A DNA stretch of 64,000 nucleotides from Parvularculaceae bacterium. GTDB taxonomy: Bacteria; Pseudomonadota; Alphaproteobacteria; Caulobacterales; Parvularculaceae. Under the pieces are notes generated by a model. The model saw only the letters and a program-made list of their open reading frames with translations. It made no database searches and was not told the origin of the DNA. The translations under genes and the position numbers were made by a program. The DNA is taken from contig JAJFFV010000005.1 in the NCBI GenBank assembly GCA_021776475.1, positions 1,674,001 to 1,738,000 on the forward strand, given 5' to 3'. How positions within the stretch are numbered: position 1 is the stretch's first letter; each line of letters starts with the position of its first letter. Of the stretch, positions 1 through 64,000 are shown in pieces.

Positions 1-1847
1 CAAGTACGACCCTGCTAATTGATAATGTTGATGGCAAAACCGGTGTTTATGCTGTCAATATCACCGGCACCGGCCCTGTGACGCTCGAGGAGAACACAAA
101 TTTCAACTTGGCCACTGGTCAACGACAGGACGCAATCTTTCCTCTTCGGGCAGGTGAAATCGGCATTGGCTCGGTCGATCTGTCGGTCAGCGGACCAGAC
201 GATTTCGCGGTGTCACGCTCTTACCCCATTCAGGTGCGTGCACCCTATTTCCCGGTGACAGAAGTAACGACCGAATTGCAGGGGCCGGGCAGCAGCTTTG
301 CGCTTGATGAAAAGCTGATTGGTGGCTATCTGCCGGGTGATATCGAAGTGACAGTGTCCTACTCACCGTTGAAAGGGATTGATCCAAAACCACTGCTCGA
401 TAGCCTTCGGCGATATCCCTACGGTTGCACTGAGCAACTGACCTCGTCGTCATTTCCGCTTTTATACGCGAACAGGCTCGGGGCCCTCGTAGGAGAGGAT
501 CCTGAGCGAGAGTTGCGATCGCGCGTTCAGGAGGCCATCAATAAGATTCTCTCCCGTCAAAGTACGGATGGATCATTTGGTTTGTGGCGGGCAGGTGACA
601 GATATGCAACTGGCTGGGTCGGTATCTATGTTACAGACTTTCTCTATCGCGCTAAACAAGAAGGTTATTTCGTACCAGACGATGCCCTCGATAATGCCTA
701 TCGTGCGATCCAACAACTGACATCGCCAGATGCCTATGTCTCCGTCGGGTATATCACACGGATCCAGCGCGGCTCAATTTACGCAGACACGCAAGAAAAC
801 CTGCGCCGCCGCGCCGCCGCTTACGCGTTTTATGTGTTGGCGCGGGCCGGGCGGGCGGATTTATCCGACCTCAGATATTTCCACGACAGCTTCATCGACA
901 AAGTGCCGAACCCACTCGCGCGCGCGCATGCAGCGACAGCGCTTGCTCTCATGGGCGATCGCGCCCGGGCCACCAATTCCTTTGCTCTGGCAGAAAAAGT
1001 GATCGGATATGACAACCGTGAGAACTACTATCAATCACCGTTGCGGGATGTCGCTGGGATGATTGCGCTCGCCGCTGAAGTTGATAACGCCGCACTTGTC
1101 GACCGTCTGACGACCGGACTTGAGACTTATCTCGAAAAAGACAGCTACTACAATACACAAGAGCAGGCGTTCTTGTTGTTGGCAACGACGGCGCTGCTTG
1201 ATCGGGCTGGGGATGTCAGTATTGCCATGGATGGCACAGTGCTTGAAGCTGGTGGCAAAACACCAAGCTTTGAGTTGACCCGCAAGATGCTCGCTGATGG
1301 TGTTACGTTTAGCAATGAGAGCGACGGGCCGATTTTCCGCTCGGTTGCCGTGAGCGGTGCGCCGCGAGACACGCCAGCAGCAGCGGCACAAGGTTTCAGC
1401 TTGTCGAAATCCATCCAAACGCTCGATGGCAAGCCCGTAGACCTCTCGCAGGTCAGGCAGAATGACCGGCTGGTGGTTTCTATCTCCGGCCGACCAAAAG
1501 ATCTGCGCCTCCATCCGGCGATCATCGTCGACATGCTACCGCCGGGTTTTGAAATTGAAACGGTCCTCCAACCGTCAGATGCCGGCACGTCTGGTCTCTA
1601 CAAATGGCTCGGTACACTCAACAATGCCAAAGTCGCCGAAGCCCGCGATGACCGATTCGTGGCCGCGATCGATGTCCGGCGCTATCAGAACAATGCGACC
1701 TCAGGCCAGTTCAAACTCGCCTTTGTTGTCCGGGCCGTAACGCCCGGCAACTACGTTCTTCCTGGCGCCGTTATTGAAGATATGTATCGGCCCGGTGAAT
1801 TCGCTCGTACTAAGGTTCAGCGCGTGATTATTGCGGCGGCAGAGTAG
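1..1847 (+). CDS. Bacterial alpha-2-macroglobulin, C-terminal part (5' end outside window)
   Basis: The frame is open from the left edge, so this is the C-terminal ~615 residues of a much larger protein. It carries the Cys-Thr-Glu-Gln thioester motif (codons at 426-437, inside PYGCTEQLTSS), an alpha-helical thioester-domain region after it and a beta-rich receptor-binding-like end. Bacterial alpha-2-macroglobulins are periplasmic, usually lipid-anchored protease traps; the thioester crosslinks to an attacking protease. The gene is 3 bp upstream of pbpC, the pairing seen for yfhM-pbpC in enterobacteria, where the trap is thought to protect a periplasm exposed by cell-wall damage. The family call is firm. 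The N-terminal bait region and signal peptide cannot be judged here. Confidence 0.93.
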   Translation, partial: STTLLIDNVDGKTGVYAVNITGTGPVTLEENTNFNLATGQRQDAIFPLRAGEIGIGSVDLSVSGPDDFAVSRSYPIQVRAPYFPVTEVTTELQGPGSSFALDEKLIGGYLPGDIEVTVSYSPLKGIDPKPLLDSLRRYPYGCTEQLTSSSFPLLYANRLGALVGEDPERELRSRVQEAINKILSRQSTDGSFGLWRAGDRYATGWVGIYVTDFLYRAKQEGYFVPDDALDNAYRAIQQLTSPDAYVSVGYITRIQRGSIYADTQENLRRRAAAYAFYVLARAGRADLSDLRYFHDSFIDKVPNPLARAHAATALALMGDRARATNSFALAEKVIGYDNRENYYQSPLRDVAGMIALAAEVDNAALVDRLTTGLETYLEKDSYYNTQEQAFLLLATTALLDRAGDVSIAMDGTVLEAGGKTPSFELTRKMLADGVTFSNESDGPIFRSVAVSGAPRDTPAAAAQGFSLSKSIQTLDGKPVDLSQVRQNDRLVVSISGRPKDLRLHPAIIVDMLPPGFEIETVLQPSDAGTSGLYKWLGTLNNAKVAEARDDRFVAAIDVRRYQNNATSGQFKLAFVVRAVTPGNYVLPGAVIEDMYRPGEFARTKVQRVIIAAAE

Positions 1848-1850
1848 ATC

Positions 1851-3938
1851 TTGCCGGGTTTCGTAAATAGGCTGAAGCGATGCCGGGCCATTGGCCTTGC
1901 CATCGTCGGCATTATTGCCGCGGTTCTGGCGCTCGATCGGTTGTTTCCGCCACCAATAGATAAAGTCCGTACCAGTACTGTTGTTACTGATCACCTGGGC
2001 GCCTGGTTACACGGCTTTACGGTGACGGAGGCCAATGGCGAAAAGCGTTGGCGCCTGGCGGCAGAAATCGATGCCATAGATCCGGTCTTTGTCGCACGCG
2101 TTGTCGAGATCGAGGACAAACGTTTTTGGTCGCATCCCGGCGTGGACATGTTGGCGGTCTTGCGCGCGACAGGCAGTATGCTCCGGCAGGGTGAAGTCGT
2201 CTCGGGTGCCTCCACGATCACCATGCAAACAGCGCGACTACTGGAGCCTCGTCCACGCACTGTTCCCTCCAAAATCATCGAAATGATCCGTGCAGTGCAG
2301 ATCGAAGCGCGCCTCAGCAAAGAAGAGATTCTTGAACTTTATCTGACATTGGCGCCTTACGGTGGCAACCTTGAAGGCGTGGGCTCGGCAAGCCGCGCAT
2401 GGTTCGGCAAGGACCCCGCGAGGCTTACCGATGCCCAGCAAGCTCTCCTCATAGCCTTGCCACAGGCACCTGAAGCAAGGCGGCCTGACCGCCAACCGCA
2501 GGCGGCCGCCAGCGCCCGCGACACTATCCTGGCAAAGCTGTACAGCAGCGGGCATCTGACCACTCAGCAATTGGCGGAAGCACAAGAAGCAAGCCTCCCG
2601 GCAAACCGTAGACCATTCAAACGCCTCGCCTGGCACACGAGTTTTGAAAACCGAAAACAGGTCAACAGGCACGGACGGGTGCAACTCAGTCTTGATGCTA
2701 TGATGCAGGAAACGCTGGAGGCGATGGTTTCTAAGCGAGCCGCTCAAATGCCGGACAAAGCGAATGTTGCGATCCTGGTTGTTGAGAACAGACAGCGCGC
2801 TGTGCGTGCTGCCATTGGCTCTGCTGATCTTGATTTGCCAGGCGGTTGGATCGATATGACGCGAGCGCAGCGCTCGCCAGGTTCAACTCTGAAGCCTTTT
2901 ATTTATGGCCTTGCATTTGAAGACGGGTTTGCTGGCGGTAACACATTGATTGACGATGCGCCTTATTCGTTTGACGGCTACCGGCCTGAAAATTTTACCC
3001 GCGTCTTTCACGGTGATGTTACGGTTTCAGAAGCACTGCAACATTCGTTAAATGTTCCTGCTGTTCTGGCGCTCGATAAAATTGGACCAAAAAGGTTTGC
3101 GGCCGCGCTGGCAGCTGCCGGCGTCGATGCCCGTATGCCGGTGACTGCCGATGCCAAGGCAAGCCTCGCGATCGCCCTTGGCGGGGTCGGCCTAACCGCG
3201 CGCGACTTGGCGATGCTCTACACTGGTCTTGCCAACGGCGGAGAAGTGGGCCCGCTCATCTGGAGCGGAGCCGAGATACCAGAACCTGGTCCCTCCTACC
3301 GCCTGATGACCGAAGCCAACGCAGCACGTCTGACCAGGATCATGAGAAAAGCCCCGGCACCGGCTGGCCGGACGCCAGCGATGTTGTCGATCGGCGCACC
3401 TCAAGTGGCATTCAAGACCGGCACATCCTACGGTTACAGGGACGCCTGGGCTGCTGGGTATACGGATGATTACACCGTGATTGTCTGGGCCGGTCACCCC
3501 AACGGTACACCACGACCGGGCAAAACAGGCCGCGAAGCTGTCCTGCCACTGCTATTTGATATATTCGACCGCCTGCAGGATTTTGACCGGCCGCATGATG
3601 CGAATATTGAGGTCGATGAGAGTGACAATTTTGAGACCGGGACGGCGCTTGCCCGGTTAGCACCCATGAAACGAGAGCTGGCACCGGAGATTGTCTTTCC
3701 GGAGAACGGTGTAACCATCTTCTATTCCGAGGCCGAACGAGCGCGTGGGTTCGCGTTGTCTGCGCGGGGCGGGGCAGGAACCTATCGCTGGTATGTGGAT
3801 GGCAGGCCGGTCAATCCGGAAAGCCTTGGTGGCCGCAGCATATGGCATCCGGACAATGCTGGATTCTATAACGTGAAAGTGGTCGATGATACCGGCCAAA
3901 CATCGACATCATCCGTGCGCGTTCTGTCGGCTGGATAG
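1851..3938 (+). CDS. pbpC: Penicillin-binding protein 1C (bifunctional transglycosylase/transpeptidase)
   Basis: A 695-aa inner-membrane peptidoglycan synthase. There is one N-terminal membrane segment (about residues 12-30). The GT51 glycosyltransferase domain has EDKRFWSHPG (catalytic Glu88) and GASTITMQ at 119-126. The transpeptidase domain has the SxxK motif STLK (Ser345), Ser-Leu-Asn at 399-401 and Lys-Thr-Gly at 522-524. The last ~90 residues match the beta-rich BiPBP_C domain typical of PBP1C. The TTG start lies 3 bp after the alpha-2-macroglobulin stop, so the two genes are very probably co-transcribed. All catalytic motifs look intact. A strong bidirectional terminator follows. Confidence 0.95.
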   Translation: MPGFVNRLKRCRAIGLAIVGIIAAVLALDRLFPPPIDKVRTSTVVTDHLGAWLHGFTVTEANGEKRWRLAAEIDAIDPVFVARVVEIEDKRFWSHPGVDMLAVLRATGSMLRQGEVVSGASTITMQTARLLEPRPRTVPSKIIEMIRAVQIEARLSKEEILELYLTLAPYGGNLEGVGSASRAWFGKDPARLTDAQQALLIALPQAPEARRPDRQPQAAASARDTILAKLYSSGHLTTQQLAEAQEASLPANRRPFKRLAWHTSFENRKQVNRHGRVQLSLDAMMQETLEAMVSKRAAQMPDKANVAILVVENRQRAVRAAIGSADLDLPGGWIDMTRAQRSPGSTLKPFIYGLAFEDGFAGGNTLIDDAPYSFDGYRPENFTRVFHGDVTVSEALQHSLNVPAVLALDKIGPKRFAAALAAAGVDARMPVTADAKASLAIALGGVGLTARDLAMLYTGLANGGEVGPLIWSGAEIPEPGPSYRLMTEANAARLTRIMRKAPAPAGRTPAMLSIGAPQVAFKTGTSYGYRDAWAAGYTDDYTVIVWAGHPNGTPRPGKTGREAVLPLLFDIFDRLQDFDRPHDANIEVDESDNFETGTALARLAPMKRELAPEIVFPENGVTIFYSEAERARGFALSARGGAGTYRWYVDGRPVNPESLGGRSIWHPDNAGFYNVKVVDDTGQTSTSSVRVLSAG

Positions 3939-3945
3939 AGCTGAA

Positions 3946-3976
3946 CAAAAAAAGGAAGGCCCGAGCCTTCCTTTTT
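3946..3976. terminator. Bidirectional rho-independent terminator between pbpC and carD
   Basis: A GGAAGGC/GCCTTCC stem with a short CCGA loop is flanked by A-runs on the left and T-runs on the right. It can therefore terminate pbpC on the plus strand and the convergent carD on the minus strand. Confidence 0.85.
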
Positions 3977-3999
3977 GAAGTCTATTTTAGCAAAGACGT

Positions 4000-5007
4000 T
4001 TAAGCCGCGACGTGCTTCTTGTGCAGTGAAGCTTCCATTTCCGCTACCGCCGCCATATGATCGTTCTTGCGTACCGCTGCAACTTCTCGTGCCATTCTGT
4101 CTACGGCCTGCTCATAAAGTTGACGCTCAGAATAGCTTTGCTCCGGTTGCTCGCTAGAGCGATAGAGGTCTCGCACTACTTCAGCAACAGAGCGAAGGTC
4201 ACCAGAATTGATCTTCGCCTCATATTCTTGCGCCCGGCGGCTCCACATAGTGCGTTTGACGCGCGCGCGACCTTGCAACAAATTGACAGCGTGATCGATT
4301 TCATCCTCCGTGGAAAGCGGACGCATCCCACTTTCGTATGCTCGGGCGATCGGAACACGGAGTTTCATCTTTTCATGTTCGAAATCGATCACATAAAGTT
4401 CGATTTCGATATCTGCTATGGACTGTTTTTCTCTTGCGACAACTTTACCAACACCGTGCGCTGGATAAACGACCTGCTCGTTCGCTTTGAATGTCACATT
4501 CTCCATGCCTTTTTTACGGAAGGGCTGCCTTCGTACCGGCCGTCGGGCAGCAGCAATTTTTTGAGGCTCAGGTTTTTGCGCTTGTACTGTACTCACTGTG
4601 GTTTCTTTTTCCTTCCGGGTTGGCTTTGAACTGGTCTCAGGTTTCGCCTTGGATTTCTTGGGCGGAACAGCCTTCCTAACAGAGTCAGGCTTCTTCACGG
4701 AAGCTTTTTTTGTTTTTGATTTAATGGCCGCTTTTTTCGCCGCCGGATTCTTGGCGACAGGTTTCTTGACCGCTGTTTTTTTGCTCACTTTTTTAGCTGG
4801 CGCCTTTTTTGTGGCAGTTTTTTTGGCTGCCGGCTTTTTTGCCGCGACGGCTTTTTTCTTGGGGGTCGCTTTTTTTGCGGCACTCTTGGTGGCCGCCTTC
4901 TTTGCCGTCTTGGTAGCGGTTTTTCTGATGGTCTTTTTCCTTGCAGCAGGTTTTTTCTTTGCCGTCGTTTTTGTCTTTGTGGCTGGTTTTTTTGCTGTTG
5001 AAGCCAT
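4000..5007 (-). CDS. carD: CarD-family transcription regulator with histone H1-like Lys/Ala-rich N-terminal extension
   Basis: About 335 aa from the ATG at 5007, chosen because AAGGAAGGG lies a few bases upstream; a longer open frame exists but its extra 34 residues do not look coding. Residues 1-172 are almost only Lys, Ala, Pro, Thr and Arg in AKK/PKK-type repeats, like histone H1 tails. Residues ~173-335 form the CarD/CdnL domain: an RNA polymerase-interacting domain starting FKANEQVVYPAHGVG and a helical DNA-binding part with the conserved Trp in TMWSRRAQEY that supports promoter opening. Alphaproteobacterial CarD is usually only ~170 aa, so the tail roughly doubles the protein. It is downstream of fdxA, a common alphaproteobacterial pairing. 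Non-specific DNA binding by the tail is inferred. Confidence 0.9.
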   Translation of the reverse strand: MASTAKKPATKTKTTAKKKPAARKKTIRKTATKTAKKAATKSAAKKATPKKKAVAAKKPAAKKTATKKAPAKKVSKKTAVKKPVAKNPAAKKAAIKSKTKKASVKKPDSVRKAVPPKKSKAKPETSSKPTRKEKETTVSTVQAQKPEPQKIAAARRPVRRQPFRKKGMENVTFKANEQVVYPAHGVGKVVAREKQSIADIEIELYVIDFEHEKMKLRVPIARAYESGMRPLSTEDEIDHAVNLLQGRARVKRTMWSRRAQEYEAKINSGDLRSVAEVVRDLYRSSEQPEQSYSERQLYEQAVDRMAREVAAVRKNDHMAAVAEMEASLHKKHVAA

Positions 5008-5291
5008 TTCAACCCTTCCTTGTCCCGGCACCTCCATCATCAATTGAGCGGAAGCATGCCAAAAATGTACTATTGCCTCGTAGGGCCCCCAAAATAATGT
5101 GAGTGTCATGATGCTTTTCGAAGCGTTTTCTTGCTTAATTTAGTGCAGACCATAATTTTACTGCACCATTGGATCTGCAAGCTCTCACCCACTTCTTCCG
5201 ATCTCCTGCGAGGCAAGCATCGGTGTGAATAGTCACACTAGCACAAAATACCAATCTTTTCCACTGTGATTTTGTGCCTGTTTTTCGGTAC

Positions 5292-5630
5292 TTAGTCGCC
5301 TGTACCTGGGTTGGGACTGAATAGTGTATCCAGCTTGCCTTTTATTTCAGCATATTTGTCTGCTTCGGGCAGGGGCTCTTTCTGCCGGGTGATATTCGGC
5401 CACTTTTCCGAGTAGTCGGCGTTGAACTCGGTCCATTTGCCGTCCGGGTCCTCGGTGTCAGGCTTAATCGCCTCAACCGGGCATTCCGGCTCGCACACGC
5501 CACAATCGATACACTCGTCCGGCTTAATTGCGAGGAAGTTTTCCCCCTCATAGAAGCAATCAACAGGGCACACTTCAACGCAATCCGTGTATTTGCACAT
5601 GATACAGGCGTCAGTGACAACATACGTCAT
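5292..5630 (-). CDS. fdxA: Ferredoxin FdxA (7Fe-8S type)
   Basis: A 112-aa ferredoxin. The cysteine pattern (9, 12, 17, 21, 25, then 40, 43, 46, 50) is that of Azotobacter-type 7Fe ferredoxins with one [3Fe-4S] and one [4Fe-4S] cluster, followed by the typical acidic C-terminal region. It is a cytoplasmic low-potential electron carrier; its partner is not evident here. AAGGAG precedes the ATG. It lies upstream of carD on the same strand, separated by ~280 bp. Confidence 0.95.
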
Positions 5631-5699
5631 CGCCGAATTACTCCTTGAACATTAGAACGCGGGCTTATGCCGCGATGTCAGATGATTGGCAATACCAGG

Positions 5700-6155
5700 C
5701 TATTCACTTCTGCGCGCTTCTACGCGTTGGCGCGCTTGCGCACTTTCCTGGTCAGAAATGTATATAAGCCCGATCAACCGGCGCACGACCATCTCTTCAT
5801 ATTCATCAATCTCGTCGTCCGACATAATGATTTCCCACATGCCTTCGAGGAGTTCGATGCGTTCTTCTTCAGAAAACTCATTCTTCACGACTGAGGAGAA
5901 GCGATAAATGTCACTGGCTTCGCCCTGCGCAGCCTCTGCGGCCTTTCGGATTCGCTTGGCCTGGTCTGGATCAACATCAAATTGGGTCATAACCAGATGA
6001 CTGATCAGGCTTGCTTCCTTCGCGGTATAAACTTCGTCAATCCGCGCAGCCTCGACCAGTAACGCGGTGAAGGCGACCTGAGCTGGATCAAGCTCGGCAA
6101 CAGGTGCGGGTGCTCCTTTTGAGCCGCCCAGTTTCTTAAGGATCTTATCAAGCAT
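5700..6155 (-). CDS. TerB-like (tellurite resistance TerB/DjlA-N fold) protein
   Basis: A 151-aa acidic, all-helical protein. Residues ~25-140 fit the TerB/DjlA N-terminal fold: QVAFTALLVEAARIDEVYT, then an Asp/Glu-rich DDEIDEYEEMVVRRLIGLIY segment carrying the conserved acidic metal-binding type pattern. GGAGG lies 6 nt upstream of the ATG. It is upstream of fdxA on the same strand. TerB-like proteins are widespread, and chromosomal single copies usually have no proven role in tellurite resistance, so only the fold is claimed. Confidence 0.8.
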   Translation of the reverse strand: MLDKILKKLGGSKGAPAPVAELDPAQVAFTALLVEAARIDEVYTAKEASLISHLVMTQFDVDPDQAKRIRKAAEAAQGEASDIYRFSSVVKNEFSEEERIELLEGMWEIIMSDDEIDEYEEMVVRRLIGLIYISDQESAQARQRVEARRSE

Positions 6156-6232
6156 CTCAGCCCTCCGTAGGTCTCCTGCCGACTTGCCATATCAGGGTTG
6201 GCAGCTGGCTTCAATTGATTGTGCAACGGGCT

Positions 6233-7459
6233 TTATGTGCGCTCCAAAACAATCGCCGCACCAAGACCTGAGCCTGCAAGCGCGACAACCAAGCCCGTTT
6301 GCAGATCGCGGCGAATCATTTCGTGCAGCAGTGTGGTCACGAGAATGGCGCCCGTGGCGCCCATCGGGTGCCCCATCGCAAGGTGCCCGCCATTGACGTT
6401 TACTTTGCTGGGATCAGGCCGATAATCGCGCAGGAACTTCAGTGCTGGCGCCGCAAAAGCCTCCATGAACTCCACCAGTTCAATGTCCGCCAATTGCAGA
6501 CCGGCACGCGCAAGCGCGACCTCCATCGCCTGAAACCCAGCACCGAACTGGAGCACGGGGTCGCCGGATGCTTCGGCAAAACTCGCGATCCGCGCTAAAG
6601 GTGAAAGCCTGGCAGCGCGTCCAGCCTGACGGGTTCCCAATAGCGTGAGAGCTGCGCCGTCGGCCGGTCCCGGGCAATTGGCGATAGAGTGCTGATGACT
6701 GATCTTGTCGAGCTCAGGATGTTCTTCCAGCATCATCTTGTCGAAACACGCATATTGAGATGTGCCAAAAGCAGGCGCCGCACCGCGAAGAGTAGCGTCA
6801 TCCGGTTGTGAAGTGACATATTCATCTTGCACCAACGCGATTGATCCATCTTTAGATTTTACCGGAACCACGCTCTTGTCATAGTGGCCTGCCTGCCAGG
6901 CGGCCGAGGCACGTCGATGAGAAGTCAGGGTCAGCTCATCAAGATCTTCTTTCGTATACCCCTCGATGGTTGCCATTAGCTCGGCACCCATAATCGGCGG
7001 CGCCCATTTTAACGCCTCGATCATCGCCGGGTTTGAATAATATGCGGCCCTGTCCTCAAAGAAACCGACCTGGGAGAGGCATTCAACACCACCAGCAATC
7101 ATCAGCCCCGGTTCATCTGACCGCGCACGGTAGAAAGCATCAGCAATCGCTGAGAGGCCTGAAACACAGTAGTTATTAAGTGTCTGTGCGGAGGTGTTAT
7201 CCCGCAACGCGGATGCAAGCCGGCTGACAAGGGCGATATGACCGCCCTGCGGTCCGATCTGTCCAACACACCCAAGGACCAGTCGCTGCACTTCCGATAC
7301 CATGGTATCGCCATGGCGCTGTAACAGAACTTCAATCAGCTGAACGACGAGCTCATGCGGGGCAACTTCGCACAATGCCCCGCCGGGATTGCCATTTTTC
7401 GCCGGCTTACCCTTGCCGCGCGGCGTGCGCACGGCATCATAGATAAAAACATCTTCCAT
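6233..7459 (-). CDS. Thiolase-superfamily protein (acetyl-CoA C-acyltransferase-like), second catalytic Cys absent
   Basis: 408 aa from the ATG at 7459 (MEDVFIYDAVRTPRG, the usual thiolase start). The nucleophile region NNYCVSGLSA (Cys98) and the GHPMGATG loop (His364) are present. The C-terminal CxGxG motif, which normally carries the acid/base Cys, reads ALAGSGLG with no cysteine. Known thiolases cleave or condense acyl-CoA in the cytosol in fatty-acid oxidation or synthesis. Loss of this Cys suggests altered chemistry or a non-decarboxylating condensing or hydrolytic role (inference). It sits in a lipid-type block with a DUF1295 protein, a carotenoid oxygenase and an SCP2-type thiolase. 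Confidence 0.85.
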   Translation of the reverse strand: MEDVFIYDAVRTPRGKGKPAKNGNPGGALCEVAPHELVVQLIEVLLQRHGDTMVSEVQRLVLGCVGQIGPQGGHIALVSRLASALRDNTSAQTLNNYCVSGLSAIADAFYRARSDEPGLMIAGGVECLSQVGFFEDRAAYYSNPAMIEALKWAPPIMGAELMATIEGYTKEDLDELTLTSHRRASAAWQAGHYDKSVVPVKSKDGSIALVQDEYVTSQPDDATLRGAAPAFGTSQYACFDKMMLEEHPELDKISHQHSIANCPGPADGAALTLLGTRQAGRAARLSPLARIASFAEASGDPVLQFGAGFQAMEVALARAGLQLADIELVEFMEAFAAPALKFLRDYRPDPSKVNVNGGHLAMGHPMGATGAILVTTLLHEMIRRDLQTGLVVALAGSGLGAAIVLERT

Positions 7460-7591
7460 CCGGGGAGTGTACACCACAAGTGTGGTTTTTAAAGTAGGCT
7501 CGCAAGAGCCGGCCGGCACCCTCAAATCTTGTGACCCTGGAAGGGATACATGCTATGTGCGCATAACTAGGTTCAACGATTGGAACGACTG

Positions 7592-8374
7592 ATGCTGTCA
7601 CTGATTTTTATTAACCTGATGATCCTGTTGGCGGTTTTCGGCCTTGTGTGGCTTGTTAGCCTACGGATAAAAGACGCAAGCATTGTTGATGTCTTGTGGG
7701 GACCGGCCTGCGCCACGCCGGCGCTCCTGACCTATTTTATGGCCGACGTTGTGACCCCGCGTGCGACGGTCATCACCATTCTTGTCACACTGTGGGGCGC
7801 GCGGCTCGGGTTTTATCTTGGGCGCCGTAATCTCGGACACGGAGAAGACTTTCGCTACGTCGCCATGCGCCGGAAGGTCGGATCGGACAAAGCTTTTGCC
7901 GTGTGGAGCCTGCACCGTGTTTTTCTCCTGCAATGCCTGATCGCCTGGTTTGTTTCATTACCCACACAAATCGGTCAGATCGGCGGAGCGGGAACGCTCG
8001 GGGTTTTGGCATGGCTCGGTATTGCCGGGTTTGTTATTGGTCTCGGCTTTGAGGCGATTGGTGACTATCAGCTTCGTCAATTCAAGAAAAACCCCGCCAA
8101 TAAAGGTAAACTCATGGACAGGGGTCTGTGGTCGTGGACCCGCCATCCCAACTATTTCGGGGATGCGGCGGTCTGGACCGGTCTTACACTGATCGCGCTC
8201 GAGGCTCCCTCCGGATACATCACTTTGCTCAGCCCAGCGCTGATGATCTTTTTTCTCTATTCCGTCTCCGGCAAGGCGTTGCTTGAGCGGACCATGGAAA
8301 AGAAATACCCGGAATATGCCGGATACAAAAAGCGTGTTAGCGGTTTCTTTCCAAGACCGCCGGCAAAATCCTGA
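7592..8374 (+). CDS. DUF1295 family membrane protein (steroid 5-alpha-reductase/ICMT-like fold)
   Basis: About 260 aa with six or seven membrane segments. The C-terminal part has GLWSWTRHPNYFGDAAVW and SGKALLERTMEKKYPEYAGY, the hallmark of DUF1295, which is related to steroid 5-alpha reductases and isoprenylcysteine methyltransferases. The ATG at 7592 has GGAACG upstream; a TTG four codons earlier is an alternative. Its substrate is probably a lipid or sterol-like compound (family-level inference). It converges with the carotenoid oxygenase gene with only 2 bp between the stops. Confidence 0.9.
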   Translation: MLSLIFINLMILLAVFGLVWLVSLRIKDASIVDVLWGPACATPALLTYFMADVVTPRATVITILVTLWGARLGFYLGRRNLGHGEDFRYVAMRRKVGSDKAFAVWSLHRVFLLQCLIAWFVSLPTQIGQIGGAGTLGVLAWLGIAGFVIGLGFEAIGDYQLRQFKKNPANKGKLMDRGLWSWTRHPNYFGDAAVWTGLTLIALEAPSGYITLLSPALMIFFLYSVSGKALLERTMEKKYPEYAGYKKRVSGFFPRPPAKS

Positions 8375-8376
8375 AT

Positions 8377-9861
8377 TTAATCGGCGCTGTTGTTCCTAAT
8401 ATCTGCCGCAGATGCCCAGACGGCATGGGTGCCGCTGCAGATGCGGTGCGGCAAGATAATCTGGCACAGCGGTTCACGTGTGATCTCATTGGCATCAAGC
8501 AGCACGCATTCCGAACGGTCTTTTTTCACGTCGCTAATGAACGAGACAAGATACCCATCATCTTCGGTCGTCGCGTTTTTCCGGGGAATGAAGGGCGCCT
8601 CTGATCCATATCTGCCTTCACCAAAATCATGGCGACTTGCACTGCCAGTCTCAAGGTCGTGTTTGATTACGCCAGTAAACAGGAACCAGCCAGGCTTTGA
8701 CGTTACGCTGTAGATATACCGATGTTTGTGCCCGGCAATTGTCTGGTTAATTGTTCCGAATTCAACAATTTCATCATTGTACAGCATTTTTTCAGAGGTT
8801 TCACCGGTGCGTAAGTTAAAGCGCCATCGGTGCAATTGCGGCTTCATGGAATAAAGATCCACATAAGCCATTAACCGGCGGTAGGGTTCGGGGCCGTGGT
8901 CCAGCGGTGGCGGTGTCGGATCGTTTTGAAAATATCCGTCAAGAACGATTTCGTCACCTTCTTCATAGGCATTTAGCCAATGCAACACATAAGTCGGGGT
9001 TGCCTCGAACCAGCGAATGTCCTGCGGTTGGCCATACCGGGGCAGCACAGCAAAGCGAGACGGCAGGTCAGGGTGGAAGACCGATGCGTGAATATCCTTG
9101 GCCAGCATTTCATCAGGCCAGAAAACCGGCAGATCATTGAGGATGGAATAATTTTTTGAAAATGCCATGTCATGCGGTAGGCGTGGCCCCGGTAACTCGA
9201 TTGGAATGTAATGTTTCAGCTTGTTGTCTTTTCCAACAACACCGTAATGCATATAGGGCGGATGTTTCGAATAATTGAAAAATAGGAGTTCGCCGGTTGC
9301 TTCGTCCACTTTGGCGTGGGCTGAAAGCCCGTCAATCGGTGTCCAGCTTTCGATCCCCAACTGGTCCAGAGTATAGGGATCAAGCCGATACCCCTCGCCA
9401 CATTGATAAAAGGTCGACAGGATTTTTCCAGCGTGAACAACGACATCCGTCGACGAAGAGTCTTTCAGGCGTTCGTGAGCTCCCCAGCCAGGCCGTTTTG
9501 ACTTGGCCGGGTTGCCGGCGAGGCCAGCCCATAGCGCCTGACCAGCTTCTGCCTCTGCCTCAAAGCCCCGTGTTCGGACAAATCTGTTGCGGTATTTTGC
9601 CTTGCCGTTCGAGAAATGCATCATGTGCACCATGCCGTCCCCGTCAAAGGGGTGATACTTGCCGATTGGGTCGTGTACCGGGTTTTCCGTGTTGCGAATG
9701 TAAACGCCATCAATGTCATCGGGGATCTTGCCGATCACCTCCATCTCCGTTGCGTCGTATTCATCAAAATTCGGCGTCCATGCCCCGTTCATATAGGGAT
9801 GGTCATTATCCGTAAGCGTTGATTTAATACGATTAATGAGCGTTGCAGGCATCAAGTACAC
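8377..9861 (-). CDS. Carotenoid oxygenase family protein (RPE65/lignostilbene dioxygenase)
   Basis: 494 aa, the normal length for this family. The four iron-ligand histidines of the seven-bladed propeller can be assigned: His182 (SAHAKVD), His230 (PHDMAFS), His294 (LHWLNAYEEG) and His479 (SGTHAVWAS). Such enzymes oxidatively cleave conjugated double bonds in carotenoids, apocarotenals or stilbenes using Fe(II) and O2. The N-terminal FDGDGMVHMMHF motif is also typical. Translation may start at the ATG of codon 4. The substrate cannot be read from sequence; no carotenoid synthesis genes are in the window. Confidence 0.92.
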   Translation of the reverse strand: MYLMPATLINRIKSTLTDNDHPYMNGAWTPNFDEYDATEMEVIGKIPDDIDGVYIRNTENPVHDPIGKYHPFDGDGMVHMMHFSNGKAKYRNRFVRTRGFEAEAEAGQALWAGLAGNPAKSKRPGWGAHERLKDSSSTDVVVHAGKILSTFYQCGEGYRLDPYTLDQLGIESWTPIDGLSAHAKVDEATGELLFFNYSKHPPYMHYGVVGKDNKLKHYIPIELPGPRLPHDMAFSKNYSILNDLPVFWPDEMLAKDIHASVFHPDLPSRFAVLPRYGQPQDIRWFEATPTYVLHWLNAYEEGDEIVLDGYFQNDPTPPPLDHGPEPYRRLMAYVDLYSMKPQLHRWRFNLRTGETSEKMLYNDEIVEFGTINQTIAGHKHRYIYSVTSKPGWFLFTGVIKHDLETGSASRHDFGEGRYGSEAPFIPRKNATTEDDGYLVSFISDVKKDRSECVLLDANEITREPLCQIILPHRICSGTHAVWASAADIRNNSAD

Positions 9862-10001
9862 TCTTCAGTAAGTCGTGTCAGGTCTCGTCACTGTGTCGCA
9901 TCTTTGTGAGCACATCAACCGGCTACCGCAGCCCTGCACCTCGTGCTTTACCTTGGCGCAGAGCTCGCGGTACCCTGACGCAAATTCACGGAGACTGTGA
10001 C

Positions 10002-11234
10002 ATGAGTATTGATATCTTTGTCCTTGGTGGGGCGCAGACAGATTTTTCCCGCAACTGGGCCCGCCAGGACTTGACCCTGTTTGACCTGTTCTCTGACGTG
10101 ATTACAGACGGCCTGGAACAGGCGCGACTGGATCCTGTTGACATCCAGGTCGGACATGTTGGCAATTTTGTCGCAGAGCGATTCGCAAACCAGGGGCTTC
10201 TTGGCGGATTTTTTGGCCATGTACATCCCGATTTTGCCGGTCTTCCGACCACCCGTCACGAAGCCGCCTGCGCCTCGGGCTCGCTTGCCATCCTTGCGGC
10301 GATGGCTGATCTTGAGGCTGGCCGATACGACCTTGCATGCGTTGTCGGTGTCGAGATGATGCGCAATGTGCCCGGCCAGCTTGCTGCAGAACATTTGGGA
10401 ACAGCTGCCTGGGCCGGCAAAGAGACCGACGGGCGGACTTATGTCTGGCCTTCATTGTTTTCCGATATCGCGGAAGAATATGATCAGCGGTACGGATTAA
10501 AACGTGAGCACCTTTCGGCGATTTCCAAAAAGAACTTTCAAAATGCCCGGGCCAACCCCTTCGCACAGACCCGTAACTGGTCTTTTACGGCGCAAAGCTT
10601 CGCCGCCGATGATCAGGCGAACCCGATCATTGAAGGCTGGATGCGCCGACATGACTGCGCCCAAGTGACGGATGGTGCGGCCTGCATTTTTCTGGCAACT
10701 GCCGAGCGGGCCAAAACGTATGCGGATAAATGTGGGGTCAATCTCGAAAACCTGGCCAGGATCAAGGGATGGGGACATACAACCTCGCCAATGCTCCTTT
10801 CCGAAAAGCTGGAAAAGACAAGGGTCTCAGGTGGCCACATGTTCCCATGGACCCGCAAAGCAATCACTGATGCCTATAAACGTGCGGGCATTTCCGGCCC
10901 GCAAGAGTTGCAGGGAATTGAAACGCATGACTGTTTCTCAATCACGGAATATATGGCGATCGAACATTTCGGCATTACAGCGCCCGGCGAAGCGTGGAAG
11001 GCAATCGAAGAAGGCATCACCGAGAAATCTGGCCGCCTGCCAGTGAATGCCTCAGGTGGTCTGATCGGGCTCGGACACCCTGTCGGCGCAACGGGGGTGC
11101 GGATGGTTTTGGATGGCGCACGACAAGTCACGGGCACTGCTGATGAAATGCAGATCGAGGGTGCCCGAACCGTCGCGACTTACAATGTTGGTGGTGCAGC
11201 GACCGCCAATTGCTCTTTTGTTGTTGGAGCCTAG
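10002..11234 (+). CDS. Acetyl-CoA acetyltransferase, SCP2/SCPx-type thiolase
   Basis: 410 aa from the ATG at 10002, preceded by GGAGA at suitable spacing; an upstream in-frame extension to 9843 is unlikely to be coding. It has the Cys90 nucleophile region HEAACASGSL and the GLGHPVGATG loop. The C-terminal NVGGAATANC replaces the CxGxG of classical thiolases, as in the SCP-x type, so it probably acts on branched or sterol-like acyl-CoA side chains (family inference). It is divergent from the carotenoid oxygenase gene. Confidence 0.88.
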   Translation: MSIDIFVLGGAQTDFSRNWARQDLTLFDLFSDVITDGLEQARLDPVDIQVGHVGNFVAERFANQGLLGGFFGHVHPDFAGLPTTRHEAACASGSLAILAAMADLEAGRYDLACVVGVEMMRNVPGQLAAEHLGTAAWAGKETDGRTYVWPSLFSDIAEEYDQRYGLKREHLSAISKKNFQNARANPFAQTRNWSFTAQSFAADDQANPIIEGWMRRHDCAQVTDGAACIFLATAERAKTYADKCGVNLENLARIKGWGHTTSPMLLSEKLEKTRVSGGHMFPWTRKAITDAYKRAGISGPQELQGIETHDCFSITEYMAIEHFGITAPGEAWKAIEEGITEKSGRLPVNASGGLIGLGHPVGATGVRMVLDGARQVTGTADEMQIEGARTVATYNVGGAATANCSFVVGA

Positions 11235-11315
11235 CTGCTGTTTCCGGTCGCTTGCAGCATCCGGTATAAAATGAGAAACTCAGCCTCAAATTGCGTCGCC
11301 TGAGGGGGCAATGCC

Positions 11316-11771
11316 ATGATCATATCTTATACGCTGCTTGTTTTACCGCTGCTGATTCTCGGGCTGGTCGGGCATTTCAGCGGCAACCCTAGATTGCTGC
11401 GGATCGGCGGCGTTCTGGGTACCAGCATTTTGTTTGTTTTGTTTGGCGTTCTGCATTTCACCGCGACTGATCTGGTTGTGCAGATGTTGCCACCATGGGT
11501 GCCATTCCGGGAAGGCATTGTTCTCCTCACCGGCGTCTTGGAAGTCGCCTGTGGGGTCGGCTTGCTCGTGCCAGCTTATCGCCGGAGTACCGCATGGGCC
11601 TGCATCGCAATGCTAGTGCTGTTCTATCCCGCCAATGTCTACACGCATTTAGCTGGCGTGCCTGTCCCCGGTCATGGCAGCCTGATGGAATTCCTTTTTG
11701 TCAGAACACCTTTGCAACCGCTGATGATTGTATGGACATGGTGGTTCGCCTTGCGCGAGCCGACAACCTGA
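11316..11771 (+). CDS. DoxX-like four-helix membrane protein
   Basis: 151 aa with four hydrophobic segments. The central part, VLFGVLHFTATDLVVQMLPPWVPFR followed by a helix rich in Gly (LTGVLEVACGVGLLV), is the DoxX/DoxD-like signature. Members are inner-membrane proteins linked to quinone or thiol redox steps, but most have no defined role. GAGGGGG precedes the ATG at 11316. It lies ~20 bp upstream of the MerR-type promoter, outside that operon. Confidence 0.8.
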   Translation: MIISYTLLVLPLLILGLVGHFSGNPRLLRIGGVLGTSILFVLFGVLHFTATDLVVQMLPPWVPFREGIVLLTGVLEVACGVGLLVPAYRRSTAWACIAMLVLFYPANVYTHLAGVPVPGHGSLMEFLFVRTPLQPLMIVWTWWFALREPTT

Positions 11772-11789
11772 CGAGCGTCTGATTTTGTC

Positions 11790-11820
11790 TTGACTTAAAC
11801 TTGGGTTTAAGTGGCACAGT
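11790..11820 (+). promoter_or_regulatory. MerR-type promoter with operator dyad in a 19-bp spacer
   Basis: TTGACT (11790-11795) and CACAGT (11815-11820) are separated by 19 bp, the over-long spacing typical of MerR-family promoters. The spacer holds a perfect 8-bp inverted repeat, ACTTAAAC (11793-11800) and GTTTAAGT (11805-11812). It drives the three- or four-gene operon that ends with a MerR regulator gene and an overlapping membrane protein gene. Confidence 0.85.
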
Positions 11821-11855
11821 GCCTCTATCGCAGCATTTTTGATGGAGACATGGCC

Positions 11856-12188
11856 ATGAACCCGCAATCCAAGCCGACCGATGTCGTCTGCTCATTGAAC
11901 GATAAAGAATTCCACCAGCGCCGCCAATTGGTTCGATCAGCGCTGCTGCCGCACATCGCAAATCTCGAGAGATTTGAAAACGGGATCATACTCAGATTCA
12001 TTGCGTCAGCCGAGCTCCGGTCAGACGTTGAGGATTTTATCGACCTTGAGCGCGCGTGCTGCGGGTTTTTGACGTTCACCCTTTCACCGCCGGGCGGCGA
12101 TCTCTGTCTCACCATAAAGGGTCCGCCGGAGGCAAAGGAGACGCTTGATCTGTTTGCCAGGACAGCAGGGGAGAAACAGCGATGCTGA
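11856..12188 (+). CDS. Small Cys-containing protein of a MerR-regulated operon
   Basis: 110 aa, soluble, start chosen at the ATG 7 nt after GGAGA. It contains an adjacent Cys pair in FIDLERACCGFLTFTL and single cysteines near both ends. Small proteins with this E-R-x-C-C-x-F-L/F-x-F pattern recur beside MerR-family genes, suggesting a metal- or thiol-binding role, but I know of no proven function. Its stop overlaps the next start by 7 bp. Confidence 0.75.
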   Translation: MNPQSKPTDVVCSLNDKEFHQRRQLVRSALLPHIANLERFENGIILRFIASAELRSDVEDFIDLERACCGFLTFTLSPPGGDLCLTIKGPPEAKETLDLFARTAGEKQRC

Positions 12189-12439
12189 AGGTTGCCAAAA
12201 AACTGCCGCGCACCGGCTTCGCCGGCATCGCCTTAGGCGGGCTGGTGCTCATTGCCTGTGAATTGCCGCTCATACTGACAGTCTTAGGTCTGAGCGGTTT
12301 GATAAGCAACGTGTCAACACTGAATCCACCACCCGTGGTCGAGTTCGCGGGCGTAGTATTCATGGTTGCCGGGGTTTTTCTTTTGGTCATGAATTATTTC
12401 CGCAATCAGATCAACCAAAACAGGGAACAGAAATCGTGA
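12182..12439 (+). CDS. Small two-helix membrane protein of the MerR operon
   Basis: 85 aa with two hydrophobic segments (about residues 14-40 and 50-72) separated by a short loop, plus a polar C-terminus. There is one cysteine in the first helix (IACELP). The size and position recall MerT/MerE-like small transporters, but the paired vicinal cysteines of MerT are missing, so the transported species is unknown. It overlaps its neighbours at both ends, so the genes are translationally coupled. Confidence 0.75.
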   Translation: MLKVAKKLPRTGFAGIALGGLVLIACELPLILTVLGLSGLISNVSTLNPPPVVEFAGVVFMVAGVFLLVMNYFRNQINQNREQKS

Positions 12440-12825
12440 GAATAGGCATCGTTGCCGAGCGCCTCGGCATGCCGGCATCGACGATCCGGTACTACGAACA
12501 GATAGGCCTTATTGATCCGCCGCAACGCGTGGCCGGTAAACGGGATTTTGACGAACAGATCCTGTTAGTTCTGCAATTCGTCCAGCTCGCACAGTCTGCG
12601 GGTTTTTCGATTGACGAGATCAAGGCGCTTATGGCGCGTTTTGCCGAAGATCCCAGCCCAAGCGGTATGTGGAAGCCATTCGCCGAGGCAAAACAGGCGT
12701 CTGTCCGCCAGCAAATCAAGGATCTGAAACAAGTTGATCGGATCTTGACGACAATCCTTTCGTGTAAGTGCGCAACACTCACCCAATGCGTTCGAGAATC
12801 GGTGTCGGGGAGAAATCCGCAATGA
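12436..12825 (+). CDS. MerR-family transcriptional regulator with Cys-x-Cys-x5-Cys tail
   Basis: 129 aa. The N-terminal winged helix (RIGIVAERLGMPASTIRYYEQIGLI) is followed by a long dimerisation helix. The C-terminus has Cys110, Cys112 and Cys118 (SCKCATLTQC). The C-x-C-x5-C spacing equals the last three cluster ligands of SoxR, but the first SoxR ligand is replaced by Ile, so a metal- or oxidant-sensing site is likely while the inducer is open. The GTG start overlaps the preceding stop. Autoregulation through the 11790-11820 promoter is expected. Confidence 0.9.
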   Translation: MRIGIVAERLGMPASTIRYYEQIGLIDPPQRVAGKRDFDEQILLVLQFVQLAQSAGFSIDEIKALMARFAEDPSPSGMWKPFAEAKQASVRQQIKDLKQVDRILTTILSCKCATLTQCVRESVSGRNPQ

Positions 12826-13046
12826 CTGGACAAGCACTCGAAACATTCGGCCTTTTCTCGATCATCATTATGGTGACGAGTTATGCATTGGAAAAACGGC
12901 ATGCGGCGTTTATCGCGACATTCGCTGCCGGCTGTGTGCTTGCTGCTATCTACGCGTGGTTGATCAAATCATACCCGTTCATGATCGCAGAAGGCATCTG
13001 GGCGATCATTGCTATCAACCGCTGGTTTCATGCCAGGCGTATTTAA
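12822..13046 (+). CDS. Small CBU_0592-like membrane protein
   Basis: 74 aa with two to three hydrophobic segments. Its ATG overlaps the merR-type stop (ATGA), so it is the last gene of that operon. The order of helices and the end AEGIWAIIAINRW resemble the short CBU_0592-type membrane proteins, a family without known function. Confidence 0.7.
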   Translation: MTGQALETFGLFSIIIMVTSYALEKRHAAFIATFAAGCVLAAIYAWLIKSYPFMIAEGIWAIIAINRWFHARRI

Positions 13047-13079
13047 CTGGGAAGACTGACCAGCGTCTCCCAAGCCAGT

Positions 13080-13490
13080 TCACAAATCCGTCCGTAATCT
13101 TTCCAGCTCGCGGCGATCTTTTTTGGTTGGCCTGCCGGCACCCTGGTCACGCTCAAAGTTGGTTCTGTGCGCTGCGGCCTTTTCGTCCTTCGCTGGTGGC
13201 GGTGGTGACAGGTCTTCGTAGAGCAGTTGGGCTTCGCTCGCTGGTCCACGCCGTGTGGCACAAAGGTTTATTCTGACGATGAACAGTTTTTTACCCTTGG
13301 CAAAGGCAAGCGTATCTTCCGGCTGTATCGCAAAGCTCGCCCTAACGACGCGCTGGGTTTGGTCCAACCGGGTAAGGCGGACGGCGCCATCGGTAACAGC
13401 CTTGCCGGCGAGCGATCTTGTTTTGAAAAAACGCGCATACCACAGCCATTTGTCGATGCGCTGCGTTCTGGCCGGCGTTTTAACTGTCAT
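13080..13490 (-). CDS. RNA-binding S4 domain protein (Hsp15-like)
   Basis: 136 aa. Residues ~10-70 form an S4 domain (RIDKWLWYARFFKTRSLAGKAV), followed by a basic tail. Hsp15-type proteins bind stalled 50S subunits carrying peptidyl-tRNA; that role is assigned by homology. The start overlaps the last 11 bp of the helicase gene, an arrangement conserved in alphaproteobacteria. Confidence 0.9.
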   Translation of the reverse strand: MTVKTPARTQRIDKWLWYARFFKTRSLAGKAVTDGAVRLTRLDQTQRVVRASFAIQPEDTLAFAKGKKLFIVRINLCATRRGPASEAQLLYEDLSPPPPAKDEKAAAHRTNFERDQGAGRPTKKDRRELERLRTDL

Positions 13491-16400
13491 TGTCGCCTTT
13501 CAGCGCTGCAAGCGCGGCGAACGGCGAATCAGGATCAGCTTTTTTACTGCGATCAGGCCCGGCCGTGAACACACGCGGTCGCGGCGGTTTACTTTTGTAC
13601 GGTGGCTTGCCGCGCCGTGGAGCGTCGCTTTTTTTGCCGCCCTTGCCGAACTTTTCTGTTTTCTGCGCAGTTTTGTCGCCAGCCTTGTCAGCTGCGCCAG
13701 CTTTGCCATGGCGTCTGGGCTGATTGCGTGGAGCGAGTTTCCACAGAGTAACCTCGACTTCAATCATCGGTATAGCTTCTGCAGGCGCCTCTTCTGCCAC
13801 AGGGGTGGCGGATATCTCGGGATCGTTCTGTGCAGCACCCTCGTCAGGTGCCGGCTGTTCCGCCTGTTCGGCCTGTTCCGCCGGCGCTGTTGGCGCCTCG
13901 GTTTCTGCCGCAAGGGAGGGGGCATCTGTAGCGGTTTCAGGAGTTATTTCATCGCTTAGCGATGCTTCTGTTTGATCCCCCTGCAGGGCTGGCGCTTCAA
14001 TATTTGCCGTGTCACCAGAGACTTCAACATCACCCGTAGCAGCCAAAGCCTCTGCCACAGCCTCTGCCACAGCTTCAACCGGTTTCGGCACCATCCGCTT
14101 TACCGTATTCTTCCGTAATCCGAGTGATTTCAAAATCCCTTCAAAATCCTCGCCGGAACATCCGACCAGCGACATCATTTTTGACGTCGCCTCAAATCCC
14201 TCCCGCATGTCAGCTTTCTCACGCTCATCGCGGATATCCCGGGCCAGCCGCTCCAGCATGTCAATCCTGACAGCGCGCTGCCCCGACGGGCGATAGCCGG
14301 TCGCATAATAATACGCATGCGGCAGATCCGGGTTTAAAGCAACCGAGGTCAGTCCGGCTTTGGGTGGCTCAAATTGCTCAGGGTCCTTGTCCGCCCACAA
14401 TGCCCATAGCAAGGTCAAAAGTTTCGCGGCTGCGGGTTTCAGCAGCAGGGGCATGTGTAGGGTGAACTCACCAAACCGAACGCCGAGCGTGCGCAACTTC
14501 GCCCGCTCATCTTGCTCCAGCGCTTTTACTTCGCTCGTCACCTGCGCCCGCGAGGTCGCGCCAAAATTTTCAATCAAGCGAAACCCGAGGCCGCGTGCTG
14601 GCGCTGTCAGCATCCCCGCGCCGTCACTACCGGCCTGGTTCACCGCCTTTTGCAAACTGACCAGCGGCAATAACACGCCTTCAAGCTTCCCCGCAAACCA
14701 TGCCTGTAATCGCTCCTCGATCCGCGGCAACATGTTGATCGGCAAATGCTCAATCGCGACCATTTTTAGATTCGGGCGCAACGGCACGGGCCCTTTTTCG
14801 AGCCGCGCCACCGCTGAATGGCGCCACCAGATGATCCCGCCATCTTTCAGCACAAGCTCATCGTCTTTGGCATTGGCAAGTGCGGCTGCGCGCGTCGCCA
14901 GCTCCGGTTTTAGGGCCGTTAGGGCGGCATGGCGCACGGCTTTGGCGTGGGGGCCTTTCGCGCGTGGGTCCAGGATAAACTGGAACCCGATCAACCGACC
15001 GACAAATTCGCCTTCCACAATCACTTCTCCTTCAGCCGTCACCCCGGCCAGCAGCGGCACATCATCTTTCAGCCGCTTTAGTAATAACGATGTGCGCCGG
15101 TCGATAAACCGCTGGGTCAACTTTTCGTGCAGCGCGTCAGACAGGCTGTCTTCTATCGCCCGGGCGCGCTCCTGCCAATAGGCCACGTTGTCAAACCAGC
15201 CGGCCCGGTGTGTCAGGTAGGTCCAGGTGCGGATATGTGAAATCCGGTGCGTCAGCGTGTCAACATCACCGTCGCGACGCTCCAGCCGTTCGATTTGTGC
15301 GGTTACCCAGGTTTCATCGAGCCGGCCGCGGTCGATCAGTTGCCGATAAATCCGGGCCAGCAGTTGTGCATGCTGGTCTGGCGAGGTTTTTCGAAAATCC
15401 GGTGTCTGGCAAACCTCCCACAGAATTTTCAGGGCCGCCCCTCCGCGCGCAAGATCATGGATGTCTTCCAGTTTTGAGAGCCGCCGCAAGGCCTCCTCGT
15501 CATCGTCCATCCGTGCCCGCACCAGTTCCATCCGATTGGGGCGTCGCTCCAGCGTCTTCAGCAACCCGGGCAAAGAGCTGAAATCAAGTGCAACGGAGCG
15601 CCATTGCAACGCCTTTACTTGATCGAACTGATGATCCTCTATCGCCGCAGCGATCTCGTCGTCAAGTACCGGGCAATCAGCGGTCGTACCAAATGTCCCG
15701 TCATTGATATGTCGTCCGGCGCGTCCGGCAACCTGCGCCAGTTCAGCAGGAAACAAATGGCGCATATTGCGGCCGTCATATTTACGTGTCCCGGCAAACG
15801 CTACATGGTCAATATCCATGTTGAGCCCCATACCGATTGCGTCGGTCGCGACCAGGTAATCGACTTCGCCGGATTGATAAAGCGCCGCCTGCGCATTCCG
15901 TGTACGGGGCGACAATGCACCCATGACAACCGCTGCACCGCCGCGCTGCCGGCGGATCAACTCGGCAATTGAGTAAACCGCTTCAGATGAAAACCCGACA
16001 ATGGCGGTGCGCCGGGGCAGGCGTGTCACCTTGCGGTGGCCGGTATGCGCAAGATGCGAAAACCGTTCGCGCGCCACAAAACCAATGTCGGGAATCAACC
16101 TCTTCAGAATCATCTGCATCGTGTCGGCGCCAAGCAGCAACGTCTCTTGCGTCCCGCGCGCCAGTAATAGGCGTTCGGTAAAAATCCGCCCGCGCTCTGG
16201 ATCCGCGGCCAGCTGCACTTCGTCAATCGCCATGAACGCGACCTCGCGCTCCAGTGGCATCGCCTCGACCGTACAGATGAAATATTTCGGGTTCGGCGGA
16301 ATGATCTTTTCTTCACCGGTGACCAGTGCCACTTCGCGGGCCGATTTTCGGGCGACCATTTTGTCAAAAACTTCGCGCGCAAGCAGTCGCAGCGGCAGGC

Positions 16401-16548
16401 CGATCATACCCGTTTCGTACGCCGCCATCCGCTCAAGGGCGTAGTGCGTCTTGCCGGTATTGGTCGGCCCGAGCACCGCCGTCACAGGCTGCGTAATTAC
16501 CTGATGGATCGGCGTCTCATAAGGGTTCCTGGGACGGGAGGGCATCAA
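13480..16548 (-). CDS. Suv3-like DExH RNA helicase with long acidic/basic C-terminal tail
   Basis: 1022 aa. It has Walker A GPTNTGKTHYA (about 27-37), a DEVQ motif II near residue 112, and the helicase C motifs LVATDAIGMGLNMDI and QVAGRAGRH. This matches the mitochondrial Suv3 family and its alphaproteobacterial relatives, ATP-dependent helicases of RNA turnover. Residues ~820-1022 are low-complexity: first Ala/Glu-rich acidic, then Lys/Arg-rich (KSDAPRRGKPPYKSK), perhaps RNA-binding or RNase-binding. The next gene overlaps its 3' end. In many alphaproteobacteria this pair precedes fdxA-carD; here it is split from them by ~7.5 kb. Confidence 0.9.
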   Translation of the reverse strand: MMPSRPRNPYETPIHQVITQPVTAVLGPTNTGKTHYALERMAAYETGMIGLPLRLLAREVFDKMVARKSAREVALVTGEEKIIPPNPKYFICTVEAMPLEREVAFMAIDEVQLAADPERGRIFTERLLLARGTQETLLLGADTMQMILKRLIPDIGFVARERFSHLAHTGHRKVTRLPRRTAIVGFSSEAVYSIAELIRRQRGGAAVVMGALSPRTRNAQAALYQSGEVDYLVATDAIGMGLNMDIDHVAFAGTRKYDGRNMRHLFPAELAQVAGRAGRHINDGTFGTTADCPVLDDEIAAAIEDHQFDQVKALQWRSVALDFSSLPGLLKTLERRPNRMELVRARMDDDEEALRRLSKLEDIHDLARGGAALKILWEVCQTPDFRKTSPDQHAQLLARIYRQLIDRGRLDETWVTAQIERLERRDGDVDTLTHRISHIRTWTYLTHRAGWFDNVAYWQERARAIEDSLSDALHEKLTQRFIDRRTSLLLKRLKDDVPLLAGVTAEGEVIVEGEFVGRLIGFQFILDPRAKGPHAKAVRHAALTALKPELATRAAALANAKDDELVLKDGGIIWWRHSAVARLEKGPVPLRPNLKMVAIEHLPINMLPRIEERLQAWFAGKLEGVLLPLVSLQKAVNQAGSDGAGMLTAPARGLGFRLIENFGATSRAQVTSEVKALEQDERAKLRTLGVRFGEFTLHMPLLLKPAAAKLLTLLWALWADKDPEQFEPPKAGLTSVALNPDLPHAYYYATGYRPSGQRAVRIDMLERLARDIRDEREKADMREGFEATSKMMSLVGCSGEDFEGILKSLGLRKNTVKRMVPKPVEAVAEAVAEALAATGDVEVSGDTANIEAPALQGDQTEASLSDEITPETATDAPSLAAETEAPTAPAEQAEQAEQPAPDEGAAQNDPEISATPVAEEAPAEAIPMIEVEVTLWKLAPRNQPRRHGKAGAADKAGDKTAQKTEKFGKGGKKSDAPRRGKPPYKSKPPRPRVFTAGPDRSKKADPDSPFAALAALKGDNDS

Positions 16549-16883
16549 GATACTCCAGCCGGAATCGCCCCGGATGTAAAGGTGAGCGGGGCGTGTTGCT
16601 GTAAGCGTCGCCTGGCCAAATCTGAGTTGTCTGCTGGACCCTAATATCTAAAAAAGCAACATCGCAATATGGAATTGCCAATGGAGTTCTTCAGGTCGCC
16701 AGATTGGCTAAGCAGAGCCGGCCAAGCGCGTATTGCAACAGGGGAAAATGCGTTGTTACATAAAATTCAGACTGTCCAAGAAGTGCTTGTTGAAATGTTT
16801 CGTTATGTGCACGGTAAAGAGCATATGGACGCGGTTAAAAAAATCGACGGATCAGCCAGTGTCCGGGGTGATGGTTGTACCGC
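16549..16883. other. Intergenic stretch, one doubtful 72-aa frame
   Basis: This separates the helicase gene from the next minus-strand gene. A plus-strand frame at 16669-16887 could encode 72 residues (MELPMEFFRSPDW at its start), but it has no clear ribosome site and no recognisable family, so it is not called as a gene. Confidence 0.4.
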
Positions 16884-17651
16884 TTAAATTCTCCGGCCAA
16901 CGGCCATCACAACAACCCAGCCAAATACCAGTTGCCATGGCAGGTAGAGCCAGAAGGCAGGGGCGGGCGGTGTTTCTTCGGGCAGCGACAGGCCCACGGC
17001 ACCGAGGAGGCCAAGCACCATACAAGCACCAACAATCAAAATCGGTCTGCGCAAGCCCCGCCGGATCAGTGACAATCCAAACAGCGACAAAGCGCTGCCC
17101 AGGGCGCCGCCAACAAACCCGGGGATCAAATATTCACCATCCAACGTGACCAGTCCGCCAATGGCCATGTCAGCAAGAATCGGCGACAGCTCTTCATAGA
17201 CAAAGGCGGCTGCTGAGATCGCGTAGAAATGCGCAAAACTGACGACAAGGACGAAAAACAATACAGACAACATATTCCATTTCTGACGCAGGCAGAATAA
17301 TATTGCGAGTATGCCACACCAGACCGGCGTGTAGAGATGCGGGCGCAAATCACCTTCTGCCCCGATAAGATAGAAGTCAGCCATCAATACCGCATAAAAC
17401 GCCGCCGCAGCCAAAAACACAAAGCCGATCGCTGTCATGTCGCTGCCGCTGGTCGGGTCCTGCAAGCTAAAGCGCCGACCGATGATCCATGCGGCAGCGG
17501 TTGCGATACCTGACGCAATCAGCAAGTGAACATAAATCGTTGCACCAAAGAGACCGCTGTCACTAAATCCATCACCGGGCACGACAAAGATCGTCACGCC
17601 CCAGAGCAATATCGCAATCAGGTAATATAGCAGGGTCGACATGCCGGTCAT
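16884..17651 (-). CDS. Polytopic membrane protein of unknown function
   Basis: 255 aa from the ATG at 17651, which has GGGAGAGG ~6 nt upstream; a longer open frame adds a non-membrane, unlikely leader. Seven or eight hydrophobic segments fill the protein. I do not recognise a family. A small lipoprotein gene lies ~90 bp upstream on the same strand and may share its transcript. Confidence 0.75.
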   Translation of the reverse strand: MTGMSTLLYYLIAILLWGVTIFVVPGDGFSDSGLFGATIYVHLLIASGIATAAAWIIGRRFSLQDPTSGSDMTAIGFVFLAAAAFYAVLMADFYLIGAEGDLRPHLYTPVWCGILAILFCLRQKWNMLSVLFFVLVVSFAHFYAISAAAFVYEELSPILADMAIGGLVTLDGEYLIPGFVGGALGSALSLFGLSLIRRGLRRPILIVGACMVLGLLGAVGLSLPEETPPAPAFWLYLPWQLVFGWVVVMAVGRRI

Positions 17652-17737
17652 CCAACGCCTCTCCCAAAAAATTGCTGCTGTTCGAAAAGAAGTATAGCGC
17701 AGATTGGTCGCATGAACCAGAGCCGTACGGCCCGCAG

Positions 17738-17902
17738 TTAGTGGTGTCCGCGCCCATGGCCGTGTTTGTGACACACATGTTTGTGGCAATGCCCGTGGCC
17801 GTGGTGCGGATTTGAGACGCCAGGTTTGGCGACAACTACAGTCTTGCTGGCGCAGCCTGCAACGAGAAACAGCGCGCTGAGCGCAATAATAACTTTCAAC
17901 AT
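17738..17902 (-). CDS. Small His-rich lipoprotein
   Basis: 54 aa. The signal peptide ends in the lipobox LVAGC (MLKVIIALSALFLVAGC), predicting a mature lipoprotein of under 40 residues. Its C-terminal third is almost all His, Gly, Lys and two Cys (HGHGHCHKHVCHKHGHGRGHH covers residues 34-54), a likely transition-metal-binding tail. GGGAGA lies upstream of the chosen ATG. No metal transporter is adjacent, so buffering of Ni, Zn or Cu at the envelope is only a guess. Confidence 0.65.
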   Translation of the reverse strand: MLKVIIALSALFLVAGCASKTVVVAKPGVSNPHHGHGHCHKHVCHKHGHGRGHH

Positions 17903-18019
17903 AACTTCGGGTCTCCCTCGGAAAAGGTTTGTCTCCCTGCCTGATCGTCTAACGGATGAGGAAGGCAAACCTGTCGCGGGCTGACGAAGTCAGTCTGCGT
18001 TACGGTTGGGAAAATATGG

Positions 18020-18505
18020 TTACCCGACAAGCTTGTCTTGGACTTTACCTGATAGCCGCAGTAACAGATCTAAGCTCAACTCAAGATTACTGCGTTTGAA
18101 ACCGAAATCGCAAATCTCATAACGCGTCGAGAAAACCCGATTAGCATCTGTGCGATAAACATCCAGAAATATAAACTGGCTGTTGGCGTAGTTAACTCTC
18201 TCATACGACGCGTCACTGTTGGCGATTTCGGCAATCATCTCCAGTCCGGTGCAAGCGTATTCGTCGCAGCTTGGTAGCAAGTAAAAATTCAAGCCGGTTG
18301 AGGGGTCGACGGCATATACATATGCCTTTTCAGTACCCGGGTTCAGGATTTCCGGGCTGAAGTTTTTCTCGACCAAAAATTCGAACACCATGTCGATATC
18401 GAAGTCATAAATTACCCCATCTGGGTCAGATATTTCGGCACTTGCCGTTGTACCGGCGAGCGCGAAAACCAATGACGCAATGGCTGTTTTAATGATATGT
18501 GGCAT
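18020..18505 (-). CDS. Exported YbjN-domain protein
   Basis: 161 aa with a cleavable signal peptide (residues 1-23, ending TTASA). The mature part has the YbjN-like pattern: a domain with single cysteines (LLPSCDEYACTGLEM) and, near the end, STRYEICDFGFKRSNLELSLDLLL. YbjN-fold proteins resemble type III secretion chaperones; the secreted alphaproteobacterial variants have no known role. Confidence 0.7.
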   Translation of the reverse strand: MPHIIKTAIASLVFALAGTTASAEISDPDGVIYDFDIDMVFEFLVEKNFSPEILNPGTEKAYVYAVDPSTGLNFYLLPSCDEYACTGLEMIAEIANSDASYERVNYANSQFIFLDVYRTDANRVFSTRYEICDFGFKRSNLELSLDLLLRLSGKVQDKLVG

Positions 18506-18636
18506 ATCCTGTATCCCCTATGGGCAGGTTTCTTGGTGCAGGATATATCGCTACAGCCGGAATGTCTAATCAGGTCGGCGCAGCCGCATAATTACTTGTT
18601 TTCATGCCGTCATCAAAGTCTGGGCAGTAGCCTGTT

Positions 18637-19335
18637 TCAGCGCACGACCTCAAAGTCAGAATAGTAGATCGTATATTCTTCATCGACATTTGAGAGAAGT
18701 TGCCGGCCAACGGCCTTCCAGTAGACCTTGGTCATCACCGGCGGTACATCGGGCGCTGGGCGCTCAAACGTCTGCTCAAAGACAAACTGATCGAGCCGCG
18801 AGACGGCATTGGGCTTGAACCCTTCAAGTGCCTTGATTGCATAGTAAGTGATACTGCCATCTTCCTTACGCACAACAGCTCTCGTGAAAACTTTGTCCTC
18901 AACTCCTTCGTTAAGGTCGGCATTGTCGGCCTGACCTGTGTTGAAGCTGTAGGCGAGCGTTTCGTCGGTTTCTTCTTCGAGGGTCGCATCCCTGAGCGAG
19001 CCGCGATAATCCGCATAGAGAAGCTCGCCGGGGGCTGACTCGACCCGTTTCCAGGTTTTGAGCTTTTTCTGGCCTTTGCGATCAAGCGCTTCCGGGTCAC
19101 CTGAGATCAAGGTCCATTCGTCGGCGGCAGCGTCATAGCGTTCAACTACGGGATTGTTGCCTGGCCACTCAAACGACTGGGTGTAGGAGACCCGTAATTT
19201 GTTGTTGGCTTCAGCTTCTGTAAGGGCGGTCTCGAGCGGACCTGGCAGTTCTTCGGCGATCGCCGCGGGCGCCGCGCTCAGCGCCATTACAGTCGCTGCG
19301 AGCGCCATTTTGAGCCGGGGGCGTATCAAAATCAT
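18637..19335 (-). CDS. Exported protein of unknown function
   Basis: 232 aa with an N-terminal signal peptide (hydrophobic 10-27, ending AIAEE). The remainder is a soluble beta-rich periplasmic protein with no cysteines and no motif I recognise. It ends in alternating Tyr/Asp residues (YTIYYSDFEVVR). No operon partner is obvious. Confidence 0.75.
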   Translation of the reverse strand: MILIRPRLKMALAATVMALSAAPAAIAEELPGPLETALTEAEANNKLRVSYTQSFEWPGNNPVVERYDAAADEWTLISGDPEALDRKGQKKLKTWKRVESAPGELLYADYRGSLRDATLEEETDETLAYSFNTGQADNADLNEGVEDKVFTRAVVRKEDGSITYYAIKALEGFKPNAVSRLDQFVFEQTFERPAPDVPPVMTKVYWKAVGRQLLSNVDEEYTIYYSDFEVVR

Positions 19336-19436
19336 GTCAAATTCCTCTTAGGCAGATATGCCTTCATTGCGCTTATAGATTATGTCTCGCGCGCGCAAAT
19401 CAACCGCCCGTGTTGCAGAAAATCACGCAATCGGCA

Positions 19437-20216
19437 TTATTTTTCCGCAATAAAAGGCACCCCGCGCGTCAGTTCGTACAAGCCGACCGCGGCGGCGTTG
19501 GAGACGTTAAGGCTGTCCATCGCAGCAGAAATCGGAATTCGGACAAGGGTGTCACAGGTCTCGCCGACCAGCTGGCGTAGCCCCGCGCCTTCTGCTCCAA
19601 GAACAAAAGCCATCGGTTTGGTGCGGGGAACCTCGCTGATATCAGTCCCGCCATCGCCCGCCAGCCCAGCGCAAAAATATCCCATCTCTTTCAGCGCTGC
19701 GAGCGCCCGAGCGATGTTCACGGCCTGGACGCAAGGGACCGTTTCAACGGCGCCCGCCGCCGCCTTGGCCAGCACACCAGCAAGAACCGGCGTGCGTCGC
19801 TCCTGCACGATGACCGCTTTGGCCCCGAAGGCCGCCGCTGAGCGGAAAATTGCACCGATATTCTGCGGATCAGTAATCTGATCGAGAACCACAACAGGAC
19901 CGGGCGATTTCGGTTCAGGCTGGCAGGTTTCTTTAAGCCGCGCCCGCGGTAACTGATCCACATGCGCGGCGAGCCCCTGATGGACTGAGCCCGGCGTCAG
20001 CATACCGTCGATCGCGTCGGGCTTCAGGTCCTGGTAGCGAGCGTCAATGCCGCGCTCTTCAAGCCATTTGGCCGCGTTGAGTGTTGCGACCAGCCGATGG
20101 ATTTTGCGTGCCGGATTATTGATTGCCGCAGCAACCGCGTGGCGGCCATAAAGCCAAACTGGCCCGTCCGGATCTTTTTCCTTCGACGTTTTGGGATCAT
20201 AAGGTTTTTTGTTCAT
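19437..20216 (-). CDS. rlmB: 23S rRNA (guanosine-2'-O-)-methyltransferase RlmB (TrmH/SpoU family)
   Basis: 259 aa from the ATG at 20216 (MNKKPYDPK); the longer open frame runs back toward the tRNA region and is unlikely. The N-terminal substrate-binding domain (VWLYGRHAVAAAI) is followed by the SPOUT knot motifs DPQNIGAIFRSA, FVLGAEGAGLR and ISAAMDSLNVSNAAAVGLYE. RlmB methylates the ribose of G2251 of 23S rRNA using S-adenosylmethionine. It is divergent from the tRNA-Tyr gene. Confidence 0.92.
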   Translation of the reverse strand: MNKKPYDPKTSKEKDPDGPVWLYGRHAVAAAINNPARKIHRLVATLNAAKWLEERGIDARYQDLKPDAIDGMLTPGSVHQGLAAHVDQLPRARLKETCQPEPKSPGPVVVLDQITDPQNIGAIFRSAAAFGAKAVIVQERRTPVLAGVLAKAAAGAVETVPCVQAVNIARALAALKEMGYFCAGLAGDGGTDISEVPRTKPMAFVLGAEGAGLRQLVGETCDTLVRIPISAAMDSLNVSNAAAVGLYELTRGVPFIAEK

Positions 20217-20360
20217 TCGAGGGGCATAAGCATCCTTTTCGATTATCCCAAGAAAAAACCGCAAAAACGCATTTTCTAAGGAGTAGGACGCTTGCGCGCC
20301 CGAACAGCCTTGCATATAAAGCGCGCTCGCTTCTGGCCGCCACGCGAAATGGCATTTTTC

Positions 20361-20445
20361 GGAGGGGTGGGAGAGTGGTTAAATCCACCAGACTGTAAAT
20401 CTGGCCGCTATGCGTACGCTGGTTCGAATCCAGCCCCCTCCACCA
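20361..20445 (+). tRNA. tRNA-Tyr (anticodon GTA)
   Basis: The acceptor stem GGAGGGG/CCCCTCC is complete, the anticodon loop CTGTAAA places GTA at 20395-20397, the variable arm is long (class II, as expected for bacterial tRNA-Tyr), the T-arm is GCTGG-TTCGAAT-CCAGC, and CCA is encoded. Confidence 0.97.
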
Positions 20446-20671
20446 GAAGACTCGTGACAAATCATTGGCCTTGAACAGGACTGTTAAGAAGATCAAGCAA
20501 ATCTTAATGAGTAAAAAGCTTCGGCGCTACAGCCACTGCCATCGCGGCGAGTGATCGGATTTTGCGTTATTCGCCTTTTTTGTCGAAAGTGACCGGTTTT
20601 TCGGAAATTCGACAATCGTCCCAAAATTTGGTTGCTCCTGCCAAGAGTGCTCTGTATTTATGCCGAAATAT

Positions 20672-20745
20672 GCGGGTATAGCACAATGGTAGTGCAGCAG
20701 CCTTCCAAGCTGAGTATGCGGGTTCGATTCCCGCTACCCGCTCCA
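20672..20745 (+). tRNA. tRNA-Gly (anticodon TCC)
   Basis: The acceptor stem GCGGGTA/TACCCGC, D-arm GCAC-AATGGTA-GTGC, anticodon loop CTTCCAA (TCC) and T-arm with TTCGATT are all present. CCA is encoded. It marks the left boundary of a more accessory-looking region. Confidence 0.97.
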
Positions 20746-20924
20746 GATTTTCTCAATGAAATCAGCTGTCAGAAATGACAAAAAATCCCAAATCAAAAAT
20801 GGTTGAAACAAAATATCTTCAGTACACGAGATTATATGACGATTGCGAAACGGGAAGTGCGCTAGTTGGATCGTAGCGCCGCATATGCTAAGACACATTC
20901 AATCACAACGGGGACATAGCACAA

Positions 20925-22169
20925 ATGACGCATCGACTTTTAACATCGGGCATATTGATTTGTGGAGTAACTATTGCTGGATGCTATGATGGTTCTAAGA
21001 CAAGTGACGATCAAGCAACCGCCGACGAACCTGCGCAGGAAGTATTCATGGATCCGGAAATTGCGGCGCTAAAAGCGATGTTTGCGGAACGAGAGGCAAG
21101 CGCTCTTGCGGAGCCCTATCGTGGAGTTGAGACATCTAATGGCATTCAAACAGGATTGTTTCCAATCACCTCAACAGGGATCGAAACCAAACCAATTGTG
21201 GATGGCGCCAATAAATTACTTGCGCAGTTTGATGCTGAATCCGCGAGTGCCATGCAATTTGATATTCAAGACCAAGAATGGCGTAAGTGGTCCAATGTCG
21301 ATAATGGTATCTATGACCGCCAAGGAATTAGCCTGAAGGCAATGACCAAAGCTCAGCGAGAGGCTGCATTTGCTTTGATGAAATCATCTCTTAGCGCAAA
21401 GGGTTTGACCCAATCTCGTGATATTATGAAAACAGACCAGACGCTGAGTGAGCTAAACAACAATGCGCCGCATTTGGACGAACAGTTGTACTTTTTCACC
21501 ATCATGGGAATCCCTTCGCTGACAGAACCGTGGGGGTGGCAGGTCGACGGTCACCATCTGGTCATAAACTATTTCGTTTTAGGAGATCAGGTGGTGATGT
21601 CTCCCGTGTTTATGGGCGGGGAGCCCGTACACACGAAATTAGGCAAATATTCAGGCAATACCGTCATGCAGCCCGAACAGAATATCGGCTTGGAATTGAT
21701 GCAATCTTTTAACATTGACCAACAGCAACGAGCGATTATTTCCAGTACAAAAAGCCATAACGATAATCGTGCGGCGGCGAACAAGGACAACATCACTCTG
21801 AATTATGAAGGCTTGCAAGCCTCAGATATGACGAATTTGCAAAGAACAAAACTACTGGAGCTAACCAAACTGTACATTGGGAATTTGCAGGACGATCACG
21901 CCACCATCAAAATGGAGGATATCAAAGCTCATTTAGGGGAAACATGGTTCGCGTGGATCGGAGATACTTCTGACGAGGCGGTTTTCTATTACCGTATTCA
22001 TAGTCCGGTGGTATTGATAGAATTCGACCATCAAGGACCCATTGGAATACCAAATTCAGGCCCACGAGATGTAGCCACACGCAACCATATTCACACAGTT
22101 GTCCGTACGCCTAACGGCAATGATTATGGCAAGGATTTGCTACGACAGCACCTTGAAGACGTTCATTAA
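20925..22169 (+). CDS. DUF3500 domain lipoprotein
   Basis: 414 aa. The signal peptide ends in a lipobox (CGVTIAGCYDG). The body matches DUF3500: FTIMGIPSLTEPWGWQVDGHHL followed by a segment ending PVFMGGEPV, and a C-terminal FDHQGPIGIPNSGPRDVATR with RNHIHTVVRTPNGNDYG. The clustered His, Trp and acidic residues suggest a metal or small-molecule site, but the family has no known activity. It is probably anchored in the envelope. Its neighbours give no further hint. Confidence 0.85.
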   Translation: MTHRLLTSGILICGVTIAGCYDGSKTSDDQATADEPAQEVFMDPEIAALKAMFAEREASALAEPYRGVETSNGIQTGLFPITSTGIETKPIVDGANKLLAQFDAESASAMQFDIQDQEWRKWSNVDNGIYDRQGISLKAMTKAQREAAFALMKSSLSAKGLTQSRDIMKTDQTLSELNNNAPHLDEQLYFFTIMGIPSLTEPWGWQVDGHHLVINYFVLGDQVVMSPVFMGGEPVHTKLGKYSGNTVMQPEQNIGLELMQSFNIDQQQRAIISSTKSHNDNRAAANKDNITLNYEGLQASDMTNLQRTKLLELTKLYIGNLQDDHATIKMEDIKAHLGETWFAWIGDTSDEAVFYYRIHSPVVLIEFDHQGPIGIPNSGPRDVATRNHIHTVVRTPNGNDYGKDLLRQHLEDVH

Positions 22170-22470
22170 CATGATGTCGACGCTTGCGAGCAGGGCCATC
22201 AAGACGAGTACGAAATACTCTTAGAGGCTCCACCATTTGCTCAGTGGCACCCCATAAAAGACTACGCGTTGCGTCGACCGATTGAGATCACCGCCAAATG
22301 TGGACATTCCTTCGAATTAGGTTGGGTCACGGCTAGTTCGCCGAAGGCTGACGTTCTAAATTCTTATACAGTTGTTCGGCGGCTTGGAACGGGTAAAATT
22401 CCAGATTTGATAGCATGCGGTAGTTGAAATGCGAGAAAAGAAATTCGCGAGCCCTTCCGCGGCAGCCTTC
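22170..22470. other. Gene-free stretch with one repeat fragment
   Basis: No convincing frame on either strand. GCCAAATGTGGACATTCC at about 22293-22310 matches the tail of the dispersed intergenic repeat seen again at 25.2 and 26.8 kb. Confidence 0.5.
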
Positions 22471-23010
22471 TTATTTGTAATAGATGATATCATGAAATAT
22501 CACGGTCTCGGAAATGGCAGCATATCGATGCGGTTGGTCCGCCTGAAATCGCAATGAATCGTCACGATCGAGATAATGCCACTTTTTATTGCAAAACACT
22601 TTCATAGAACCTTCGAGCACAACTATATGCTCAACAGAGTTGGCGCGGTGAGCCTCCGATTTTTGTTCGCGCGGACCTAGCAATCTGATTCTGAATACTT
22701 CCAGATTGATGCCATCCTTATTCGGAAAAATTGGCGTCACTTCCATTTCGTTATCCGAGGAAAAGATTCTTTTTTGACCTTGCCTTGGGTCATCATCGTC
22801 AGGGACAAGGGCGGAAAAAGGCAATCCAAATCCGCTGGCCAACTTCCACAGAGTCGTTACCGTCGGGCTTGATTCTCCCCGTTCGATTTGCCCCAACATG
22901 GCCTTAGATACATTCGTCTTTTCGGAGGTGGCATCTAGGCTCCAGCCTTTTTGCCGTCGGACAGACCTAAGCTTGGCAGATATTTGAGCGTTCCAGCTGT
23001 TGTTGCGCAT
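22471..23010 (-). CDS. XRE-family regulator with C-terminal cupin domain
   Basis: 179 aa. Residues ~9-66 form a Cro/CI-type helix-turn-helix (KLRSVRRQKGWSLDATSEKT, then SKAMLGQIERGESSPTV). Residues ~100-175 form a cupin sensor domain (HIVVLEGSMKVFCNKKWHYL). This two-domain architecture usually represses a neighbouring amino-acid or polyamine gene in response to a ligand. Here the divergent neighbour at 23132 encodes a PD40 lipoprotein, a possible target. Confidence 0.9.
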   Translation of the reverse strand: MRNNSWNAQISAKLRSVRRQKGWSLDATSEKTNVSKAMLGQIERGESSPTVTTLWKLASGFGLPFSALVPDDDDPRQGQKRIFSSDNEMEVTPIFPNKDGINLEVFRIRLLGPREQKSEAHRANSVEHIVVLEGSMKVFCNKKWHYLDRDDSLRFQADQPHRYAAISETVIFHDIIYYK

Positions 23011-23131
23011 ATTGCGTGCTTTCGAAAAACGGCTTGCATGTTTTAGCGTCTGGCGCTAGATATAACGACTGCGTGCGCTATAACGCACGACGACACTGCA
23101 AAGCAACCAGCAATTCGACAAAGGAAGTTAA

Positions 23132-24085
23132 ATGCATTTAATTTCACGATATTCTACCGGGGGGATCGTCGCCCTGCTAACAGTCTCTTGCGCGCAGGAT
23201 GAGAAGATTTCGTACGAGACGTCCATAGATCCGGGCGGCTGCCTGGTAGAGCACGTCGCCGTCGACCCGGATCGGGGCCAGTTTCATTATGACGGTCTAT
23301 CGCCTGACGGCAGCACATTGGCGGTCGGTTGGAATCGAAATGGGGAAGAAAGCGGTCTCTACCTGCTCGACCTTGGAACCGGTGCGCGTACGGATATTCC
23401 AAATCTCAACAACGGCGCGGTGTTTTCGCCTGACGGAATCAATATTCTCAATGTTTTGCCCACAGAAAATGGAAAGACCGATATTGTCGAATACGATTTA
23501 GCAACCGGTGAGATGACATTCGTCGCACCACACGACGAGTGGGAGTGGCTTGCCAGTTACTCTTCCGATGGCGAACTCATTTTGTTCAACTCCTATCGAA
23601 CGGGCGCATCAGATATCTATAGTTATCGGAAATCCGATGGGGAGTTGAAACAATGGACCGACTTTGAAGGTTATGAAGCGCACGCGCAATTTTCTCCCGA
23701 CGACTCCAAAATACTGTTCAACCGTCAAGATGACGGTGAGGACTTCAATTTGTATGTCATTGAAACAGAAACCGGCGATATTTCGCAGCTAACCGACGAC
23801 CCGACAGAAGAGGGTTATGCAAGCTGGTCGCCAGACGGTGATACGATTGTTTTTGTTTCGGATCGGAATCAGGCCTCCGGCGAACCCGATATCTATCTAA
23901 TGAACGCTAAAGGCGAAGACGTTCGCAGGATCACGAATCATGCAGCAAAAGACGGGTACCCGTTCTTCTCGCCGGATGGGAAATATATCTACTTCAACTC
24001 GTACCGCAGTGAACCTAAAGGACTTTACCGAATAGAATTGGACAGCAATCTAAATTGCGTAAAGGGTTCAGCTGAACAAGGGTGA
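23132..24085 (+). CDS. TolB-like PD40 beta-propeller lipoprotein
   Basis: 317 aa. The signal peptide ends in a lipobox-like LLTVSC. The mature protein holds at least five PD40/WD40-like blades, each with SPDG or SPDD turns (FSPDGINILNV, FSPDDSKILFNRQDDG, WSPDGDTIVFVSDRN, FSPDGKYIYFNSYRS). TolB-type propellers mediate protein contacts in the periplasm. AAGGAAG precedes the ATG. It is divergent from the XRE-cupin regulator. Confidence 0.85.
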   Translation: MHLISRYSTGGIVALLTVSCAQDEKISYETSIDPGGCLVEHVAVDPDRGQFHYDGLSPDGSTLAVGWNRNGEESGLYLLDLGTGARTDIPNLNNGAVFSPDGINILNVLPTENGKTDIVEYDLATGEMTFVAPHDEWEWLASYSSDGELILFNSYRTGASDIYSYRKSDGELKQWTDFEGYEAHAQFSPDDSKILFNRQDDGEDFNLYVIETETGDISQLTDDPTEEGYASWSPDGDTIVFVSDRNQASGEPDIYLMNAKGEDVRRITNHAAKDGYPFFSPDGKYIYFNSYRSEPKGLYRIELDSNLNCVKGSAEQG

Positions 24086-24105
24086 CCGTCTGGTCATGAC
24101 CGCTA

Positions 24106-24205
24106 TCAGATTTCTGGTTTGGAGTTCCACTGTAGAAGTTGGTCAATCTTGTTGATGGAGTGATCGGCGAAGCGCGTCAGGATATCTGTCAGCTCGGCCT
24201 GCGGA
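24106..24205 (-). pseudogene. IS66-type transposase C-terminal remnant
   Basis: On the minus strand an open end reads NPQAELTDILTRFADHSINK followed by IDQLLQWN and a stop at 24106. This matches the conserved C-terminus of IS66 TnpC proteins (ADHPINRIDELLPW-type). Upstream sequence no longer continues the frame, so only a scar is left. Confidence 0.5.
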
Positions 24206-24470
24206 TTGACTGGCGGACCGCTCATTCAGCAACTCGAAACGGTTCCAGTTAGTGTCCGCCAAATGGGAAAGAGGAGCCGCTCAAAGCGCGGCCAATAATT
24301 GCCTGATGGATCGTATTTCAAACCGTCCATTCATCGCCAGGAGCGGTCATAGTTCGAAATCTCGCGCGTGTGGGGCGGTTAATGTGACTCACCTCAGTCA
24401 AGCGCGTCTCGTAACTCTTCTCGTTAAAGGAAGTTCTTGATTCTTTCGTCAGCGTTGTAGAAAAACCGGC
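24206..24470. repeat. Dispersed intergenic repeat, copy A, in a gene-free stretch
   Basis: The core at 24291-24350 (ATTGCCTGATGGAT, a T-rich step, then TTCATCGCCAGGAGCGGTCA) shares its parts with copies near 25.14 and 28.76 kb. A 62-codon frame across it is an accident of the repeat, not a gene. Confidence 0.5.
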
Positions 24471-24977
24471 ATGACCGTTAAAATAATGAATGCTGACGAA
24501 AATTCGATCCGCCAGTTAACGCTCCGCGAATATGTGCGCCAGCGCAATGGTGTCCCGCTGGGCGGGCGAGGGTCCATGAGCAATATGCTCTCCCGGTCCT
24601 TCGGGGCAAAATCGTTAGCCGCTTTCTGGCGCTACTGGAACCCCATATTCGGCTTTTACCTGCATCGGTTTGTTTTTGCACCGGTCTCTCATATCACCCC
24701 GCGCTGGCTTGCTCTTGTGGTGACCTTCCTGGTTTGTGGAGCGCTCCACGATGCGGTAACTTTTGTAGCGCGCGGTTCAACAACTTTCCTATTCACCACA
24801 ATGTTCGCGTGCTTTGCAATCGGTGTTTTGGCAAGTGAGGCCGTGCGACTAGATATGTCAAAAATGCCGTGGCTTGTGCGGGCCCTGATTAATCTTATCT
24901 ACATTGTAGCTTGTATCACGGCGGCATTCTATGCCCGCTCCGTCATTCCAAGCTGGCCAACAATTTCAAGCAATTGA
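24471..24977 (+). CDS. Short MBOAT-like membrane protein
   Basis: 168 aa. A basic N-terminus leads into GAKSLAAFWRYWNPIFGFYL, a Trp-rich amphipathic segment like that preceding the active site of membrane-bound O-acyltransferases, and then a helix with FLVCGALHDAVTF, where the His would be the catalytic one. Two further membrane helices follow. MBOAT enzymes are normally 350-500 aa with 8-11 helices, so this is either a minimal relative or a different family sharing the motif. Confidence 0.6.
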   Translation: MTVKIMNADENSIRQLTLREYVRQRNGVPLGGRGSMSNMLSRSFGAKSLAAFWRYWNPIFGFYLHRFVFAPVSHITPRWLALVVTFLVCGALHDAVTFVARGSTTFLFTTMFACFAIGVLASEAVRLDMSKMPWLVRALINLIYIVACITAAFYARSVIPSWPTISSN

Positions 24978-25136
24978 CAATCAAATCGGCTATATGGCTT
25001 GCTTTTTTTGACTGAGAAATAACTTGACGGCTGACATCACCAGCGTCCTTTTCTGGGCGACTTAGACACAGGGGTGCTTGCGCTCGACAGTCCCAAAAGG
25101 GCCAATCCTACCCCCGAATTTCACTATCCGAATCTC

Positions 25137-25197
25137 GCCAAGTATTGCCTGATGGATTGAATTTTAGTCAGTTTCTCGCAGCCAAAAGCGGACATTC
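25137..25197 (+). repeat. Dispersed intergenic repeat, copy B
   Basis: ATTGCCTGATGGATTGA at the left and GCCAAAAGCGGACATTC at the right match copies A and C. It lies just upstream of the membrane-anchor gene at 25239. Confidence 0.5.
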
Positions 25198-25238
25198 GCG
25201 ATTCGTGCTATGAGTGCCTCAAAAGAGAGGAGAGCATC

Positions 25239-25958
25239 ATGTTGCTGCGCCGTATCATTGAACATGTGAAAACCCAGAACTGGACGGCGGTGGGGCTCGA
25301 CTTCGTCATTGTCGTTGTCGGCGTATTGCTCGCCTTTCAGATCACAGCGTGGAACGATGACCGCATCAATCGCATTGATGAGACAGGCTATTTAGAGCGT
25401 CTTCATAAAGAATTAGAATCTTCTATCTCATTGATTGGTGAAGACGTAGCGCAACTTGCTGAATGGCATTCGCTAGGCAAACAAAATATTGCCATCTTGG
25501 AATCCGGCCGACTCGCCGAAGCAGATGTCCAATCCTTTGAGCGCGGATTAGTCGTCGGCTTTCGTCTTGAATTTGTCCAAAGCAATCTTGCGACAGTAGA
25601 CGAACTGCTTTCGAGCGGTCGGCTTGGCATCATCCGAAATGCCGAAATTCGAGCGGGGATATCCCGCGTAAGTTCCGTTGTCGAGAACATGCAAAGTTAT
25701 ATAAGATTTATCGGCGAGCGTCAGAATATGCTCACACCAATTTTATGGACGCGCGTGCGTTGGGTGCAAACAATCGACATTCAAGGAGCGACGGTTGTGG
25801 ATTACGATTTTGAAAGACTAACCGCGGACGACGAGTTTATTTTCGCGTATGGAAATGCCGTGCACATTCTAAGGACCAATCAAATGTGGTTATCGCAAGC
25901 CAGCGAGGAGATTGCTGCTTTGCGCGACTTAGTGGGCGCGGAACTAAACAGAGATTAA
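25239..25958 (+). CDS. DUF6090-type single-pass membrane protein
   Basis: 239 aa. The N-terminus MLLRRIIEHVKTQNWTAVGL is followed by one helix (FVIVVVGVLLAFQITAW) and an AWNDDR motif, the signature of a large family of envelope proteins common in Hyphomonadales and relatives. The rest is a predicted periplasmic, mainly helical domain. AGGAGAG precedes the ATG. Function unknown; many genomes carry several paralogues. Confidence 0.8.
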   Translation: MLLRRIIEHVKTQNWTAVGLDFVIVVVGVLLAFQITAWNDDRINRIDETGYLERLHKELESSISLIGEDVAQLAEWHSLGKQNIAILESGRLAEADVQSFERGLVVGFRLEFVQSNLATVDELLSSGRLGIIRNAEIRAGISRVSSVVENMQSYIRFIGERQNMLTPILWTRVRWVQTIDIQGATVVDYDFERLTADDEFIFAYGNAVHILRTNQMWLSQASEEIAALRDLVGAELNRD

Positions 25959-26110
25959 AATTCTTCGAAAGGCTCTGCTCTGCGACATTGATTTATTGTG
26001 CAAGGAAATGTCTCATTTGGGCCAGCAATGCCACTTAAGCCGTTCGACCCGAGATTTGCACGGGTGTTCTCCCCCTCGAAATCAATCGATGGGTTTGAAG
26101 GAGAAATATC

Positions 26111-26752
26111 ATGCAAACCAACTATGAACCGTCAAACCAAAATAGCGGCGCTTCTGAACGTCGGCATCCGCTTGGAAAACTTACTGGGCAAAAGCCCGCT
26201 CTAAAGATGAAAGAGGTCTGGGCGATACGGACACGCCTTGAGTTAGATGGCAGTGCTCGCGATCTGGCTCTATTCAACCTCGCAATCGACAGTAAGTTAC
26301 GCGGATGCGATTTGGTCAGCTTAAAAGTTGAGGATGTCGCTGCAGGTGGTGAGGTTAGGTCGCGGGGTGCAATCGTTCAGAAGAAAACGGGACGTCCCGT
26401 TCAATTTGAGATCACTGACAACACCCAAAAGTCAATCCGCAATCTTCTTGCTCAGAGCAAACTTCGGCCAGAAGACTACCTCTTTCGAAGTCGTGTCAAA
26501 AAGTCTTCTCATCTATCTACACGGCAATATGCTCGAATTGTCGAAGGCTGGGTGCAATCCATCGGATTGAACGCGCGAACCTACGGCACACACTCTCTCA
26601 GGAGAACCAAAGCAGCCGTCATTTATAGAAAAACGGGAAACCTCAGAGCAGTCCAGTTACTGCTTGGACATAGCAAGCTAGAGAGCACCGTTCGGTATCT
26701 CGGTGTAGATGTCGATGATGCCCTGGATATATCCTCGTCGATTGATTTGTAA
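26111..26752 (+). CDS. Minimal tyrosine recombinase/integrase
   Basis: 213 aa consisting almost only of the catalytic domain; the N-terminal core-binding domain is missing. The catalytic set is complete: Arg64 (LRGCDLVSL), Lys91/92, His161-x2-Arg164 (THSLRRT), His187 (LLGHSKLEST) and Tyr196 (VRYLGVD). GGAG precedes the ATG. Such short integrases occur as single genes in many proteobacteria, often beside mobile or resistance DNA. It may have moved neighbouring cassettes, but no flanking attachment repeats are visible. Confidence 0.9.
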   Translation: MQTNYEPSNQNSGASERRHPLGKLTGQKPALKMKEVWAIRTRLELDGSARDLALFNLAIDSKLRGCDLVSLKVEDVAAGGEVRSRGAIVQKKTGRPVQFEITDNTQKSIRNLLAQSKLRPEDYLFRSRVKKSSHLSTRQYARIVEGWVQSIGLNARTYGTHSLRRTKAAVIYRKTGNLRAVQLLLGHSKLESTVRYLGVDVDDALDISSSIDL

Positions 26753-26759
26753 GCTTTTG

Positions 26760-26786
26760 ATCGGCTGCAAGCTGCTTGCAGCCGAT
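26760..26786 (+). terminator. Perfect 12-bp hairpin after the integrase gene
   Basis: ATCGGCTGCAAG and CTTGCAGCCGAT are separated by CTG and lie 8 bp after the integrase stop. The T-tract after it is short, so it may act as a terminator or be a recombination-related hairpin. Confidence 0.6.
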
Positions 26787-26894
26787 TTAGGAATTTAAAT
26801 ACAGTCTGCGCCTCGCCAAAAGTGGACATCCAGATCATGTATTTGAATGTCTTGAAAGCGGGCTACGCTTTGATTTCGTGATGGGCGGACTACA

Positions 26895-27293
26895 TTATTC
26901 AACGCCCCGATAGATCAAGCCAAGCGCTAGGGCGAACAGGCTGAACTGCGCCACAAGATATCCGGTTTCCATTGCAATAAATCTGCCTGCGTTTGGCACG
27001 TTCTGTTTCGCGACCAGCGCTAGAACATGCGAAGTCCAGAAGAACAGCCCTATGAGGCCTGCGTATTGAAATGCGCGTGCAAATCCCGCACTTCCCGAAT
27101 GAAACATTGGATAGATTATCGCCAAGACCAGACCTTGAATGACAATCGCAGCGAAGCCTACGAGGACATTTGGCTCTCCAACGAAATAGCCAAAGGATTG
27201 ATATTTTTCTTTGAAGAGTCCGAGATGCCAACCCAATGCGAGTGGGAAGACGATTACGACGTAACTTGCTGCTGTTAAAATTATCTTTGTCAT
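26895..27293 (-). CDS. Four-helix membrane protein of unknown function
   Basis: 132 aa from the ATG at 27293 (MTKIILTAASYVV). There are four membrane segments with conserved-looking loops (LGLFKEKYQSFGYF; YPMFHSGSAGFARAF). I recognise no named family; similar small proteins are scattered in proteobacteria. It lies downstream of the GST gene on the same strand. Confidence 0.65.
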   Translation of the reverse strand: MTKIILTAASYVVIVFPLALGWHLGLFKEKYQSFGYFVGEPNVLVGFAAIVIQGLVLAIIYPMFHSGSAGFARAFQYAGLIGLFFWTSHVLALVAKQNVPNAGRFIAMETGYLVAQFSLFALALGLIYRGVE

Positions 27294-27435
27294 CACAATC
27301 CTTACACAAACCGTGGGTCTTCCCAAATAGAAAAGGCAGGTTGCCGAAAGTCCGCATGGGACGCACTTCGGTAACATCGCTTCCTACGACATGTTTCCGA
27401 TTATGCGCTGAGACAAGCGTTCTTTTACGCTATCG

Positions 27436-28062
27436 TTAGCGCGCGACCTTCTGGAGGGCGCGGGCAATAGATTCCCGGGACTCCAGCTTTCCGAGCCAGT
27501 TTTCGACATTTGGAAAATCATCGAGCGAGAATTCCAAGGGGCCGACCTGCTCGACATAGGCAAACGCGAAAAAATCGGCAATTGAAAGCGTACCTCCGGT
27601 GAGATATCCAGTACGCTCCAGCTGACCATCGATGATAGCAAGCTGCTGAAGCGCAAAATTCGTCGCTTCATCGCAGACTTTGGGATCAGTTTCACCCATG
27701 CCCGCCTTGGATTTGATGATATTTTCAAAGTACAAAGTGTTTATCCATCGGCCAAGATGACAACTAAAAAAGTCCATCCACTGATCGACTTTAGCGCGCG
27801 CCATGAATTCTTCCGGATAAAGCGCGGAACCTTCCTTATTGGCCAAATAGCGGCAAATCGCTCCTGATTCGAAAATACTCTCATCGCCGACCTGAAGCAC
27901 GGGCGCTTTGCCGACGGGCGTGAGTTTTGAAAAAGCCTCTGATTTGTGCTCGCCCTTGAAAAGGTCGACAAAAGCAAACTCGTAATCGCAACCGAGTTCT
28001 TCAAGAACATAAAGCGTTTTCATAGTATTTTGAGTATAAAACCCGTGCAGTTTCAACATCAT
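27436..28062 (-). CDS. Glutathione S-transferase family protein
   Basis: About 208 aa. The N-terminal thioredoxin-like domain has LKLHGFYTQNTMKTLYVLEE and the cis-Pro/ESGAI glutathione-binding motif (GKAPVLQVGDESIFESGAI). The C-terminal helical domain has SIADFFAFAYVEQV. The start is set at ATG codons just after GAGGTG. It conjugates or reduces electrophiles with glutathione in the cytosol. It is divergent from an HxlR gene with shared operators, so it is probably induced by the electrophile or quinone that regulator senses. Confidence 0.9.
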   Translation of the reverse strand: MMLKLHGFYTQNTMKTLYVLEELGCDYEFAFVDLFKGEHKSEAFSKLTPVGKAPVLQVGDESIFESGAICRYLANKEGSALYPEEFMARAKVDQWMDFFSCHLGRWINTLYFENIIKSKAGMGETDPKVCDEATNFALQQLAIIDGQLERTGYLTGGTLSIADFFAFAYVEQVGPLEFSLDDFPNVENWLGKLESRESIARALQKVAR

Positions 28063-28090
28063 CGTCACCTCATGATTTCCGCCTTAATAC

Positions 28091-28146
28091 ACTTGCGCTA
28101 TGCAAGTAATAGATACGCCTACTAGGATCGATTGCGCTTTGCAAGT
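28091..28146. promoter_or_regulatory. Two HxlR-type operators between gst and hxlR
   Basis: A 17-bp palindrome ACTTGCGCTATGCAAGT (28091-28107) is repeated as GATTGCGCTTTGCAAGT (28130-28146), 39 bp apart. They lie between divergent gst and HxlR genes, as expected for repressor sites controlling both. Confidence 0.75.
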
Positions 28147-28167
28147 AAATTCGCTATTGAAAACCGC

Positions 28168-28623
28168 ATGACAAAAGAAGGAAAAACTTGCCGAAGCTCT
28201 TGTCCTTCCGCGCGGGCATTAGAGATTATCGGCGATCGTTGGAGTCTTTTGCTTATCCGCGAGAGCGTCTTCATGGGCCGCCGGGAATACGGCGATTTTT
28301 TTCAAATGATGGAAGGGATATCAACCAACGTCCTGGCGAACCGGTTGGACTGGTTGGTCAAAACGGGCATATTTAAAAAACACGCGCACCCCACCAACCA
28401 AAAGAAATCCTACTACGAAATCACCAATAAGGGTTTTGATCTGTTACCGGTCCTCATGGAGCTCTCACGGTGGGGTAAGAAATATATCGAAGAGAGTGAA
28501 GCGCCGCAGGAGATACAGGGGCCCTACAATAAAGATCCTAAAAGCTTTAAACGCCATTGGAAGAAGCAGATGCGAGAACGTTCAAGAGATTATCTGCGTG
28601 AAGCTGCAATGGAAAAGCGCTAG
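28168..28623 (+). CDS. HxlR-family transcriptional regulator
   Basis: 151 aa from the ATG at 28168; an upstream TTG at 28132 would sit inside the operator. The winged helix has CPSARALEIIGDRWSLLLIRE and the GISTNVLANRLDWLVKTGI recognition region typical of HxlR/YodB/QorR. Two cysteines near the N-terminus (TCRSSC) could be the redox or electrophile sensor, as in YodB-like members. It is expected to repress the divergent gst gene and itself. Confidence 0.9.
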   Translation: MTKEGKTCRSSCPSARALEIIGDRWSLLLIRESVFMGRREYGDFFQMMEGISTNVLANRLDWLVKTGIFKKHAHPTNQKKSYYEITNKGFDLLPVLMELSRWGKKYIEESEAPQEIQGPYNKDPKSFKRHWKKQMRERSRDYLREAAMEKR

Positions 28624-28939
28624 AGTTTCGTAAACTCATCGCACATTCATCGATTGCGACTGTGCATTTGGGCCGTAAAAAATTCAATTCACGTCTTAAA
28701 GAGTTCTGTTATTTCCATGTTCCGGCCGTTCATACGGATTTCACCTACCGTCCAATTCGGGCCAGAAATTGCCTGGGCCAAATTTCAATCCGTCAATTCA
28801 TCGCCAGAAGCAGACAGCCCCGGCTGATCTTTTGATGGCTGGAAAACATCGTACTCCTGTCATTGATGCCTCGAATCGCAATTCGCCAGCAAAGAAATCT
28901 AATATATTGTTCTCGAAATAATGTGCGATTAATTCAACC
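28624..28939. repeat. Gene-free stretch with dispersed repeat copy C
   Basis: 28761-28817 (GCCAGAAATTGCCTGGGCCA then TTCATCGCCAGAAGCAGACA) aligns with copies A and B. No gene is seen on either strand. Confidence 0.5.
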
Positions 28940-29533
28940 CTACGAACCCAATCGATCAAGTTGATCGGCCCAGTAGTCGGCCCAGGAGTTCAATGCCTTC
29001 TTTTCCGATAATCCGAAGGCTGGTTGATTGCGATCCTGAGAAATTAGATACAACAACACTGGTCCAAATATTATTAAGGAGAATGAAGTTGGGTCTTCTT
29101 TGCGTTTCACGCGTTGCAATGCATACTCAGTCCACGGCACGATGTCTTGCTTGGCGAGCTTCATATTTGCTTTTTGCATCACCGCGCGAAGGCCAGGCAT
29201 TTTATGGGCTTCGCGATGCAATAATAACCGCAGCGTTCTGTATCGGCTTGCATGCGAGAGCAGTTTCTTTGCAATGAAAAGCAATTCTGCACGTACCGTT
29301 TTATGCGCCAACACTTCATCAAGCTGAATTTCTGCGACCATTTCTTTCGCCATGCTTTGCACGCCTTCAAACAACACCGCCTCTTTCGAGGGAAAGTGCC
29401 GGTAGAAACCACCAGCCCTTGGTTTTAGCCCGGCACAACGTTCGATATCGGCAATGCTGGTTTCCCGAAAGCCATTCTGAGAGAACAAATCTATCGCGAT
29501 CTCAGCCAGTTTATCTTTGTTTGTAATTGTCAT
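28940..29533 (-). CDS. TetR-family transcriptional regulator
   Basis: 197 aa. The N-terminal helix-turn-helix reads KLAEIAIDLFSQNGFRETSI, then ADIERCAGLKPRAGGFYRHF with PSKEAVLF. The ligand domain is unremarkable. It is divergent from the membrane protein gene at 29668, with a short palindrome between them, so that gene is its likely target. Confidence 0.9.
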   Translation of the reverse strand: MTITNKDKLAEIAIDLFSQNGFRETSIADIERCAGLKPRAGGFYRHFPSKEAVLFEGVQSMAKEMVAEIQLDEVLAHKTVRAELLFIAKKLLSHASRYRTLRLLLHREAHKMPGLRAVMQKANMKLAKQDIVPWTEYALQRVKRKEDPTSFSLIIFGPVLLYLISQDRNQPAFGLSEKKALNSWADYWADQLDRLGS

Positions 29534-29576
29534 TTGTCGGGGAGTGGGTCCTATGTAATCCTTGGTTGACTTTTAT

Positions 29577-29592
29577 GTAATTAGATGATTAC
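29577..29592. promoter_or_regulatory. Candidate TetR operator
   Basis: GTAAT(6)ATTAC inverted repeat (29577-29581 and 29588-29592) sits in the gap between the TetR gene and its divergent neighbour. A related half-site, ATGTAATCC, lies at about 29563. Confidence 0.45.
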
Positions 29593-29667
29593 TTTTATCC
29601 TAAGCGCCGAAACAAAAAAACCCTTGGTGAGGGGGTTTCCGGCGAACCACAATATAAAGGTGGATCG

Positions 29668-30282
29668 ATGCGGAACGAAACAATTACAGGGAGCGCGCTT
29701 CTCACTGGCGGCATATTTTATTTTGTCACTAACGGGATATTCACTCCGCTTTTACCCACCGATATTCCCTGGACCGATGTTTTTGCTTCGACAACATTTT
29801 TGGCGCGGCTGAGCTTTGCCTCCCTTTCGGTGTTTTTGCTTCTGGTGGGATCAATTGGGCTTTTCCGACGCCAATCTCACCGCACCCGAACTTTTGGCGC
29901 CCTCGCCTATGGGGTTTTGTTTACAGGTTGTGTTTTGGTATTTGCCCATGAATGGGGGCAGGTTTTCTTCCTTCACGAATTGGCGAAAGTCGCGCCCGAA
30001 GGGCTTGAAGCACTGGAGAACCGCGAGGGGTTCAACTTGTACGATATTGAGACCTTCGTCGGCCTGATCGGTTTTATGCTGGGTTGGCTTTTGTTCGCGG
30101 TTTCGATGTTAATGGCGCGCGTGTTCAATCCGGTCGGCCCGGGTCTCATCCTTGTTGGCCTCTTCGCTGCACCGATCCTGGGCGCGGTCATGCCAGCTTT
30201 ATGGGGTTTTGTGGTCGGCAACGTCATTTTGTCTTTGGGGTGGATTATTCTCGGGAGCGAATTGATCCGGACACGGGAATAA
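29668..30282 (+). CDS. Six-helix membrane protein, likely TetR-controlled
   Basis: 204 aa with about six membrane segments, starting at the ATG preceded by AAAGGTGG. The loops are short; the longest, residues ~105-125, is acidic. I do not recognise the family. Divergence from the TetR gene is the only functional clue. Confidence 0.75.
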   Translation: MRNETITGSALLTGGIFYFVTNGIFTPLLPTDIPWTDVFASTTFLARLSFASLSVFLLLVGSIGLFRRQSHRTRTFGALAYGVLFTGCVLVFAHEWGQVFFLHELAKVAPEGLEALENREGFNLYDIETFVGLIGFMLGWLLFAVSMLMARVFNPVGPGLILVGLFAAPILGAVMPALWGFVVGNVILSLGWIILGSELIRTRE

Positions 30283-30524
30283 TTCGCGTCATAAAGGGAG
30301 ATTTTGCTAACCCATATATGCATTTCAAATGACCGGTCTTAGGATCAGCTATGCCGTTCAGCTTCAGTCGTTAACAGGCAACTAAGGGCCAATACGCACC
30401 TGTCAGGCTGTTTTTCAATTCGGCTGCTCATCGCCCAAAACGGACGTTACCTGTTGATATCACGAGTGGCAGTAACTCGCTTATGCCATTTGCTAAAAAG
30501 ATGGGTCGCATGGAGACTTCGGCG

Positions 30525-30980
30525 CTACATTGAAATATAAGCCTTGAGCATAATCAGCTTGTGATCACCCGGCTCGTTGTAATTCCGTAATTCGGATTCG
30601 GCTTCAAACCCAAATCTCCTATATAGCGATATGGCGCTCGAATTGGAGGGGCTTGTGGATAGCCGGCATGACTCCATATGCGAACTCTTACAATAATCAT
30701 CGCACGCAGCTAGCAGCGTTGTTCCAATCCCACATTTTTGGTGAGGCGTTGACACGCCCATCGACAACAACCACGCTCCGTTAGAGAATGCTTTAACACC
30801 AACTACGGCATAACCCACCAAAAGTTCATTTTGTTCAGCGACAAAAAATGATTCTGGAAACAGGTTTATGAATTGTCGAATTGAATAGCTCGAAAAACTT
30901 TCTTCACCGAATAGTTTTTCGTCAAGTTGTACAATTGCCTGAAGATCAGAGGTTCGGACTTTTCTTATAGACATCGTCAT
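30525..30980 (-). CDS. GNAT-family N-acetyltransferase
   Basis: 151 aa. The acetyl-CoA pyrophosphate loop is in VSTPHQKCGIGTTLLAACD, and a C-terminal ISLYRRFGFEAESEL strand-helix is present as in RimI-like members. The acceptor amine is unknown. Confidence 0.88.
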   Translation of the reverse strand: MTMSIRKVRTSDLQAIVQLDEKLFGEESFSSYSIRQFINLFPESFFVAEQNELLVGYAVVGVKAFSNGAWLLSMGVSTPHQKCGIGTTLLAACDDYCKSSHMESCRLSTSPSNSSAISLYRRFGFEAESELRNYNEPGDHKLIMLKAYISM

Positions 30981-31019
30981 TTCGCATTCTTTCTAGATGC
31001 TCAAATCACAGATTATGCG

Positions 31020-31103
31020 TTATCCAAAGACGATTGGCCCCGGGTCGCCGGTCTCGATGCTTTTCAGCAACGCCCGGATCTGGTCCTTTTTCGCGGCTGT
31101 CAT
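31020..31103 (-). pseudogene. N-terminal remnant of a SnoaL-like (NTF2-fold) protein
   Basis: A 27-codon frame starts MTAAKKDQIRALLKSIETGD and stops soon after PGPIVFG. The start resembles SnoaL-like proteins, which continue for ~130 residues; the rest is absent here. Confidence 0.3.
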
Positions 31104-31235
31104 AGGCGCTTTCCCTCAGTGCGATGTCAGCTAATTGCGGATCCGGCGTCAATACTGAACGCATCGGCAATCACTCCATTCTTCGGTGGCGGTACTAGCG
31201 TTGTATACTCTGACCCCGTGCAATTAAAGGCGTCT

Positions 31236-31814
31236 CTAATTTGCTATCGCGGGTGGCAATACCACGCCTGCGGAAGGCCAATTAGTATCGCCAATGCGTT
31301 TCAGTGTCATTTCAAACGTCTGCTGAGGCTCGCCGGACGCCGGAACATACTCTCCGATTTGATACCATGTATCGCCTTCGAATTCCGCTGTATAACGCAT
31401 CATGGCGTCAGGTCCGGCGGGCGTGCTCCAGACATAACCGCTTTGCGTTGGTTCGAATGGAAAAGTGCCAGCGTAACCGTCTGTATAGCTCCGGATTTCC
31501 CACTCCTCGCGTCTTTTATCATAAGACACAATCGCGAAAGCGTTGAATGAAAGATCACCGGACGCACCATATCCGCGGCCCTCAATAACTGTAACGCCGC
31601 CTTCGAGTATTGGTCCAACACGCTCGGTTTGGGTTATTTCGAAAGGCTTGCGGTCAAACCCAACACCTTTCGCCGTTCCCGCCCATTCACCAAACATAAA
31701 ACTCAAAGGATGGTCAGGCAACGATATTGCCGCTCGTTCTGCGTGTGGTTGCGTTGCACACGCTGATGTAAAAAGAATCATGCCGCAGATTACGCCCGTC
31801 AAACATCGGTTCAT
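31236..31814 (-). CDS. Lipoprotein with DUF1579/heme-binding-barrel-like fold
   Basis: 192 aa. A lipobox follows the signal peptide (LFTSACATQ). The mature part has the barrel pattern FMFGEWAGTAKGVGF ... VGPILEGGVTVIEGRGY ... AFAIVSYDKRREEWEI, like DUF1579 and nitrobindin-like proteins. AAGGAAAT precedes the ATG. The ligand is unknown. Confidence 0.7.
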   Translation of the reverse strand: MNRCLTGVICGMILFTSACATQPHAERAAISLPDHPLSFMFGEWAGTAKGVGFDRKPFEITQTERVGPILEGGVTVIEGRGYGASGDLSFNAFAIVSYDKRREEWEIRSYTDGYAGTFPFEPTQSGYVWSTPAGPDAMMRYTAEFEGDTWYQIGEYVPASGEPQQTFEMTLKRIGDTNWPSAGVVLPPAIAN

Positions 31815-32597
31815 TTTATTTCCTTCTCATTTCTTTAGCCCGTTTCTGTAAAATATAGTATATGCGTAATGACGCTGTAAGGAATGTGCAAGCGGCAATG
31901 AATGAAGCAAGATACGCCGCGCAGGATCTGTACGTACTGTATAATTTAAAAATCCCTTCTTCATGCCCTTGCAAGTTGATTTTCACCTTATTTCATCCGC
32001 GCCACGACTTTGATTTCTACAATTGCTTGGCAGCGTCTCCGACCTGCTGCCGCGAGCAGAAGACTCCTGATTGTTGGAGTTTTCGACGCCGCAGCTAGCA
32101 CATCGCCATTGCGGTAGATATCAACAATTCCAATTGAACGGTAGGTCGGGTGCTCGGCGCGCACGAAAGTTCCAGGCAATCAATTGAATCTGAAGCTATG
32201 TAAAAGCCATTCGAACTTTCTTAAGCAAACGATGGGGAGATGCTCTTGCTTCTTCGATGAGGTGGTGAGTGATTGTACAACAAAGCCGGCCATAATACGC
32301 ACGGATCGGTCACTGATGGTCATCGTTGCGAATATCAATATCGTCACGAGGTAACTGGAGAGTTTTGTGTACACTTCATTTTTGTGTTTCTGTTCACTGA
32401 TCATATCTGTAGCAATTCTGTATAGCGAACGTTGGAGGTTGCTAACTCATCTTCCATCCGCCCGCTCCGCCAGGAACGAACAGATTTCGCTCAGTCAAAT
32501 CAACATCGAGTTCGACAATCCGAAAGGCCAAATCCAGTTTCGGCTGACAGGCCACCAGAGCAAACCTCTGGGCTCACACAAACATCCAAATTCGTTT
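31815..32597. other. Gene-poor stretch
   Basis: No confident gene. A minus-strand frame at 31988-32179 (63 codons, starting MPGTFVRAEHPTYRSIGIVD) may be a fragment of an older gene but I cannot place it in a family. Confidence 0.4.
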
Positions 32598-32910
32598 TCA
32601 GAAATTATAGTCGATGCGTGCGCCCAATGATAAATCGCCCTCTGAAGATGCCCCAACGTAGTCCTGATTACAGACCCGTCCAAAAGCATTAAGCGTGGCT
32701 CGATCTTTCAACATTGGTCTTGCATGCAGCATTTCGAGGACATAACGCCGTTCAGGTGAAAAACCTAAGGCGTCCGTGACGGTCGCGAGCTCGCCGGTTT
32801 CTCTGTTGACGACTTGCTAAGAAGCGATCTCGAGCGAATCGCTTAAGCCCCACGGGTTGTTCCGATTGTAGTTATCGAATTTTCTCGCGACCTCATTGAA
32901 GGCGCAGAAG
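32598..32910 (-). pseudogene. C-terminal remnant of a TonB-dependent receptor
   Basis: Read on the minus strand, one frame runs from about 32910 to a stop at 32598 and ends SLGARIDYNF, an outer-membrane barrel terminus with C-terminal Phe. It includes NRNNPWGLSDSLEIAS, an in-frame TAG at 32817-32819, then QVVNRETGELATVTDALGFS. The barrel upstream is missing, so this is decayed. It lies beside an intact AraC/TonB-receptor locus but is not a copy of that receptor. Confidence 0.5.
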
Positions 32911-32986
32911 GAAAAACACCCGCTGGCTAAGATGAAAGAAGTTCTTTGCTACCCAATCGTCAGTCGGTTACAGTCATCCCTAAGCT

Positions 32987-34096
32987 ATGGCGACTTCGCT
33001 GATTGAAACTTTGAGGGACCAAGCGTTTTCAGAGATGGACGACGAATCCAACCAACTTATTTTGGTTTCGCTTAAGCGGGTTCGACCGCTGTTTAAGCAG
33101 GCCGCTGCAGTTTCACTGGATGTGCCGGAGGTTCTTGCCATGCTTGGTCTGCGTGAAGACCTCCATACACTTCCGGATGACGAAACCATTTCCCTGTCGG
33201 ACTATTACCGGATTCAAAATAGGCTCTCGATTTTGTTTGGTGATGAAACCTGCCATCTCTCTGAGCGTCAGCTCTTGCCCGGCAGCACCGATTTCGTGCT
33301 GCGGAATGTGGGAGAATGCCACAACCTTTGTGAAGTGATGCAGGTGATTGCGGAATCCTATAACCTTCTGCATGGCGGTGCTTTTAACAGCGTCCAGATT
33401 GGCCGGGATTCTGTTGATTATGTTATTGATGACAGTGGTTTTCCATATGTATTTAGTCAAGATACAGATAATATGTATTTTGCCATGGAATGTACTCTGA
33501 TTTTTTTGCATTGCATGTTGTTGACGGTATCACCGGAACATGCACCAAAGGCGGTTCAGCGCCTGTCCCTGAAGCGTCCAAACCGAGATTCCAGATGTCG
33601 GCACTTATCCTATTGGCATGTCCCGATCCGCTTTGGCACCGCGCGCTACAAGATCAGTTTCGGACTCGATGCCGCCATGCAGCCACTGCCGGTTCCTTGT
33701 GCGAGCGTCCTAACCTCTAACGCCGTCCACCGTATTCTCATTGAAGCTGTCAGTGATCAGCATAATGCAACTGGCGTCAGTACCCGGGATCAAGTCTACA
33801 GCGCACTCCTGAATGGCGATGTCGAGCAAGACGCCATTGCAAAAGAGATTGGCGTCAGTGTAGCCACCCTCCGGCGGCGGCTCGGTGAAGAAGGAGTGAG
33901 CTTCCGGCAGCTTCGGCAAGAGGTGCTGAATGAAACCGCAAAACGGCTTTTGCGGGAAAAGCGATCTATTTCGCAGGTCTCAGACGCCCTCGGTTTTGCC
34001 GAATTTCGCAGCTTTAACAGAGCCTTTAAGGCGTGGAACGGGATGACGCCAAAGGATTACCTCATAAGTGTCCAAGAACTGCCTATCGCGCGGTAA
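32987..34096 (+). CDS. AraC-family transcriptional regulator
   Basis: 369 aa. The N-terminal ~220 residues fit the arabinose-binding-like sensor domain found in OruR/ArgR-type AraC proteins. The C-terminal pair of helix-turn-helix motifs reads DAIAKEIGVSVATLRRRLGE and ISQVSDALGFAEFRSFNRAF with GMTPKDYL. The gene precedes the receptor-hydrolase-MFS set on the same strand and is its probable activator. Confidence 0.92.
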   Translation: MATSLIETLRDQAFSEMDDESNQLILVSLKRVRPLFKQAAAVSLDVPEVLAMLGLREDLHTLPDDETISLSDYYRIQNRLSILFGDETCHLSERQLLPGSTDFVLRNVGECHNLCEVMQVIAESYNLLHGGAFNSVQIGRDSVDYVIDDSGFPYVFSQDTDNMYFAMECTLIFLHCMLLTVSPEHAPKAVQRLSLKRPNRDSRCRHLSYWHVPIRFGTARYKISFGLDAAMQPLPVPCASVLTSNAVHRILIEAVSDQHNATGVSTRDQVYSALLNGDVEQDAIAKEIGVSVATLRRRLGEEGVSFRQLRQEVLNETAKRLLREKRSISQVSDALGFAEFRSFNRAFKAWNGMTPKDYLISVQELPIAR

Positions 34097-34230
34097 CCCT
34101 GTGTCACAAGTAGCCGAAATCGTCACGCATGAGCGAAAATGTACACCCATACTGATCCAAGTAGACATAGCGCGCTTGCAGAAAAGCCGACACAACTTCA
34201 TCCCAAGCAAAAAAATTTAGTGGGGTTAAA

Positions 34231-36627
34231 GTGGTGAATTTCATGAAAAAACCTAATTTTCGTAGCACAGCGAGCAGCAGTGCCCTTCTGGCTGTTTGTT
34301 CGAGCCTCATCCTGACAACTGGCAGCGGGGCCGCGATGGCCCAGACTTCCGAGGATATTGCCAGCAGCGGCGATGATGATGTGATAGTCGTATCTGCCCG
34401 CCGCCGGGATGAAAGCCTGCAAGATGTGCCGATCGCCGTCACCTCGGTCAGCGGTGAGGCGCTTGAAAAGGTTGGTGCACCGGACATCACATACTTAACC
34501 CAATCTATTCCGAACACGACCTTGAAAGTCTCACGCGGAACAAACGCGACCCTGACCGCGTTTATTCGCGGTGTTGGTCAACAAGACCCCGTCGCGGGAT
34601 TTGAGTCTGGTGTCGGGATTTACCTGGACGATGTTTATCTTAACCGTCCGCAAGGCGCCGTTTTGGATATTTACGATGTCGAACGAATTGAAGTTCTGCG
34701 CGGACCGCAGGGCACACTTTATGGCCGGAACAGTGTCGGTGGCGCGATCAAATACGTTACCAAGGGTCTCGCTGATGAACCATTGGCTCGTATACGTGCA
34801 TCGGCTGGATCATTCGGACAAATTGATATCATCGGAACAGCATCAACACCGTTAAGTGATGAATTTCGTATCGGCGGATCTATCGCACGTCTGAAACGAG
34901 ACGGGTATGGCAAAAACCTGAATACCGGTGAAGAAAATTACGACAAGGATATTGTGGCAGTTCGCGGGAGCGCCGAATACGAAAGCGGTGATATTACAAT
35001 CAAGCTGAGCGGTGATTATCTGAAAGACAAGTCAAACCCTAAAGGCGGGCATCGTCTAATCCCAGGCCAGTTCTCAGGGGCGCCTGTTCTGGATGACGTG
35101 TATGACAGTCGTAGTGGCATAAGTGGCAAAAATGAAGCGGAAGCCTATGGCGGCGCTCTGCATGTTGAAGTTGCCCTGGATGATCAATGGACGCTAAAAA
35201 ATATTCTGGCGTATCGTGAGGACGACAATATCCAGCAAATCGACTTTGATGTGCTGCCTGGCGCAGATCTCGATGTCCCTGTCATCTATCAAAACGAGCA
35301 GCTTACGGAAGAATTGCAACTGCTTTATGAAGGGGACGCAACTGCGGGTATTCTTGGTTTCTACTATATTGATGCCAATGCGTTTGATACATTCGACGTT
35401 GTGCTTGATGTTGTCGGTACATTGATCGGCCTTCCAGGTCTGAACGCTAATACAACGGGTAATGTTGACACCAATTCCTGGTCGGTGTTTGGCGACTTTA
35501 CGTTTGACCTCGAACAGCTTTGGGGCTGGCAAGGTATCGAACTGGCATTCGGTGGTCGGTACACCAGCGATGAAAGGTCATCTACTGTTCTGCGGCGGAC
35601 TTTCATTGGCGGTAATACTCCAGAGTTCGGCGGTACAACTTCTACCCTTATTGCCACAACATCTGATTTCCAGGGATCAAAGACTTTTACAGACTTTAGC
35701 CCTCGCGTTTCTCTGGCGTGGCGCCCGGATGATAACAACAATTTTTATGCTTCCTATAGCCAGGGATTCAAAAGCGGCAGCTTTGATCCGCGTGGTCAAT
35801 CCTCTGCTGTGACCGTTGATTTTGATGGCGATGGTGATGTTGATGGGGACGACATATTTGAGTTCTTCCTGTTTGATCCAGAGGAAGTCAATTCCTATGA
35901 GGTTGGTTGGAAAGCCACATCTGATAATGGGAAAATTACTTCTAATTTGGCTTTATTTTTTGCTGACTATTCAAATATACAAATTCCAGGTTCAGCAGGC
36001 GGTATAGATCCAATTACTGGCGCACAAACGTTCCTCGGCGTTACCACCAATGCCGGTAAGGCCGAATTCTACAGCCTTGAATGGGAAGGTACGGCCTTAC
36101 TTGGGGAAGACGTTTTCGGCACAGGAGATAGTTTTTCACTTGCCTGGGGAGCAGGCGTAATTGATGCTGAGTACAAAGAGTTTATTACCGGCAATCCTGC
36201 AGTCGATGTGTCAAATAACCGCGTCATTCAGAACACGCCGAAAGTAGGCGGCTCTCTATCGACGAACTATACGCATCCGATGGATATGTTCGAACGAGGT
36301 GGCGAAATTTCTCTGATCACACAAACGGCATACAAATCCCGTACGAACCAGTTCGAGGTTCCGAATGCTTTTCTGGATCAGGGTGGTTATACTTTGTTTG
36401 ACGCCAGTCTCGTCTGGAACTCAGATGATGGTCGTCTGCAGATAGGACTTCACGGCAAGAACCTGACTGACAAAGAGTACCGGGTAGCGGGTTATAATTT
36501 CCTCGCCCAAAATCAGGATGGTAGTTTTGTCACGCCAATTACGCCTACACTGGGTGTTGAAGGTGTTCAAACAGCTTTTTACGGAGCGCCAAGAACAGTG
36601 ACCGCGACAGTGCAGGTTGAGTTCTAG
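34231..36627 (+). CDS. TonB-dependent receptor
   Basis: 798 aa (or from the ATG at 34243). A signal peptide ending AAMAQ, a TonB box (DDVIVVSARRR), a plug domain (IRGVGQQD; IEVLRGPQGTLYGRNSVGGA) and a 22-strand-type barrel ending in Phe (TVQVEF) are all present. It is an outer-membrane active importer powered by TonB-ExbBD. The barrel end resembles receptors for xenobiotic or plant-type compounds rather than classical siderophores, and the downstream hydrolase and MFS genes support uptake of a degradable organic substrate (inference). Confidence 0.95.
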   Translation: MVNFMKKPNFRSTASSSALLAVCSSLILTTGSGAAMAQTSEDIASSGDDDVIVVSARRRDESLQDVPIAVTSVSGEALEKVGAPDITYLTQSIPNTTLKVSRGTNATLTAFIRGVGQQDPVAGFESGVGIYLDDVYLNRPQGAVLDIYDVERIEVLRGPQGTLYGRNSVGGAIKYVTKGLADEPLARIRASAGSFGQIDIIGTASTPLSDEFRIGGSIARLKRDGYGKNLNTGEENYDKDIVAVRGSAEYESGDITIKLSGDYLKDKSNPKGGHRLIPGQFSGAPVLDDVYDSRSGISGKNEAEAYGGALHVEVALDDQWTLKNILAYREDDNIQQIDFDVLPGADLDVPVIYQNEQLTEELQLLYEGDATAGILGFYYIDANAFDTFDVVLDVVGTLIGLPGLNANTTGNVDTNSWSVFGDFTFDLEQLWGWQGIELAFGGRYTSDERSSTVLRRTFIGGNTPEFGGTTSTLIATTSDFQGSKTFTDFSPRVSLAWRPDDNNNFYASYSQGFKSGSFDPRGQSSAVTVDFDGDGDVDGDDIFEFFLFDPEEVNSYEVGWKATSDNGKITSNLALFFADYSNIQIPGSAGGIDPITGAQTFLGVTTNAGKAEFYSLEWEGTALLGEDVFGTGDSFSLAWGAGVIDAEYKEFITGNPAVDVSNNRVIQNTPKVGGSLSTNYTHPMDMFERGGEISLITQTAYKSRTNQFEVPNAFLDQGGYTLFDASLVWNSDDGRLQIGLHGKNLTDKEYRVAGYNFLAQNQDGSFVTPITPTLGVEGVQTAFYGAPRTVTATVQVEF

Positions 36628-36652
36628 GCAACTTCCTCCTTGCATGGAACAT

Positions 36653-36682
36653 GAGGCGGTGATCAGCTACGGTCGCCGCCTC
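36653..36682 (+). terminator. Hairpin between receptor and hydrolase genes
   Basis: GAGGCGG (36653-36659) pairs with CCGCCTC (36676-36682), followed by a weak T-rich stretch. It may attenuate rather than stop transcription, since the hydrolase gene follows on the same strand. Confidence 0.45.
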
Positions 36683-36714
36683 AACTATTTCGGTGAATAA
36701 CGGTAAACGGATCA

Positions 36715-37674
36715 ATGAAGAAAATTCTCGTCGCTATAATATTGGTTGTTGTGTTCGGCGGTGGCGGTCTGGGTCTTCTGTACTGGAAATCCATACAAGG
36801 CGTATCGGCAGCTTCGCTCGAAGTCGAGTACATGACTTCCGCAGACCGGTTTGTTGATATTGCAGGCGCAAGAGTGCGTATCCGTGAACAGGGGCGCGCG
36901 GAGGCACCGCCGATCCTGCTGGTACATGGCTTCAGCTACAGCCTTGAGACATGGGATGCCTGGGCGGAGGTATTGAAAGAGGACTACCGCGTGATCCGTT
37001 ATGACTTGCTGGGGCACGGGTTAACCGGTCCTGATCCCCTCGAGCGCTATGCGCCGAAAGAACGTGCTGCCTTTATTGGCGATGTGCTGGATGCGCTTGA
37101 TGTAGACAGATTAACAATCGTCGGAAACTCCTTGGGCGGGCTGGCGACGTGGCTTTTCGCATCAGACAACCCGGCCCGTATCGAAGCGCTCGTTTTGATT
37201 TCACCAGGCGCGTTCCCGCACAATGGTGTAACCGATGAGCCCGCAGAAGTGCCTGCCGCCATGAAAGCGTATTTACTCGCCGCACCAGAAGCAGGTGTCC
37301 GGGCCAGCGCCGAGTTTATCATCGCTGACGATACAAAAATTACCGACAAGCGGCTCAAAACGCTTCGCGATATGATGCGCCGCGAAGGCAATGGTCCCGC
37401 CATGATCAAGTCGATTGAAGAGTTCACGCTGCCTGATCCGCTCGAAGCCCTGTCTCGGATCACAGCGCCAACACTTATTCTATGGGGCGAGCAAGACGTC
37501 ATTATTCCGGCAGCTGACGGTGCCCGGCTTCAACAGGCGATAGAAGGTGCGGAGCTTATAACCTACCCTGGCGTTGGGCACACTACGCATGAGGAAATAC
37601 CGCGACAATCCGTGCTGGATGTCCTGGCGTTCATGGAACGGATAGAAACAAACAGGATCGTGGAAACAGAGTAG
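36715..37674 (+). CDS. Alpha/beta hydrolase, membrane-anchored
   Basis: 319 aa. An N-terminal hydrophobic segment (residues 3-23) suggests a membrane anchor or signal, so the enzyme probably acts in the periplasm. The catalytic triad is visible: Ser139 in GNSLGG, Asp261 in GEQDVIIP and His289 in GVGHTTHEE; the oxyanion motif is LVHGFSYS. The likely reaction is ester or lactone hydrolysis of the compound imported by the upstream receptor. Its stop codon directly abuts the MFS start. Confidence 0.92.
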   Translation: MKKILVAIILVVVFGGGGLGLLYWKSIQGVSAASLEVEYMTSADRFVDIAGARVRIREQGRAEAPPILLVHGFSYSLETWDAWAEVLKEDYRVIRYDLLGHGLTGPDPLERYAPKERAAFIGDVLDALDVDRLTIVGNSLGGLATWLFASDNPARIEALVLISPGAFPHNGVTDEPAEVPAAMKAYLLAAPEAGVRASAEFIIADDTKITDKRLKTLRDMMRREGNGPAMIKSIEEFTLPDPLEALSRITAPTLILWGEQDVIIPAADGARLQQAIEGAELITYPGVGHTTHEEIPRQSVLDVLAFMERIETNRIVETE

Positions 37675-38997
37675 ATGACAAACCAGACAACAACACCGGC
37701 TTATCGGGCCTATATCCTGTTCATTCTGGTCGTTGTCTATACGTTTAACTTCATCGATCGTCAGATCGTTGGCATACTGGCTGTACCGATCAAGGCCGAA
37801 CTCGGGCTTACAGATATACAATTGAGCCTCATGGGTGGGTTGGCTTTTGCCCTGTTTTACACGTTCCTTGGCATTCCGATCGCCATGCTGGCCGACCGAA
37901 AAAGCCGTGTCTGGATCATGACTGTGGCGTTGACGGTATGGAGCGCGATGACTGCAGCTTGCGGGTTCGCACAGAATTTTCTGCAACTGTTTTTTGCCAG
38001 GTTAGGGGTGGGAGTGGGAGAGGCCGGTGGTGTTGCGCCGGCCTATTCTCTTATTGCCGATTATTTCCCCCAGGAGAAACGGGCGAGGGCTCTTAGTATT
38101 TACTCGTTTGGCATTCCGGTAGGCAGCGCCCTTGGTATTTTGTTGGGCGGTGTTCTAACCAGCTATCTGGACTGGCGAGCAGCGTTTATGATTGTCGGAT
38201 TGATGGGACTGCTGATTGCACCAGTGTTTCGATTGACCGTTCGTGAACCGGTACGGGGAGGGCTTGACGGGAAAAATGCAGTCACAACGCCCGCTTCCAT
38301 CGGTGATGTTGTGCGGACTTTGACGCGCAAGCCGAGCTTCTGGGGCATGTCGCTTGGGGCTGCCAGTTCCTCAATGATGGGGTATGGCCTGATTTTCTGG
38401 CTGCCATCGTTCTTTGTGCGTAGTTTTGGCACTGAACTGCCAGAGTTTTTCAGCTGGATGCCAGCTTTTTTAATTCCGGCCAACGCCAGCGAGCTTCTAT
38501 ATGCGTCTTATTTTTATGCGACCATCCTGCTGACAGGTGGCACTGCCGGGATCTGGCTGGGCGGTGTTTTTGCCGACAAGTACGGCGCTGACAAAAAAGC
38601 TGCCTATGCACTGATACCTGCGATTGCGTTTTTAATTACAATTCCATTTTTTGTTGTTGGTGTTCTGGCATCATCCTTGTGGGTTGTATTTTTTTCCTTT
38701 CTTGTGCTGCAGGCGTTAAGCCTTGTCTGGCTCGGTCCGGTGATTTCGGCGTTTCAACATCTGGTACAGCCGAATATGCGGGCGACAGCTTCGGCCATCT
38801 TTCTGTTCATCAACAATCTCATCGGGATTGGACTTGGCAGTCTCGCCATAGGCGCCCTGTCTGATGGGCTGAATGCCAGATATGGTGACGAATCCCTTCG
38901 CTACGCGATTCTTTCGGGAATCGTTTTCTACATCATCGCAGCTGCATTTTTTTTGTGGGTATCTCCACTCCTGAAACGTGACTGGCAAGATGCATAA
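37675..38997 (+). CDS. MFS transporter (spinster-like/organic-anion type)
   Basis: 440 aa with twelve predicted membrane helices. The first helix region, FNFIDRQIVGILAVPIKAEL, and the loop AMLADRKSRVWIM between helices 2 and 3 are typical of spinster-like MFS proteins that often accompany TonB receptors in catabolic loci. It starts at the base after the hydrolase stop, so the two are co-translated. Import of the hydrolysis product into the cytoplasm is the simplest role. Confidence 0.92.
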   Translation: MTNQTTTPAYRAYILFILVVVYTFNFIDRQIVGILAVPIKAELGLTDIQLSLMGGLAFALFYTFLGIPIAMLADRKSRVWIMTVALTVWSAMTAACGFAQNFLQLFFARLGVGVGEAGGVAPAYSLIADYFPQEKRARALSIYSFGIPVGSALGILLGGVLTSYLDWRAAFMIVGLMGLLIAPVFRLTVREPVRGGLDGKNAVTTPASIGDVVRTLTRKPSFWGMSLGAASSSMMGYGLIFWLPSFFVRSFGTELPEFFSWMPAFLIPANASELLYASYFYATILLTGGTAGIWLGGVFADKYGADKKAAYALIPAIAFLITIPFFVVGVLASSLWVVFFSFLVLQALSLVWLGPVISAFQHLVQPNMRATASAIFLFINNLIGIGLGSLAIGALSDGLNARYGDESLRYAILSGIVFYIIAAAFFLWVSPLLKRDWQDA

Positions 38998-39651
38998 TCA
39001 CGTTTTGTTGTTTGATGCGTAAAGAATGTCGCAATCCTCACACCGTCATGCAGCCTGTACGTCTCTTCCAGCCGTTAAATACGATCCGCCGCAACTGACT
39101 TAATAGGTTTCGTTGGAACACCGCCCTGCCATCATGAGGATTGGACAGAGGGACGCCGGTGTCCGCTGACGCAGCAGGCAGCTCTTTTGACGATTACCCT
39201 CTGGCCAGGCGGCTGGGCAGGGAGCTATGCGAGACCAACATGCAGGACCAACACCGGTCTTCAGATGTCTATTTCGGGCGCGGACAGAGCATTTTACTCA
39301 ATCGGGAATGGATCAAACGCAAAACAATGGAAAAACGGCGCTTGCAGCACTCAAAGTCTGCTGCTCAATATGAAACACAAGATGGACCAAATACTCCCCA
39401 GATAAACAAAGCTCGTGCCTCAACTCTTTCGATGACGGACACTAGCGTCAGTACCGAATGGTCCACATAAGTGTATTACATCGGGTTACGCCCAATTCGG
39501 CGTCCGTAGAGCCGATTTCACCACATAAAATGAGAATGGCACACCAAACAGTTGTCTACAGAATATTGCATACACTCTAATTGTATGATTCGATTTTCCG
39601 TGTATCGGTTAGGACGCGGATATACGGTTACAGTGCAATTAGTGAGGGAAT
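38998..39651. other. Gene-free stretch containing the leader of the peptide cluster
   Basis: Overlapping plus-strand frames at 39141-39470 and 39187-39405 have no recognised family or ribosome site. The last ~110 bp before the peptide gene are AT-rich and contain an imperfect inverted repeat, CGTGTATC (39599-39606) and GATATACG (39619-39626), a candidate regulator site. Confidence 0.4.
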
Positions 39652-39861
39652 ATGCGTGATTTAAGATCAGAAGAACTTGAAAAAGTGTATGGGGCCGGCA
39701 GCAAGGGCAAATACAAGAAGGACAAAAAGAAAAAACATAAGGGCGGATCTGGAAGTTCTAAAGGAGGAAGCAGTTCTAAGGGCGGTAGTAGCTCTAAAGG
39801 CGGCAGTAGCTCCAAGGGTGGCGGTAGCTCAAAGCATGGCAATAACTGCTGCTGCTATTAA
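39652..39861 (+). CDS. Class II microcin-like / RiPP precursor peptide with GGSSSK repeats and CCCY end
   Basis: 69 aa. The leader fits the double-glycine consensus exactly relative to a cut after Gly14-Ala15: Leu4 (-12), Glu8 (-8), Leu9 (-7), Val12 (-4), Gly14 (-2), Ala15 (-1). The predicted core (54 aa) begins GSKGKYKKDKKKKHK and continues with Gly-Gly-Ser-Ser-Ser-Lys units at 38-61, closing HGNNCCCY. It has about 14 Lys against one acidic residue. GAGGG precedes the ATG. The C39-peptidase exporter three genes downstream is the expected processing partner. I know of no described peptide with this core; activity (antibacterial, signalling or metal-binding) is unknown. Confidence 0.8.
   Translation: MRDLRSEELEKVYGAGSKGKYKKDKKKKHKGGSGSSKGGSSSKGGSSSKGGSSSKGGGSSKHGNNCCCY
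39763..39834 (+). repeat. Four tandem 18-bp repeats in the precursor gene
   Basis: Three units encode Gly-Gly-Ser-Ser-Ser-Lys and one Gly-Gly-Gly-Ser-Ser-Lys. The DNA units differ at synonymous sites (for example GGAGGAAGC, GGCGGTAGT, GGCGGCAGT), so the peptide repeat is kept while the DNA diverges. Confidence 0.85.
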
Positions 39862-39897
39862 CCAAAAAAATCTTCGCCTTACTTCCACTACCAACAG

Positions 39898-39923
39898 CGC
39901 CCGGCTAACGCCGGGCGTTTTTT
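39898..39923 (+). terminator. Strong rho-independent terminator after the precursor gene
   Basis: CGCCCGGC (39898-39905), loop TAAC, GCCGGGCG (39910-39917) and six T residues. It lies between the peptide gene and the rest of the cluster, so the short transcript should be much more abundant than the read-through for the export genes. Confidence 0.92.
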
Positions 39924-39987
39924 CATTAACCATGTTTCAGATGGCGCATTTCATGCATTTGTAGCCTGTCAATGTAGGGGTAGCAAA

Positions 39988-40989
39988 ATGGACAAGACTG
40001 AATTCTCCACAGCGAAAGCCGAGGCCTATGCCGATACTTCGCCTGTGGGAGACGTCAGTGCCGAGCTGTTATCCGGCGATGACGATAAATCACAGGAGGA
40101 ATACAGGTTACTAGGACAACCGCCGCTTCAGTCACATCTCTCGTTTGTCCGCGATCACGTTGTTGGGGGAGAGGACGTTGTTGCCGCCAGGGAGGCTGAC
40201 GCTTGGCGAATTGCAAATGATTATTACGGTGAACTTGAAGACAGTGAAGAAGGAGAAGCGGACCGCATTGAAATTCGGGACCTGCCATCAAAAATCAAGA
40301 GATTGTGCAAAGTCGCCAAACAAGACCCGCGATATGAATTTACGTTCGACACGTTCCCGACAGAATTTGCGATGGTTGAGCTCGACCGGCTTATCATTTT
40401 TCAAACGCACGTAACGAAGCCTTTTTCGGAGCGGTTGCAGGCGCAAATCGGGCCCAATCCAAATCTAGAAACGCTGTTCAAGTTTTGTTTGCCTTCCGAG
40501 GGACCGGCAGCGCCAGTGGATGTGAAACGAGTGGGTAGTCGACGATTCGTATTTTCTTCGACGTCAACAGATTTCAGGCGCCACGCCCCTGTTTTGCTAG
40601 ACCCAGATCAAGTGATCAATCATAAAACGTTCGGTCCCGTAAGCGGTTTTGTGGGGCTTGGCGTTGGGTACGGATCAAATTATTTTACCGGTATACGATA
40701 CGGTGACCGCATCCTGTTACACAACGGGTATCACAGGGCACATGCTTTGCGCGCATCAGGCGTGACACACGCCCCGATGATTATCCAGACGGTCACCCGA
40801 AAAGACGAACTCGAAGTCGCTGCGAAACAGGACGTCGTTGATGATTGGCGTTTCTATTTTACTGCGGCAAGACCGCCGCTGTTTAGGGATTTTTTTAATC
40901 CCCGCATTTGCCGCACGTATGAAGTGCACAAGACGATGAAGATGATCGAGGTCACTTTTGAAATTCGTGATTTCTATGTGAGAGCTTAG
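39988..40989 (+). CDS. Peptide-cluster protein with possible ParB/sulfiredoxin-like motif
   Basis: 333 aa, cytosolic, no membrane segments. Residues ~219-262 (GFVGLGVGYGSNYFTG, then GDRILLHNGYHRAHALRASG) resemble the NG-x-HR-x-A-x-R core of the ParB/sulfiredoxin fold, which includes nucleases, the kinase SbnI and sulfiredoxin. The N-terminal ~110 residues are acidic. Its place between the precursor and the exporter suggests peptide modification, chaperoning or immunity; none of these is proven. GGGG precedes the ATG. The next start is 4 bp after its stop. Confidence 0.7.
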   Translation: MDKTEFSTAKAEAYADTSPVGDVSAELLSGDDDKSQEEYRLLGQPPLQSHLSFVRDHVVGGEDVVAAREADAWRIANDYYGELEDSEEGEADRIEIRDLPSKIKRLCKVAKQDPRYEFTFDTFPTEFAMVELDRLIIFQTHVTKPFSERLQAQIGPNPNLETLFKFCLPSEGPAAPVDVKRVGSRRFVFSSTSTDFRRHAPVLLDPDQVINHKTFGPVSGFVGLGVGYGSNYFTGIRYGDRILLHNGYHRAHALRASGVTHAPMIIQTVTRKDELEVAAKQDVVDDWRFYFTAARPPLFRDFFNPRICRTYEVHKTMKMIEVTFEIRDFYVRA

Positions 40990-40993
40990 CGCA

Positions 40994-42328
40994 ATGTCTG
41001 AAGGCATAACAGCAGGCAAGGAAGTCACAGCGCGCAAGTCAGAGGACAAAGAACTCGCGCTCTTCCGTCAAGAGGCGCTCGAGCACCAAAAGTCCCAATG
41101 GTTAGGTACGGTTTTACTGGCGCCCGGGATCTCTCATACACTGTTTGCTGCCTTTGCTGCCATTTCATCTGCCGCGATACTCTGTCTATTGATGTTTTCA
41201 GATTATACCCGCAAGGAAAAAGTCACTGGTTGGCTCGTGCCGGAACAGGGTGTGGTTAGAGTATTTAGTCCGCAACAAAGTGTGATCACGGCGATTAACG
41301 TGAAGGAAGGAGATTTTGTAAGCCGGGATCAGGTGTTGATCGAGGTTTCGACGGAAACACGAAACACCTCGGGAGATCAGACGCAATCCAGTATTATTCG
41401 CGAGCTCATTGCAAAAGAAATCAGTTTGCGGACCGAACGCCGATTAACAGATGCGGTACATAACGCTGATGAAGAGGCGCTTAGTCAGAAGATCAAAGCC
41501 CTCGAGGCTGATCTTAGCTTGCGCGAAGAGGAGCTTTCCATTCTGCGCGACAAAGTAGAGCACGCCACAGAAGACTTCGAACGCCTTGACCGGTTGCAGA
41601 ACACGGGCGCCATATCCGGTCGCCGACTAGCTCAAGTAAAAGAAGAACAACTAAATCATTTGTCCGAACTACGGTCCTTTGAGCGAGAGTTCGCTGCCGT
41701 GAAAGAAGAAAAGGTGGAGCGCGAAGCAAACTTACGAGCTGCACCATTGCGCCGACAAATGGCACTGGCACAACTAGATCGTTCAGCCTCAGAGGTCCGA
41801 CAACAGCTCGCTGAGGCGGAAGCGCGACGCGGACGCACAATTACCGCACCCCAATCTGGAATTGTTACGGCTCTCCAAATTGAATTGGGCGGCAGCGTCT
41901 CCCCAGATATTCCTCTACTCACTATCCTGCCAGAAGGGTCAGTCCTTCAAGCAGAACTGTTCATACCTAGTAAAGCGAGGGGTTTGATAAAAACGGGACA
42001 AATTGTGTCGCTGAGGTATCAGGCATTTCCATACCAGCGGTTCGGCCAATACAAGGGGGAGGTATCGCGAGTTTCAAAATCAGCGATCACACCCAGTGAA
42101 CTTGTCCGACAGCATCAATCAACTTCCCGAAGGGAAAGCACACAAGAGCCTGTCTACCCTGCAACCGTAAAATTAGAGCGACAATCCGCAATCGCCTATG
42201 GAGAGCCCATCGACTTGCAACCTGGCATGCAAGTCGAAGCACATATTGAAATCGAAAAACGCCGGTTGATCGAATGGGTTCTTTCACCCCTGTTCAAACC
42301 CAAGAAAGGGGTTCCTGGATGGCGATAG
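40994..42328 (+). CDS. HlyD/CvaA-like membrane-fusion protein of the peptide exporter
   Basis: 444 aa. A cytosolic start with LALFRQEALEHQKSQWLGTV, one membrane helix (about 47-69), a lipoyl-like half (VITAINVKEGDFVSRDQVLIEV), a long coiled coil (~130-275), and the second lipoyl half (GRTITAPQSGIVTALQIELG) followed by a beta-barrel domain. The N-terminus closely follows CvaA, the adaptor of colicin V export. It bridges the inner-membrane ABC protein and the outer-membrane factor. Its end overlaps the ABC gene by 10 bp. Confidence 0.93.
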   Translation: MSEGITAGKEVTARKSEDKELALFRQEALEHQKSQWLGTVLLAPGISHTLFAAFAAISSAAILCLLMFSDYTRKEKVTGWLVPEQGVVRVFSPQQSVITAINVKEGDFVSRDQVLIEVSTETRNTSGDQTQSSIIRELIAKEISLRTERRLTDAVHNADEEALSQKIKALEADLSLREEELSILRDKVEHATEDFERLDRLQNTGAISGRRLAQVKEEQLNHLSELRSFEREFAAVKEEKVEREANLRAAPLRRQMALAQLDRSASEVRQQLAEAEARRGRTITAPQSGIVTALQIELGGSVSPDIPLLTILPEGSVLQAELFIPSKARGLIKTGQIVSLRYQAFPYQRFGQYKGEVSRVSKSAITPSELVRQHQSTSRRESTQEPVYPATVKLERQSAIAYGEPIDLQPGMQVEAHIEIEKRRLIEWVLSPLFKPKKGVPGWR

Positions 42329-44436
42329 TCGATGACCTCAATTTTGGTTTTTCTCGCCGGCTTCCGGTTGTCCTTCAAACAGAGGCGGCAGAATGCGGCG
42401 TTGCATGCCTGACCATGTTGGCTGGTTTCTTTGGGATGCAGACAGATCTGGCTGAGCTCCGCAGAAAGTTTGGGATTTCTTTAAAGGGAGCAACTCTCAA
42501 CGACATCGTGAGCGTTGCAGATAGCATTGGCCTCGCTTCGAGGCCGTTGCGGGTTGAGATGGGCGAACTTTCAATGTTGCAAACACCCTGCATCCTGCAC
42601 TGGGACATGAATCACTTTGTTGTGCTGCGAAACGTAGCTCAGGACTCCATTACTATACACGATCCAGCAGTTGGTGTACGGAAGCTATCAAATACTGAAG
42701 TCTCGCGACATTTTACGGGCGTCGCGGTTGAATTGACCCCGACGCACGGTTTTACTCAATCGGAGAAGCCGCCGCGGGTGCGACTACGTGACATGTTAGG
42801 CCGATTTTCCGGGGTGAAGCGATCTCTCCTGCAACTGTTAGTCATTGCTTTTGCATTGGAGATTTTTGCAATTACCAGCCCGCTATTCATGCAATGGGTA
42901 GTTGACCATGCGTTGGTATCAGCCGATCAAGATCTGCTGACAATCCTGGTTGTCGGGTTCACGCTCCTTTTACTCATTCGAACGTCCGTGGCAACAATGC
43001 GCGGGTGGATGCTGATGGTGCTCGGCGCATCGCTCAAGGTGCAAGCGCGCACCAATCTTTTTTCTCATCTGCTAAATTTGCCAGCACCTTTTTTTCAAGC
43101 GCGCCATCTGGGAGACATCGTCTCAAGATTCGGATCACAAGATACTATTCTTAAAGCAATCACAACTGAACTCATTGAAGTTGTTCTGGATGGCGTGATG
43201 GTTGTTTTTACCCTGCTGATAATGGTCTTGTATGCACCAACTTTGGCAATACTTGTTGTCGCTGGCGCTTTTGTCTATGCATTTTTGAAGTGGGTATCTT
43301 ACGTGCCTATACGGCAGGCCTCTGCAGAGGCAATTGTTTGGTCAGCAAAGCGTGACACTCACTTCCTCGAGAGTTTGCGCGGCATAACGACCATCAAGTT
43401 ATTTAATGCGCAAGAGCGGCGGCGTGTACATTGGACATACCTCTTGGTGGAAACCGTCAACAGGCAACTGACAACGCAAAAGCTTCGGTTGCTCTTGCGA
43501 ACCTTAAAATCACTCATTCTTGGAGGGCTTACTATTTTGGTGATTTGGTTTGGTACAAACCGTGTGATGCAAAATACGATGTCAATAGGTATGTTATTGG
43601 CATTCATAGCGTACAAAGATCAGTTCTTGGGGAGAATCAGCGCGCTTATTGAGCGGTTTGTCGATCTGCAGATGCTTAACATTCATACAGAGCGCCTTGC
43701 TGATATTGCACTGACAAAACCGGAACAAAGACATTGGCATGGGAACCAGAACCTTGACCGTAGTCCCCTTGCCATCAGCGTCTGCGACCTTAAGTTTAGG
43801 TACGGTGAAAACGAACCATTCGTTTTAAATGGACTGAACTTTGATATAAAGGCCGGAGAGTCTGTTGCGATCGCAGGTCCGTCTGGTTGCGGTAAGACCA
43901 CTTTGGTGAAGCTGCTTGCTGGTTTGCTAACCCCTTCAGAAGGCCACATCATCGTGAATGGTGAGCCGGTCAATGCCGCCAGCCTTGAGCGCTACCGATC
44001 TGCAATAGGTGTCGTGATGCAAGACGACCAACTGTTCGCAGGCTCTATTGCAGACAATATCAGCTTTTTTAATGAAGTGAGCGATCTGGATCGGATTCAG
44101 AAATGTGCCGAAGAGGCTGCCATCCATGACGATATAATGGCGATGCCGATGGGCTATCACTCTTTAATCGGAGATATGGGAACAATTCTCTCGGGCGGGC
44201 AAAAGCAACGGGTCTTGCTGGCGCGTGCTTTCTACCATCAGCCAAGTCTCCTGTTACTAGATGAGGCAACCAGCCACCTGGATTTGGCGCGCGAAAGATC
44301 GGTCAATGAGGCCATCAGCAGAAAGCTAGTCACACGGATCATTGTGGCGCACAGAGGCGAAACGCTGCATTCAGCAGACCGCCTGATCTCCTTAGAGGCT
44401 GGACGTGTCGTTAACCTACAAAAACAATTGGCGTGA
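42319..44436 (+). CDS. C39 peptidase-containing ABC exporter (CvaB-like)
   Basis: 705 aa from the ATG at 42319 (AAAGGGG upstream). The N-terminal C39 double-glycine peptidase has its full catalytic set: Gln20, Cys26 (QTEAAECGVACL), His99 (HWDMNHFVV) and Asp115 (IHDPAVG). A six-helix membrane domain follows, and then an ATPase with Walker A GPSGCGKTT (520-528), signature LSGGQKQR (from 624) and Walker B LLLLDEAT (~644-651). It removes the leader of the precursor peptide and exports the core in one step. All motifs are intact, so the system looks functional. Confidence 0.95.
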   Translation: MAIVDDLNFGFSRRLPVVLQTEAAECGVACLTMLAGFFGMQTDLAELRRKFGISLKGATLNDIVSVADSIGLASRPLRVEMGELSMLQTPCILHWDMNHFVVLRNVAQDSITIHDPAVGVRKLSNTEVSRHFTGVAVELTPTHGFTQSEKPPRVRLRDMLGRFSGVKRSLLQLLVIAFALEIFAITSPLFMQWVVDHALVSADQDLLTILVVGFTLLLLIRTSVATMRGWMLMVLGASLKVQARTNLFSHLLNLPAPFFQARHLGDIVSRFGSQDTILKAITTELIEVVLDGVMVVFTLLIMVLYAPTLAILVVAGAFVYAFLKWVSYVPIRQASAEAIVWSAKRDTHFLESLRGITTIKLFNAQERRRVHWTYLLVETVNRQLTTQKLRLLLRTLKSLILGGLTILVIWFGTNRVMQNTMSIGMLLAFIAYKDQFLGRISALIERFVDLQMLNIHTERLADIALTKPEQRHWHGNQNLDRSPLAISVCDLKFRYGENEPFVLNGLNFDIKAGESVAIAGPSGCGKTTLVKLLAGLLTPSEGHIIVNGEPVNAASLERYRSAIGVVMQDDQLFAGSIADNISFFNEVSDLDRIQKCAEEAAIHDDIMAMPMGYHSLIGDMGTILSGGQKQRVLLARAFYHQPSLLLLDEATSHLDLARERSVNEAISRKLVTRIIVAHRGETLHSADRLISLEAGRVVNLQKQLA

Positions 44437-44443
44437 AAAATCG

Positions 44444-45838
44444 ATGCAGTGTTTAGAAAGATATTGTAAGATCTGGTCTCTGGTTTTGGCTACAGGCGTG
44501 ATGTTAGCTTCATGCGAGGCGGTGCACGAGTCGTTTAAGGAAGATCATCTCTACGCGCGACCCCAGCCGCCTGCGAATTGGACAGGCGAGGTGAGTGTGC
44601 AGGCACATGAGCCAATTGCATGGATAGATGCACTTCAAGACACCCACCTCATGGCATTAGTGGAGGACGCTCAGCGGTCCAACTATGATATCGCAGCGAT
44701 CTCAGCACGCGTGGCTCAGTCGCGTGCGCTGGTGAAAAGGGCGCGGGCCGATCTACAGCCCTCCGCTGACCTCGCGGTGCGGGGGGAGCAACGCGACGAT
44801 GAGCGCTTTAATCGTGAAACATTTGATCGCAACAGCGCGGGCGCAGATGTAAGCTGGGAAATCGATTTGTGGGGCCGATTGCAATCCGGGAAAAAAGCCG
44901 CAGAGCTGAACGCTGCCGCGGAGGCCTCTGACCTACTTTTTTCCCAACAGGCTCTGGCTGCTTCAGTTGCAAGAGCCTATTTCCTGCTCATCGAGACTAA
45001 ATACCAGACCGACATTGCAAATCGATCCTTGGGTGTTCTGTCTGATATTCATCGGCTAGTACGGCTTCAATATGATAACGATCTTGCAACGTCTCAAGAT
45101 TTGGCGCTTGCAGAATCAGACCTGTTGACTGCGCAAGAAAACCTCTTACGGGTCAAGCGAGCCTCGCGTTCGGCAGAACGATCTCTCGAAGTATTGCTTG
45201 GAAGGTATCCGTCTTTGACACTTGATACGGGTTCGGGTTTTCCGGATCTGCCTTCGTTGCCAGCTGCAGGGTTTCCGTCCGAGCTTCTTGAGCGTCGCCC
45301 AGACATTATCGCTTCTCAGCAGCGGATATTAGCCTCCCGGGCCGGGATCTCACAAGCGAAGCGAGCCCGGTTGCCACGGTTGATTTTGGATGCACAGGTA
45401 GGGACGTCCGCCAAGCGACTTCAAAATCTTTTTGGATCTGGTAACCTCGCATGGGCTCTTGGTTCCGCGTTGACGGCACCGTTGATTGACGGCGGTCGAA
45501 GGGGCGCAGAAATAAAATCACGAATGGCAACGGAGCGCGGCTCGGTGGCGGCATACGGACAGCTGGTATTGGATGCATTTCTGGAGGTGGAAGAGGGGTT
45601 AGATGAAATCGACATATTGGCGCAACGGGAAACGCTGTTAGCTCAAGTTACCGCAAAGACAGAATCTGCGCTTGCAGTTGGACAAACGTTGTACTTAGCA
45701 GGCGAAACCGATTTGATTGATGTCCTATCCATCCAACAAAGAGTTCTTGATGCACAAAGTGATCTGGCACAGTTGCAACGCCGCCGCTTGGATGCGTGGG
45801 TAAATCTTAATCTTGCGCTTGGAGGCCATTGGAAATGA
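44444..45838 (+). CDS. TolC/NodT-type outer-membrane factor lipoprotein
   Basis: 464 aa from the ATG at 44444; an in-frame start at 44405 is less likely. A lipobox is present (VMLASCEAV). The body has two repeated outer-membrane efflux domains with long helices (WEIDLWGRLQSGKKAAEL and LDAQSDLAQLQRRRLDAWVN), as in the RND/NodT family. It completes a tripartite type I channel with the adaptor and ABC protein just upstream, so the peptide is released outside the cell. Confidence 0.92.
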   Translation: MQCLERYCKIWSLVLATGVMLASCEAVHESFKEDHLYARPQPPANWTGEVSVQAHEPIAWIDALQDTHLMALVEDAQRSNYDIAAISARVAQSRALVKRARADLQPSADLAVRGEQRDDERFNRETFDRNSAGADVSWEIDLWGRLQSGKKAAELNAAAEASDLLFSQQALAASVARAYFLLIETKYQTDIANRSLGVLSDIHRLVRLQYDNDLATSQDLALAESDLLTAQENLLRVKRASRSAERSLEVLLGRYPSLTLDTGSGFPDLPSLPAAGFPSELLERRPDIIASQQRILASRAGISQAKRARLPRLILDAQVGTSAKRLQNLFGSGNLAWALGSALTAPLIDGGRRGAEIKSRMATERGSVAAYGQLVLDAFLEVEEGLDEIDILAQRETLLAQVTAKTESALAVGQTLYLAGETDLIDVLSIQQRVLDAQSDLAQLQRRRLDAWVNLNLALGGHWK

Positions 45839-45897
45839 GTTTTGAATAGCTGATAATACTACAGCTTCAACAATAAAATATATTTAGATGATGAATG

Positions 45898-46209
45898 CTA
45901 CGTCGGACAATATATCGATATAAGGGTCTCGATCACTTTTGCCGCCGCTGGATCGGAAATGCGGTAAAAAATCACCTGGCTTTCACGGCGCGATGACACA
46001 AGCTGGTGTTCACGTAAAATCCCGAGATGCTGCGATATCGCGGACTGGGTCATGTCAAAGTCCGCCTGCAATTCACCAGCAGCTGTTTCCCCCGCACACA
46101 ATCGGCATAAGATCATCAGCCGCGTTTCGTTAGACATCGCCTTCAGTAATTGGGAGGCCTGTGTGGCCTGCATCTTCAGCGTTTCAGCGTCGAATTGAGC
46201 GACGGACAT
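45898..46209 (-). CDS. ArsR-family regulator, BigR/SqrR-like persulfide sensor type
   Basis: 103 aa winged helix (LLKAMSNETRLMILCRLCAG, then DMTQSAISQHLGIL). Cys35 and Cys101 are 66 residues apart, the same spacing as the redox pair that forms a tetrasulfide in SqrR/BigR; Cys38 is extra. Those proteins derepress sulfide-detoxifying genes, but none lies nearby here. The divergent gene is a LuxR solo. The intervening TTGCTT-ATT-AAGCAA palindrome is a candidate operator. Confidence 0.85.
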   Translation of the reverse strand: MSVAQFDAETLKMQATQASQLLKAMSNETRLMILCRLCAGETAAGELQADFDMTQSAISQHLGILREHQLVSSRRESQVIFYRISDPAAAKVIETLISIYCPT

Positions 46210-46248
46210 AGCTTTTCAACCTTAATTTAGTTTTTTCTTATTTAGAGG

Positions 46249-46263
46249 TTGCTTATTAAGCAA
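46249..46263. promoter_or_regulatory. Candidate ArsR operator palindrome
   Basis: TTGCTT-ATT-AAGCAA, a perfect 6-bp inverted repeat in the gap between the divergent ArsR and LuxR genes. Confidence 0.45.
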
Positions 46264-46336
46264 TACCTAATATATAGCTCATCAACTCGCGACCGGCAAG
46301 ACCTAAATGTTCGTTTGCTTAGTATAGGAACCAGCA

Positions 46337-47071
46337 ATGCGAACCTCAGACGACACATTTGAAGGGTTGGTGAATCGCGTCGATCAGGCGCCGACGTCCA
46401 TAGACCTGCAAAAAATCACCTTCGACTTTTTCAAATCTCTTGGCGCGACCTCAATTATTTATCACCTCTTACCTCCGATCGGTGCAACGCCGATGGATCC
46501 GGCCCGATCCATTCACTCTTGGGGGTTTCCGATGGAGTGGGCCAGGAAATACACTAAGGAACGGTATTTTGAGCACAATCCGATTATCCGGAAAGGCCGA
46601 TCGAAGAACCAGGCATTTCTTTGGTCTGATATAAGAAACGAAAATAATCTGACCGAAGACGAAGAAATCTTTCTTCGTGAGATGGACGAAGCGAACCTTG
46701 GTGATGGCATCGCGATTCCAACTTATGGGCCCAATGGATATAATGGGAGTTTGGCGTTCGGGCTGGCGCTCGATAGCGTGCAACTCACACAAACACAAAT
46801 TTTACTGGCGCAAATTATTGCTCAGTTAGCGCATCAACGCCATTGCCTGATAATCAGGTTTGTTGGGGAAAAGAAAATTTCGTTTTCAAATCAGGAGCGA
46901 CAAGTTATTCATTGGATGGCGCTTGGAAAATCCAACTCAGTTATTGCAGATATCTTGGACATCTCTCAACACACAGTAGATACATATGCTCGGCGTATTT
47001 ACGAGAAATTAGACGTTTCAGATCGTTTGTCGGCAACCCTTCGTGGTATGTCCCGTGGCATTTTGCACTGA
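46337..47071 (+). CDS. LuxR-family regulator with autoinducer-binding domain (LuxR solo)
   Basis: 244 aa. The autoinducer-binding domain has the usual landmarks Trp68, Tyr72 and Pro82 (PMEWARKYTKERYFEHNP) and FLWSD, but the Asp that contacts the acyl-homoserine-lactone amide is Asn81. The C-terminal GerE helix-turn-helix (VIHWMALGKSNSVIADILDI) is intact. No LuxI synthase is in the window. It lies ~500 bp downstream of the peptide export genes and could regulate them; this is inference from position only. Confidence 0.9.
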   Translation: MRTSDDTFEGLVNRVDQAPTSIDLQKITFDFFKSLGATSIIYHLLPPIGATPMDPARSIHSWGFPMEWARKYTKERYFEHNPIIRKGRSKNQAFLWSDIRNENNLTEDEEIFLREMDEANLGDGIAIPTYGPNGYNGSLAFGLALDSVQLTQTQILLAQIIAQLAHQRHCLIIRFVGEKKISFSNQERQVIHWMALGKSNSVIADILDISQHTVDTYARRIYEKLDVSDRLSATLRGMSRGILH

Positions 47072-47138
47072 CCAATTTGATTTTCAATTATAAATGGTGC
47101 CCATCATTTCGTCTGAATCATAGCTTAAGGCCATAGAT

Positions 47139-47339
47139 TTTTGCGTATTTGTGTCACTCCCCAAGGGGCGGGTTGTTAAAGCTTGCACTGATGTCGAAGC
47201 TCCACGTTCGGCTGTTTGGACAGCGTGGAAAGACCCAAAGCATCTTGTGAAGTGGTGGGCACCAGCACCCTTCAGCACAGTTTCGACCAAACATGAGTTT
47301 CACCCAATTGGTCATTTCCAACGGCTGGATACGCCCTAG
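47139..47339 (+). pseudogene. Truncated SRPBCC/AHSA1 protein
   Basis: The frame reads TDVEAPRSAVWTAWKDPKHL and WWAPAPFSTV, then stops after HPIGHFQRLDTP. It is a close relative of the intact gene at 48146 (VPRSAVWQAWSDPNQFEKWW) but has only the first ~60 residues, so it is a remnant. Confidence 0.7.
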
Positions 47340-47641
47340 TCGCCTCTTTCCCACTTACTACTAGTATATTCTAAAGAAGGCATTTGGATTGTGGGCAAAG
47401 ATTGCTGATCAAGTTGATACTCATATTCGACAATATCATTGAGGTATAATTGTCCTGCGGATGGATGGGTGATCACCGGTTTGACCCCCATCATGAAACT
47501 AAACTGTTCAATGTGTGGGCGTACGGACCGATTCCCATGTTCGCACAGCTTTGATCTATGTTCGGTGGGATGACTTATGGTTGTCTAATCGCTGCGCATC
47601 GGGCGCTGATGCATCGCGAAAAAAGGAACATGACTGAGGTG

Positions 47642-47749
47642 ATGAAAGCTACGGTAATATATGCGCCGGGCAGGCCCGAAGTTTTGAAACTCGAAGAACT
47701 TCCTGTTCCAACGCCCAAACACGGCGCAAGATTTTCCGCGTCAGATTAG
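47642..47749 (+). pseudogene. N-terminal fragment of a zinc-type alcohol dehydrogenase/quinone reductase
   Basis: MKATVIYAPGRPEVLKLEEL is the standard start of MDR-family dehydrogenases. The frame ends 35 codons in and the downstream ArsR gene begins soon after. The rest of the ~330-residue gene is lost. Confidence 0.6.
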
Positions 47750-47804
47750 TTAGGTAACATACTAACTGAATTGACACGGTCACCAAGCCTGATAAGTTAG
47801 CAAC

Positions 47805-48149
47805 ATGCCCAATCAAGAATCAGCACTCAACAAGGTCTTTCATGCGCTCGCCGATCCAACTCGTCGCGCGGTCATCCAACGCCTTGGCGAGGGGCCTGCA
47901 TCAGTCAAAGACCTCGCCGAACCTTTTGACATGGCGCTGCCGTCTTTCATGCAACACTTGCGGGTTCTGGAGGATGGCGGTCTGATCAAGTCGAAAAAAA
48001 AGGGTCGTATACGGACCTGCGAGATCAGACCTAAAGAACTCTCAAAGGTGGAAAGCTGGATCGCCGATCAGCGCACATTGTGGGAGGCTCGACTAGATCG
48101 CCTCGACACCTATCTCACCGACTTGCAGAAGGGGAAATCCGGAGGATGA
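47805..48149 (+). CDS. ArsR-family regulator of an SRPBCC/VOC operon
   Basis: 114 aa. It has the classic start ALNKVFHALADPTRRAVIQR and the recognition helix FDMALPSFMQHLRVLEDGGL of the SdpR-like group paired with AHSA1 genes. There are no metal-binding cysteines. The stop overlaps the following SRPBCC start (ATGA). It probably regulates this operon. Confidence 0.92.
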   Translation: MPNQESALNKVFHALADPTRRAVIQRLGEGPASVKDLAEPFDMALPSFMQHLRVLEDGGLIKSKKKGRIRTCEIRPKELSKVESWIADQRTLWEARLDRLDTYLTDLQKGKSGG

Positions 48150-48622
48150 GTCCCACAGACAATGACCTGAAGATCTCACGTGTCCTGAGGGTGCCCCGCT
48201 CTGCTGTTTGGCAAGCTTGGTCGGATCCAAACCAGTTTGAGAAATGGTGGACGCCGTCGCCTGTAAAAACGGTGCTAAAGAAATTTGAGCTACATCCAGG
48301 CGGTGCCTTTCACGCGATCATGACGCTGCCGGATGGTTCAGAAATGGACGAAGGAGAAGGCTGCTTTCTGGAGGTCATCCCAGAACAGAAGGTTGTTTTC
48401 ACCGACGCGCTCTCTGGAGGCTGGCGACCTAATGAGAAGTCGTTCTTTTCTGCGATCATCACGATGGAGGAGCATGTCGACGGTACGCATTACACAACCA
48501 CGGCGCTGCATAAGAACGACGCTGACAAAAAGAAGCACGAAGAGATGGGCTTTCTGGACGGCTGGGGCACCTGCATCAGCCAGCTCGAAATGCTGGCCAT
48601 TGATTTGTTGGGACAAAGCTAG
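48146..48622 (+). CDS. SRPBCC/AHSA1 domain protein
   Basis: 158 aa, a START-like fold: SRVLRVPRSAVWQAWSDPNQ, FELHPGGAFHAIMTLPDG, LGQS at the end. The family binds hydrophobic ligands or assists chaperones, but most operon-encoded members have no known role. Translationally coupled to the ArsR gene. Confidence 0.9.
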   Translation: MSPTDNDLKISRVLRVPRSAVWQAWSDPNQFEKWWTPSPVKTVLKKFELHPGGAFHAIMTLPDGSEMDEGEGCFLEVIPEQKVVFTDALSGGWRPNEKSFFSAIITMEEHVDGTHYTTTALHKNDADKKKHEEMGFLDGWGTCISQLEMLAIDLLGQS

Positions 48623-48704
48623 TGCCGCTAAAAGCGCCGATCCATTCCACCCGCACAATTGATTGTGAAGAGCGCGTTGAGGCGCCACAATAAGGAGACC
48701 CAAC

Positions 48705-49166
48705 ATGATTTCTAAAATCCGCACCTGTCTGTGGTTTGAAAAGAGCGGCCATGAGGCCGCACGATTCTATGTATCGCTGTTGCCGGACAGTAGGGTTGAA
48801 ACCGAACATGTGCTCGGTAGCGACGAGCCGATGCTGGTTGATTTCACGCTGGCCGGCGCGCCCTATCAGATTCTAAATGGCGGTCCGCATTTTAAACTGA
48901 ACGAAGCAGCCTCAATCAGCGTTCTTGCTGAGGATCAAGCCGAGATTGATCTCCTTTGGGACGCGCTGACCGCTAATGGCGGGGAGGAAAGCCAGTGCGG
49001 CTGGCTCAAGGATCGTTGGGGTGTGTCTTGGCAGATCTATCCGCAAGCGCTGCTCGACATGCAGTCAGCGGACGATCAAGACGCGGCCGAGCGGGCGCGA
49101 CAGGCTATGTATAAAATGAAGAAGCTCGACATTGCGGCGCTTGAAGCCGCGTTTGAAAGGCAATGA
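48705..49166 (+). CDS. VOC-family (PhnB/glyoxalase-like) protein
   Basis: 153 aa beginning MISKIRTCLWFEKSGHEAAR, with LVDFTLAGAPYQILNGGPHF and CGWLKDRWGVSWQIYP, matching PhnB-like 3-demethylubiquinone-methyltransferase-type VOC proteins. AAGGAG precedes the ATG. It is the third gene of the ArsR-SRPBCC operon. The substrate is unknown. Confidence 0.9.
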   Translation: MISKIRTCLWFEKSGHEAARFYVSLLPDSRVETEHVLGSDEPMLVDFTLAGAPYQILNGGPHFKLNEAASISVLAEDQAEIDLLWDALTANGGEESQCGWLKDRWGVSWQIYPQALLDMQSADDQDAAERARQAMYKMKKLDIAALEAAFERQ

Positions 49167-49182
49167 CCCGAGGAGGTGAAAG

Positions 49183-49539
49183 ATGACTTATGTAGACGGT
49201 TTCGTTCTGGCGGTCCCAACCGCGCGTAAAGAAGCTTATCAAAAGCTTGCTCAAGACATGGCCCCCATCTTCAAGAAATACGGCGCCATGTCCGTCGTCG
49301 AATGTTGGGGCGATGATGTGCCAGCTGGCGAGGTGACGTCTTTCCCAATGGCGGTGAAGTGCGGGGATGATGAAACCGTCGTGTTTTCTTGGATCACCTG
49401 GCCGGACAAAGAGACCCGCAATACTGGTAACAAACAAGTCATGAAAGACTTTGAGGCTACGGGTATGAACCCAGCAGACCACCCATTCGATGGCAAGCGG
49501 ATGATTTTCGGTGGTTTCCAAACGTTGGTTGAGGAATGA
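49183..49539 (+). CDS. DUF1428 family protein
   Basis: 118 aa: MTYVDGFVLAVPTARKEAYQ, VVECWGDDVPAGEVTSFPMA, and KRMIFGGFQTLVE at the end, a full-length match to DUF1428 (ferredoxin-like fold, unknown function). AGGAGGTG precedes the ATG. It ends the ArsR/SRPBCC/VOC operon. Confidence 0.92.
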   Translation: MTYVDGFVLAVPTARKEAYQKLAQDMAPIFKKYGAMSVVECWGDDVPAGEVTSFPMAVKCGDDETVVFSWITWPDKETRNTGNKQVMKDFEATGMNPADHPFDGKRMIFGGFQTLVEE

Positions 49540-49689
49540 GAGTCCGGTCGACTTAAGTCATTCAAGCCCGAAGATTTGCCTGTCCATGATGGCCACGAAA
49601 CGCGGATAACGATCCTATGTCTGAGCGCCTACTTAAAAAAGGTGAGGATTTCATATTTCAATGCCGGGACACTTTGATTATTACAAATA

Positions 49690-51459
49690 TTATGGCCTGT
49701 AATAATCCTGATAAAGTTTCGTTCCTTCTTTATACGCATTGAATACGTCACCGGCCTTCCGGATCTTGCAGCTCTCATTGATCCACAATGTATCAGTAAA
49801 AAACGACAACCACTCCCCTCCGGACCAGACTTTGGCTTCGCCTGTGACCCAGCTTCCGGAATTCGGACAGCCCCATTCCGTTTGGACAGAAAGGGGAAAG
49901 CGTTGGCGAAGGCGGCCCTTGAGCTTACCTTCATTAAGCCGGCCGATAAACCATTCATCGCCTTTTTTCACGCCCCGCAGGCTGGCCTCGTTTGAAGAAG
50001 GAGTTTCATAGCGAAAAGCGTAATTAGGGCCGACCCTTTTGATGACCAAAATATCCTTCGTTTCTCGAATCCAATATCGACCTGATATATCAATAGGGTT
50101 GTTATTCTTGTTGATACAATCAGTGAATTTATCCCTGTTCTCATCGGCCTTAGTGATGTTGTTTCTGATTTGAACAATTCGGTCGAGGCTGCTTTGGTAG
50201 TTTGCGTCAGCTGTGACGAAAGTTTGTTTTGCTCTATCCAGGGCTGCTCGTGCTTTTTGCAACTGATCGAGGTATATTTTGGCAGTAGTATAAGTGGAAC
50301 AATAGTTTTTCAAAACGACAAGAAAGTTTTGCCCAAAAGTTGCTGCCACATCACTGGCGATAGAACATTCAAACTTCGTTGGATCAGAGGGAAAGCGAGG
50401 GGCGCCGCTATTGCGCACACGGGCGATAAATTGAGAATACTCAGTCTGACGCTTCAAAGTGGCGAGACTAGTAGTGTAGCCTGTCAATTTAGATTTGTTT
50501 TTCTTCTCAATTTCTTCTGGTTTGCCGCTGAGTTGGCTTAGCTCCGATTGTGCTTCACTCCGAGCCAATTGTGCAAGCTCGACAGATGCTTTTATCTCAT
50601 CCAAGTCTCCAAGTGCGTCTATATACGTATCATACGGCTCTTCTTTGAGGTTCATTTCTTTCAAGCACTGCAGTCGCGCGGCTTCTTTTGCCTCAACGAC
50701 TTCAGGGTAAATTACTGTGGGTTCTTCTTTGCGAGGTTCAGCACAATTATTCGCCTTCACCGCTACTAATTGTAGTTTTGCTTGAGCCTGCAATTTTTTC
50801 AGCTTATTGTCTTTTTCTGTCGGAAATCGAAATGGATTGCCACCATTCAATTCTGGTATTTTGTCTACGGTCGCAGCTTGCTCATTTCTTGTTTTCTGCA
50901 ATTTGGTTGCAATAATTGCAGCGGATTTTATGGCTTCACCATAGCCTTCCAGAAATTGACCAATTACTGGGACTTTATCAATCAATGGCCCAAGGGCACC
51001 CTGCAATACATCATAGGAATCAGCGAGTGCTTGGAGCGTTTCTGCCGGGTTGCGATTGTCTCCTTTCTTGAGTTTTTCACGGTAGAGAGCAAAAACAGCG
51101 GTCGCATCAGATAAGCCGTCTGCTGTGTCTCCCAAGGCCGTTTTCAGTTTTTTTGTGCCAGCTTTTGTGCCGCTAACTGCTGCGCCAAATTGTTCAAACT
51201 TGTTGCCGAGCAATTTTTCCAAATCTTTGAGCTTATCTTCGTATGCTTGGGCCTCGCCTTTTGCCTCATTCAGATCTTCGATCGCGCTATTGAGGCTGCT
51301 CGTCATCGTGCGGAAGGATTCGGTCAGCGCGCGCTCTGCTTCGATGTCAGCTATTTGTGCGTTGGTTGATTGAAAATCTTTTAATAAAGCATCGCAAGCC
51401 TGTTGCCCGAATGCAGGTGGGCAAATCAGAAATATCGCTACTAGAAAAATATATCGCAT
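49690..51459 (-). CDS. Exported coiled-coil protein of unknown function
   Basis: 589 aa from the ATG at 51459; upstream codons precede the signal peptide (MRYIFLVAIFLICPPAFGQ). Residues ~30-110 and ~290-480 are long Glu/Lys/Gln-rich helices with heptad-like spacing. The last ~100 residues look like a beta-rich lipocalin- or WD-like domain (ISGRYWIRETKDILVIKRVG). There are several cysteines, as expected for a secreted protein. No family recognised. It is divergent from a LuxR-type gene across a perfect 19-bp palindrome. Confidence 0.75.
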   Translation of the reverse strand: MRYIFLVAIFLICPPAFGQQACDALLKDFQSTNAQIADIEAERALTESFRTMTSSLNSAIEDLNEAKGEAQAYEDKLKDLEKLLGNKFEQFGAAVSGTKAGTKKLKTALGDTADGLSDATAVFALYREKLKKGDNRNPAETLQALADSYDVLQGALGPLIDKVPVIGQFLEGYGEAIKSAAIIATKLQKTRNEQAATVDKIPELNGGNPFRFPTEKDNKLKKLQAQAKLQLVAVKANNCAEPRKEEPTVIYPEVVEAKEAARLQCLKEMNLKEEPYDTYIDALGDLDEIKASVELAQLARSEAQSELSQLSGKPEEIEKKNKSKLTGYTTSLATLKRQTEYSQFIARVRNSGAPRFPSDPTKFECSIASDVAATFGQNFLVVLKNYCSTYTTAKIYLDQLQKARAALDRAKQTFVTADANYQSSLDRIVQIRNNITKADENRDKFTDCINKNNNPIDISGRYWIRETKDILVIKRVGPNYAFRYETPSSNEASLRGVKKGDEWFIGRLNEGKLKGRLRQRFPLSVQTEWGCPNSGSWVTGEAKVWSGGEWLSFFTDTLWINESCKIRKAGDVFNAYKEGTKLYQDYYRP

Positions 51460-51585
51460 GTCATTTCTTTTCGCTGTTGCGGAAGCCAGATTAGGGAGCA
51501 GGTTCAACTGCCTGCGAACCACCTGAATTCACCAAGTGGGTCCAATCCCACAGACAATACGGTAAGAATATCAGCCTGTTATTGT

Positions 51586-51627
51586 CAATTCCATCAAACT
51601 TCGGTATTCCGAAGTTTGATGGAATTG
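51586..51627. promoter_or_regulatory. Perfect 19-bp palindrome with 4-nt loop
   Basis: CAATTCCATCAAACTTCGG (51586-51604), loop TATT, and its exact complement (51609-51627). It lies in the gap between divergent genes, ~50 bp before the LuxR-type start. There is no T-tract, so an operator or a leader-RNA hairpin is more likely than a terminator. Confidence 0.8.
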
Positions 51628-51676
51628 GTCATCCAATGTTGAGGAGCCGGTTATCGATACACCAAATACACAATCT

Positions 51677-52381
51677 GTGGCGGATATTGCTGAGATCATT
51701 TCAAAATCAAATTCATTGCGCGGCGCCTTGTTTGCCATGCAGCGGCATGTTGCCCTGTTTGATGGACATGATATTGGCTATGAGTTTGTACTCCGTGATG
51801 CTTCTCACGTCAGAGCCGATGTGATCAATATGACAACACAATCTCTCGAAGACATTAATTTGTATACAGAAAGTGGTGGATCTAATGCCGATCCGGTCTT
51901 AGAAAATATTGCGTCGCGGGATCATCCGATATTTATTGACCTTGAGTATGCCTGCAAAGATAAAAACTCACGTACTTATGGGAACAAATATTTGAAGAAG
52001 ATGTTAGCGAGTAACCGTCCGTATTTGTCTTCTTTTCCGTTTTCAGATGACGGCGGAATAGGACATGGTGCAATCACGATAATCGATACACAGCCACCAG
52101 CTGTTCGAATCAAGCAAGCATCTGAACTATCGCAAATTGGCCTTCAGCTTCACCGAGCTTTAAGAAGAGCGGGTCTGTATCGAAAATTCTTCAGACTCAC
52201 AGAGAAAGAGTTATCAACTTTGCTTCTGATTGCATGCGGTCAGACAGCAGAAGATATTGCCGAAAAAATAGAACTGTCGAGCAGAGCTATTGAAATGCGG
52301 CTGGGAAAAGCACGTAAGAAACTGAAAGCACGGACTACTACCGAAGCAGTTTATAAGGCGGCGGTATACGGTTTAATATGA
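51677..52381 (+). CDS. LuxR-type regulator with divergent sensor domain
   Basis: 234 aa from a GTG; GAGGAG lies ~30 nt upstream, so a non-standard earlier start near 51650 is possible. The C-terminal LuxR helix-turn-helix is clear (LTEKELSTLLLIACGQTAED, then SSRAIEMRLGKARKKL). The N-terminal ~165 residues are only loosely like autoinducer-binding domains and lack the Trp/Tyr/Asp-Pro set. It probably senses a different signal and may control the divergent coiled-coil gene. Confidence 0.8.
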   Translation: MADIAEIISKSNSLRGALFAMQRHVALFDGHDIGYEFVLRDASHVRADVINMTTQSLEDINLYTESGGSNADPVLENIASRDHPIFIDLEYACKDKNSRTYGNKYLKKMLASNRPYLSSFPFSDDGGIGHGAITIIDTQPPAVRIKQASELSQIGLQLHRALRRAGLYRKFFRLTEKELSTLLLIACGQTAEDIAEKIELSSRAIEMRLGKARKKLKARTTTEAVYKAAVYGLI

Positions 52382-52521
52382 CAAAGTGCCAGTCGCCCGA
52401 TGTTTGTTGAGAGAAATTTTCACGCATGGCATCATCAACACGTGACATCATATCATGCATTGCGCTTTCGGGTCTTTCGACCCCTAGGAGACTCTATTGA
52501 TGAAAATTTTCGGAGATACTT

Positions 52522-53151
52522 CTAGGACTTCAAAACGGCATTGACCGCAGCTTGAACAAGCGATTTGGGACTAGCCCATGGGTACGCGCTAATCGTGATT
52601 AGATTATGCGCGATCCCGTTGAGCGTGCATAAAAGTAATTGTGATTTCAGATTGATTTGCGAAGCATTAGTCTTCGGGCCGAGCGCGTCTGCAAGGCTTG
52701 TATAAAACAAGCTGAACCGTTCAACGACTCCGTCTTTGTCAACGAAGACACTAACATCCGGCTGCGAGACACCGCTGGACATGAAGACGAGAAAGTAGTG
52801 TTCGCGCCGCTCCAGCCAAAACTCTACGTATCCCAAAGCAACTGCATTCAGCCTTTTGGTCGGCTCATCGATTTTTGCAGAAATTAGGTCAAGCTGGTCG
52901 AAAAGATCTGTGAACACATCTTCCCAAAGCGCGCGCAACAAATCAATCTTGCGGTCAAAATATCGGTAAAGCGTCATGACCGTGCAGCCAGCCTCTTTGG
53001 CGAGGCGGCGCATGGACACAGCATCATAGCCATCCTTTTGAAATAGGCGCAGCGCACACTCAGCGATGCGCTTGCGCATGTCAGCGATTTCGTCTTCGGA
53101 AAGCGCAGGTCGGCCTCGAGCCGGACGGCTATTCGATTCATTTTTAAGCAT
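52522..53151 (-). CDS. TetR-family transcriptional regulator
   Basis: 209 aa from the ATG at 53151 (GGAA upstream). It opens with the basic arm SRPARGRPALSEDEI common in Caulobacterales/Hyphomonadales TetR proteins, then CALRLFQKDGYDAVSMRRLA and CTVMTLYRYFDRKIDLLRAL. It is divergent from the DUF2147 gene, its likely target. Confidence 0.9.
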   Translation of the reverse strand: MLKNESNSRPARGRPALSEDEIADMRKRIAECALRLFQKDGYDAVSMRRLAKEAGCTVMTLYRYFDRKIDLLRALWEDVFTDLFDQLDLISAKIDEPTKRLNAVALGYVEFWLERREHYFLVFMSSGVSQPDVSVFVDKDGVVERFSLFYTSLADALGPKTNASQINLKSQLLLCTLNGIAHNLITISAYPWASPKSLVQAAVNAVLKS

Positions 53152-53237
53152 TCGTTTCCGATACACAATTTCTTGGGCTTGACCAAGCTTATGATATTAA
53201 TTATAACGCGATCTAATTTAATAGAAAGCCTTATTCT

Positions 53238-53711
53238 GTGAATACATTCTCAGCACTCATAATTGCAGGCCTGGGGCTGGGCGGCACTGCATCAGCTAGT
53301 GACCTCTCAAATTTGCAGGGAAACTGGCGAACCGTTCGGCATGGAGCAGAGGTCAAAATTTTTGATTGCGGTGATGAAACGCCTTGCGGGTATCTGGTGT
53401 CTGTCAGCGACAAGGTTCGCGGCGGTCACACGCGCGATGTAAATAACAAGGATAAAGACCTTCGCGCACGATCGCTCGACGGTCTCCCGATATTGTGGGG
53501 ATATTCTCATACTGTAGGCGGCTGGGAAAAAGGACGACTTTATAATCCGGAAACGGGTCAGAGTTTCCGTTCATCACTGAATCAGGTTGCGAGTGACCGC
53601 CTCATCGTTCGTGGCTGTCTTGGTCCGTTTTGTCGCGAACAAGTTTGGACACGTATGGGCACAGCGGAAACCGCCACTAAAAAGGATGCCAAAAATGATC
53701 GACCTGGATAA
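53238..53711 (+). CDS. Exported DUF2147 protein
   Basis: 157 aa with a signal peptide (1-21, ASA-type end) and the DUF2147 pattern LQGNWRTVRHGAEVKIFDCG, then a GRLYNPETGQSFRSSLN loop and VRGCLGPFCREQVWTRM. Members are periplasmic, possibly lipocalin-like, function unknown. GTG start. It overlaps the next gene. Confidence 0.85.
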   Translation: MNTFSALIIAGLGLGGTASASDLSNLQGNWRTVRHGAEVKIFDCGDETPCGYLVSVSDKVRGGHTRDVNNKDKDLRARSLDGLPILWGYSHTVGGWEKGRLYNPETGQSFRSSLNQVASDRLIVRGCLGPFCREQVWTRMGTAETATKKDAKNDRPG

Positions 53712-54114
53712 AAATGCGCTTAGGTTTTTCCGAATCCTTTTTGTGGTGTCTGCGATCTGGAATTTCGCTGGGGCGATACCGGGCCTAATGGATACGGCGG
53801 GTATGTTCGAGCGTGAATTTGGACGCGAGCTGAGTGACCCCGTTCTTGTTGCCGTGTATCGCGGAGCCTGGGGGACAGCCTTTCTCTATGGCTTCGGCTT
53901 TCTAATGGTCGCTGCCAATCCGGTGCGACACACAGGCATTGTTTTGATGGGAGGAACCGGCAAAGCTCTTTTCGCAATCAATCTCCTATTTATGCACCTG
54001 AACGGATGGACATCTCCTTTTGCGATTTTGGTGATCGTTGGCGATATCATTTTTATCGCGTTATTCATCGCCTATTTTGCTATGCTTAAGAGGCATGGTC
54101 ATTCGATCATTTAA
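53695..54114 (+). CDS. Four-helix membrane protein of unknown function
   Basis: 139 aa from the ATG at 53695 (AAGGA upstream), overlapping the DUF2147 gene by 17 bp. Four membrane segments; a Gly-rich loop (VYRGAWGTAFLYGFGF) is the most distinctive part. Probably co-expressed with DUF2147 under the TetR regulator. Confidence 0.75.
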   Translation: MIDLDKNALRFFRILFVVSAIWNFAGAIPGLMDTAGMFEREFGRELSDPVLVAVYRGAWGTAFLYGFGFLMVAANPVRHTGIVLMGGTGKALFAINLLFMHLNGWTSPFAILVIVGDIIFIALFIAYFAMLKRHGHSII

Positions 54115-54206
54115 CCAACGGCTTGAAATGGATCGGGATCAGCGTCCAAAATTGCAAGATATGGCACTGACCAAAAAATGTGCAGGAGTTCGAATACCCA
54201 AGTTTT

Positions 54207-54326
54207 TTAATGATGCCTTTTACGGTGCGCCCGCAGTTCTCCGATTAACCCGACAATAATGACTCCACCATTTATCAACGCGAGTACCAAAAAGGTGATC
54301 CCTACAATCATTGCGAAATAATCCAT
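54207..54326 (-). CDS. 39-aa single-helix membrane protein
   Basis: MDYFAMIVGITFLVLALING begins the frame; it continues through a second half of the hydrophobic stretch (GVIIVGLIGELRAH) and ends RKRHH. AAGGTG lies ~10 nt before the ATG. One membrane helix with a basic C-terminus is the form of small regulatory or assembly proteins. No named family is recognised. Confidence 0.45.
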   Translation of the reverse strand: MDYFAMIVGITFLVLALINGGVIIVGLIGELRAHRKRHH

Positions 54327-54405
54327 CCACCATTCACCTTGCTAGTCGACCGATATGCATTTCGGGTGGCTTCATCCAAAACCATTATCGATTTATTGCG
54401 ATTTC

Positions 54406-54443
54406 GCATTGCATATAACATGCATACATAATATATGCAATGC
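54406..54443. promoter_or_regulatory. MarR-type operator palindrome
   Basis: GCATTGCATAT (54406-54416) and ATATGCAATGC (54433-54443) form a perfect 11-bp inverted repeat directly in front of the MarR gene, with ATGCAT at its centre. Autoregulation is likely. Confidence 0.8.
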
Positions 54444-54950
54444 ATGATTAGAAAACAAGACGACCTTTTGGGAACGCTTATTCATGACGTTGCCCACGCG
54501 CTGCGCCTCGATATCGATCAGCGCGTCAAACCATTTAAATTAACGAGGGTTAAATGGCTGGCTCTCGGAATCATTGATGACCATCCAGGGATCACCCAGG
54601 CAGAACTCGCCAATAAACTGGAATTGGGTAGCGCGGCTGTGGGTCGATTGGTGGATCGACTGGTTGAGCGAGATTTTGTCGAAAGGTCGCCAGACCCCGA
54701 TGACAGGCGAGCGTATCAACTAGAAGTTAAACCGAATACGAAGCATTTATTTGCAGAACTAGACGGAATTTCTGAAGAGATGAGAAAATCTGTTCTGGAT
54801 GGTCTGAGCAGGCACGAATTGGATGCGCTGAACGCTGGTCTTTCAAAAGTGAGAGATAATCTGCGCAAACTGACGACAACGGGTACAGCCGCCATGATTG
54901 TGATTGCTGATAATTTGGCAGCCGCGTCACCTCAGATGGCCATCATCTAA
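54444..54950 (+). CDS. MarR-family transcriptional regulator
   Basis: 168 aa from the ATG at 54444; an upstream in-frame ATG at 54435 lies inside the operator. Winged helix: ITQAELANKLELGSAAVGRL and VERSPDPDDRRAYQLEV. It sits before CBS, SulP and DUF983 genes on the same strand and may control them. No ribosome site is visible, since the operator occupies that space. Confidence 0.9.
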   Translation: MIRKQDDLLGTLIHDVAHALRLDIDQRVKPFKLTRVKWLALGIIDDHPGITQAELANKLELGSAAVGRLVDRLVERDFVERSPDPDDRRAYQLEVKPNTKHLFAELDGISEEMRKSVLDGLSRHELDALNAGLSKVRDNLRKLTTTGTAAMIVIADNLAAASPQMAII

Positions 54951-54977
54951 TCAAATTTCAAAAAAGTGAAACATAGA

Positions 54978-55424
54978 ATGACCGTGCTTTCAGATATTTA
55001 CTCCATGGATATCATCGTACCGAAAATTTATCCCGATGACATTCTGGTCGATGCCGCCAGAGCGTTGAACGAATACAAGAGTAATGCCTTAGCGGTCATC
55101 GACAAAAACCATCGCCTGGTAGGCATCGTGACAGATCACGACATCATCAAGACAGTTGCTACCCGTCATGAGCAGTTGCAACATGTAACAGTCAAAGAAG
55201 TCATGTCAAAAAATGTTGTTACCTGCCGGTCAGAGACCCATTTGACGGATGCATTGCGATTGATGGGTACTCACTCGATTAGACATCTTGTTGTCGTTAT
55301 GGATGCACAGGTGAAGGCTGTGATTTCGGTTAAGGATATCTTGAGTAAGATCCATTCAGACGATGAGTTAGAGATCAGTGTTTTGAGAGATGTCGCTGCT
55401 TCTGTTTTAGTTGCTCAAAGGTAA
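54978..55424 (+). CDS. Two-CBS-domain protein
   Basis: 148 aa made of two CBS domains (IVPKIYPDDILVDAARALNE; AVIDKNHRLVGIVTDHDIIK; KEVMSKNVVTCRSETHLTDA; MDAQVKAVISVKDILSKI). CBS pairs bind adenine nucleotides and regulate a partner protein. The next gene is a SulP transporter, a reasonable partner. A GTG at 54966 is an alternative start. Confidence 0.88.
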   Translation: MTVLSDIYSMDIIVPKIYPDDILVDAARALNEYKSNALAVIDKNHRLVGIVTDHDIIKTVATRHEQLQHVTVKEVMSKNVVTCRSETHLTDALRLMGTHSIRHLVVVMDAQVKAVISVKDILSKIHSDDELEISVLRDVAASVLVAQR

Positions 55425-55492
55425 CGATAGCCTGTGCCTGAAATACGCAACAAAATGCGATATTCGCGCGGTCGCGTGTCGAATGAGCTTTG

Positions 55493-57124
55493 ATGTCCAT
55501 ATCAACTACAATTCGCGGTGACTTGTTTGGTGGGGTAACCGCGGCTGTGGTCGCTTTGCCGCTGGCGTTAGCATTCGGGGTGGCGTCCGGCCTTGGGCCG
55601 ATGGCCGGACTTTACGGCGCTGTAGCGGTAGGCTTTTTTGCGGCAGTCTTCGGGGGAACATCGGCGCAGGTCTCCGGCCCCACCGGCCCAATGACAATTA
55701 TCGTGGCAGCAGTCGTTGCTCAATATGCTGACCGATTGGAAACCGCTTTTGCGATTGTTTTTTTGGGCGGCGCTATCCAGGCATTGTTCGGATTGCTGCG
55801 AGTCGGAAAATACGTATCGTATACGCCTTATTCTGTTATTTCCGGATTTATGTCTGGTATTGGTGTCATCATTATCTTGCTGGAAATTCTACCATTTCTG
55901 GGGTTAGAAGCGGTAGGAAGCGCTCCAATTGATGCATTGCTGGCGTTGCCGGTACTTGCCTCACAAGCAAACATTGATGCGTTACTCATTGCGGTAACCT
56001 CCCTCACATTGATGATCTTCTGGCCCAAAAATTTAAACAGTATTGTGCCAGCCCCGTTGATCGCTCTCTTGGCCGGGACCTGCCTCAGTCTAACATTAGC
56101 GCCTAGCGCACCAATCATTGGCTCGGTGCCGACTGGACTACCAGACTTGCATCTCCCAATATTTTCGATTTTGGACTTGCCCGCGATTATCCAACCAGCA
56201 TTCGTTTTAGCCTTGCTTGGGTCAATTGATAGTTTGTTAACATCACTGGTTGCCGATTCGATCACTCGGACACAACACGATTCCAATCGTGAGCTGATCG
56301 GCCAGGGAATCGGCAATATGGCAGCTGGAATTTTGGGTGCGCTTCCGGGTGCCGGCGCAACCATGCGAACCGTCGTCAATGTGCGTGCTGGAGGACATTC
56401 GAAGTTGTCCGGTGTAATACACGCCGCAATCTTACTTGCACTAGTGCTTGGACTGGGTCCGTTAACGGAAAAAATACCACTCGCAGCACTAGCGGGTATA
56501 CTGATGAAAGTAGGTTGGGATATAATAGATTGGGGATATCTCACACGTGTACATGTTGCACCGCGCGAAAAAGTCGTCGTGATGTTTGTAACTCTTGGGC
56601 TAACAGTATTTGTAGATTTGATCACCGCAGTTGCTGTGGGGTTAGTCCTGGCAGGGTTTGTAACTGCCAAGTGGATGGAAAGTGAAGAATTAAAAGGGTT
56701 ATCAGCCCTGACGCCTGCGAACGATTTGCTCGAGAAGGGGAAATATGTATCTCTGACAGAACGAGTAAACGTCATCTCTCTCAGTGGGAGGTTTTCGTAC
56801 GCCTCCGCGCGTCAGTTAACGCGGCGGGTGGGGGCGCTCATGTCTGGTTATGAAGTGATCATCCTCGACTTTACCCATGCGGCGGGTATCGATACGAGCG
56901 CTGCAATGGCCATTGATGAAATGATTCAATCGGCTCAGTCGCATAAAATCCATTGTGTTTTGGCAGGCATTTCAAGTCCATCAGAAAGGGTCCTGGAATC
57001 ACTCGGAGTGTTGTCAAAATTAACAAATGCAGATGTTGTTGTGAATCTTGAGATCGGGCTTCGTCGCGCACACGCCCTGATCGATAAACAGCCTGATGTC
57101 TTAACTTTGAAAGCTGAACAGTGA
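55493..57124 (+). CDS. SulP/SLC26 anion transporter with STAS domain
   Basis: 543 aa. The membrane domain has the SulP signature near helix 1-3 (LPLALAFGVASGLGPMAGLY; FGGTSAQVSGPTGPMTIIVA) and conserved ADSITRTQHDSNRELIGQG. The C-terminal ~120 residues form a STAS domain (NVISLSGRFSYASARQL ... IILDFTHAAGIDTSAAMAID). The substrate may be sulfate, bicarbonate or another anion; sequence alone does not decide. The next start overlaps the stop (GTGA). Confidence 0.93.
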   Translation: MSISTTIRGDLFGGVTAAVVALPLALAFGVASGLGPMAGLYGAVAVGFFAAVFGGTSAQVSGPTGPMTIIVAAVVAQYADRLETAFAIVFLGGAIQALFGLLRVGKYVSYTPYSVISGFMSGIGVIIILLEILPFLGLEAVGSAPIDALLALPVLASQANIDALLIAVTSLTLMIFWPKNLNSIVPAPLIALLAGTCLSLTLAPSAPIIGSVPTGLPDLHLPIFSILDLPAIIQPAFVLALLGSIDSLLTSLVADSITRTQHDSNRELIGQGIGNMAAGILGALPGAGATMRTVVNVRAGGHSKLSGVIHAAILLALVLGLGPLTEKIPLAALAGILMKVGWDIIDWGYLTRVHVAPREKVVVMFVTLGLTVFVDLITAVAVGLVLAGFVTAKWMESEELKGLSALTPANDLLEKGKYVSLTERVNVISLSGRFSYASARQLTRRVGALMSGYEVIILDFTHAAGIDTSAAMAIDEMIQSAQSHKIHCVLAGISSPSERVLESLGVLSKLTNADVVVNLEIGLRRAHALIDKQPDVLTLKAEQ

Positions 57125-57501
57125 AACACAAACTGACCCAACACCCATCACTAAGGACGGCCGTGATGCGTGGGTTGAAATTAAGGTGCCCAAATTGCGG
57201 AGCGGGTAGTTTATTTTCATCATACATAAAACCAGTCAGAAAATGCGCAATGTGTGAGGAATGTCTTTGTGATATCAGTACCGATGATGCTGCACCATGG
57301 CTTACCATACTCGTTGTAGGACATGTAATAGTTCCCCTGATGGTGTATTCAGCTTCAGTAGACGCCTTTCCAAAATGGGCATCTTTGATTTTGTGGCCGA
57401 CATTGGCGTTGCTGCTAGCAGGAGCGGTATTACCGCATGCAAAAGGCGTGATGTTAAGCTTAATTTGGGCTGAAAGAGGCTCGGGTTCGGGAGCTGACTG
57501 A
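57121..57501 (+). CDS. DUF983 membrane protein
   Basis: 126 aa. The N-terminal zinc-ribbon-like cysteines (LRCPNCGAGSLF and KCAMCEECLCDI) precede two membrane helices. This is the DUF983 layout, found near cytochrome oxidase genes in other alphaproteobacteria; here a cytochrome c gene follows. The GTG start overlaps the SulP stop. Confidence 0.88.
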   Translation: MKHKLTQHPSLRTAVMRGLKLRCPNCGAGSLFSSYIKPVRKCAMCEECLCDISTDDAAPWLTILVVGHVIVPLMVYSASVDAFPKWASLILWPTLALLLAGAVLPHAKGVMLSLIWAERGSGSGAD

Positions 57502-57584
57502 CGCATCGTAATGACGCGGTCAGCGCATCGGTTAGCCCTCAAAAATTCGAGATTAAATCAAAAACAAATGGAAGTGTTGGTCGA

Positions 57585-58031
57585 TCAATCCTCTGTGAGG
57601 GACGCAAGATATGCGACTAAATCTCGACGATTTGCTGGATCGGGTTCCCCTTTATACACCATTCGTCCACCGGGTACGACTTTTGCGGGTTCAGCGATAT
57701 AGGCATTTAACATCGGTCCGTTCCAGACGATACCAGAGTTTTTCATAGCAGTTGAATAAGTGAAATCTCGATGGCGCGCCGCCGGATGGTCGTAGACATT
57801 CCACAAGGTTGGGCCGATCCTGTGTGCGGCACCTTCCGTATCTTCATGACAAATAGCGCAAGTCAAAAACAACCGCCTTCCATTTTCCATGTCTGGGGGA
57901 AGCTCCAGGCGCTGTTCTGTTGACAGCGTGGGCGCAGGAGGAATGGATTCCGAATTGCTACACGCGCTAAAGAAAGCAAGAGTCAAAAAAAGAATGAGCT
58001 GTTTGACCAGTCTCTGGATAAAAAATTTCAT
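57585..58031 (-). CDS. Lipoprotein cytochrome c (class I)
   Basis: 148 aa. The lipobox is LAFFSAC. A single heme site CAICH (heme cysteines ~58-61) is followed by a distal Met in VVPGGRMVYKG, as in cytochrome c2/c556-like class I carriers. It is tethered in the periplasm and carries electrons; the partner is not in the window. It converges with the DUF983 gene. Confidence 0.92.
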   Translation of the reverse strand: MKFFIQRLVKQLILFLTLAFFSACSNSESIPPAPTLSTEQRLELPPDMENGRRLFLTCAICHEDTEGAAHRIGPTLWNVYDHPAARHRDFTYSTAMKNSGIVWNGPMLNAYIAEPAKVVPGGRMVYKGEPDPANRRDLVAYLASLTED

Positions 58032-58034
58032 CAT

Positions 58035-58848
58035 TCTATCGTTTTCTTACATGTACAGAAATTATTAGGGTCATCCCGGAAGTGACGACCAAGGCTGGCG
58101 TCACTTCCGGGACAGTGTTGCGAAGTATCTAGCAAAACCTACATATCCGTGCCTAGTGAGAAGGTATTTCAGCACGCATCCGTATCGTATCGACAAGGGC
58201 TGACAGGCTACTACTCATCGATTTTTTGCAGAAACTCGCAACGCTAAGACGGCCAAAGTATTTTGGAGTTGGTCAACCGCACTCTGACCGCTGAACGACC
58301 TCAACTGAACGCTGAATGTTGATGATCGAACAATTGATAGATCCGCAAACGACCTATCAACAGAACAACGAGACGTAAAATCCGCGAAAATGAGGTGATG
58401 GTACCCAACACCATCACCCCCTTTATATTTCAGGCAAAAAAATCTCGGCCTTCTCAATTACTTGGCACTTTGAGCAAGGCCTTAAGCGGCCTGAATTTGT
58501 GTTCTAGGCTGAGTAGCCAGCTCCCAAACACTTTGAAGAGGACTTGGAGGGCCTCTGTTTTGTAAATGACAAGTTCGCGGTACCAAAAACATAACCAATC
58601 TGCGGGAACGTGCATTTGAGCATCCAGATCGGGTCCGTGATTGGCGGAAGGGCAGCAAAGATAGTTGGGTAGTTTTTCTCCTTCCTTCGGGCGTTACCAT
58701 GGGTTGCCTTCTCGCGTTTGGTGATTCGATTGTCATCCACAACATCGACGTTGGGCCAGTTTTATTATTTTTCAAGCGAATAATAATTGATGGTAATATC
58801 AGAATAATCGATATAAAATCAGTATCTTGTTAAGTATCAGGTGAAAGT
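58035..58848. other. Gene-free stretch with two hairpins
   Basis: TCCCGGAAGTGACG (58074-58087) pairs perfectly with 58099-58112, and GGTGATGGT (58394-58402) with 58410-58418. The first resembles repetitive extragenic hairpins common in alphaproteobacteria. Minus-strand frames at 58482-58775 match no family. Confidence 0.5.
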
Positions 58849-59727
58849 ATGGATATTCAGTTGGCACGCACATTCTTGGTTGTCGCTGAAACTAGAAATT
58901 TTGTGCGTGCTGCAGATCAGCTCTGTGTCACACAATCAACAGTTAGTACGAGGATAAAGTCACTTGAAGACCAATTGGGCAGGCAACTATTCGTTCGAAA
59001 CAAATCTGGCGTTACGCTGACGAAAGCTGGCGAATTATTTGGTCGGCATGCTGCAACTCTTGTGCAAGTCTGGCACCATGCCAAGAGCGAAGTCGAAATT
59101 CCGGATGGCTTTGCCCATGTGATCACGATTGGCGCTCGGTTCGGATTATGGGATCCGCTTCTATTGAAATGGTTATCTGAAATGAACGCAGATCATAATG
59201 ATATTGCGATCCGAGCGGAGCTTGGCATGTCGGATACATTGCTCAAGCGCATGGCAGAGGGGACACTGGATATCGCTGTTGTTTATTCGGCAAAAACAAT
59301 GCCGGCGCTGACAGCGGAGCCGTTGTTCCTGGAACGCTTGGTGTTGGTAACGACCGATGCCGATAACAAGTCTATATTACCTGCAAACTATGTTCATGTT
59401 GATTGGGGAGAAGAATTTCAACGAAAATTCAGACTGACTTTTCCAGATCAGATGGGACATGGAATACGGGTCAACCTAGGTGTACTCGGGCTCGAGTTTA
59501 TAGAGCAAAATGGTGGTGCCGGATACTTTCCTGAACGCCTCGTCCGAACCAAGCTCAACGACAGAGTACTGTCACTGATCCCCGATGCACCCGTGATCAC
59601 TTTCCCAGTATTTGTGGTGTTTTCTACCAACAATGCCGATCAGGCGATGGATCTGGCCATCAGAAAACTGCGCGCGATCGCAAAGTCACTTATCGGGGAG
59701 AGTGTACTCCTCAATTCAGAAAACTAA
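58849..59727 (+). CDS. LysR-family transcriptional regulator
   Basis: 292 aa. N-terminal helix-turn-helix AADQLCVTQSTVSTRIKSLE, then an RBS/PBP-like effector domain. There is no divergent partner gene, so the regulated gene and inducer are unknown. Confidence 0.92.
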   Translation: MDIQLARTFLVVAETRNFVRAADQLCVTQSTVSTRIKSLEDQLGRQLFVRNKSGVTLTKAGELFGRHAATLVQVWHHAKSEVEIPDGFAHVITIGARFGLWDPLLLKWLSEMNADHNDIAIRAELGMSDTLLKRMAEGTLDIAVVYSAKTMPALTAEPLFLERLVLVTTDADNKSILPANYVHVDWGEEFQRKFRLTFPDQMGHGIRVNLGVLGLEFIEQNGGAGYFPERLVRTKLNDRVLSLIPDAPVITFPVFVVFSTNNADQAMDLAIRKLRAIAKSLIGESVLLNSEN

Positions 59728-60049
59728 AAATGGCTCCGCTTCAAACGAATTAATCCAACCAGGATTAACCGTAGTATGGCCAAAAATACGATTTGTAAGG
59801 AACTAATTTTCCGTGGACTTCAGCCTGTTTGCAGTTTTGCAAATTATCTGGGCAGTCACAGACGGTGTGGCGTTGACAGCGTCCTTGGCACCTGACTTGT
59901 TTCAAGAGCATAATATCGATTATGCCAATATTAACGAGCAATAATATTCATTGGTCAAATGGAGGAACGCTGCTCTAGCTTAGGCAAGGAAATCTTGGTG
60001 GAGCCGCTTTGTCGGTCTCCTCCTCGTGTGAAAAGAATAGGAGCAGTCG
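59728..60049. other. Gene-free stretch
   Basis: No gene or clear repeat is seen. The AT-rich part near 59900 may hold the promoter of the next gene. Confidence 0.5.
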
Positions 60050-60433
60050 ATGAAACTCTTATCGAACCCCGATGTCGTGACGAGCGCTGAGATTTGGGCA
60101 GTGTCCGTGCTGGTCGGGTCGGAGGCTTTCGCGGTTGTTGGCGCAGTGTTCCTTGCCGGGTCGACCATGTCAGGAATCTCATCGTTCGGAAAATGGCTGC
60201 CGCTGCTGGTTACGACAGCGGTGGCTGTCGGTTGTGGGGCCTTGATGCGGCACCACGCCATCAGGCAGACGAAAGTGCTCGATCCTGACCTGCGGGATGG
60301 CACGGATGAAAAGCCAGCGGCAGCATTGTCCGGGCGAAGTGGCGAAACTATATCACCCGACAAACCACAGGCACCCGATAAGGCAAGAGTTATTATGGAT
60401 CGGAATATGAATATGCATTTCGCCGAACAGTAA
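60050..60433 (+). CDS. Small membrane protein of unknown function
   Basis: 127 aa with two membrane helices (about 15-40 and 48-66) and a Lys/Asp-rich cytosolic tail. GGAG lies 6 nt before the ATG. The opposite-strand frame (59980-60453) is taken as a shadow because this one has the ribosome site and helix-like composition. Confidence 0.55.
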   Translation: MKLLSNPDVVTSAEIWAVSVLVGSEAFAVVGAVFLAGSTMSGISSFGKWLPLLVTTAVAVGCGALMRHHAIRQTKVLDPDLRDGTDEKPAAALSGRSGETISPDKPQAPDKARVIMDRNMNMHFAEQ

Positions 60434-60486
60434 TCAAACCGTTTGGGATTCAATTACAGATCAAACACGAAGGAAAGGAATGAGTT

Positions 60487-60726
60487 GTGTCATATTCTGA
60501 AACGGTGGTGCAGGAGTTTTCCAATAGCAAAGAAATTCTGCAATTTCTGCAAATGAAAAATCCGCATATTGCTGAAATTATGTCAAGGTACCGTGCCCTG
60601 AATAAAATGATCCATCGGATCGAAGCCGGCATAGAAACTGCATCCGACTTTCGCCTGACGGAACTTAAGAAGCGCCGATTGGTCCTGAACGACGAAATTG
60701 AACAACTGATTGTCCACGAGCGATGA
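60487..60726 (+). CDS. YdcH/DUF465-like protein
   Basis: 79 aa, helical, with the DUF465 pattern (SRYRALNKMIHRIEAG and LTELKKRRLVLNDEIEQLI). GTG start after AAAGGAATGAG. The family is widespread in proteobacteria and of unknown function. Confidence 0.85.
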   Translation: MSYSETVVQEFSNSKEILQFLQMKNPHIAEIMSRYRALNKMIHRIEAGIETASDFRLTELKKRRLVLNDEIEQLIVHER

Positions 60727-60788
60727 TGAGACGCAGCGCCAAAGCCCGCAGCACCTGACGCCATCGTAACTTCAACTCATGGAGCCCC

Positions 60789-61088
60789 TTGGTCAGAAGG
60801 GCATTATCGGCTCAGGAAATTCTTGACACGAATAAATTCGCAAGTAGTCGGATGCTGTCCTCCACACGGCGCATGTTGGATCGCTTGGTTGCGAAACGGC
60901 TGCTCAGCGTTGAACCAGATCAAGGGGCAAAGACGTTTGTACCGGCGGGGCTGAGAACTGAAGTCTGTCAGGGGCGATCGCGGTCGCCTTCGGACTCGGT
61001 GGCGAATGTCCAAAACGCACGGCTGATCTCAAAAGCCCGCGACCCTACCATGCTGCAGCGAGTGAAAATCCGACCTGATATTTCCTAG
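60789..61088 (+). pseudogene. Possible degraded BlaI/MecI-like repressor
   Basis: The first ~55 residues (RALSAQEILDTNKFASSRML and RRMLDRLVAKRLLSVEPDQG) resemble a penicillinase-repressor winged helix. The remainder does not match and there is no ribosome site. It may be a remnant or a chance frame. Confidence 0.3.
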
Positions 61089-61105
61089 TGGGACCAATAA
61101 GAAAT

Positions 61106-61522
61106 ATGAACAATATACTTTTCCTTCTTCCGTTTGGATTGCTGGCTGCGGTGTTCTGGTTCTATGCGGGCAGCCCGCAAAACCCCTTCATGCGGAAATG
61201 GGCGGGCAATGTGCTGTTCGTGATCGACGGTGGTAGCCTTCGACTGAACGATGTTCGCCAACGCGTTGTCCTCTGGGGCGTCACAGCGCCGGCGATAGGG
61301 GAAAGCGGCTACGAACAGGCAAAACTGTACCTCAGTAAACTGACGTATTGCGAATATCTTGAATGCCGCGAAGTCCTAGTGGATCTGGAGCGCCGGATCG
61401 TTGCAAGATGCTATCGCTGGGATGGTGCCGAGATCAACAAATTGATGATTGATAGCGGCCTTTGTCAGGAATGTCCTGAAATAACAAAAGGGTTTTATTC
61501 GGCAAGGGCCCAAGCCGGTTAG
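61106..61522 (+). CDS. Membrane-anchored nuclease-fold (SNase-like) protein, probably inactive
   Basis: 138 aa from the ATG at 61106. One N-terminal helix, then the staphylococcal nuclease barrel: VLFVIDGGSLRLNDVRQRVV, LWGVTAPAIGESGYEQAKLY, DGAEINKLMIDSGLCQE. The metal-binding DGD reads DGG and the Glu of APE is replaced, so catalysis is doubtful. A structural or binding role is likely. Confidence 0.7.
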   Translation: MNNILFLLPFGLLAAVFWFYAGSPQNPFMRKWAGNVLFVIDGGSLRLNDVRQRVVLWGVTAPAIGESGYEQAKLYLSKLTYCEYLECREVLVDLERRIVARCYRWDGAEINKLMIDSGLCQECPEITKGFYSARAQAG

Positions 61523-61599
61523 ATTCTGTGTGCGTAAGCCCATTCGGGCTCCTGATAATTATGGAGAGAGTTGCCAGAGAATTTGTGCCCTTGAGAAAA

Positions 61600-61929
61600 T
61601 TAACAGGCTCTATCAACCTTTTTACTTCTTTGCTTTTTGTCGATCAACACATCTTGCTGCCATTTGCTCGGTTTCTTGTCGGTGCGGTGAATACAGCCTA
61701 CCCAACAGCAGGGCCGTTTTTGACCTTCGAGAAGCTCCTCTACAGCCCGCTTGATCCGCTTTATGCGAGTCTTTTCTTGCTTTGCATCTTCAACCCAACA
61801 AATAAATTCGTTTCGCGCGATCGGCGTCAGGTTTTCCCAGAGGCTTGTAATTTTTTTTGATTCAGTCAACGCGTTGACGAAGTCAACGGGTAATTCGTGT
61901 ACCAGACCACCTGAAATGTTCCTTTTCAT
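61600..61929 (-). CDS. YdeI/OmdA-like protein
   Basis: 109 aa. ELPVDFVNALTESKKITSLW and NLTPIARNEFICWVEDAKQE are the signature of the OmdA/YdeI C-terminal domain, followed by KTRIKRIKRAVEELLEGQK. The usual N-terminal domain is absent, making this a short single-domain member. It has an extra Cys-rich tail (KRPCCWVGC). Confidence 0.75.
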   Translation of the reverse strand: MKRNISGGLVHELPVDFVNALTESKKITSLWENLTPIARNEFICWVEDAKQEKTRIKRIKRAVEELLEGQKRPCCWVGCIHRTDKKPSKWQQDVLIDKKQRSKKVDRAC

Positions 61930-62219
61930 GCGCTTAAACTATCTAAAACACCTTGCCTGTCAATCACCTACTAATCTGTTGCAAATCGAATTAGCGGCTG
62001 TTCTGGCATTCACCGCAAACGTCCGCTCTGGCTGACTAGGATGATCGGTTTACAAGCAACGGCACAATCCGTCTGTTCTTCGCCAAATGGCGACCTCTAA
62101 GTTCAAGCTTCGACCGTCTAATTTGGAGTGTAAAATAGATCAAAAGTTAGACTTACCAACCAGTTCCCTGCTATCTTGAAATGCTTAAGCGGTGCCTAAT
62201 AACGAGTTGATCAATAGTC

Positions 62220-62723
62220 ATGACCAGACGCAAAAGCCATTTGGGTCAAAAAAAACCATTATACCGAAAGGTGAATACAAAGGCGCGAGGCGTACGGCAC
62301 AAGTTTGGCGGCGAGGCCCGTTGGGATCGAAACAGCAAACTTGGTCAAGATGATCTGCGCTCGCGAGGTTCCATGCACTTGAACAATCAAGGCGACAGCC
62401 GACGAGGCCTAGACTACACTCCTCTATTCAAGTTTCTACTTTCTCGCGTCGGCGATGATTGGGACGTAATATACAGTGAGGCAGTCGCAAGATTGGACAA
62501 AATCGAACCAATCTTTTGGATGGTGGCAAAAAACGAAGCGGAAAAAAAACCATTTTTCCGCGCAGGCGAAAGTGCATTCTTTAGCGGTCTTTTCGTTGAC
62601 GCCGAAAACAAATTATCGATGGTCGATCCAAATTTGGGATTCGAGGATATGGAACCATCGTGCTCGTGTTGTACCCATACCTTTAATGGTATCAAGTTTT
62701 TGCGGCCATTCTCAACCAATTAG
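62220..62723 (+). CDS. Hypothetical protein with Cys-cluster
   Basis: 167 aa. A very basic start (MTRRKSHLGQKKPLYRKVNT, VRHKFGGEARWDRN) and a C-terminal Cys cluster in EPSCSCCTHTFNGIKF suggest nucleic-acid and zinc binding. Similar orphan proteins occur sporadically in bacteria; no function is known to me. Confidence 0.65.
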   Translation: MTRRKSHLGQKKPLYRKVNTKARGVRHKFGGEARWDRNSKLGQDDLRSRGSMHLNNQGDSRRGLDYTPLFKFLLSRVGDDWDVIYSEAVARLDKIEPIFWMVAKNEAEKKPFFRAGESAFFSGLFVDAENKLSMVDPNLGFEDMEPSCSCCTHTFNGIKFLRPFSTN

Positions 62724-63020
62724 CCAAAACACCTGTAGCTCGCGAACTCAGAAAAGCTTTGGCCAACCCGACAACAATCTTCTCGAGGCCAATGTAACAG
62801 ACTCCGAGAAGAATTTTAGGCACATCAACTAAGACACGCATCGATATCCAAAACTTAAGAGCAACTTTTCTAAACGACTTTTCGGGGTTTTTATGGTGAT
62901 CCAGATGTCGAGTTTTGGATCAGCCAGCTTACCAAGGTTGCTGTGGCCAAAGGATTTTGGTTACCCACTCGGCAAAATCCTTAGATTGGAAGCATGAAGT
63001 CAAATTGAGAATTAATTCCT
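62724..63020. other. Gene-free stretch before the flagellin end
   Basis: No gene seen. An AT-rich gap between the hypothetical gene and the minus-strand flagellin stop. Confidence 0.5.
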
Positions 63021-64000
63021 CTATGAGCGAAATAAATACATGAGCTTTTCAGGCCGCTGATTGACGATTGAAAGCGCCTCGGATTTCAGAACTTGCTTGA
63101 CCTGAAGTGCCTGCAATCGCGCAGAAGTCTCCTCAAAATCCGTTTCGACGAGATTGCCGATGCCATCGGCGAAAAGCTGACTAAAATTAAACTTGGTGAC
63201 ACTATTCTGCGAGCTTTCAAAATCAGCCGCTGCATCTCTTGCTGCCTGCAACACGCTTTCAATGTTTACAAGGGCCGTCGTGGCGGATGTTGTGACGTTG
63301 ATATCGCCGAGGGCAGCGAGAATGCCCCTCACTTTAATTGCGCCCGGAATCTTGATCGCGACGTTCACATCAGTCTCTGGTTTGTTGTTAGTCGAAGTCA
63401 CATTAGTCACAATTGGGTCAGCCACTTCTGTCAGCTCAATCTTAATACCCTTCAACTTTTGCGCTTTGATAGCTTTGTTTATGGTGCGAGCAACGTCTTT
63501 TTGAGTATCGTTTGCACCCACATTGAACGAAACAGTTTCTTTACCAATTTTCAAATTGTAACCAGATGTAACGATCGTTTCAGTTGCGACTACCTCAAGC
63601 TGCGGCGAAACGCCTTTTTTTGATTTTATCGTTAGCTCCGTGATTGTGCCGCCCACGACTAATCTAGCGTCTGCCGTTGGAGAATTGTTAGTCACATTAG
63701 CCGCATTTGGATTAGCCGCTTCTGTCACGTTGATCTTAATATCCTTCAACTTTTGCGATTTGATAGCTTTGTTTATGGTGCGTTCGACGTCTTTTTGAGT
63801 ATCGTTCGCACCCACATTGAAAGAAATAGTTTCCTTACCAATTTTCAAATTGTATCCAGATGTGACGATCGTTTCAGTTGCGACTACCCCAAGCTGCGGC
63901 GAAACGCCTTTTTTCGGTCTTATCGTTAGTTCCGTCGTGGCACCGCCCACGACTATCCTAGCGTCTGCCGCTGGTGAATTGTTGACTTTCACACTTTCTA
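63021..64000 (-). CDS. Flagellin, 3' part, with tandem repeated insert domains
   Basis: The frame is open to the right edge, so the N-terminus lies outside. The end (SVTKFNFSQLFADGIGNLVE, then TDFEETSARLQALQVKQVLK and ALSIVNQRPEKLMYLFRS) is the conserved D0/D1 C-terminal domain of flagellin. The visible upstream part holds two copies of a ~98-residue unit (ADARIVVGG ... GYNLKIGKETISFNVGANDT, and ADARLVVGG ... IGKETVSFNVGANDT) with Hook_IN-like sequence. The flagellin is therefore enlarged in its surface-exposed region. More copies may lie upstream. Confidence 0.9.
   Translation of the reverse strand, partial: ESVKVNNSPAADARIVVGGATTELTIRPKKGVSPQLGVVATETIVTSGYNLKIGKETISFNVGANDTQKDVERTINKAIKSQKLKDIKINVTEAANPNAANVTNNSPTADARLVVGGTITELTIKSKKGVSPQLEVVATETIVTSGYNLKIGKETVSFNVGANDTQKDVARTINKAIKAQKLKGIKIELTEVADPIVTNVTSTNNKPETDVNVAIKIPGAIKVRGILAALGDINVTTSATTALVNIESVLQAARDAAADFESSQNSVTKFNFSQLFADGIGNLVETDFEETSARLQALQVKQVLKSEALSIVNQRPEKLMYLFRS
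63402..63983 (-). repeat. Two tandem 294-bp repeats in the flagellin gene
   Basis: The units start at NNSP-x-ADAR (residues 4 and 102 of the visible part) and are ~85 % alike at the protein level in their cores by eye. They encode the surface insert, not the conserved C-terminal domain. Confidence 0.8.

What the first reader, a model, noticed from the sequence alone, without database searches (positions are those of the whole stretch)
39652..45838. Complete export system for an unusual peptide: precursor, unknown protein, CvaA-like, C39-ABC, outer-membrane factor
A double-glycine-type leader peptide gene is followed on one strand by a 333-aa protein, an adaptor, a peptidase-containing ABC exporter with all catalytic residues and an outer-membrane factor. 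The core is unlike colicin V, known class II microcins or named RiPPs that I can recall: very basic, built of GGSSSK units, ending HGNNCCCY. This is the best candidate for an undescribed system in the window.
Basis: partly seen in the sequence, partly recalled or inferred. Interest (0 to 1): 0.9.

Follow-up and report, generated by a model that had tools for sequence, protein, structure and literature searches.

The report
Exported serine-repeat peptide with putative kinase
A rare, apparently mobile bacterial gene cassette makes and exports a small, strongly basic peptide built of serine-containing repeats, next to an undescribed protein whose family weakly resembles enzymes that phosphorylate serine; if confirmed it would be a new kind of modified secreted peptide.

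Summary
In detail: precursor (39652-39861), 333-aa protein "X" (39988-40989), HlyD/CvaA-like adaptor, C39-ABC exporter with intact motifs, NodT-type outer-membrane factor. X matches no Pfam or NCBIfam model above cut-off, but I found ten relatives. Six lie in a like cassette, in Alpha- and Gammaproteobacteria, each with a precursor bearing the same leader; seven of the eight peptides have a basic, Ser-containing repetitive core. The other four lie beside a lasso-peptide cluster. Six of seven X-linked exporters form one clade (100/100). X carries an invariant NGxHR box. Profiles point to the ParB/sulfiredoxin fold; the box profile's best PDB matches are the serine kinases SerK and SbnI, each weak (E about 0.5-1), while two control blocks matched nothing. 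Best reading: X is an NTP-dependent precursor-modifying enzyme, most likely a serine kinase acting before C39 cleavage and export. Kinase activity, modification and biological role are inferred; the known SerK does not act on serine within peptides. My limited paper searches found no description. New variant of the GG-leader/C39 export kind, possibly a new RiPP class.

The parts
39652..39861 (+). Precursor peptide, 69 aa: leader MRDLRSEELEKVYGA, expected core GSKGKYKK...GGSSSK repeats...HGNNCCCY (54 aa, 15 Ser, 14 Lys, 3 Cys, 1 Asp)
   Evidence: leader shared with six other loci; synonymous repeat divergence P 0.0005. Cut site after GA inferred from class II microcin leaders (PMC10233263, passages).
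39896..39919 (+). Terminator-like hairpin between precursor and X (10 pairs, then TTTTC); probably lets the precursor be made in excess
   Evidence: window z -3.70, 0 of 200 shuffles as stable; the stretch after the precursor also folds better than shuffles in the five other loci folded (z -2.09 to -2.70; in Paracoccus 11 of 200 shuffles are as stable). The terminator count in the region as a whole is not above shuffles (9 vs 8.9).
39988..40989 (+). Protein X, 333 aa: undescribed family, ParB/sulfiredoxin-like with invariant NGxHR box (N246-G247-x-H249-R250); putative NTP-dependent precursor-modifying enzyme, best guess serine kinase
   Evidence: No Pfam or NCBIfam match above cut-off; ten relatives; hhalign to ParB_N score 32.4, maximum 20.9 in 300 column shuffles; weak PDB and NCBIfam matches of the family to ParB, SerK, SbnI; controls empty. 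Best 19-residue hydropathy 0.83 in the window protein.
40994..42328 (+). HlyD/CvaA-type periplasmic adaptor, 444 aa
   Evidence: HlyD_3 3e-18; TIGR01843 140.4 bits, below its cut-off of 208.65.
42274..44436 (+). Peptidase C39-containing ABC exporter, 720 aa, catalytic Cys/His/Asp and ATPase motifs intact; expected to cut the leader and export the core
   Evidence: best PDB phmmer matches are 'ABC-type bacteriocin transporter' chains (8vp3 6.7e-95, 4ry2 1.1e-94; the name PCAT1 is recalled).
44447..45838 (+). NodT-type outer-membrane factor (OMF) with lipoprotein-like start; an upstream GTG start at 44405 is possible
   Evidence: OEP 5.1e-41; TIGR01845 250.1 bits over cut-off 210.05.

Best explanation
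The locus is a horizontally moving cassette for a small secreted peptide made as a ribosomal precursor. Shown by sequence: the gene order, the conserved GG/GA-type leader, the basic Ser-containing repeat core, a complete C39/HlyD/OMF export path in the window, and the steady pairing of this peptide type with protein X. Inferred: X binds the precursor and, through a ParB/sulfiredoxin-type nucleotide pocket whose GxHR box is nearest to the serine kinases SerK and SbnI, phosphorylates the repeated serines. The C39 domain then cuts after GA while the exporter passes the core through HlyD and the outer-membrane factor. The product would be a very hydrophilic chain in which phosphoserines balance Lys/Arg (a polyampholyte), not a membrane-inserting microcin. 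My rough split: exported peptide system 0.9; X acts on the precursor 0.65; X is a serine kinase 0.4; the biological role (surface, adhesive or mineral/metal binding, signal, or antibacterial) open.
For: Linkage: X was found in 11 loci. Seven have the leader peptide upstream of X (window; others; in G1096 a 551-aa ORF on the other strand lies between) and a C39 exporter nearby; the other four lie divergent from a lasso-type cluster. In Blastomonas the exporter is of another lineage, yet X and the leader type stay together, which ties X to the peptide rather than to the transporter. Exporters of six X loci form one clade, 100/100, against ten X-less relatives; X and exporter identities correlate, r 0.80 over the 15 (not independent) pairs of six loci. 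Fold: hhalign X vs ParB_N score 32.4, maximum 20.9 in 300 column shuffles. The full-profile PDB search gives four hits, all ParB/Spo0J, E 0.26-0.48. The box profile gives eight hits; the best seven, E 0.48-1.1, are three variants of one SerK, three SbnI chains, and 1vk1, a 'conserved hypothetical protein' with the SerK box (recalled as a SerK homologue). Two control blocks of X, of 59 and 55 positions, give none. NCBIfam SerK is the only family matched by four of eleven members, E 0.0084-0.1, at overlapping model positions 54-95. Invariant in 11: E131, D195, R197, N246, G247, H249, R250 among 28 positions. Substrate: Ser is 15-31% of the core in seven of eight peptides, with both AGY and TCN codons for Ser in the window and Steroidobacter repeats.
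Against: Every fold match is sub-threshold on its own (E 0.008-1.1), and the seven box hits stand for about three different proteins. The full-length profile ranks ParB, not SerK, first. Of the eleven members scanned against NCBIfam, two match unrelated models weakly and five, the window's X among them, match nothing; alone, the window's X finds in the PDB only an unrelated ComR at E 0.96. X has Asn where SerK and SbnI have Asp before the GxHR box. The published SerK is inactive on serine within a peptide (PMC5120207 abstract passage), so a peptide-serine kinase of this fold would be new; a SerK-like protein in the ParB-fold survey bound CTP, not ATP (PMC12704722 passage). Both AlphaFold models failed (pLDDT 29.4 for the window X; 29.8 for the C-terminal part of the Steroidobacter X; alignments of two), so no structure supports the fold. 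The second Blastomonas peptide has only 3 Ser in 45 and six acidic residues. No modification, export or activity has been observed.
Confidence: 0.45

Rival explanations
1. An ordinary class II (MccV-like) microcin system: the peptide is an unmodified antibacterial, and X, encoded right next to the precursor, is its immunity protein.
For: Leader, C39-ABC, HlyD and OMF follow the five-part class II layout, in which the immunity gene sits beside the precursor (PMC10233263 passages). The FemAB-like gene of three loci could be a self-protection factor, as the femAB homologue epr is against a glycylglycine endopeptidase (PMC4034026, passages and a reference title). In three of eleven members X has one stretch above the usual hydropathy mark for a membrane helix (1.74-1.93; the mark of 1.6 is recalled).
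Against: X is large, and in the window not hydrophobic anywhere (maximum 0.83). The same family sits beside lasso-type clusters with an unrelated core. Its conserved residues include a nucleotide-type GxHR box. The core has almost no hydrophobic residue; of the four peptides found beside related X-less exporters two are hydrophobic and glycine-rich and two are mixed, none Ser-rich and basic.
Confidence: 0.2
2. X is a ParB-fold NTP switch or regulator: it senses nucleotide or precursor and controls expression or export, without modifying the peptide.
For: ParB-fold proteins include many CTP- or ATP-binding switches and gene regulators (PMC12704722, abstract and passages); the full-length profile ranks ParB first, and four of the eight weak PHROG matches are ParB-like, one 'DNA binding protein'.
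Against: No helix-turn-helix family appears among the Pfam matches of the eight members scanned. Two X loci already carry a histidine kinase with response regulator and the window has a LuxR. X keeps to a precursor type, not to one exporter.
Confidence: 0.15
3. X phosphorylates serines only as a step to dehydroalanine; Cys or Lys side chains then add, giving lanthionine or lysinoalanine bridges (lanthipeptide-like).
For: Class III/IV lanthipeptide synthetases work by phosphorylation and elimination (recalled). The window core ends NNCCCY and is Ser/Lys-rich; Steroidobacter has three Cys.
Against: No lyase or cyclase was recognised in the window cassette. The cores of three of seven loci have no Cys, and Paracoccus has two Lys only.
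Confidence: 0.07
4. X makes a free small molecule (O-phosphoserine or similar), as SbnI does for a siderophore, and the peptide is a carrier or a class IIb-like microcin whose Ser/Gly tail bears it.
For: Box profile matches SbnI as well as SerK. Class IIb microcins have a Gly/Ser-rich C-terminal region needed for siderophore attachment (PMC10233263 passages).
Against: No siderophore or attachment gene is annotated in the four plasmid stretches fetched (up to 8 kb on each side). Ser residues run through the core, not only its tail.
Confidence: 0.08

Closest known systems
Class II microcins (MccV/CvaC with CvaA-CvaB-TolC)
   Same: GG/GA-type leader of about 15 aa, C39-ABC exporter, HlyD adaptor, outer-membrane factor, genes side by side
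   Different: 54-aa, basic, Ser-repeat core without hydrophobic stretch; the gene next to the precursor is a large ParB-like protein instead of a recognised immunity protein; no antibacterial activity known
SerK and SbnI free serine kinases (ParB/Srx fold)
   Same: GxHR nucleotide box and following strand-helix (vLhNGyHRayaLralGithaPcivqt vs LIVDGHHRWAGLQKLGAKRAPSVILD)
   Different: X is longer (308-336 aa; SerK and SbnI chains 242-256 aa) with an N-terminal region of its own; Asn for Asp before the box; linked to peptide precursors; SerK acts on free serine only
Lasso-peptide tailoring kinases PadeK/ThcoK/SyanK
   Same: Idea of phosphorylating serine in a linear RiPP precursor before maturation, including polyphosphorylation (PMC9266682 passages)
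   Different: Those kinases carry a His-Lys-Asp-Asp motif and belong to another (HPr-kinase-like, recalled) family; X gave no match to such a family. X homologues nevertheless lie beside lasso-type clusters in four genomes
Peptidase-containing ABC transporters (PCAT1 type)
   Same: Window exporter matches solved 'ABC-type bacteriocin transporter' chains over residues 26-714, E about 1e-94; catalytic triad intact
   Different: Gram-negative three-part assembly with HlyD and OMF; substrate type differs
Diatom silaffins and other phosphoserine/lysine-rich secreted peptides (recalled, no call supports relatedness)
   Same: Composition: Ser-Lys-Gly repeats such as GSKGSK; phosphoserine balancing basic residues would make a polyampholyte
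   Different: No homology; no phosphorylation or mineral binding shown here

Membership tests
Class II microcin system | Leader with GG or GA cleavage motif, 15-18 aa | tested here: met
   MRDLRSEELEKVYGA; same form in eight precursors of seven loci
Class II microcin system | C39 ABC exporter with Cys-His-Asp, HlyD adaptor, OMF | tested here: met
   Window. An OMF gene lies close by only in the window and Blastomonas among the seven loci (the G1096 contig ends shortly after the ABC gene)
Class II microcin system | Core of 60-90 aa | tested here: not met
   Expected core 54 aa in the window, 32-48 aa in the others; 60-90 aa is the range of the ten known members
Class II microcin system | Immunity protein next to the precursor | tested here: inconclusive
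   Neighbour is X, ParB-like, not hydrophobic in the window; immunity not testable by sequence
Class II microcin system | Antibacterial activity of the exported peptide | not testable with these tools
   Needs culture work
ParB/sulfiredoxin-fold protein | GxxR phosphate-binding motif (P motif) | tested here: met
   G247-x-H249-R250 invariant in 11 of 11; motif as named in PMC12704722 (passages)
ParB/sulfiredoxin-fold protein | Profile match to ParB_N (PF02195) | tested here: inconclusive
   No hmmscan match in the eight members scanned; hhalign score 32.4, P 4e-4, 0 of 300 shuffles as high
ParB/sulfiredoxin-fold protein | Three-dimensional fold | tested here: inconclusive
   AlphaFold models unusable, pLDDT 29.4 and 29.8
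SerK/SbnI serine kinase | Match to the curated SerK model above cut-off | tested here: not met
   NF053625 best 15.3 bits against cut-off 380; any match in 4 of 11 members
SerK/SbnI serine kinase | DGxHR box | tested here: not met
   NGxHR in 11 of 11; SerK and SbnI have Asp
SerK/SbnI serine kinase | Phosphoryl transfer to serine | not testable with these tools
   Needs enzyme assay
RiPP (ribosomal, post-translationally modified peptide) | Ribosomal precursor with leader and core | tested here: met
RiPP (ribosomal, post-translationally modified peptide) | Covalent modification of the core beyond leader removal | not testable with these tools
   Inferred only, from X and its place beside a second kind of RiPP cluster

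The most novel reading that the evidence does not exclude
A new class of RiPP: a ParB/sulfiredoxin-fold kinase, related to the free-serine kinases, has been turned into a peptide kinase that phosphorylates the repeated serines of a Lys/Arg-Ser-Gly peptide, producing a secreted phosphoserine polyampholyte (in composition like silaffins or cement proteins) exported by a C39 transporter; the same kinase family also tailors a lasso peptide, and partner enzymes (FemAB-like aminoacyl transferase, 2-oxoglutarate oxygenase) vary the product.
Probability: 0.3. Interest if true: 0.88.

Novelty: new variant of a known kind. Interest (0 to 1): 0.72.

Why it matters
It gives an uncharacterised protein family a testable function from its genomic company: the same family occurs beside two unrelated kinds of ribosomal peptide. 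If X is a kinase, the ParB/sulfiredoxin fold gains a peptide-modifying enzyme, and bacteria gain a dedicated route to secreted multi-phosphorylated, charge-balanced peptides, which would be useful for materials, metal or mineral binding, and as an antimicrobial or signalling lead. The cassette is small and on plasmids in named strains (Methylobacterium nodulans, Paracoccus, Rhodobacter, Blastomonas), so one co-expression and mass-spectrometry experiment could decide it.

Tried and rejected
Rejected: chance ORF for the precursor (leader recurs in six other cassette loci; synonymous repeats). Not supported: X as a known defence protein (PADLOC, no match for the 3 members scanned) or as a phage family (ten members scanned, eight weak PHROG matches, best E 0.015, four of them ParB-like). 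Rejected: Cys-rich tail as the defining trait (cores of three of seven loci lack Cys).

Led nowhere: structure prediction, two jobs, unusable, so no fold search was run; viral contigs, none of 94 candidate stretches encodes a relative; phages, queried with the Paracoccus X, one weak partial hit E 0.1. Paper searches aimed at this system listed nothing on it; four of them returned no paper at all, and the library holds open-licence PubMed Central papers only, so this is weak evidence of absence. The ParB-fold survey PMC12704722 holds the words RiPP and peptide zero times. Empty site: none of five congeners has X; the stretch to the left (hydrolase and MFS genes) matches in congeners and is followed by other genes in the two looked at, so no clean insertion site could be shown. 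The genome-contig scan uses short peptide patterns and finds close relatives only, so X is probably commoner than 11 loci.

Rows dropped: the ParB alignment for hhalign used 15 of the 20 loci tried (30 fetched); my selection pattern itself demanded GERR/GHRR-like boxes, so the absence of GxHR from that set is not used as evidence. Exporter trees were first built with 9 and 15 rows because a text pattern missed some; the M. nodulans row began at a wrong start and was replaced; one search stopped on a labelling error; with 17 rows is the one used. The pattern for leader peptides found none in six of ten X-less loci, some of them cut by record ends. Hairpins were folded in six of seven cassette loci (G1096 left out). 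The lasso precursor was read in three of four loci (not looked for in L013), and Pfam was run on the lasso enzymes of L012 only; in the other three they were recognised by the look of the ORFs. Pfam was run on eight of eleven X members.

Full report
What is there. The adaptor, the C39-ABC exporter and the outer-membrane factor match their Pfam families over cut-off and the catalytic motifs of the exporter are intact. The 69-aa precursor and the 333-aa protein, here called X, match no Pfam or NCBIfam model above cut-off.

Relatives of X. A tblastn search of 72,556 plasmids found X on four: Paracoccus liaowanqingii, Methylobacterium nodulans pMNOD02, Rhodobacter sp. CZR27 and Blastomonas sp. RAC04, at 38-49% identity; all four are Alphaproteobacteria. 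A scan of 84,980 species genomes by short peptide patterns found one, Steroidobacter agaridevorans, a gammaproteobacterium. Searches of whole genomes found X, the own genome counted where it was in the set, in 1 of 61 (own only, single sequence), 1 of 385 (own only), 3 of 398 (own and two), 4 of 149, 3 of 321, 1 of 2 and 1 of 348 (own only); these sets overlap. In all there are 11 loci: the window, five named records, and G519, G786, G925, G930 and G1096. X is thus rare and scattered. Three of the four plasmid records are typed non-mobilizable and one mobilizable.

Company of X. In the five named loci and G1096 a small ORF with the leader MR[DEN]L..xE[L/W]..V[Y/S]G[A/G]G (Glu or Asp at the E) lies upstream of X; the Paracoccus one is not in the gene table of its record. 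In G1096 a 551-aa ORF on the other strand separates the two. HlyD and C39-ABC genes follow on the same strand in five of these six; in Blastomonas they are on the other strand and the exporter is of another lineage. A FemAB-like gene accompanies M. nodulans, Steroidobacter and G1096; a 2-oxoglutarate oxygenase accompanies Blastomonas; a histidine kinase with response regulator accompanies Paracoccus and Rhodobacter. The own genome has two FemAB-family frames, but not in the cassette. In G519, G786, G925 and G930, two genera of one unnamed family, X lies divergent from a cluster with an asparagine-synthetase-like and a transglutaminase-like gene (lasso C and B; Pfam-tested in L012; by the look of the ORFs in the others). 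In the three of four loci where I read the short precursor, the predicted core is AH[NS]HGTLWDG[VI]FPTTSP after a penultimate Thr, with Asp at position 9 (core assignment is my inference; the penultimate Thr rule is in the PMC10368454 abstract as listed). So all 11 X genes lie beside genes for a ribosomal peptide, and in ten the precursor itself was read.

The peptides. Taking the cut after GA or GG, cores are 32-54 aa. Ser makes up 15-31% and Lys plus Arg 18-37% in seven of eight; the second Blastomonas peptide is the exception (3 Ser in 45, six acidic residues), and the G1096 core is mainly Gly-Lys with 6 Ser in 39. In four of ten related loci without X a leader peptide was found: two have hydrophobic glycine-rich cores (Burkholderia ubonensis, Shewanella), two mixed ones (Moraxella, Phyllobacterium), and none is basic and Ser-rich. 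In the window the repeat units show 13 synonymous codon differences against 4.2 expected, P 0.0005; Steroidobacter gives P 0.028, M. nodulans 0.083, the other four 0.27-0.98. The stretch between precursor and X folds better than shuffles in all six loci folded (z -2.09 to -3.70), as expected if the precursor is made in excess of the downstream proteins.

The exporter. Among 4022 plasmid records with a match to the window ABC, the best three are the X plasmids of Paracoccus, M. nodulans and Rhodobacter at 58-60% identity; the next is at 51%. In a tree of 17 exporters, six of the seven X-linked ones form one clade with 100/100 support, with members from Alpha- and Gammaproteobacteria; the Blastomonas exporter is a long branch elsewhere. 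Identities of X and exporter correlate over the six loci, r 0.80. The cassette has therefore probably moved as a unit among those six.

What X is. Twenty-eight residues are invariant in 11, among them E131, D195, R197 and the box N246-G247-x-H249-R250. Four weak lines of evidence agree on the ParB/sulfiredoxin fold. First, profile-profile comparison with ParB_N domains scores 32.4, against a maximum of 20.9 in 300 column shuffles. Second, the full profile's only four PDB matches at E up to 10 are ParB/Spo0J proteins, E 0.26-0.48. Third, the profile of the 59-position box region gives eight PDB matches; the best seven are three variants of one SerK, three SbnI chains and 1vk1, a 'conserved hypothetical protein' with the SerK box (E 0.48-1.1), the eighth an unrelated NrdH, while two other blocks of 59 and 55 positions give none. 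Fourth, against 18,950 NCBIfam models four of eleven members match only SerK (E 0.0084-0.1), at overlapping places of the model, one of the four lasso-linked; two members match unrelated models weakly, and five, the window's X included, match nothing. None passes a curated cut-off. The ParB fold is known to serve as an ATP-using enzyme in SerK, SbnI and sulfiredoxin (PMC12704722, abstract and passages).

Mechanism proposed. Shown: gene content, linkage, conservation. Inferred: the precursor is made in excess; X recognises it and phosphorylates its serines; the C39 domain removes the leader; the core leaves through the adaptor and outer-membrane factor. Phosphorylation would turn a strongly basic chain into a charge-balanced one. 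There is precedent for phosphorylating serine in a linear peptide precursor, including with several phosphates, in lasso peptides, by kinases with a His-Lys-Asp-Asp motif (PMC9266682, passages). [quoted passage not shown] What the peptide does outside the cell is unknown. A FemAB-like neighbour could be a lysine-directed aminoacyl transferase or, as with the femAB homologue epr (PMC4034026, passages and a reference title), a self-protection factor.

Novelty. The export logic is that of class II microcins (PMC10233263, passages). The pairing of a Ser/basic repeat peptide with a ParB/Srx-like protein was not found in print in the few searches I could make of an open-licence library. I call it a new variant of a known kind; if the kinase is proven it would be a new RiPP class.

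Noticed in passing
window 39264-39350: A stretch just upstream of the precursor has two further copies in the genome (C5:1807989-1808075, 78%; C6:496293-496382, 74%); possibly a small mobile or repeat element marking the edge of the cassette.
   Followed up: partly
window 46337-47071: LuxR-type regulator with autoinducer-binding domain just beyond the cassette; the genome has one LuxI homologue far away (C5:84539-85072). Quorum control of the cassette is possible.
   Followed up: partly
window 45898-46209: ArsR/SmtB-type regulator convergent with the outer-membrane factor gene; it may belong to the cassette or not.
   Followed up: no
L012, L016, L017 (and L013): A lasso-type peptide cluster with a conserved predicted core AH[NS]HGTLWDG[VI]FPTTSP (read in three of the four) and an X homologue divergent from it, in two genera of one unnamed family.
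   Followed up: partly
L021 6219-7874, minus strand: A 551-aa ORF, not identified, lies between precursor and X in G1096.
   Followed up: no
L057 and L059: Acinetobacter and Moraxella catarrhalis plasmids carry a cupin-domain protein gene before the HlyD and C39-ABC genes, perhaps another precursor-linked enzyme.
   Followed up: no
G000:C3:25619-26020 (L002): A second C39 peptidase domain in the own genome, in a 246-aa open frame.
   Followed up: no
L008 3516-3698: A second Blastomonas leader peptide with the same leader but a mixed-charge, Ser-poor core, next to the 2-oxoglutarate oxygenase gene.
   Followed up: partly
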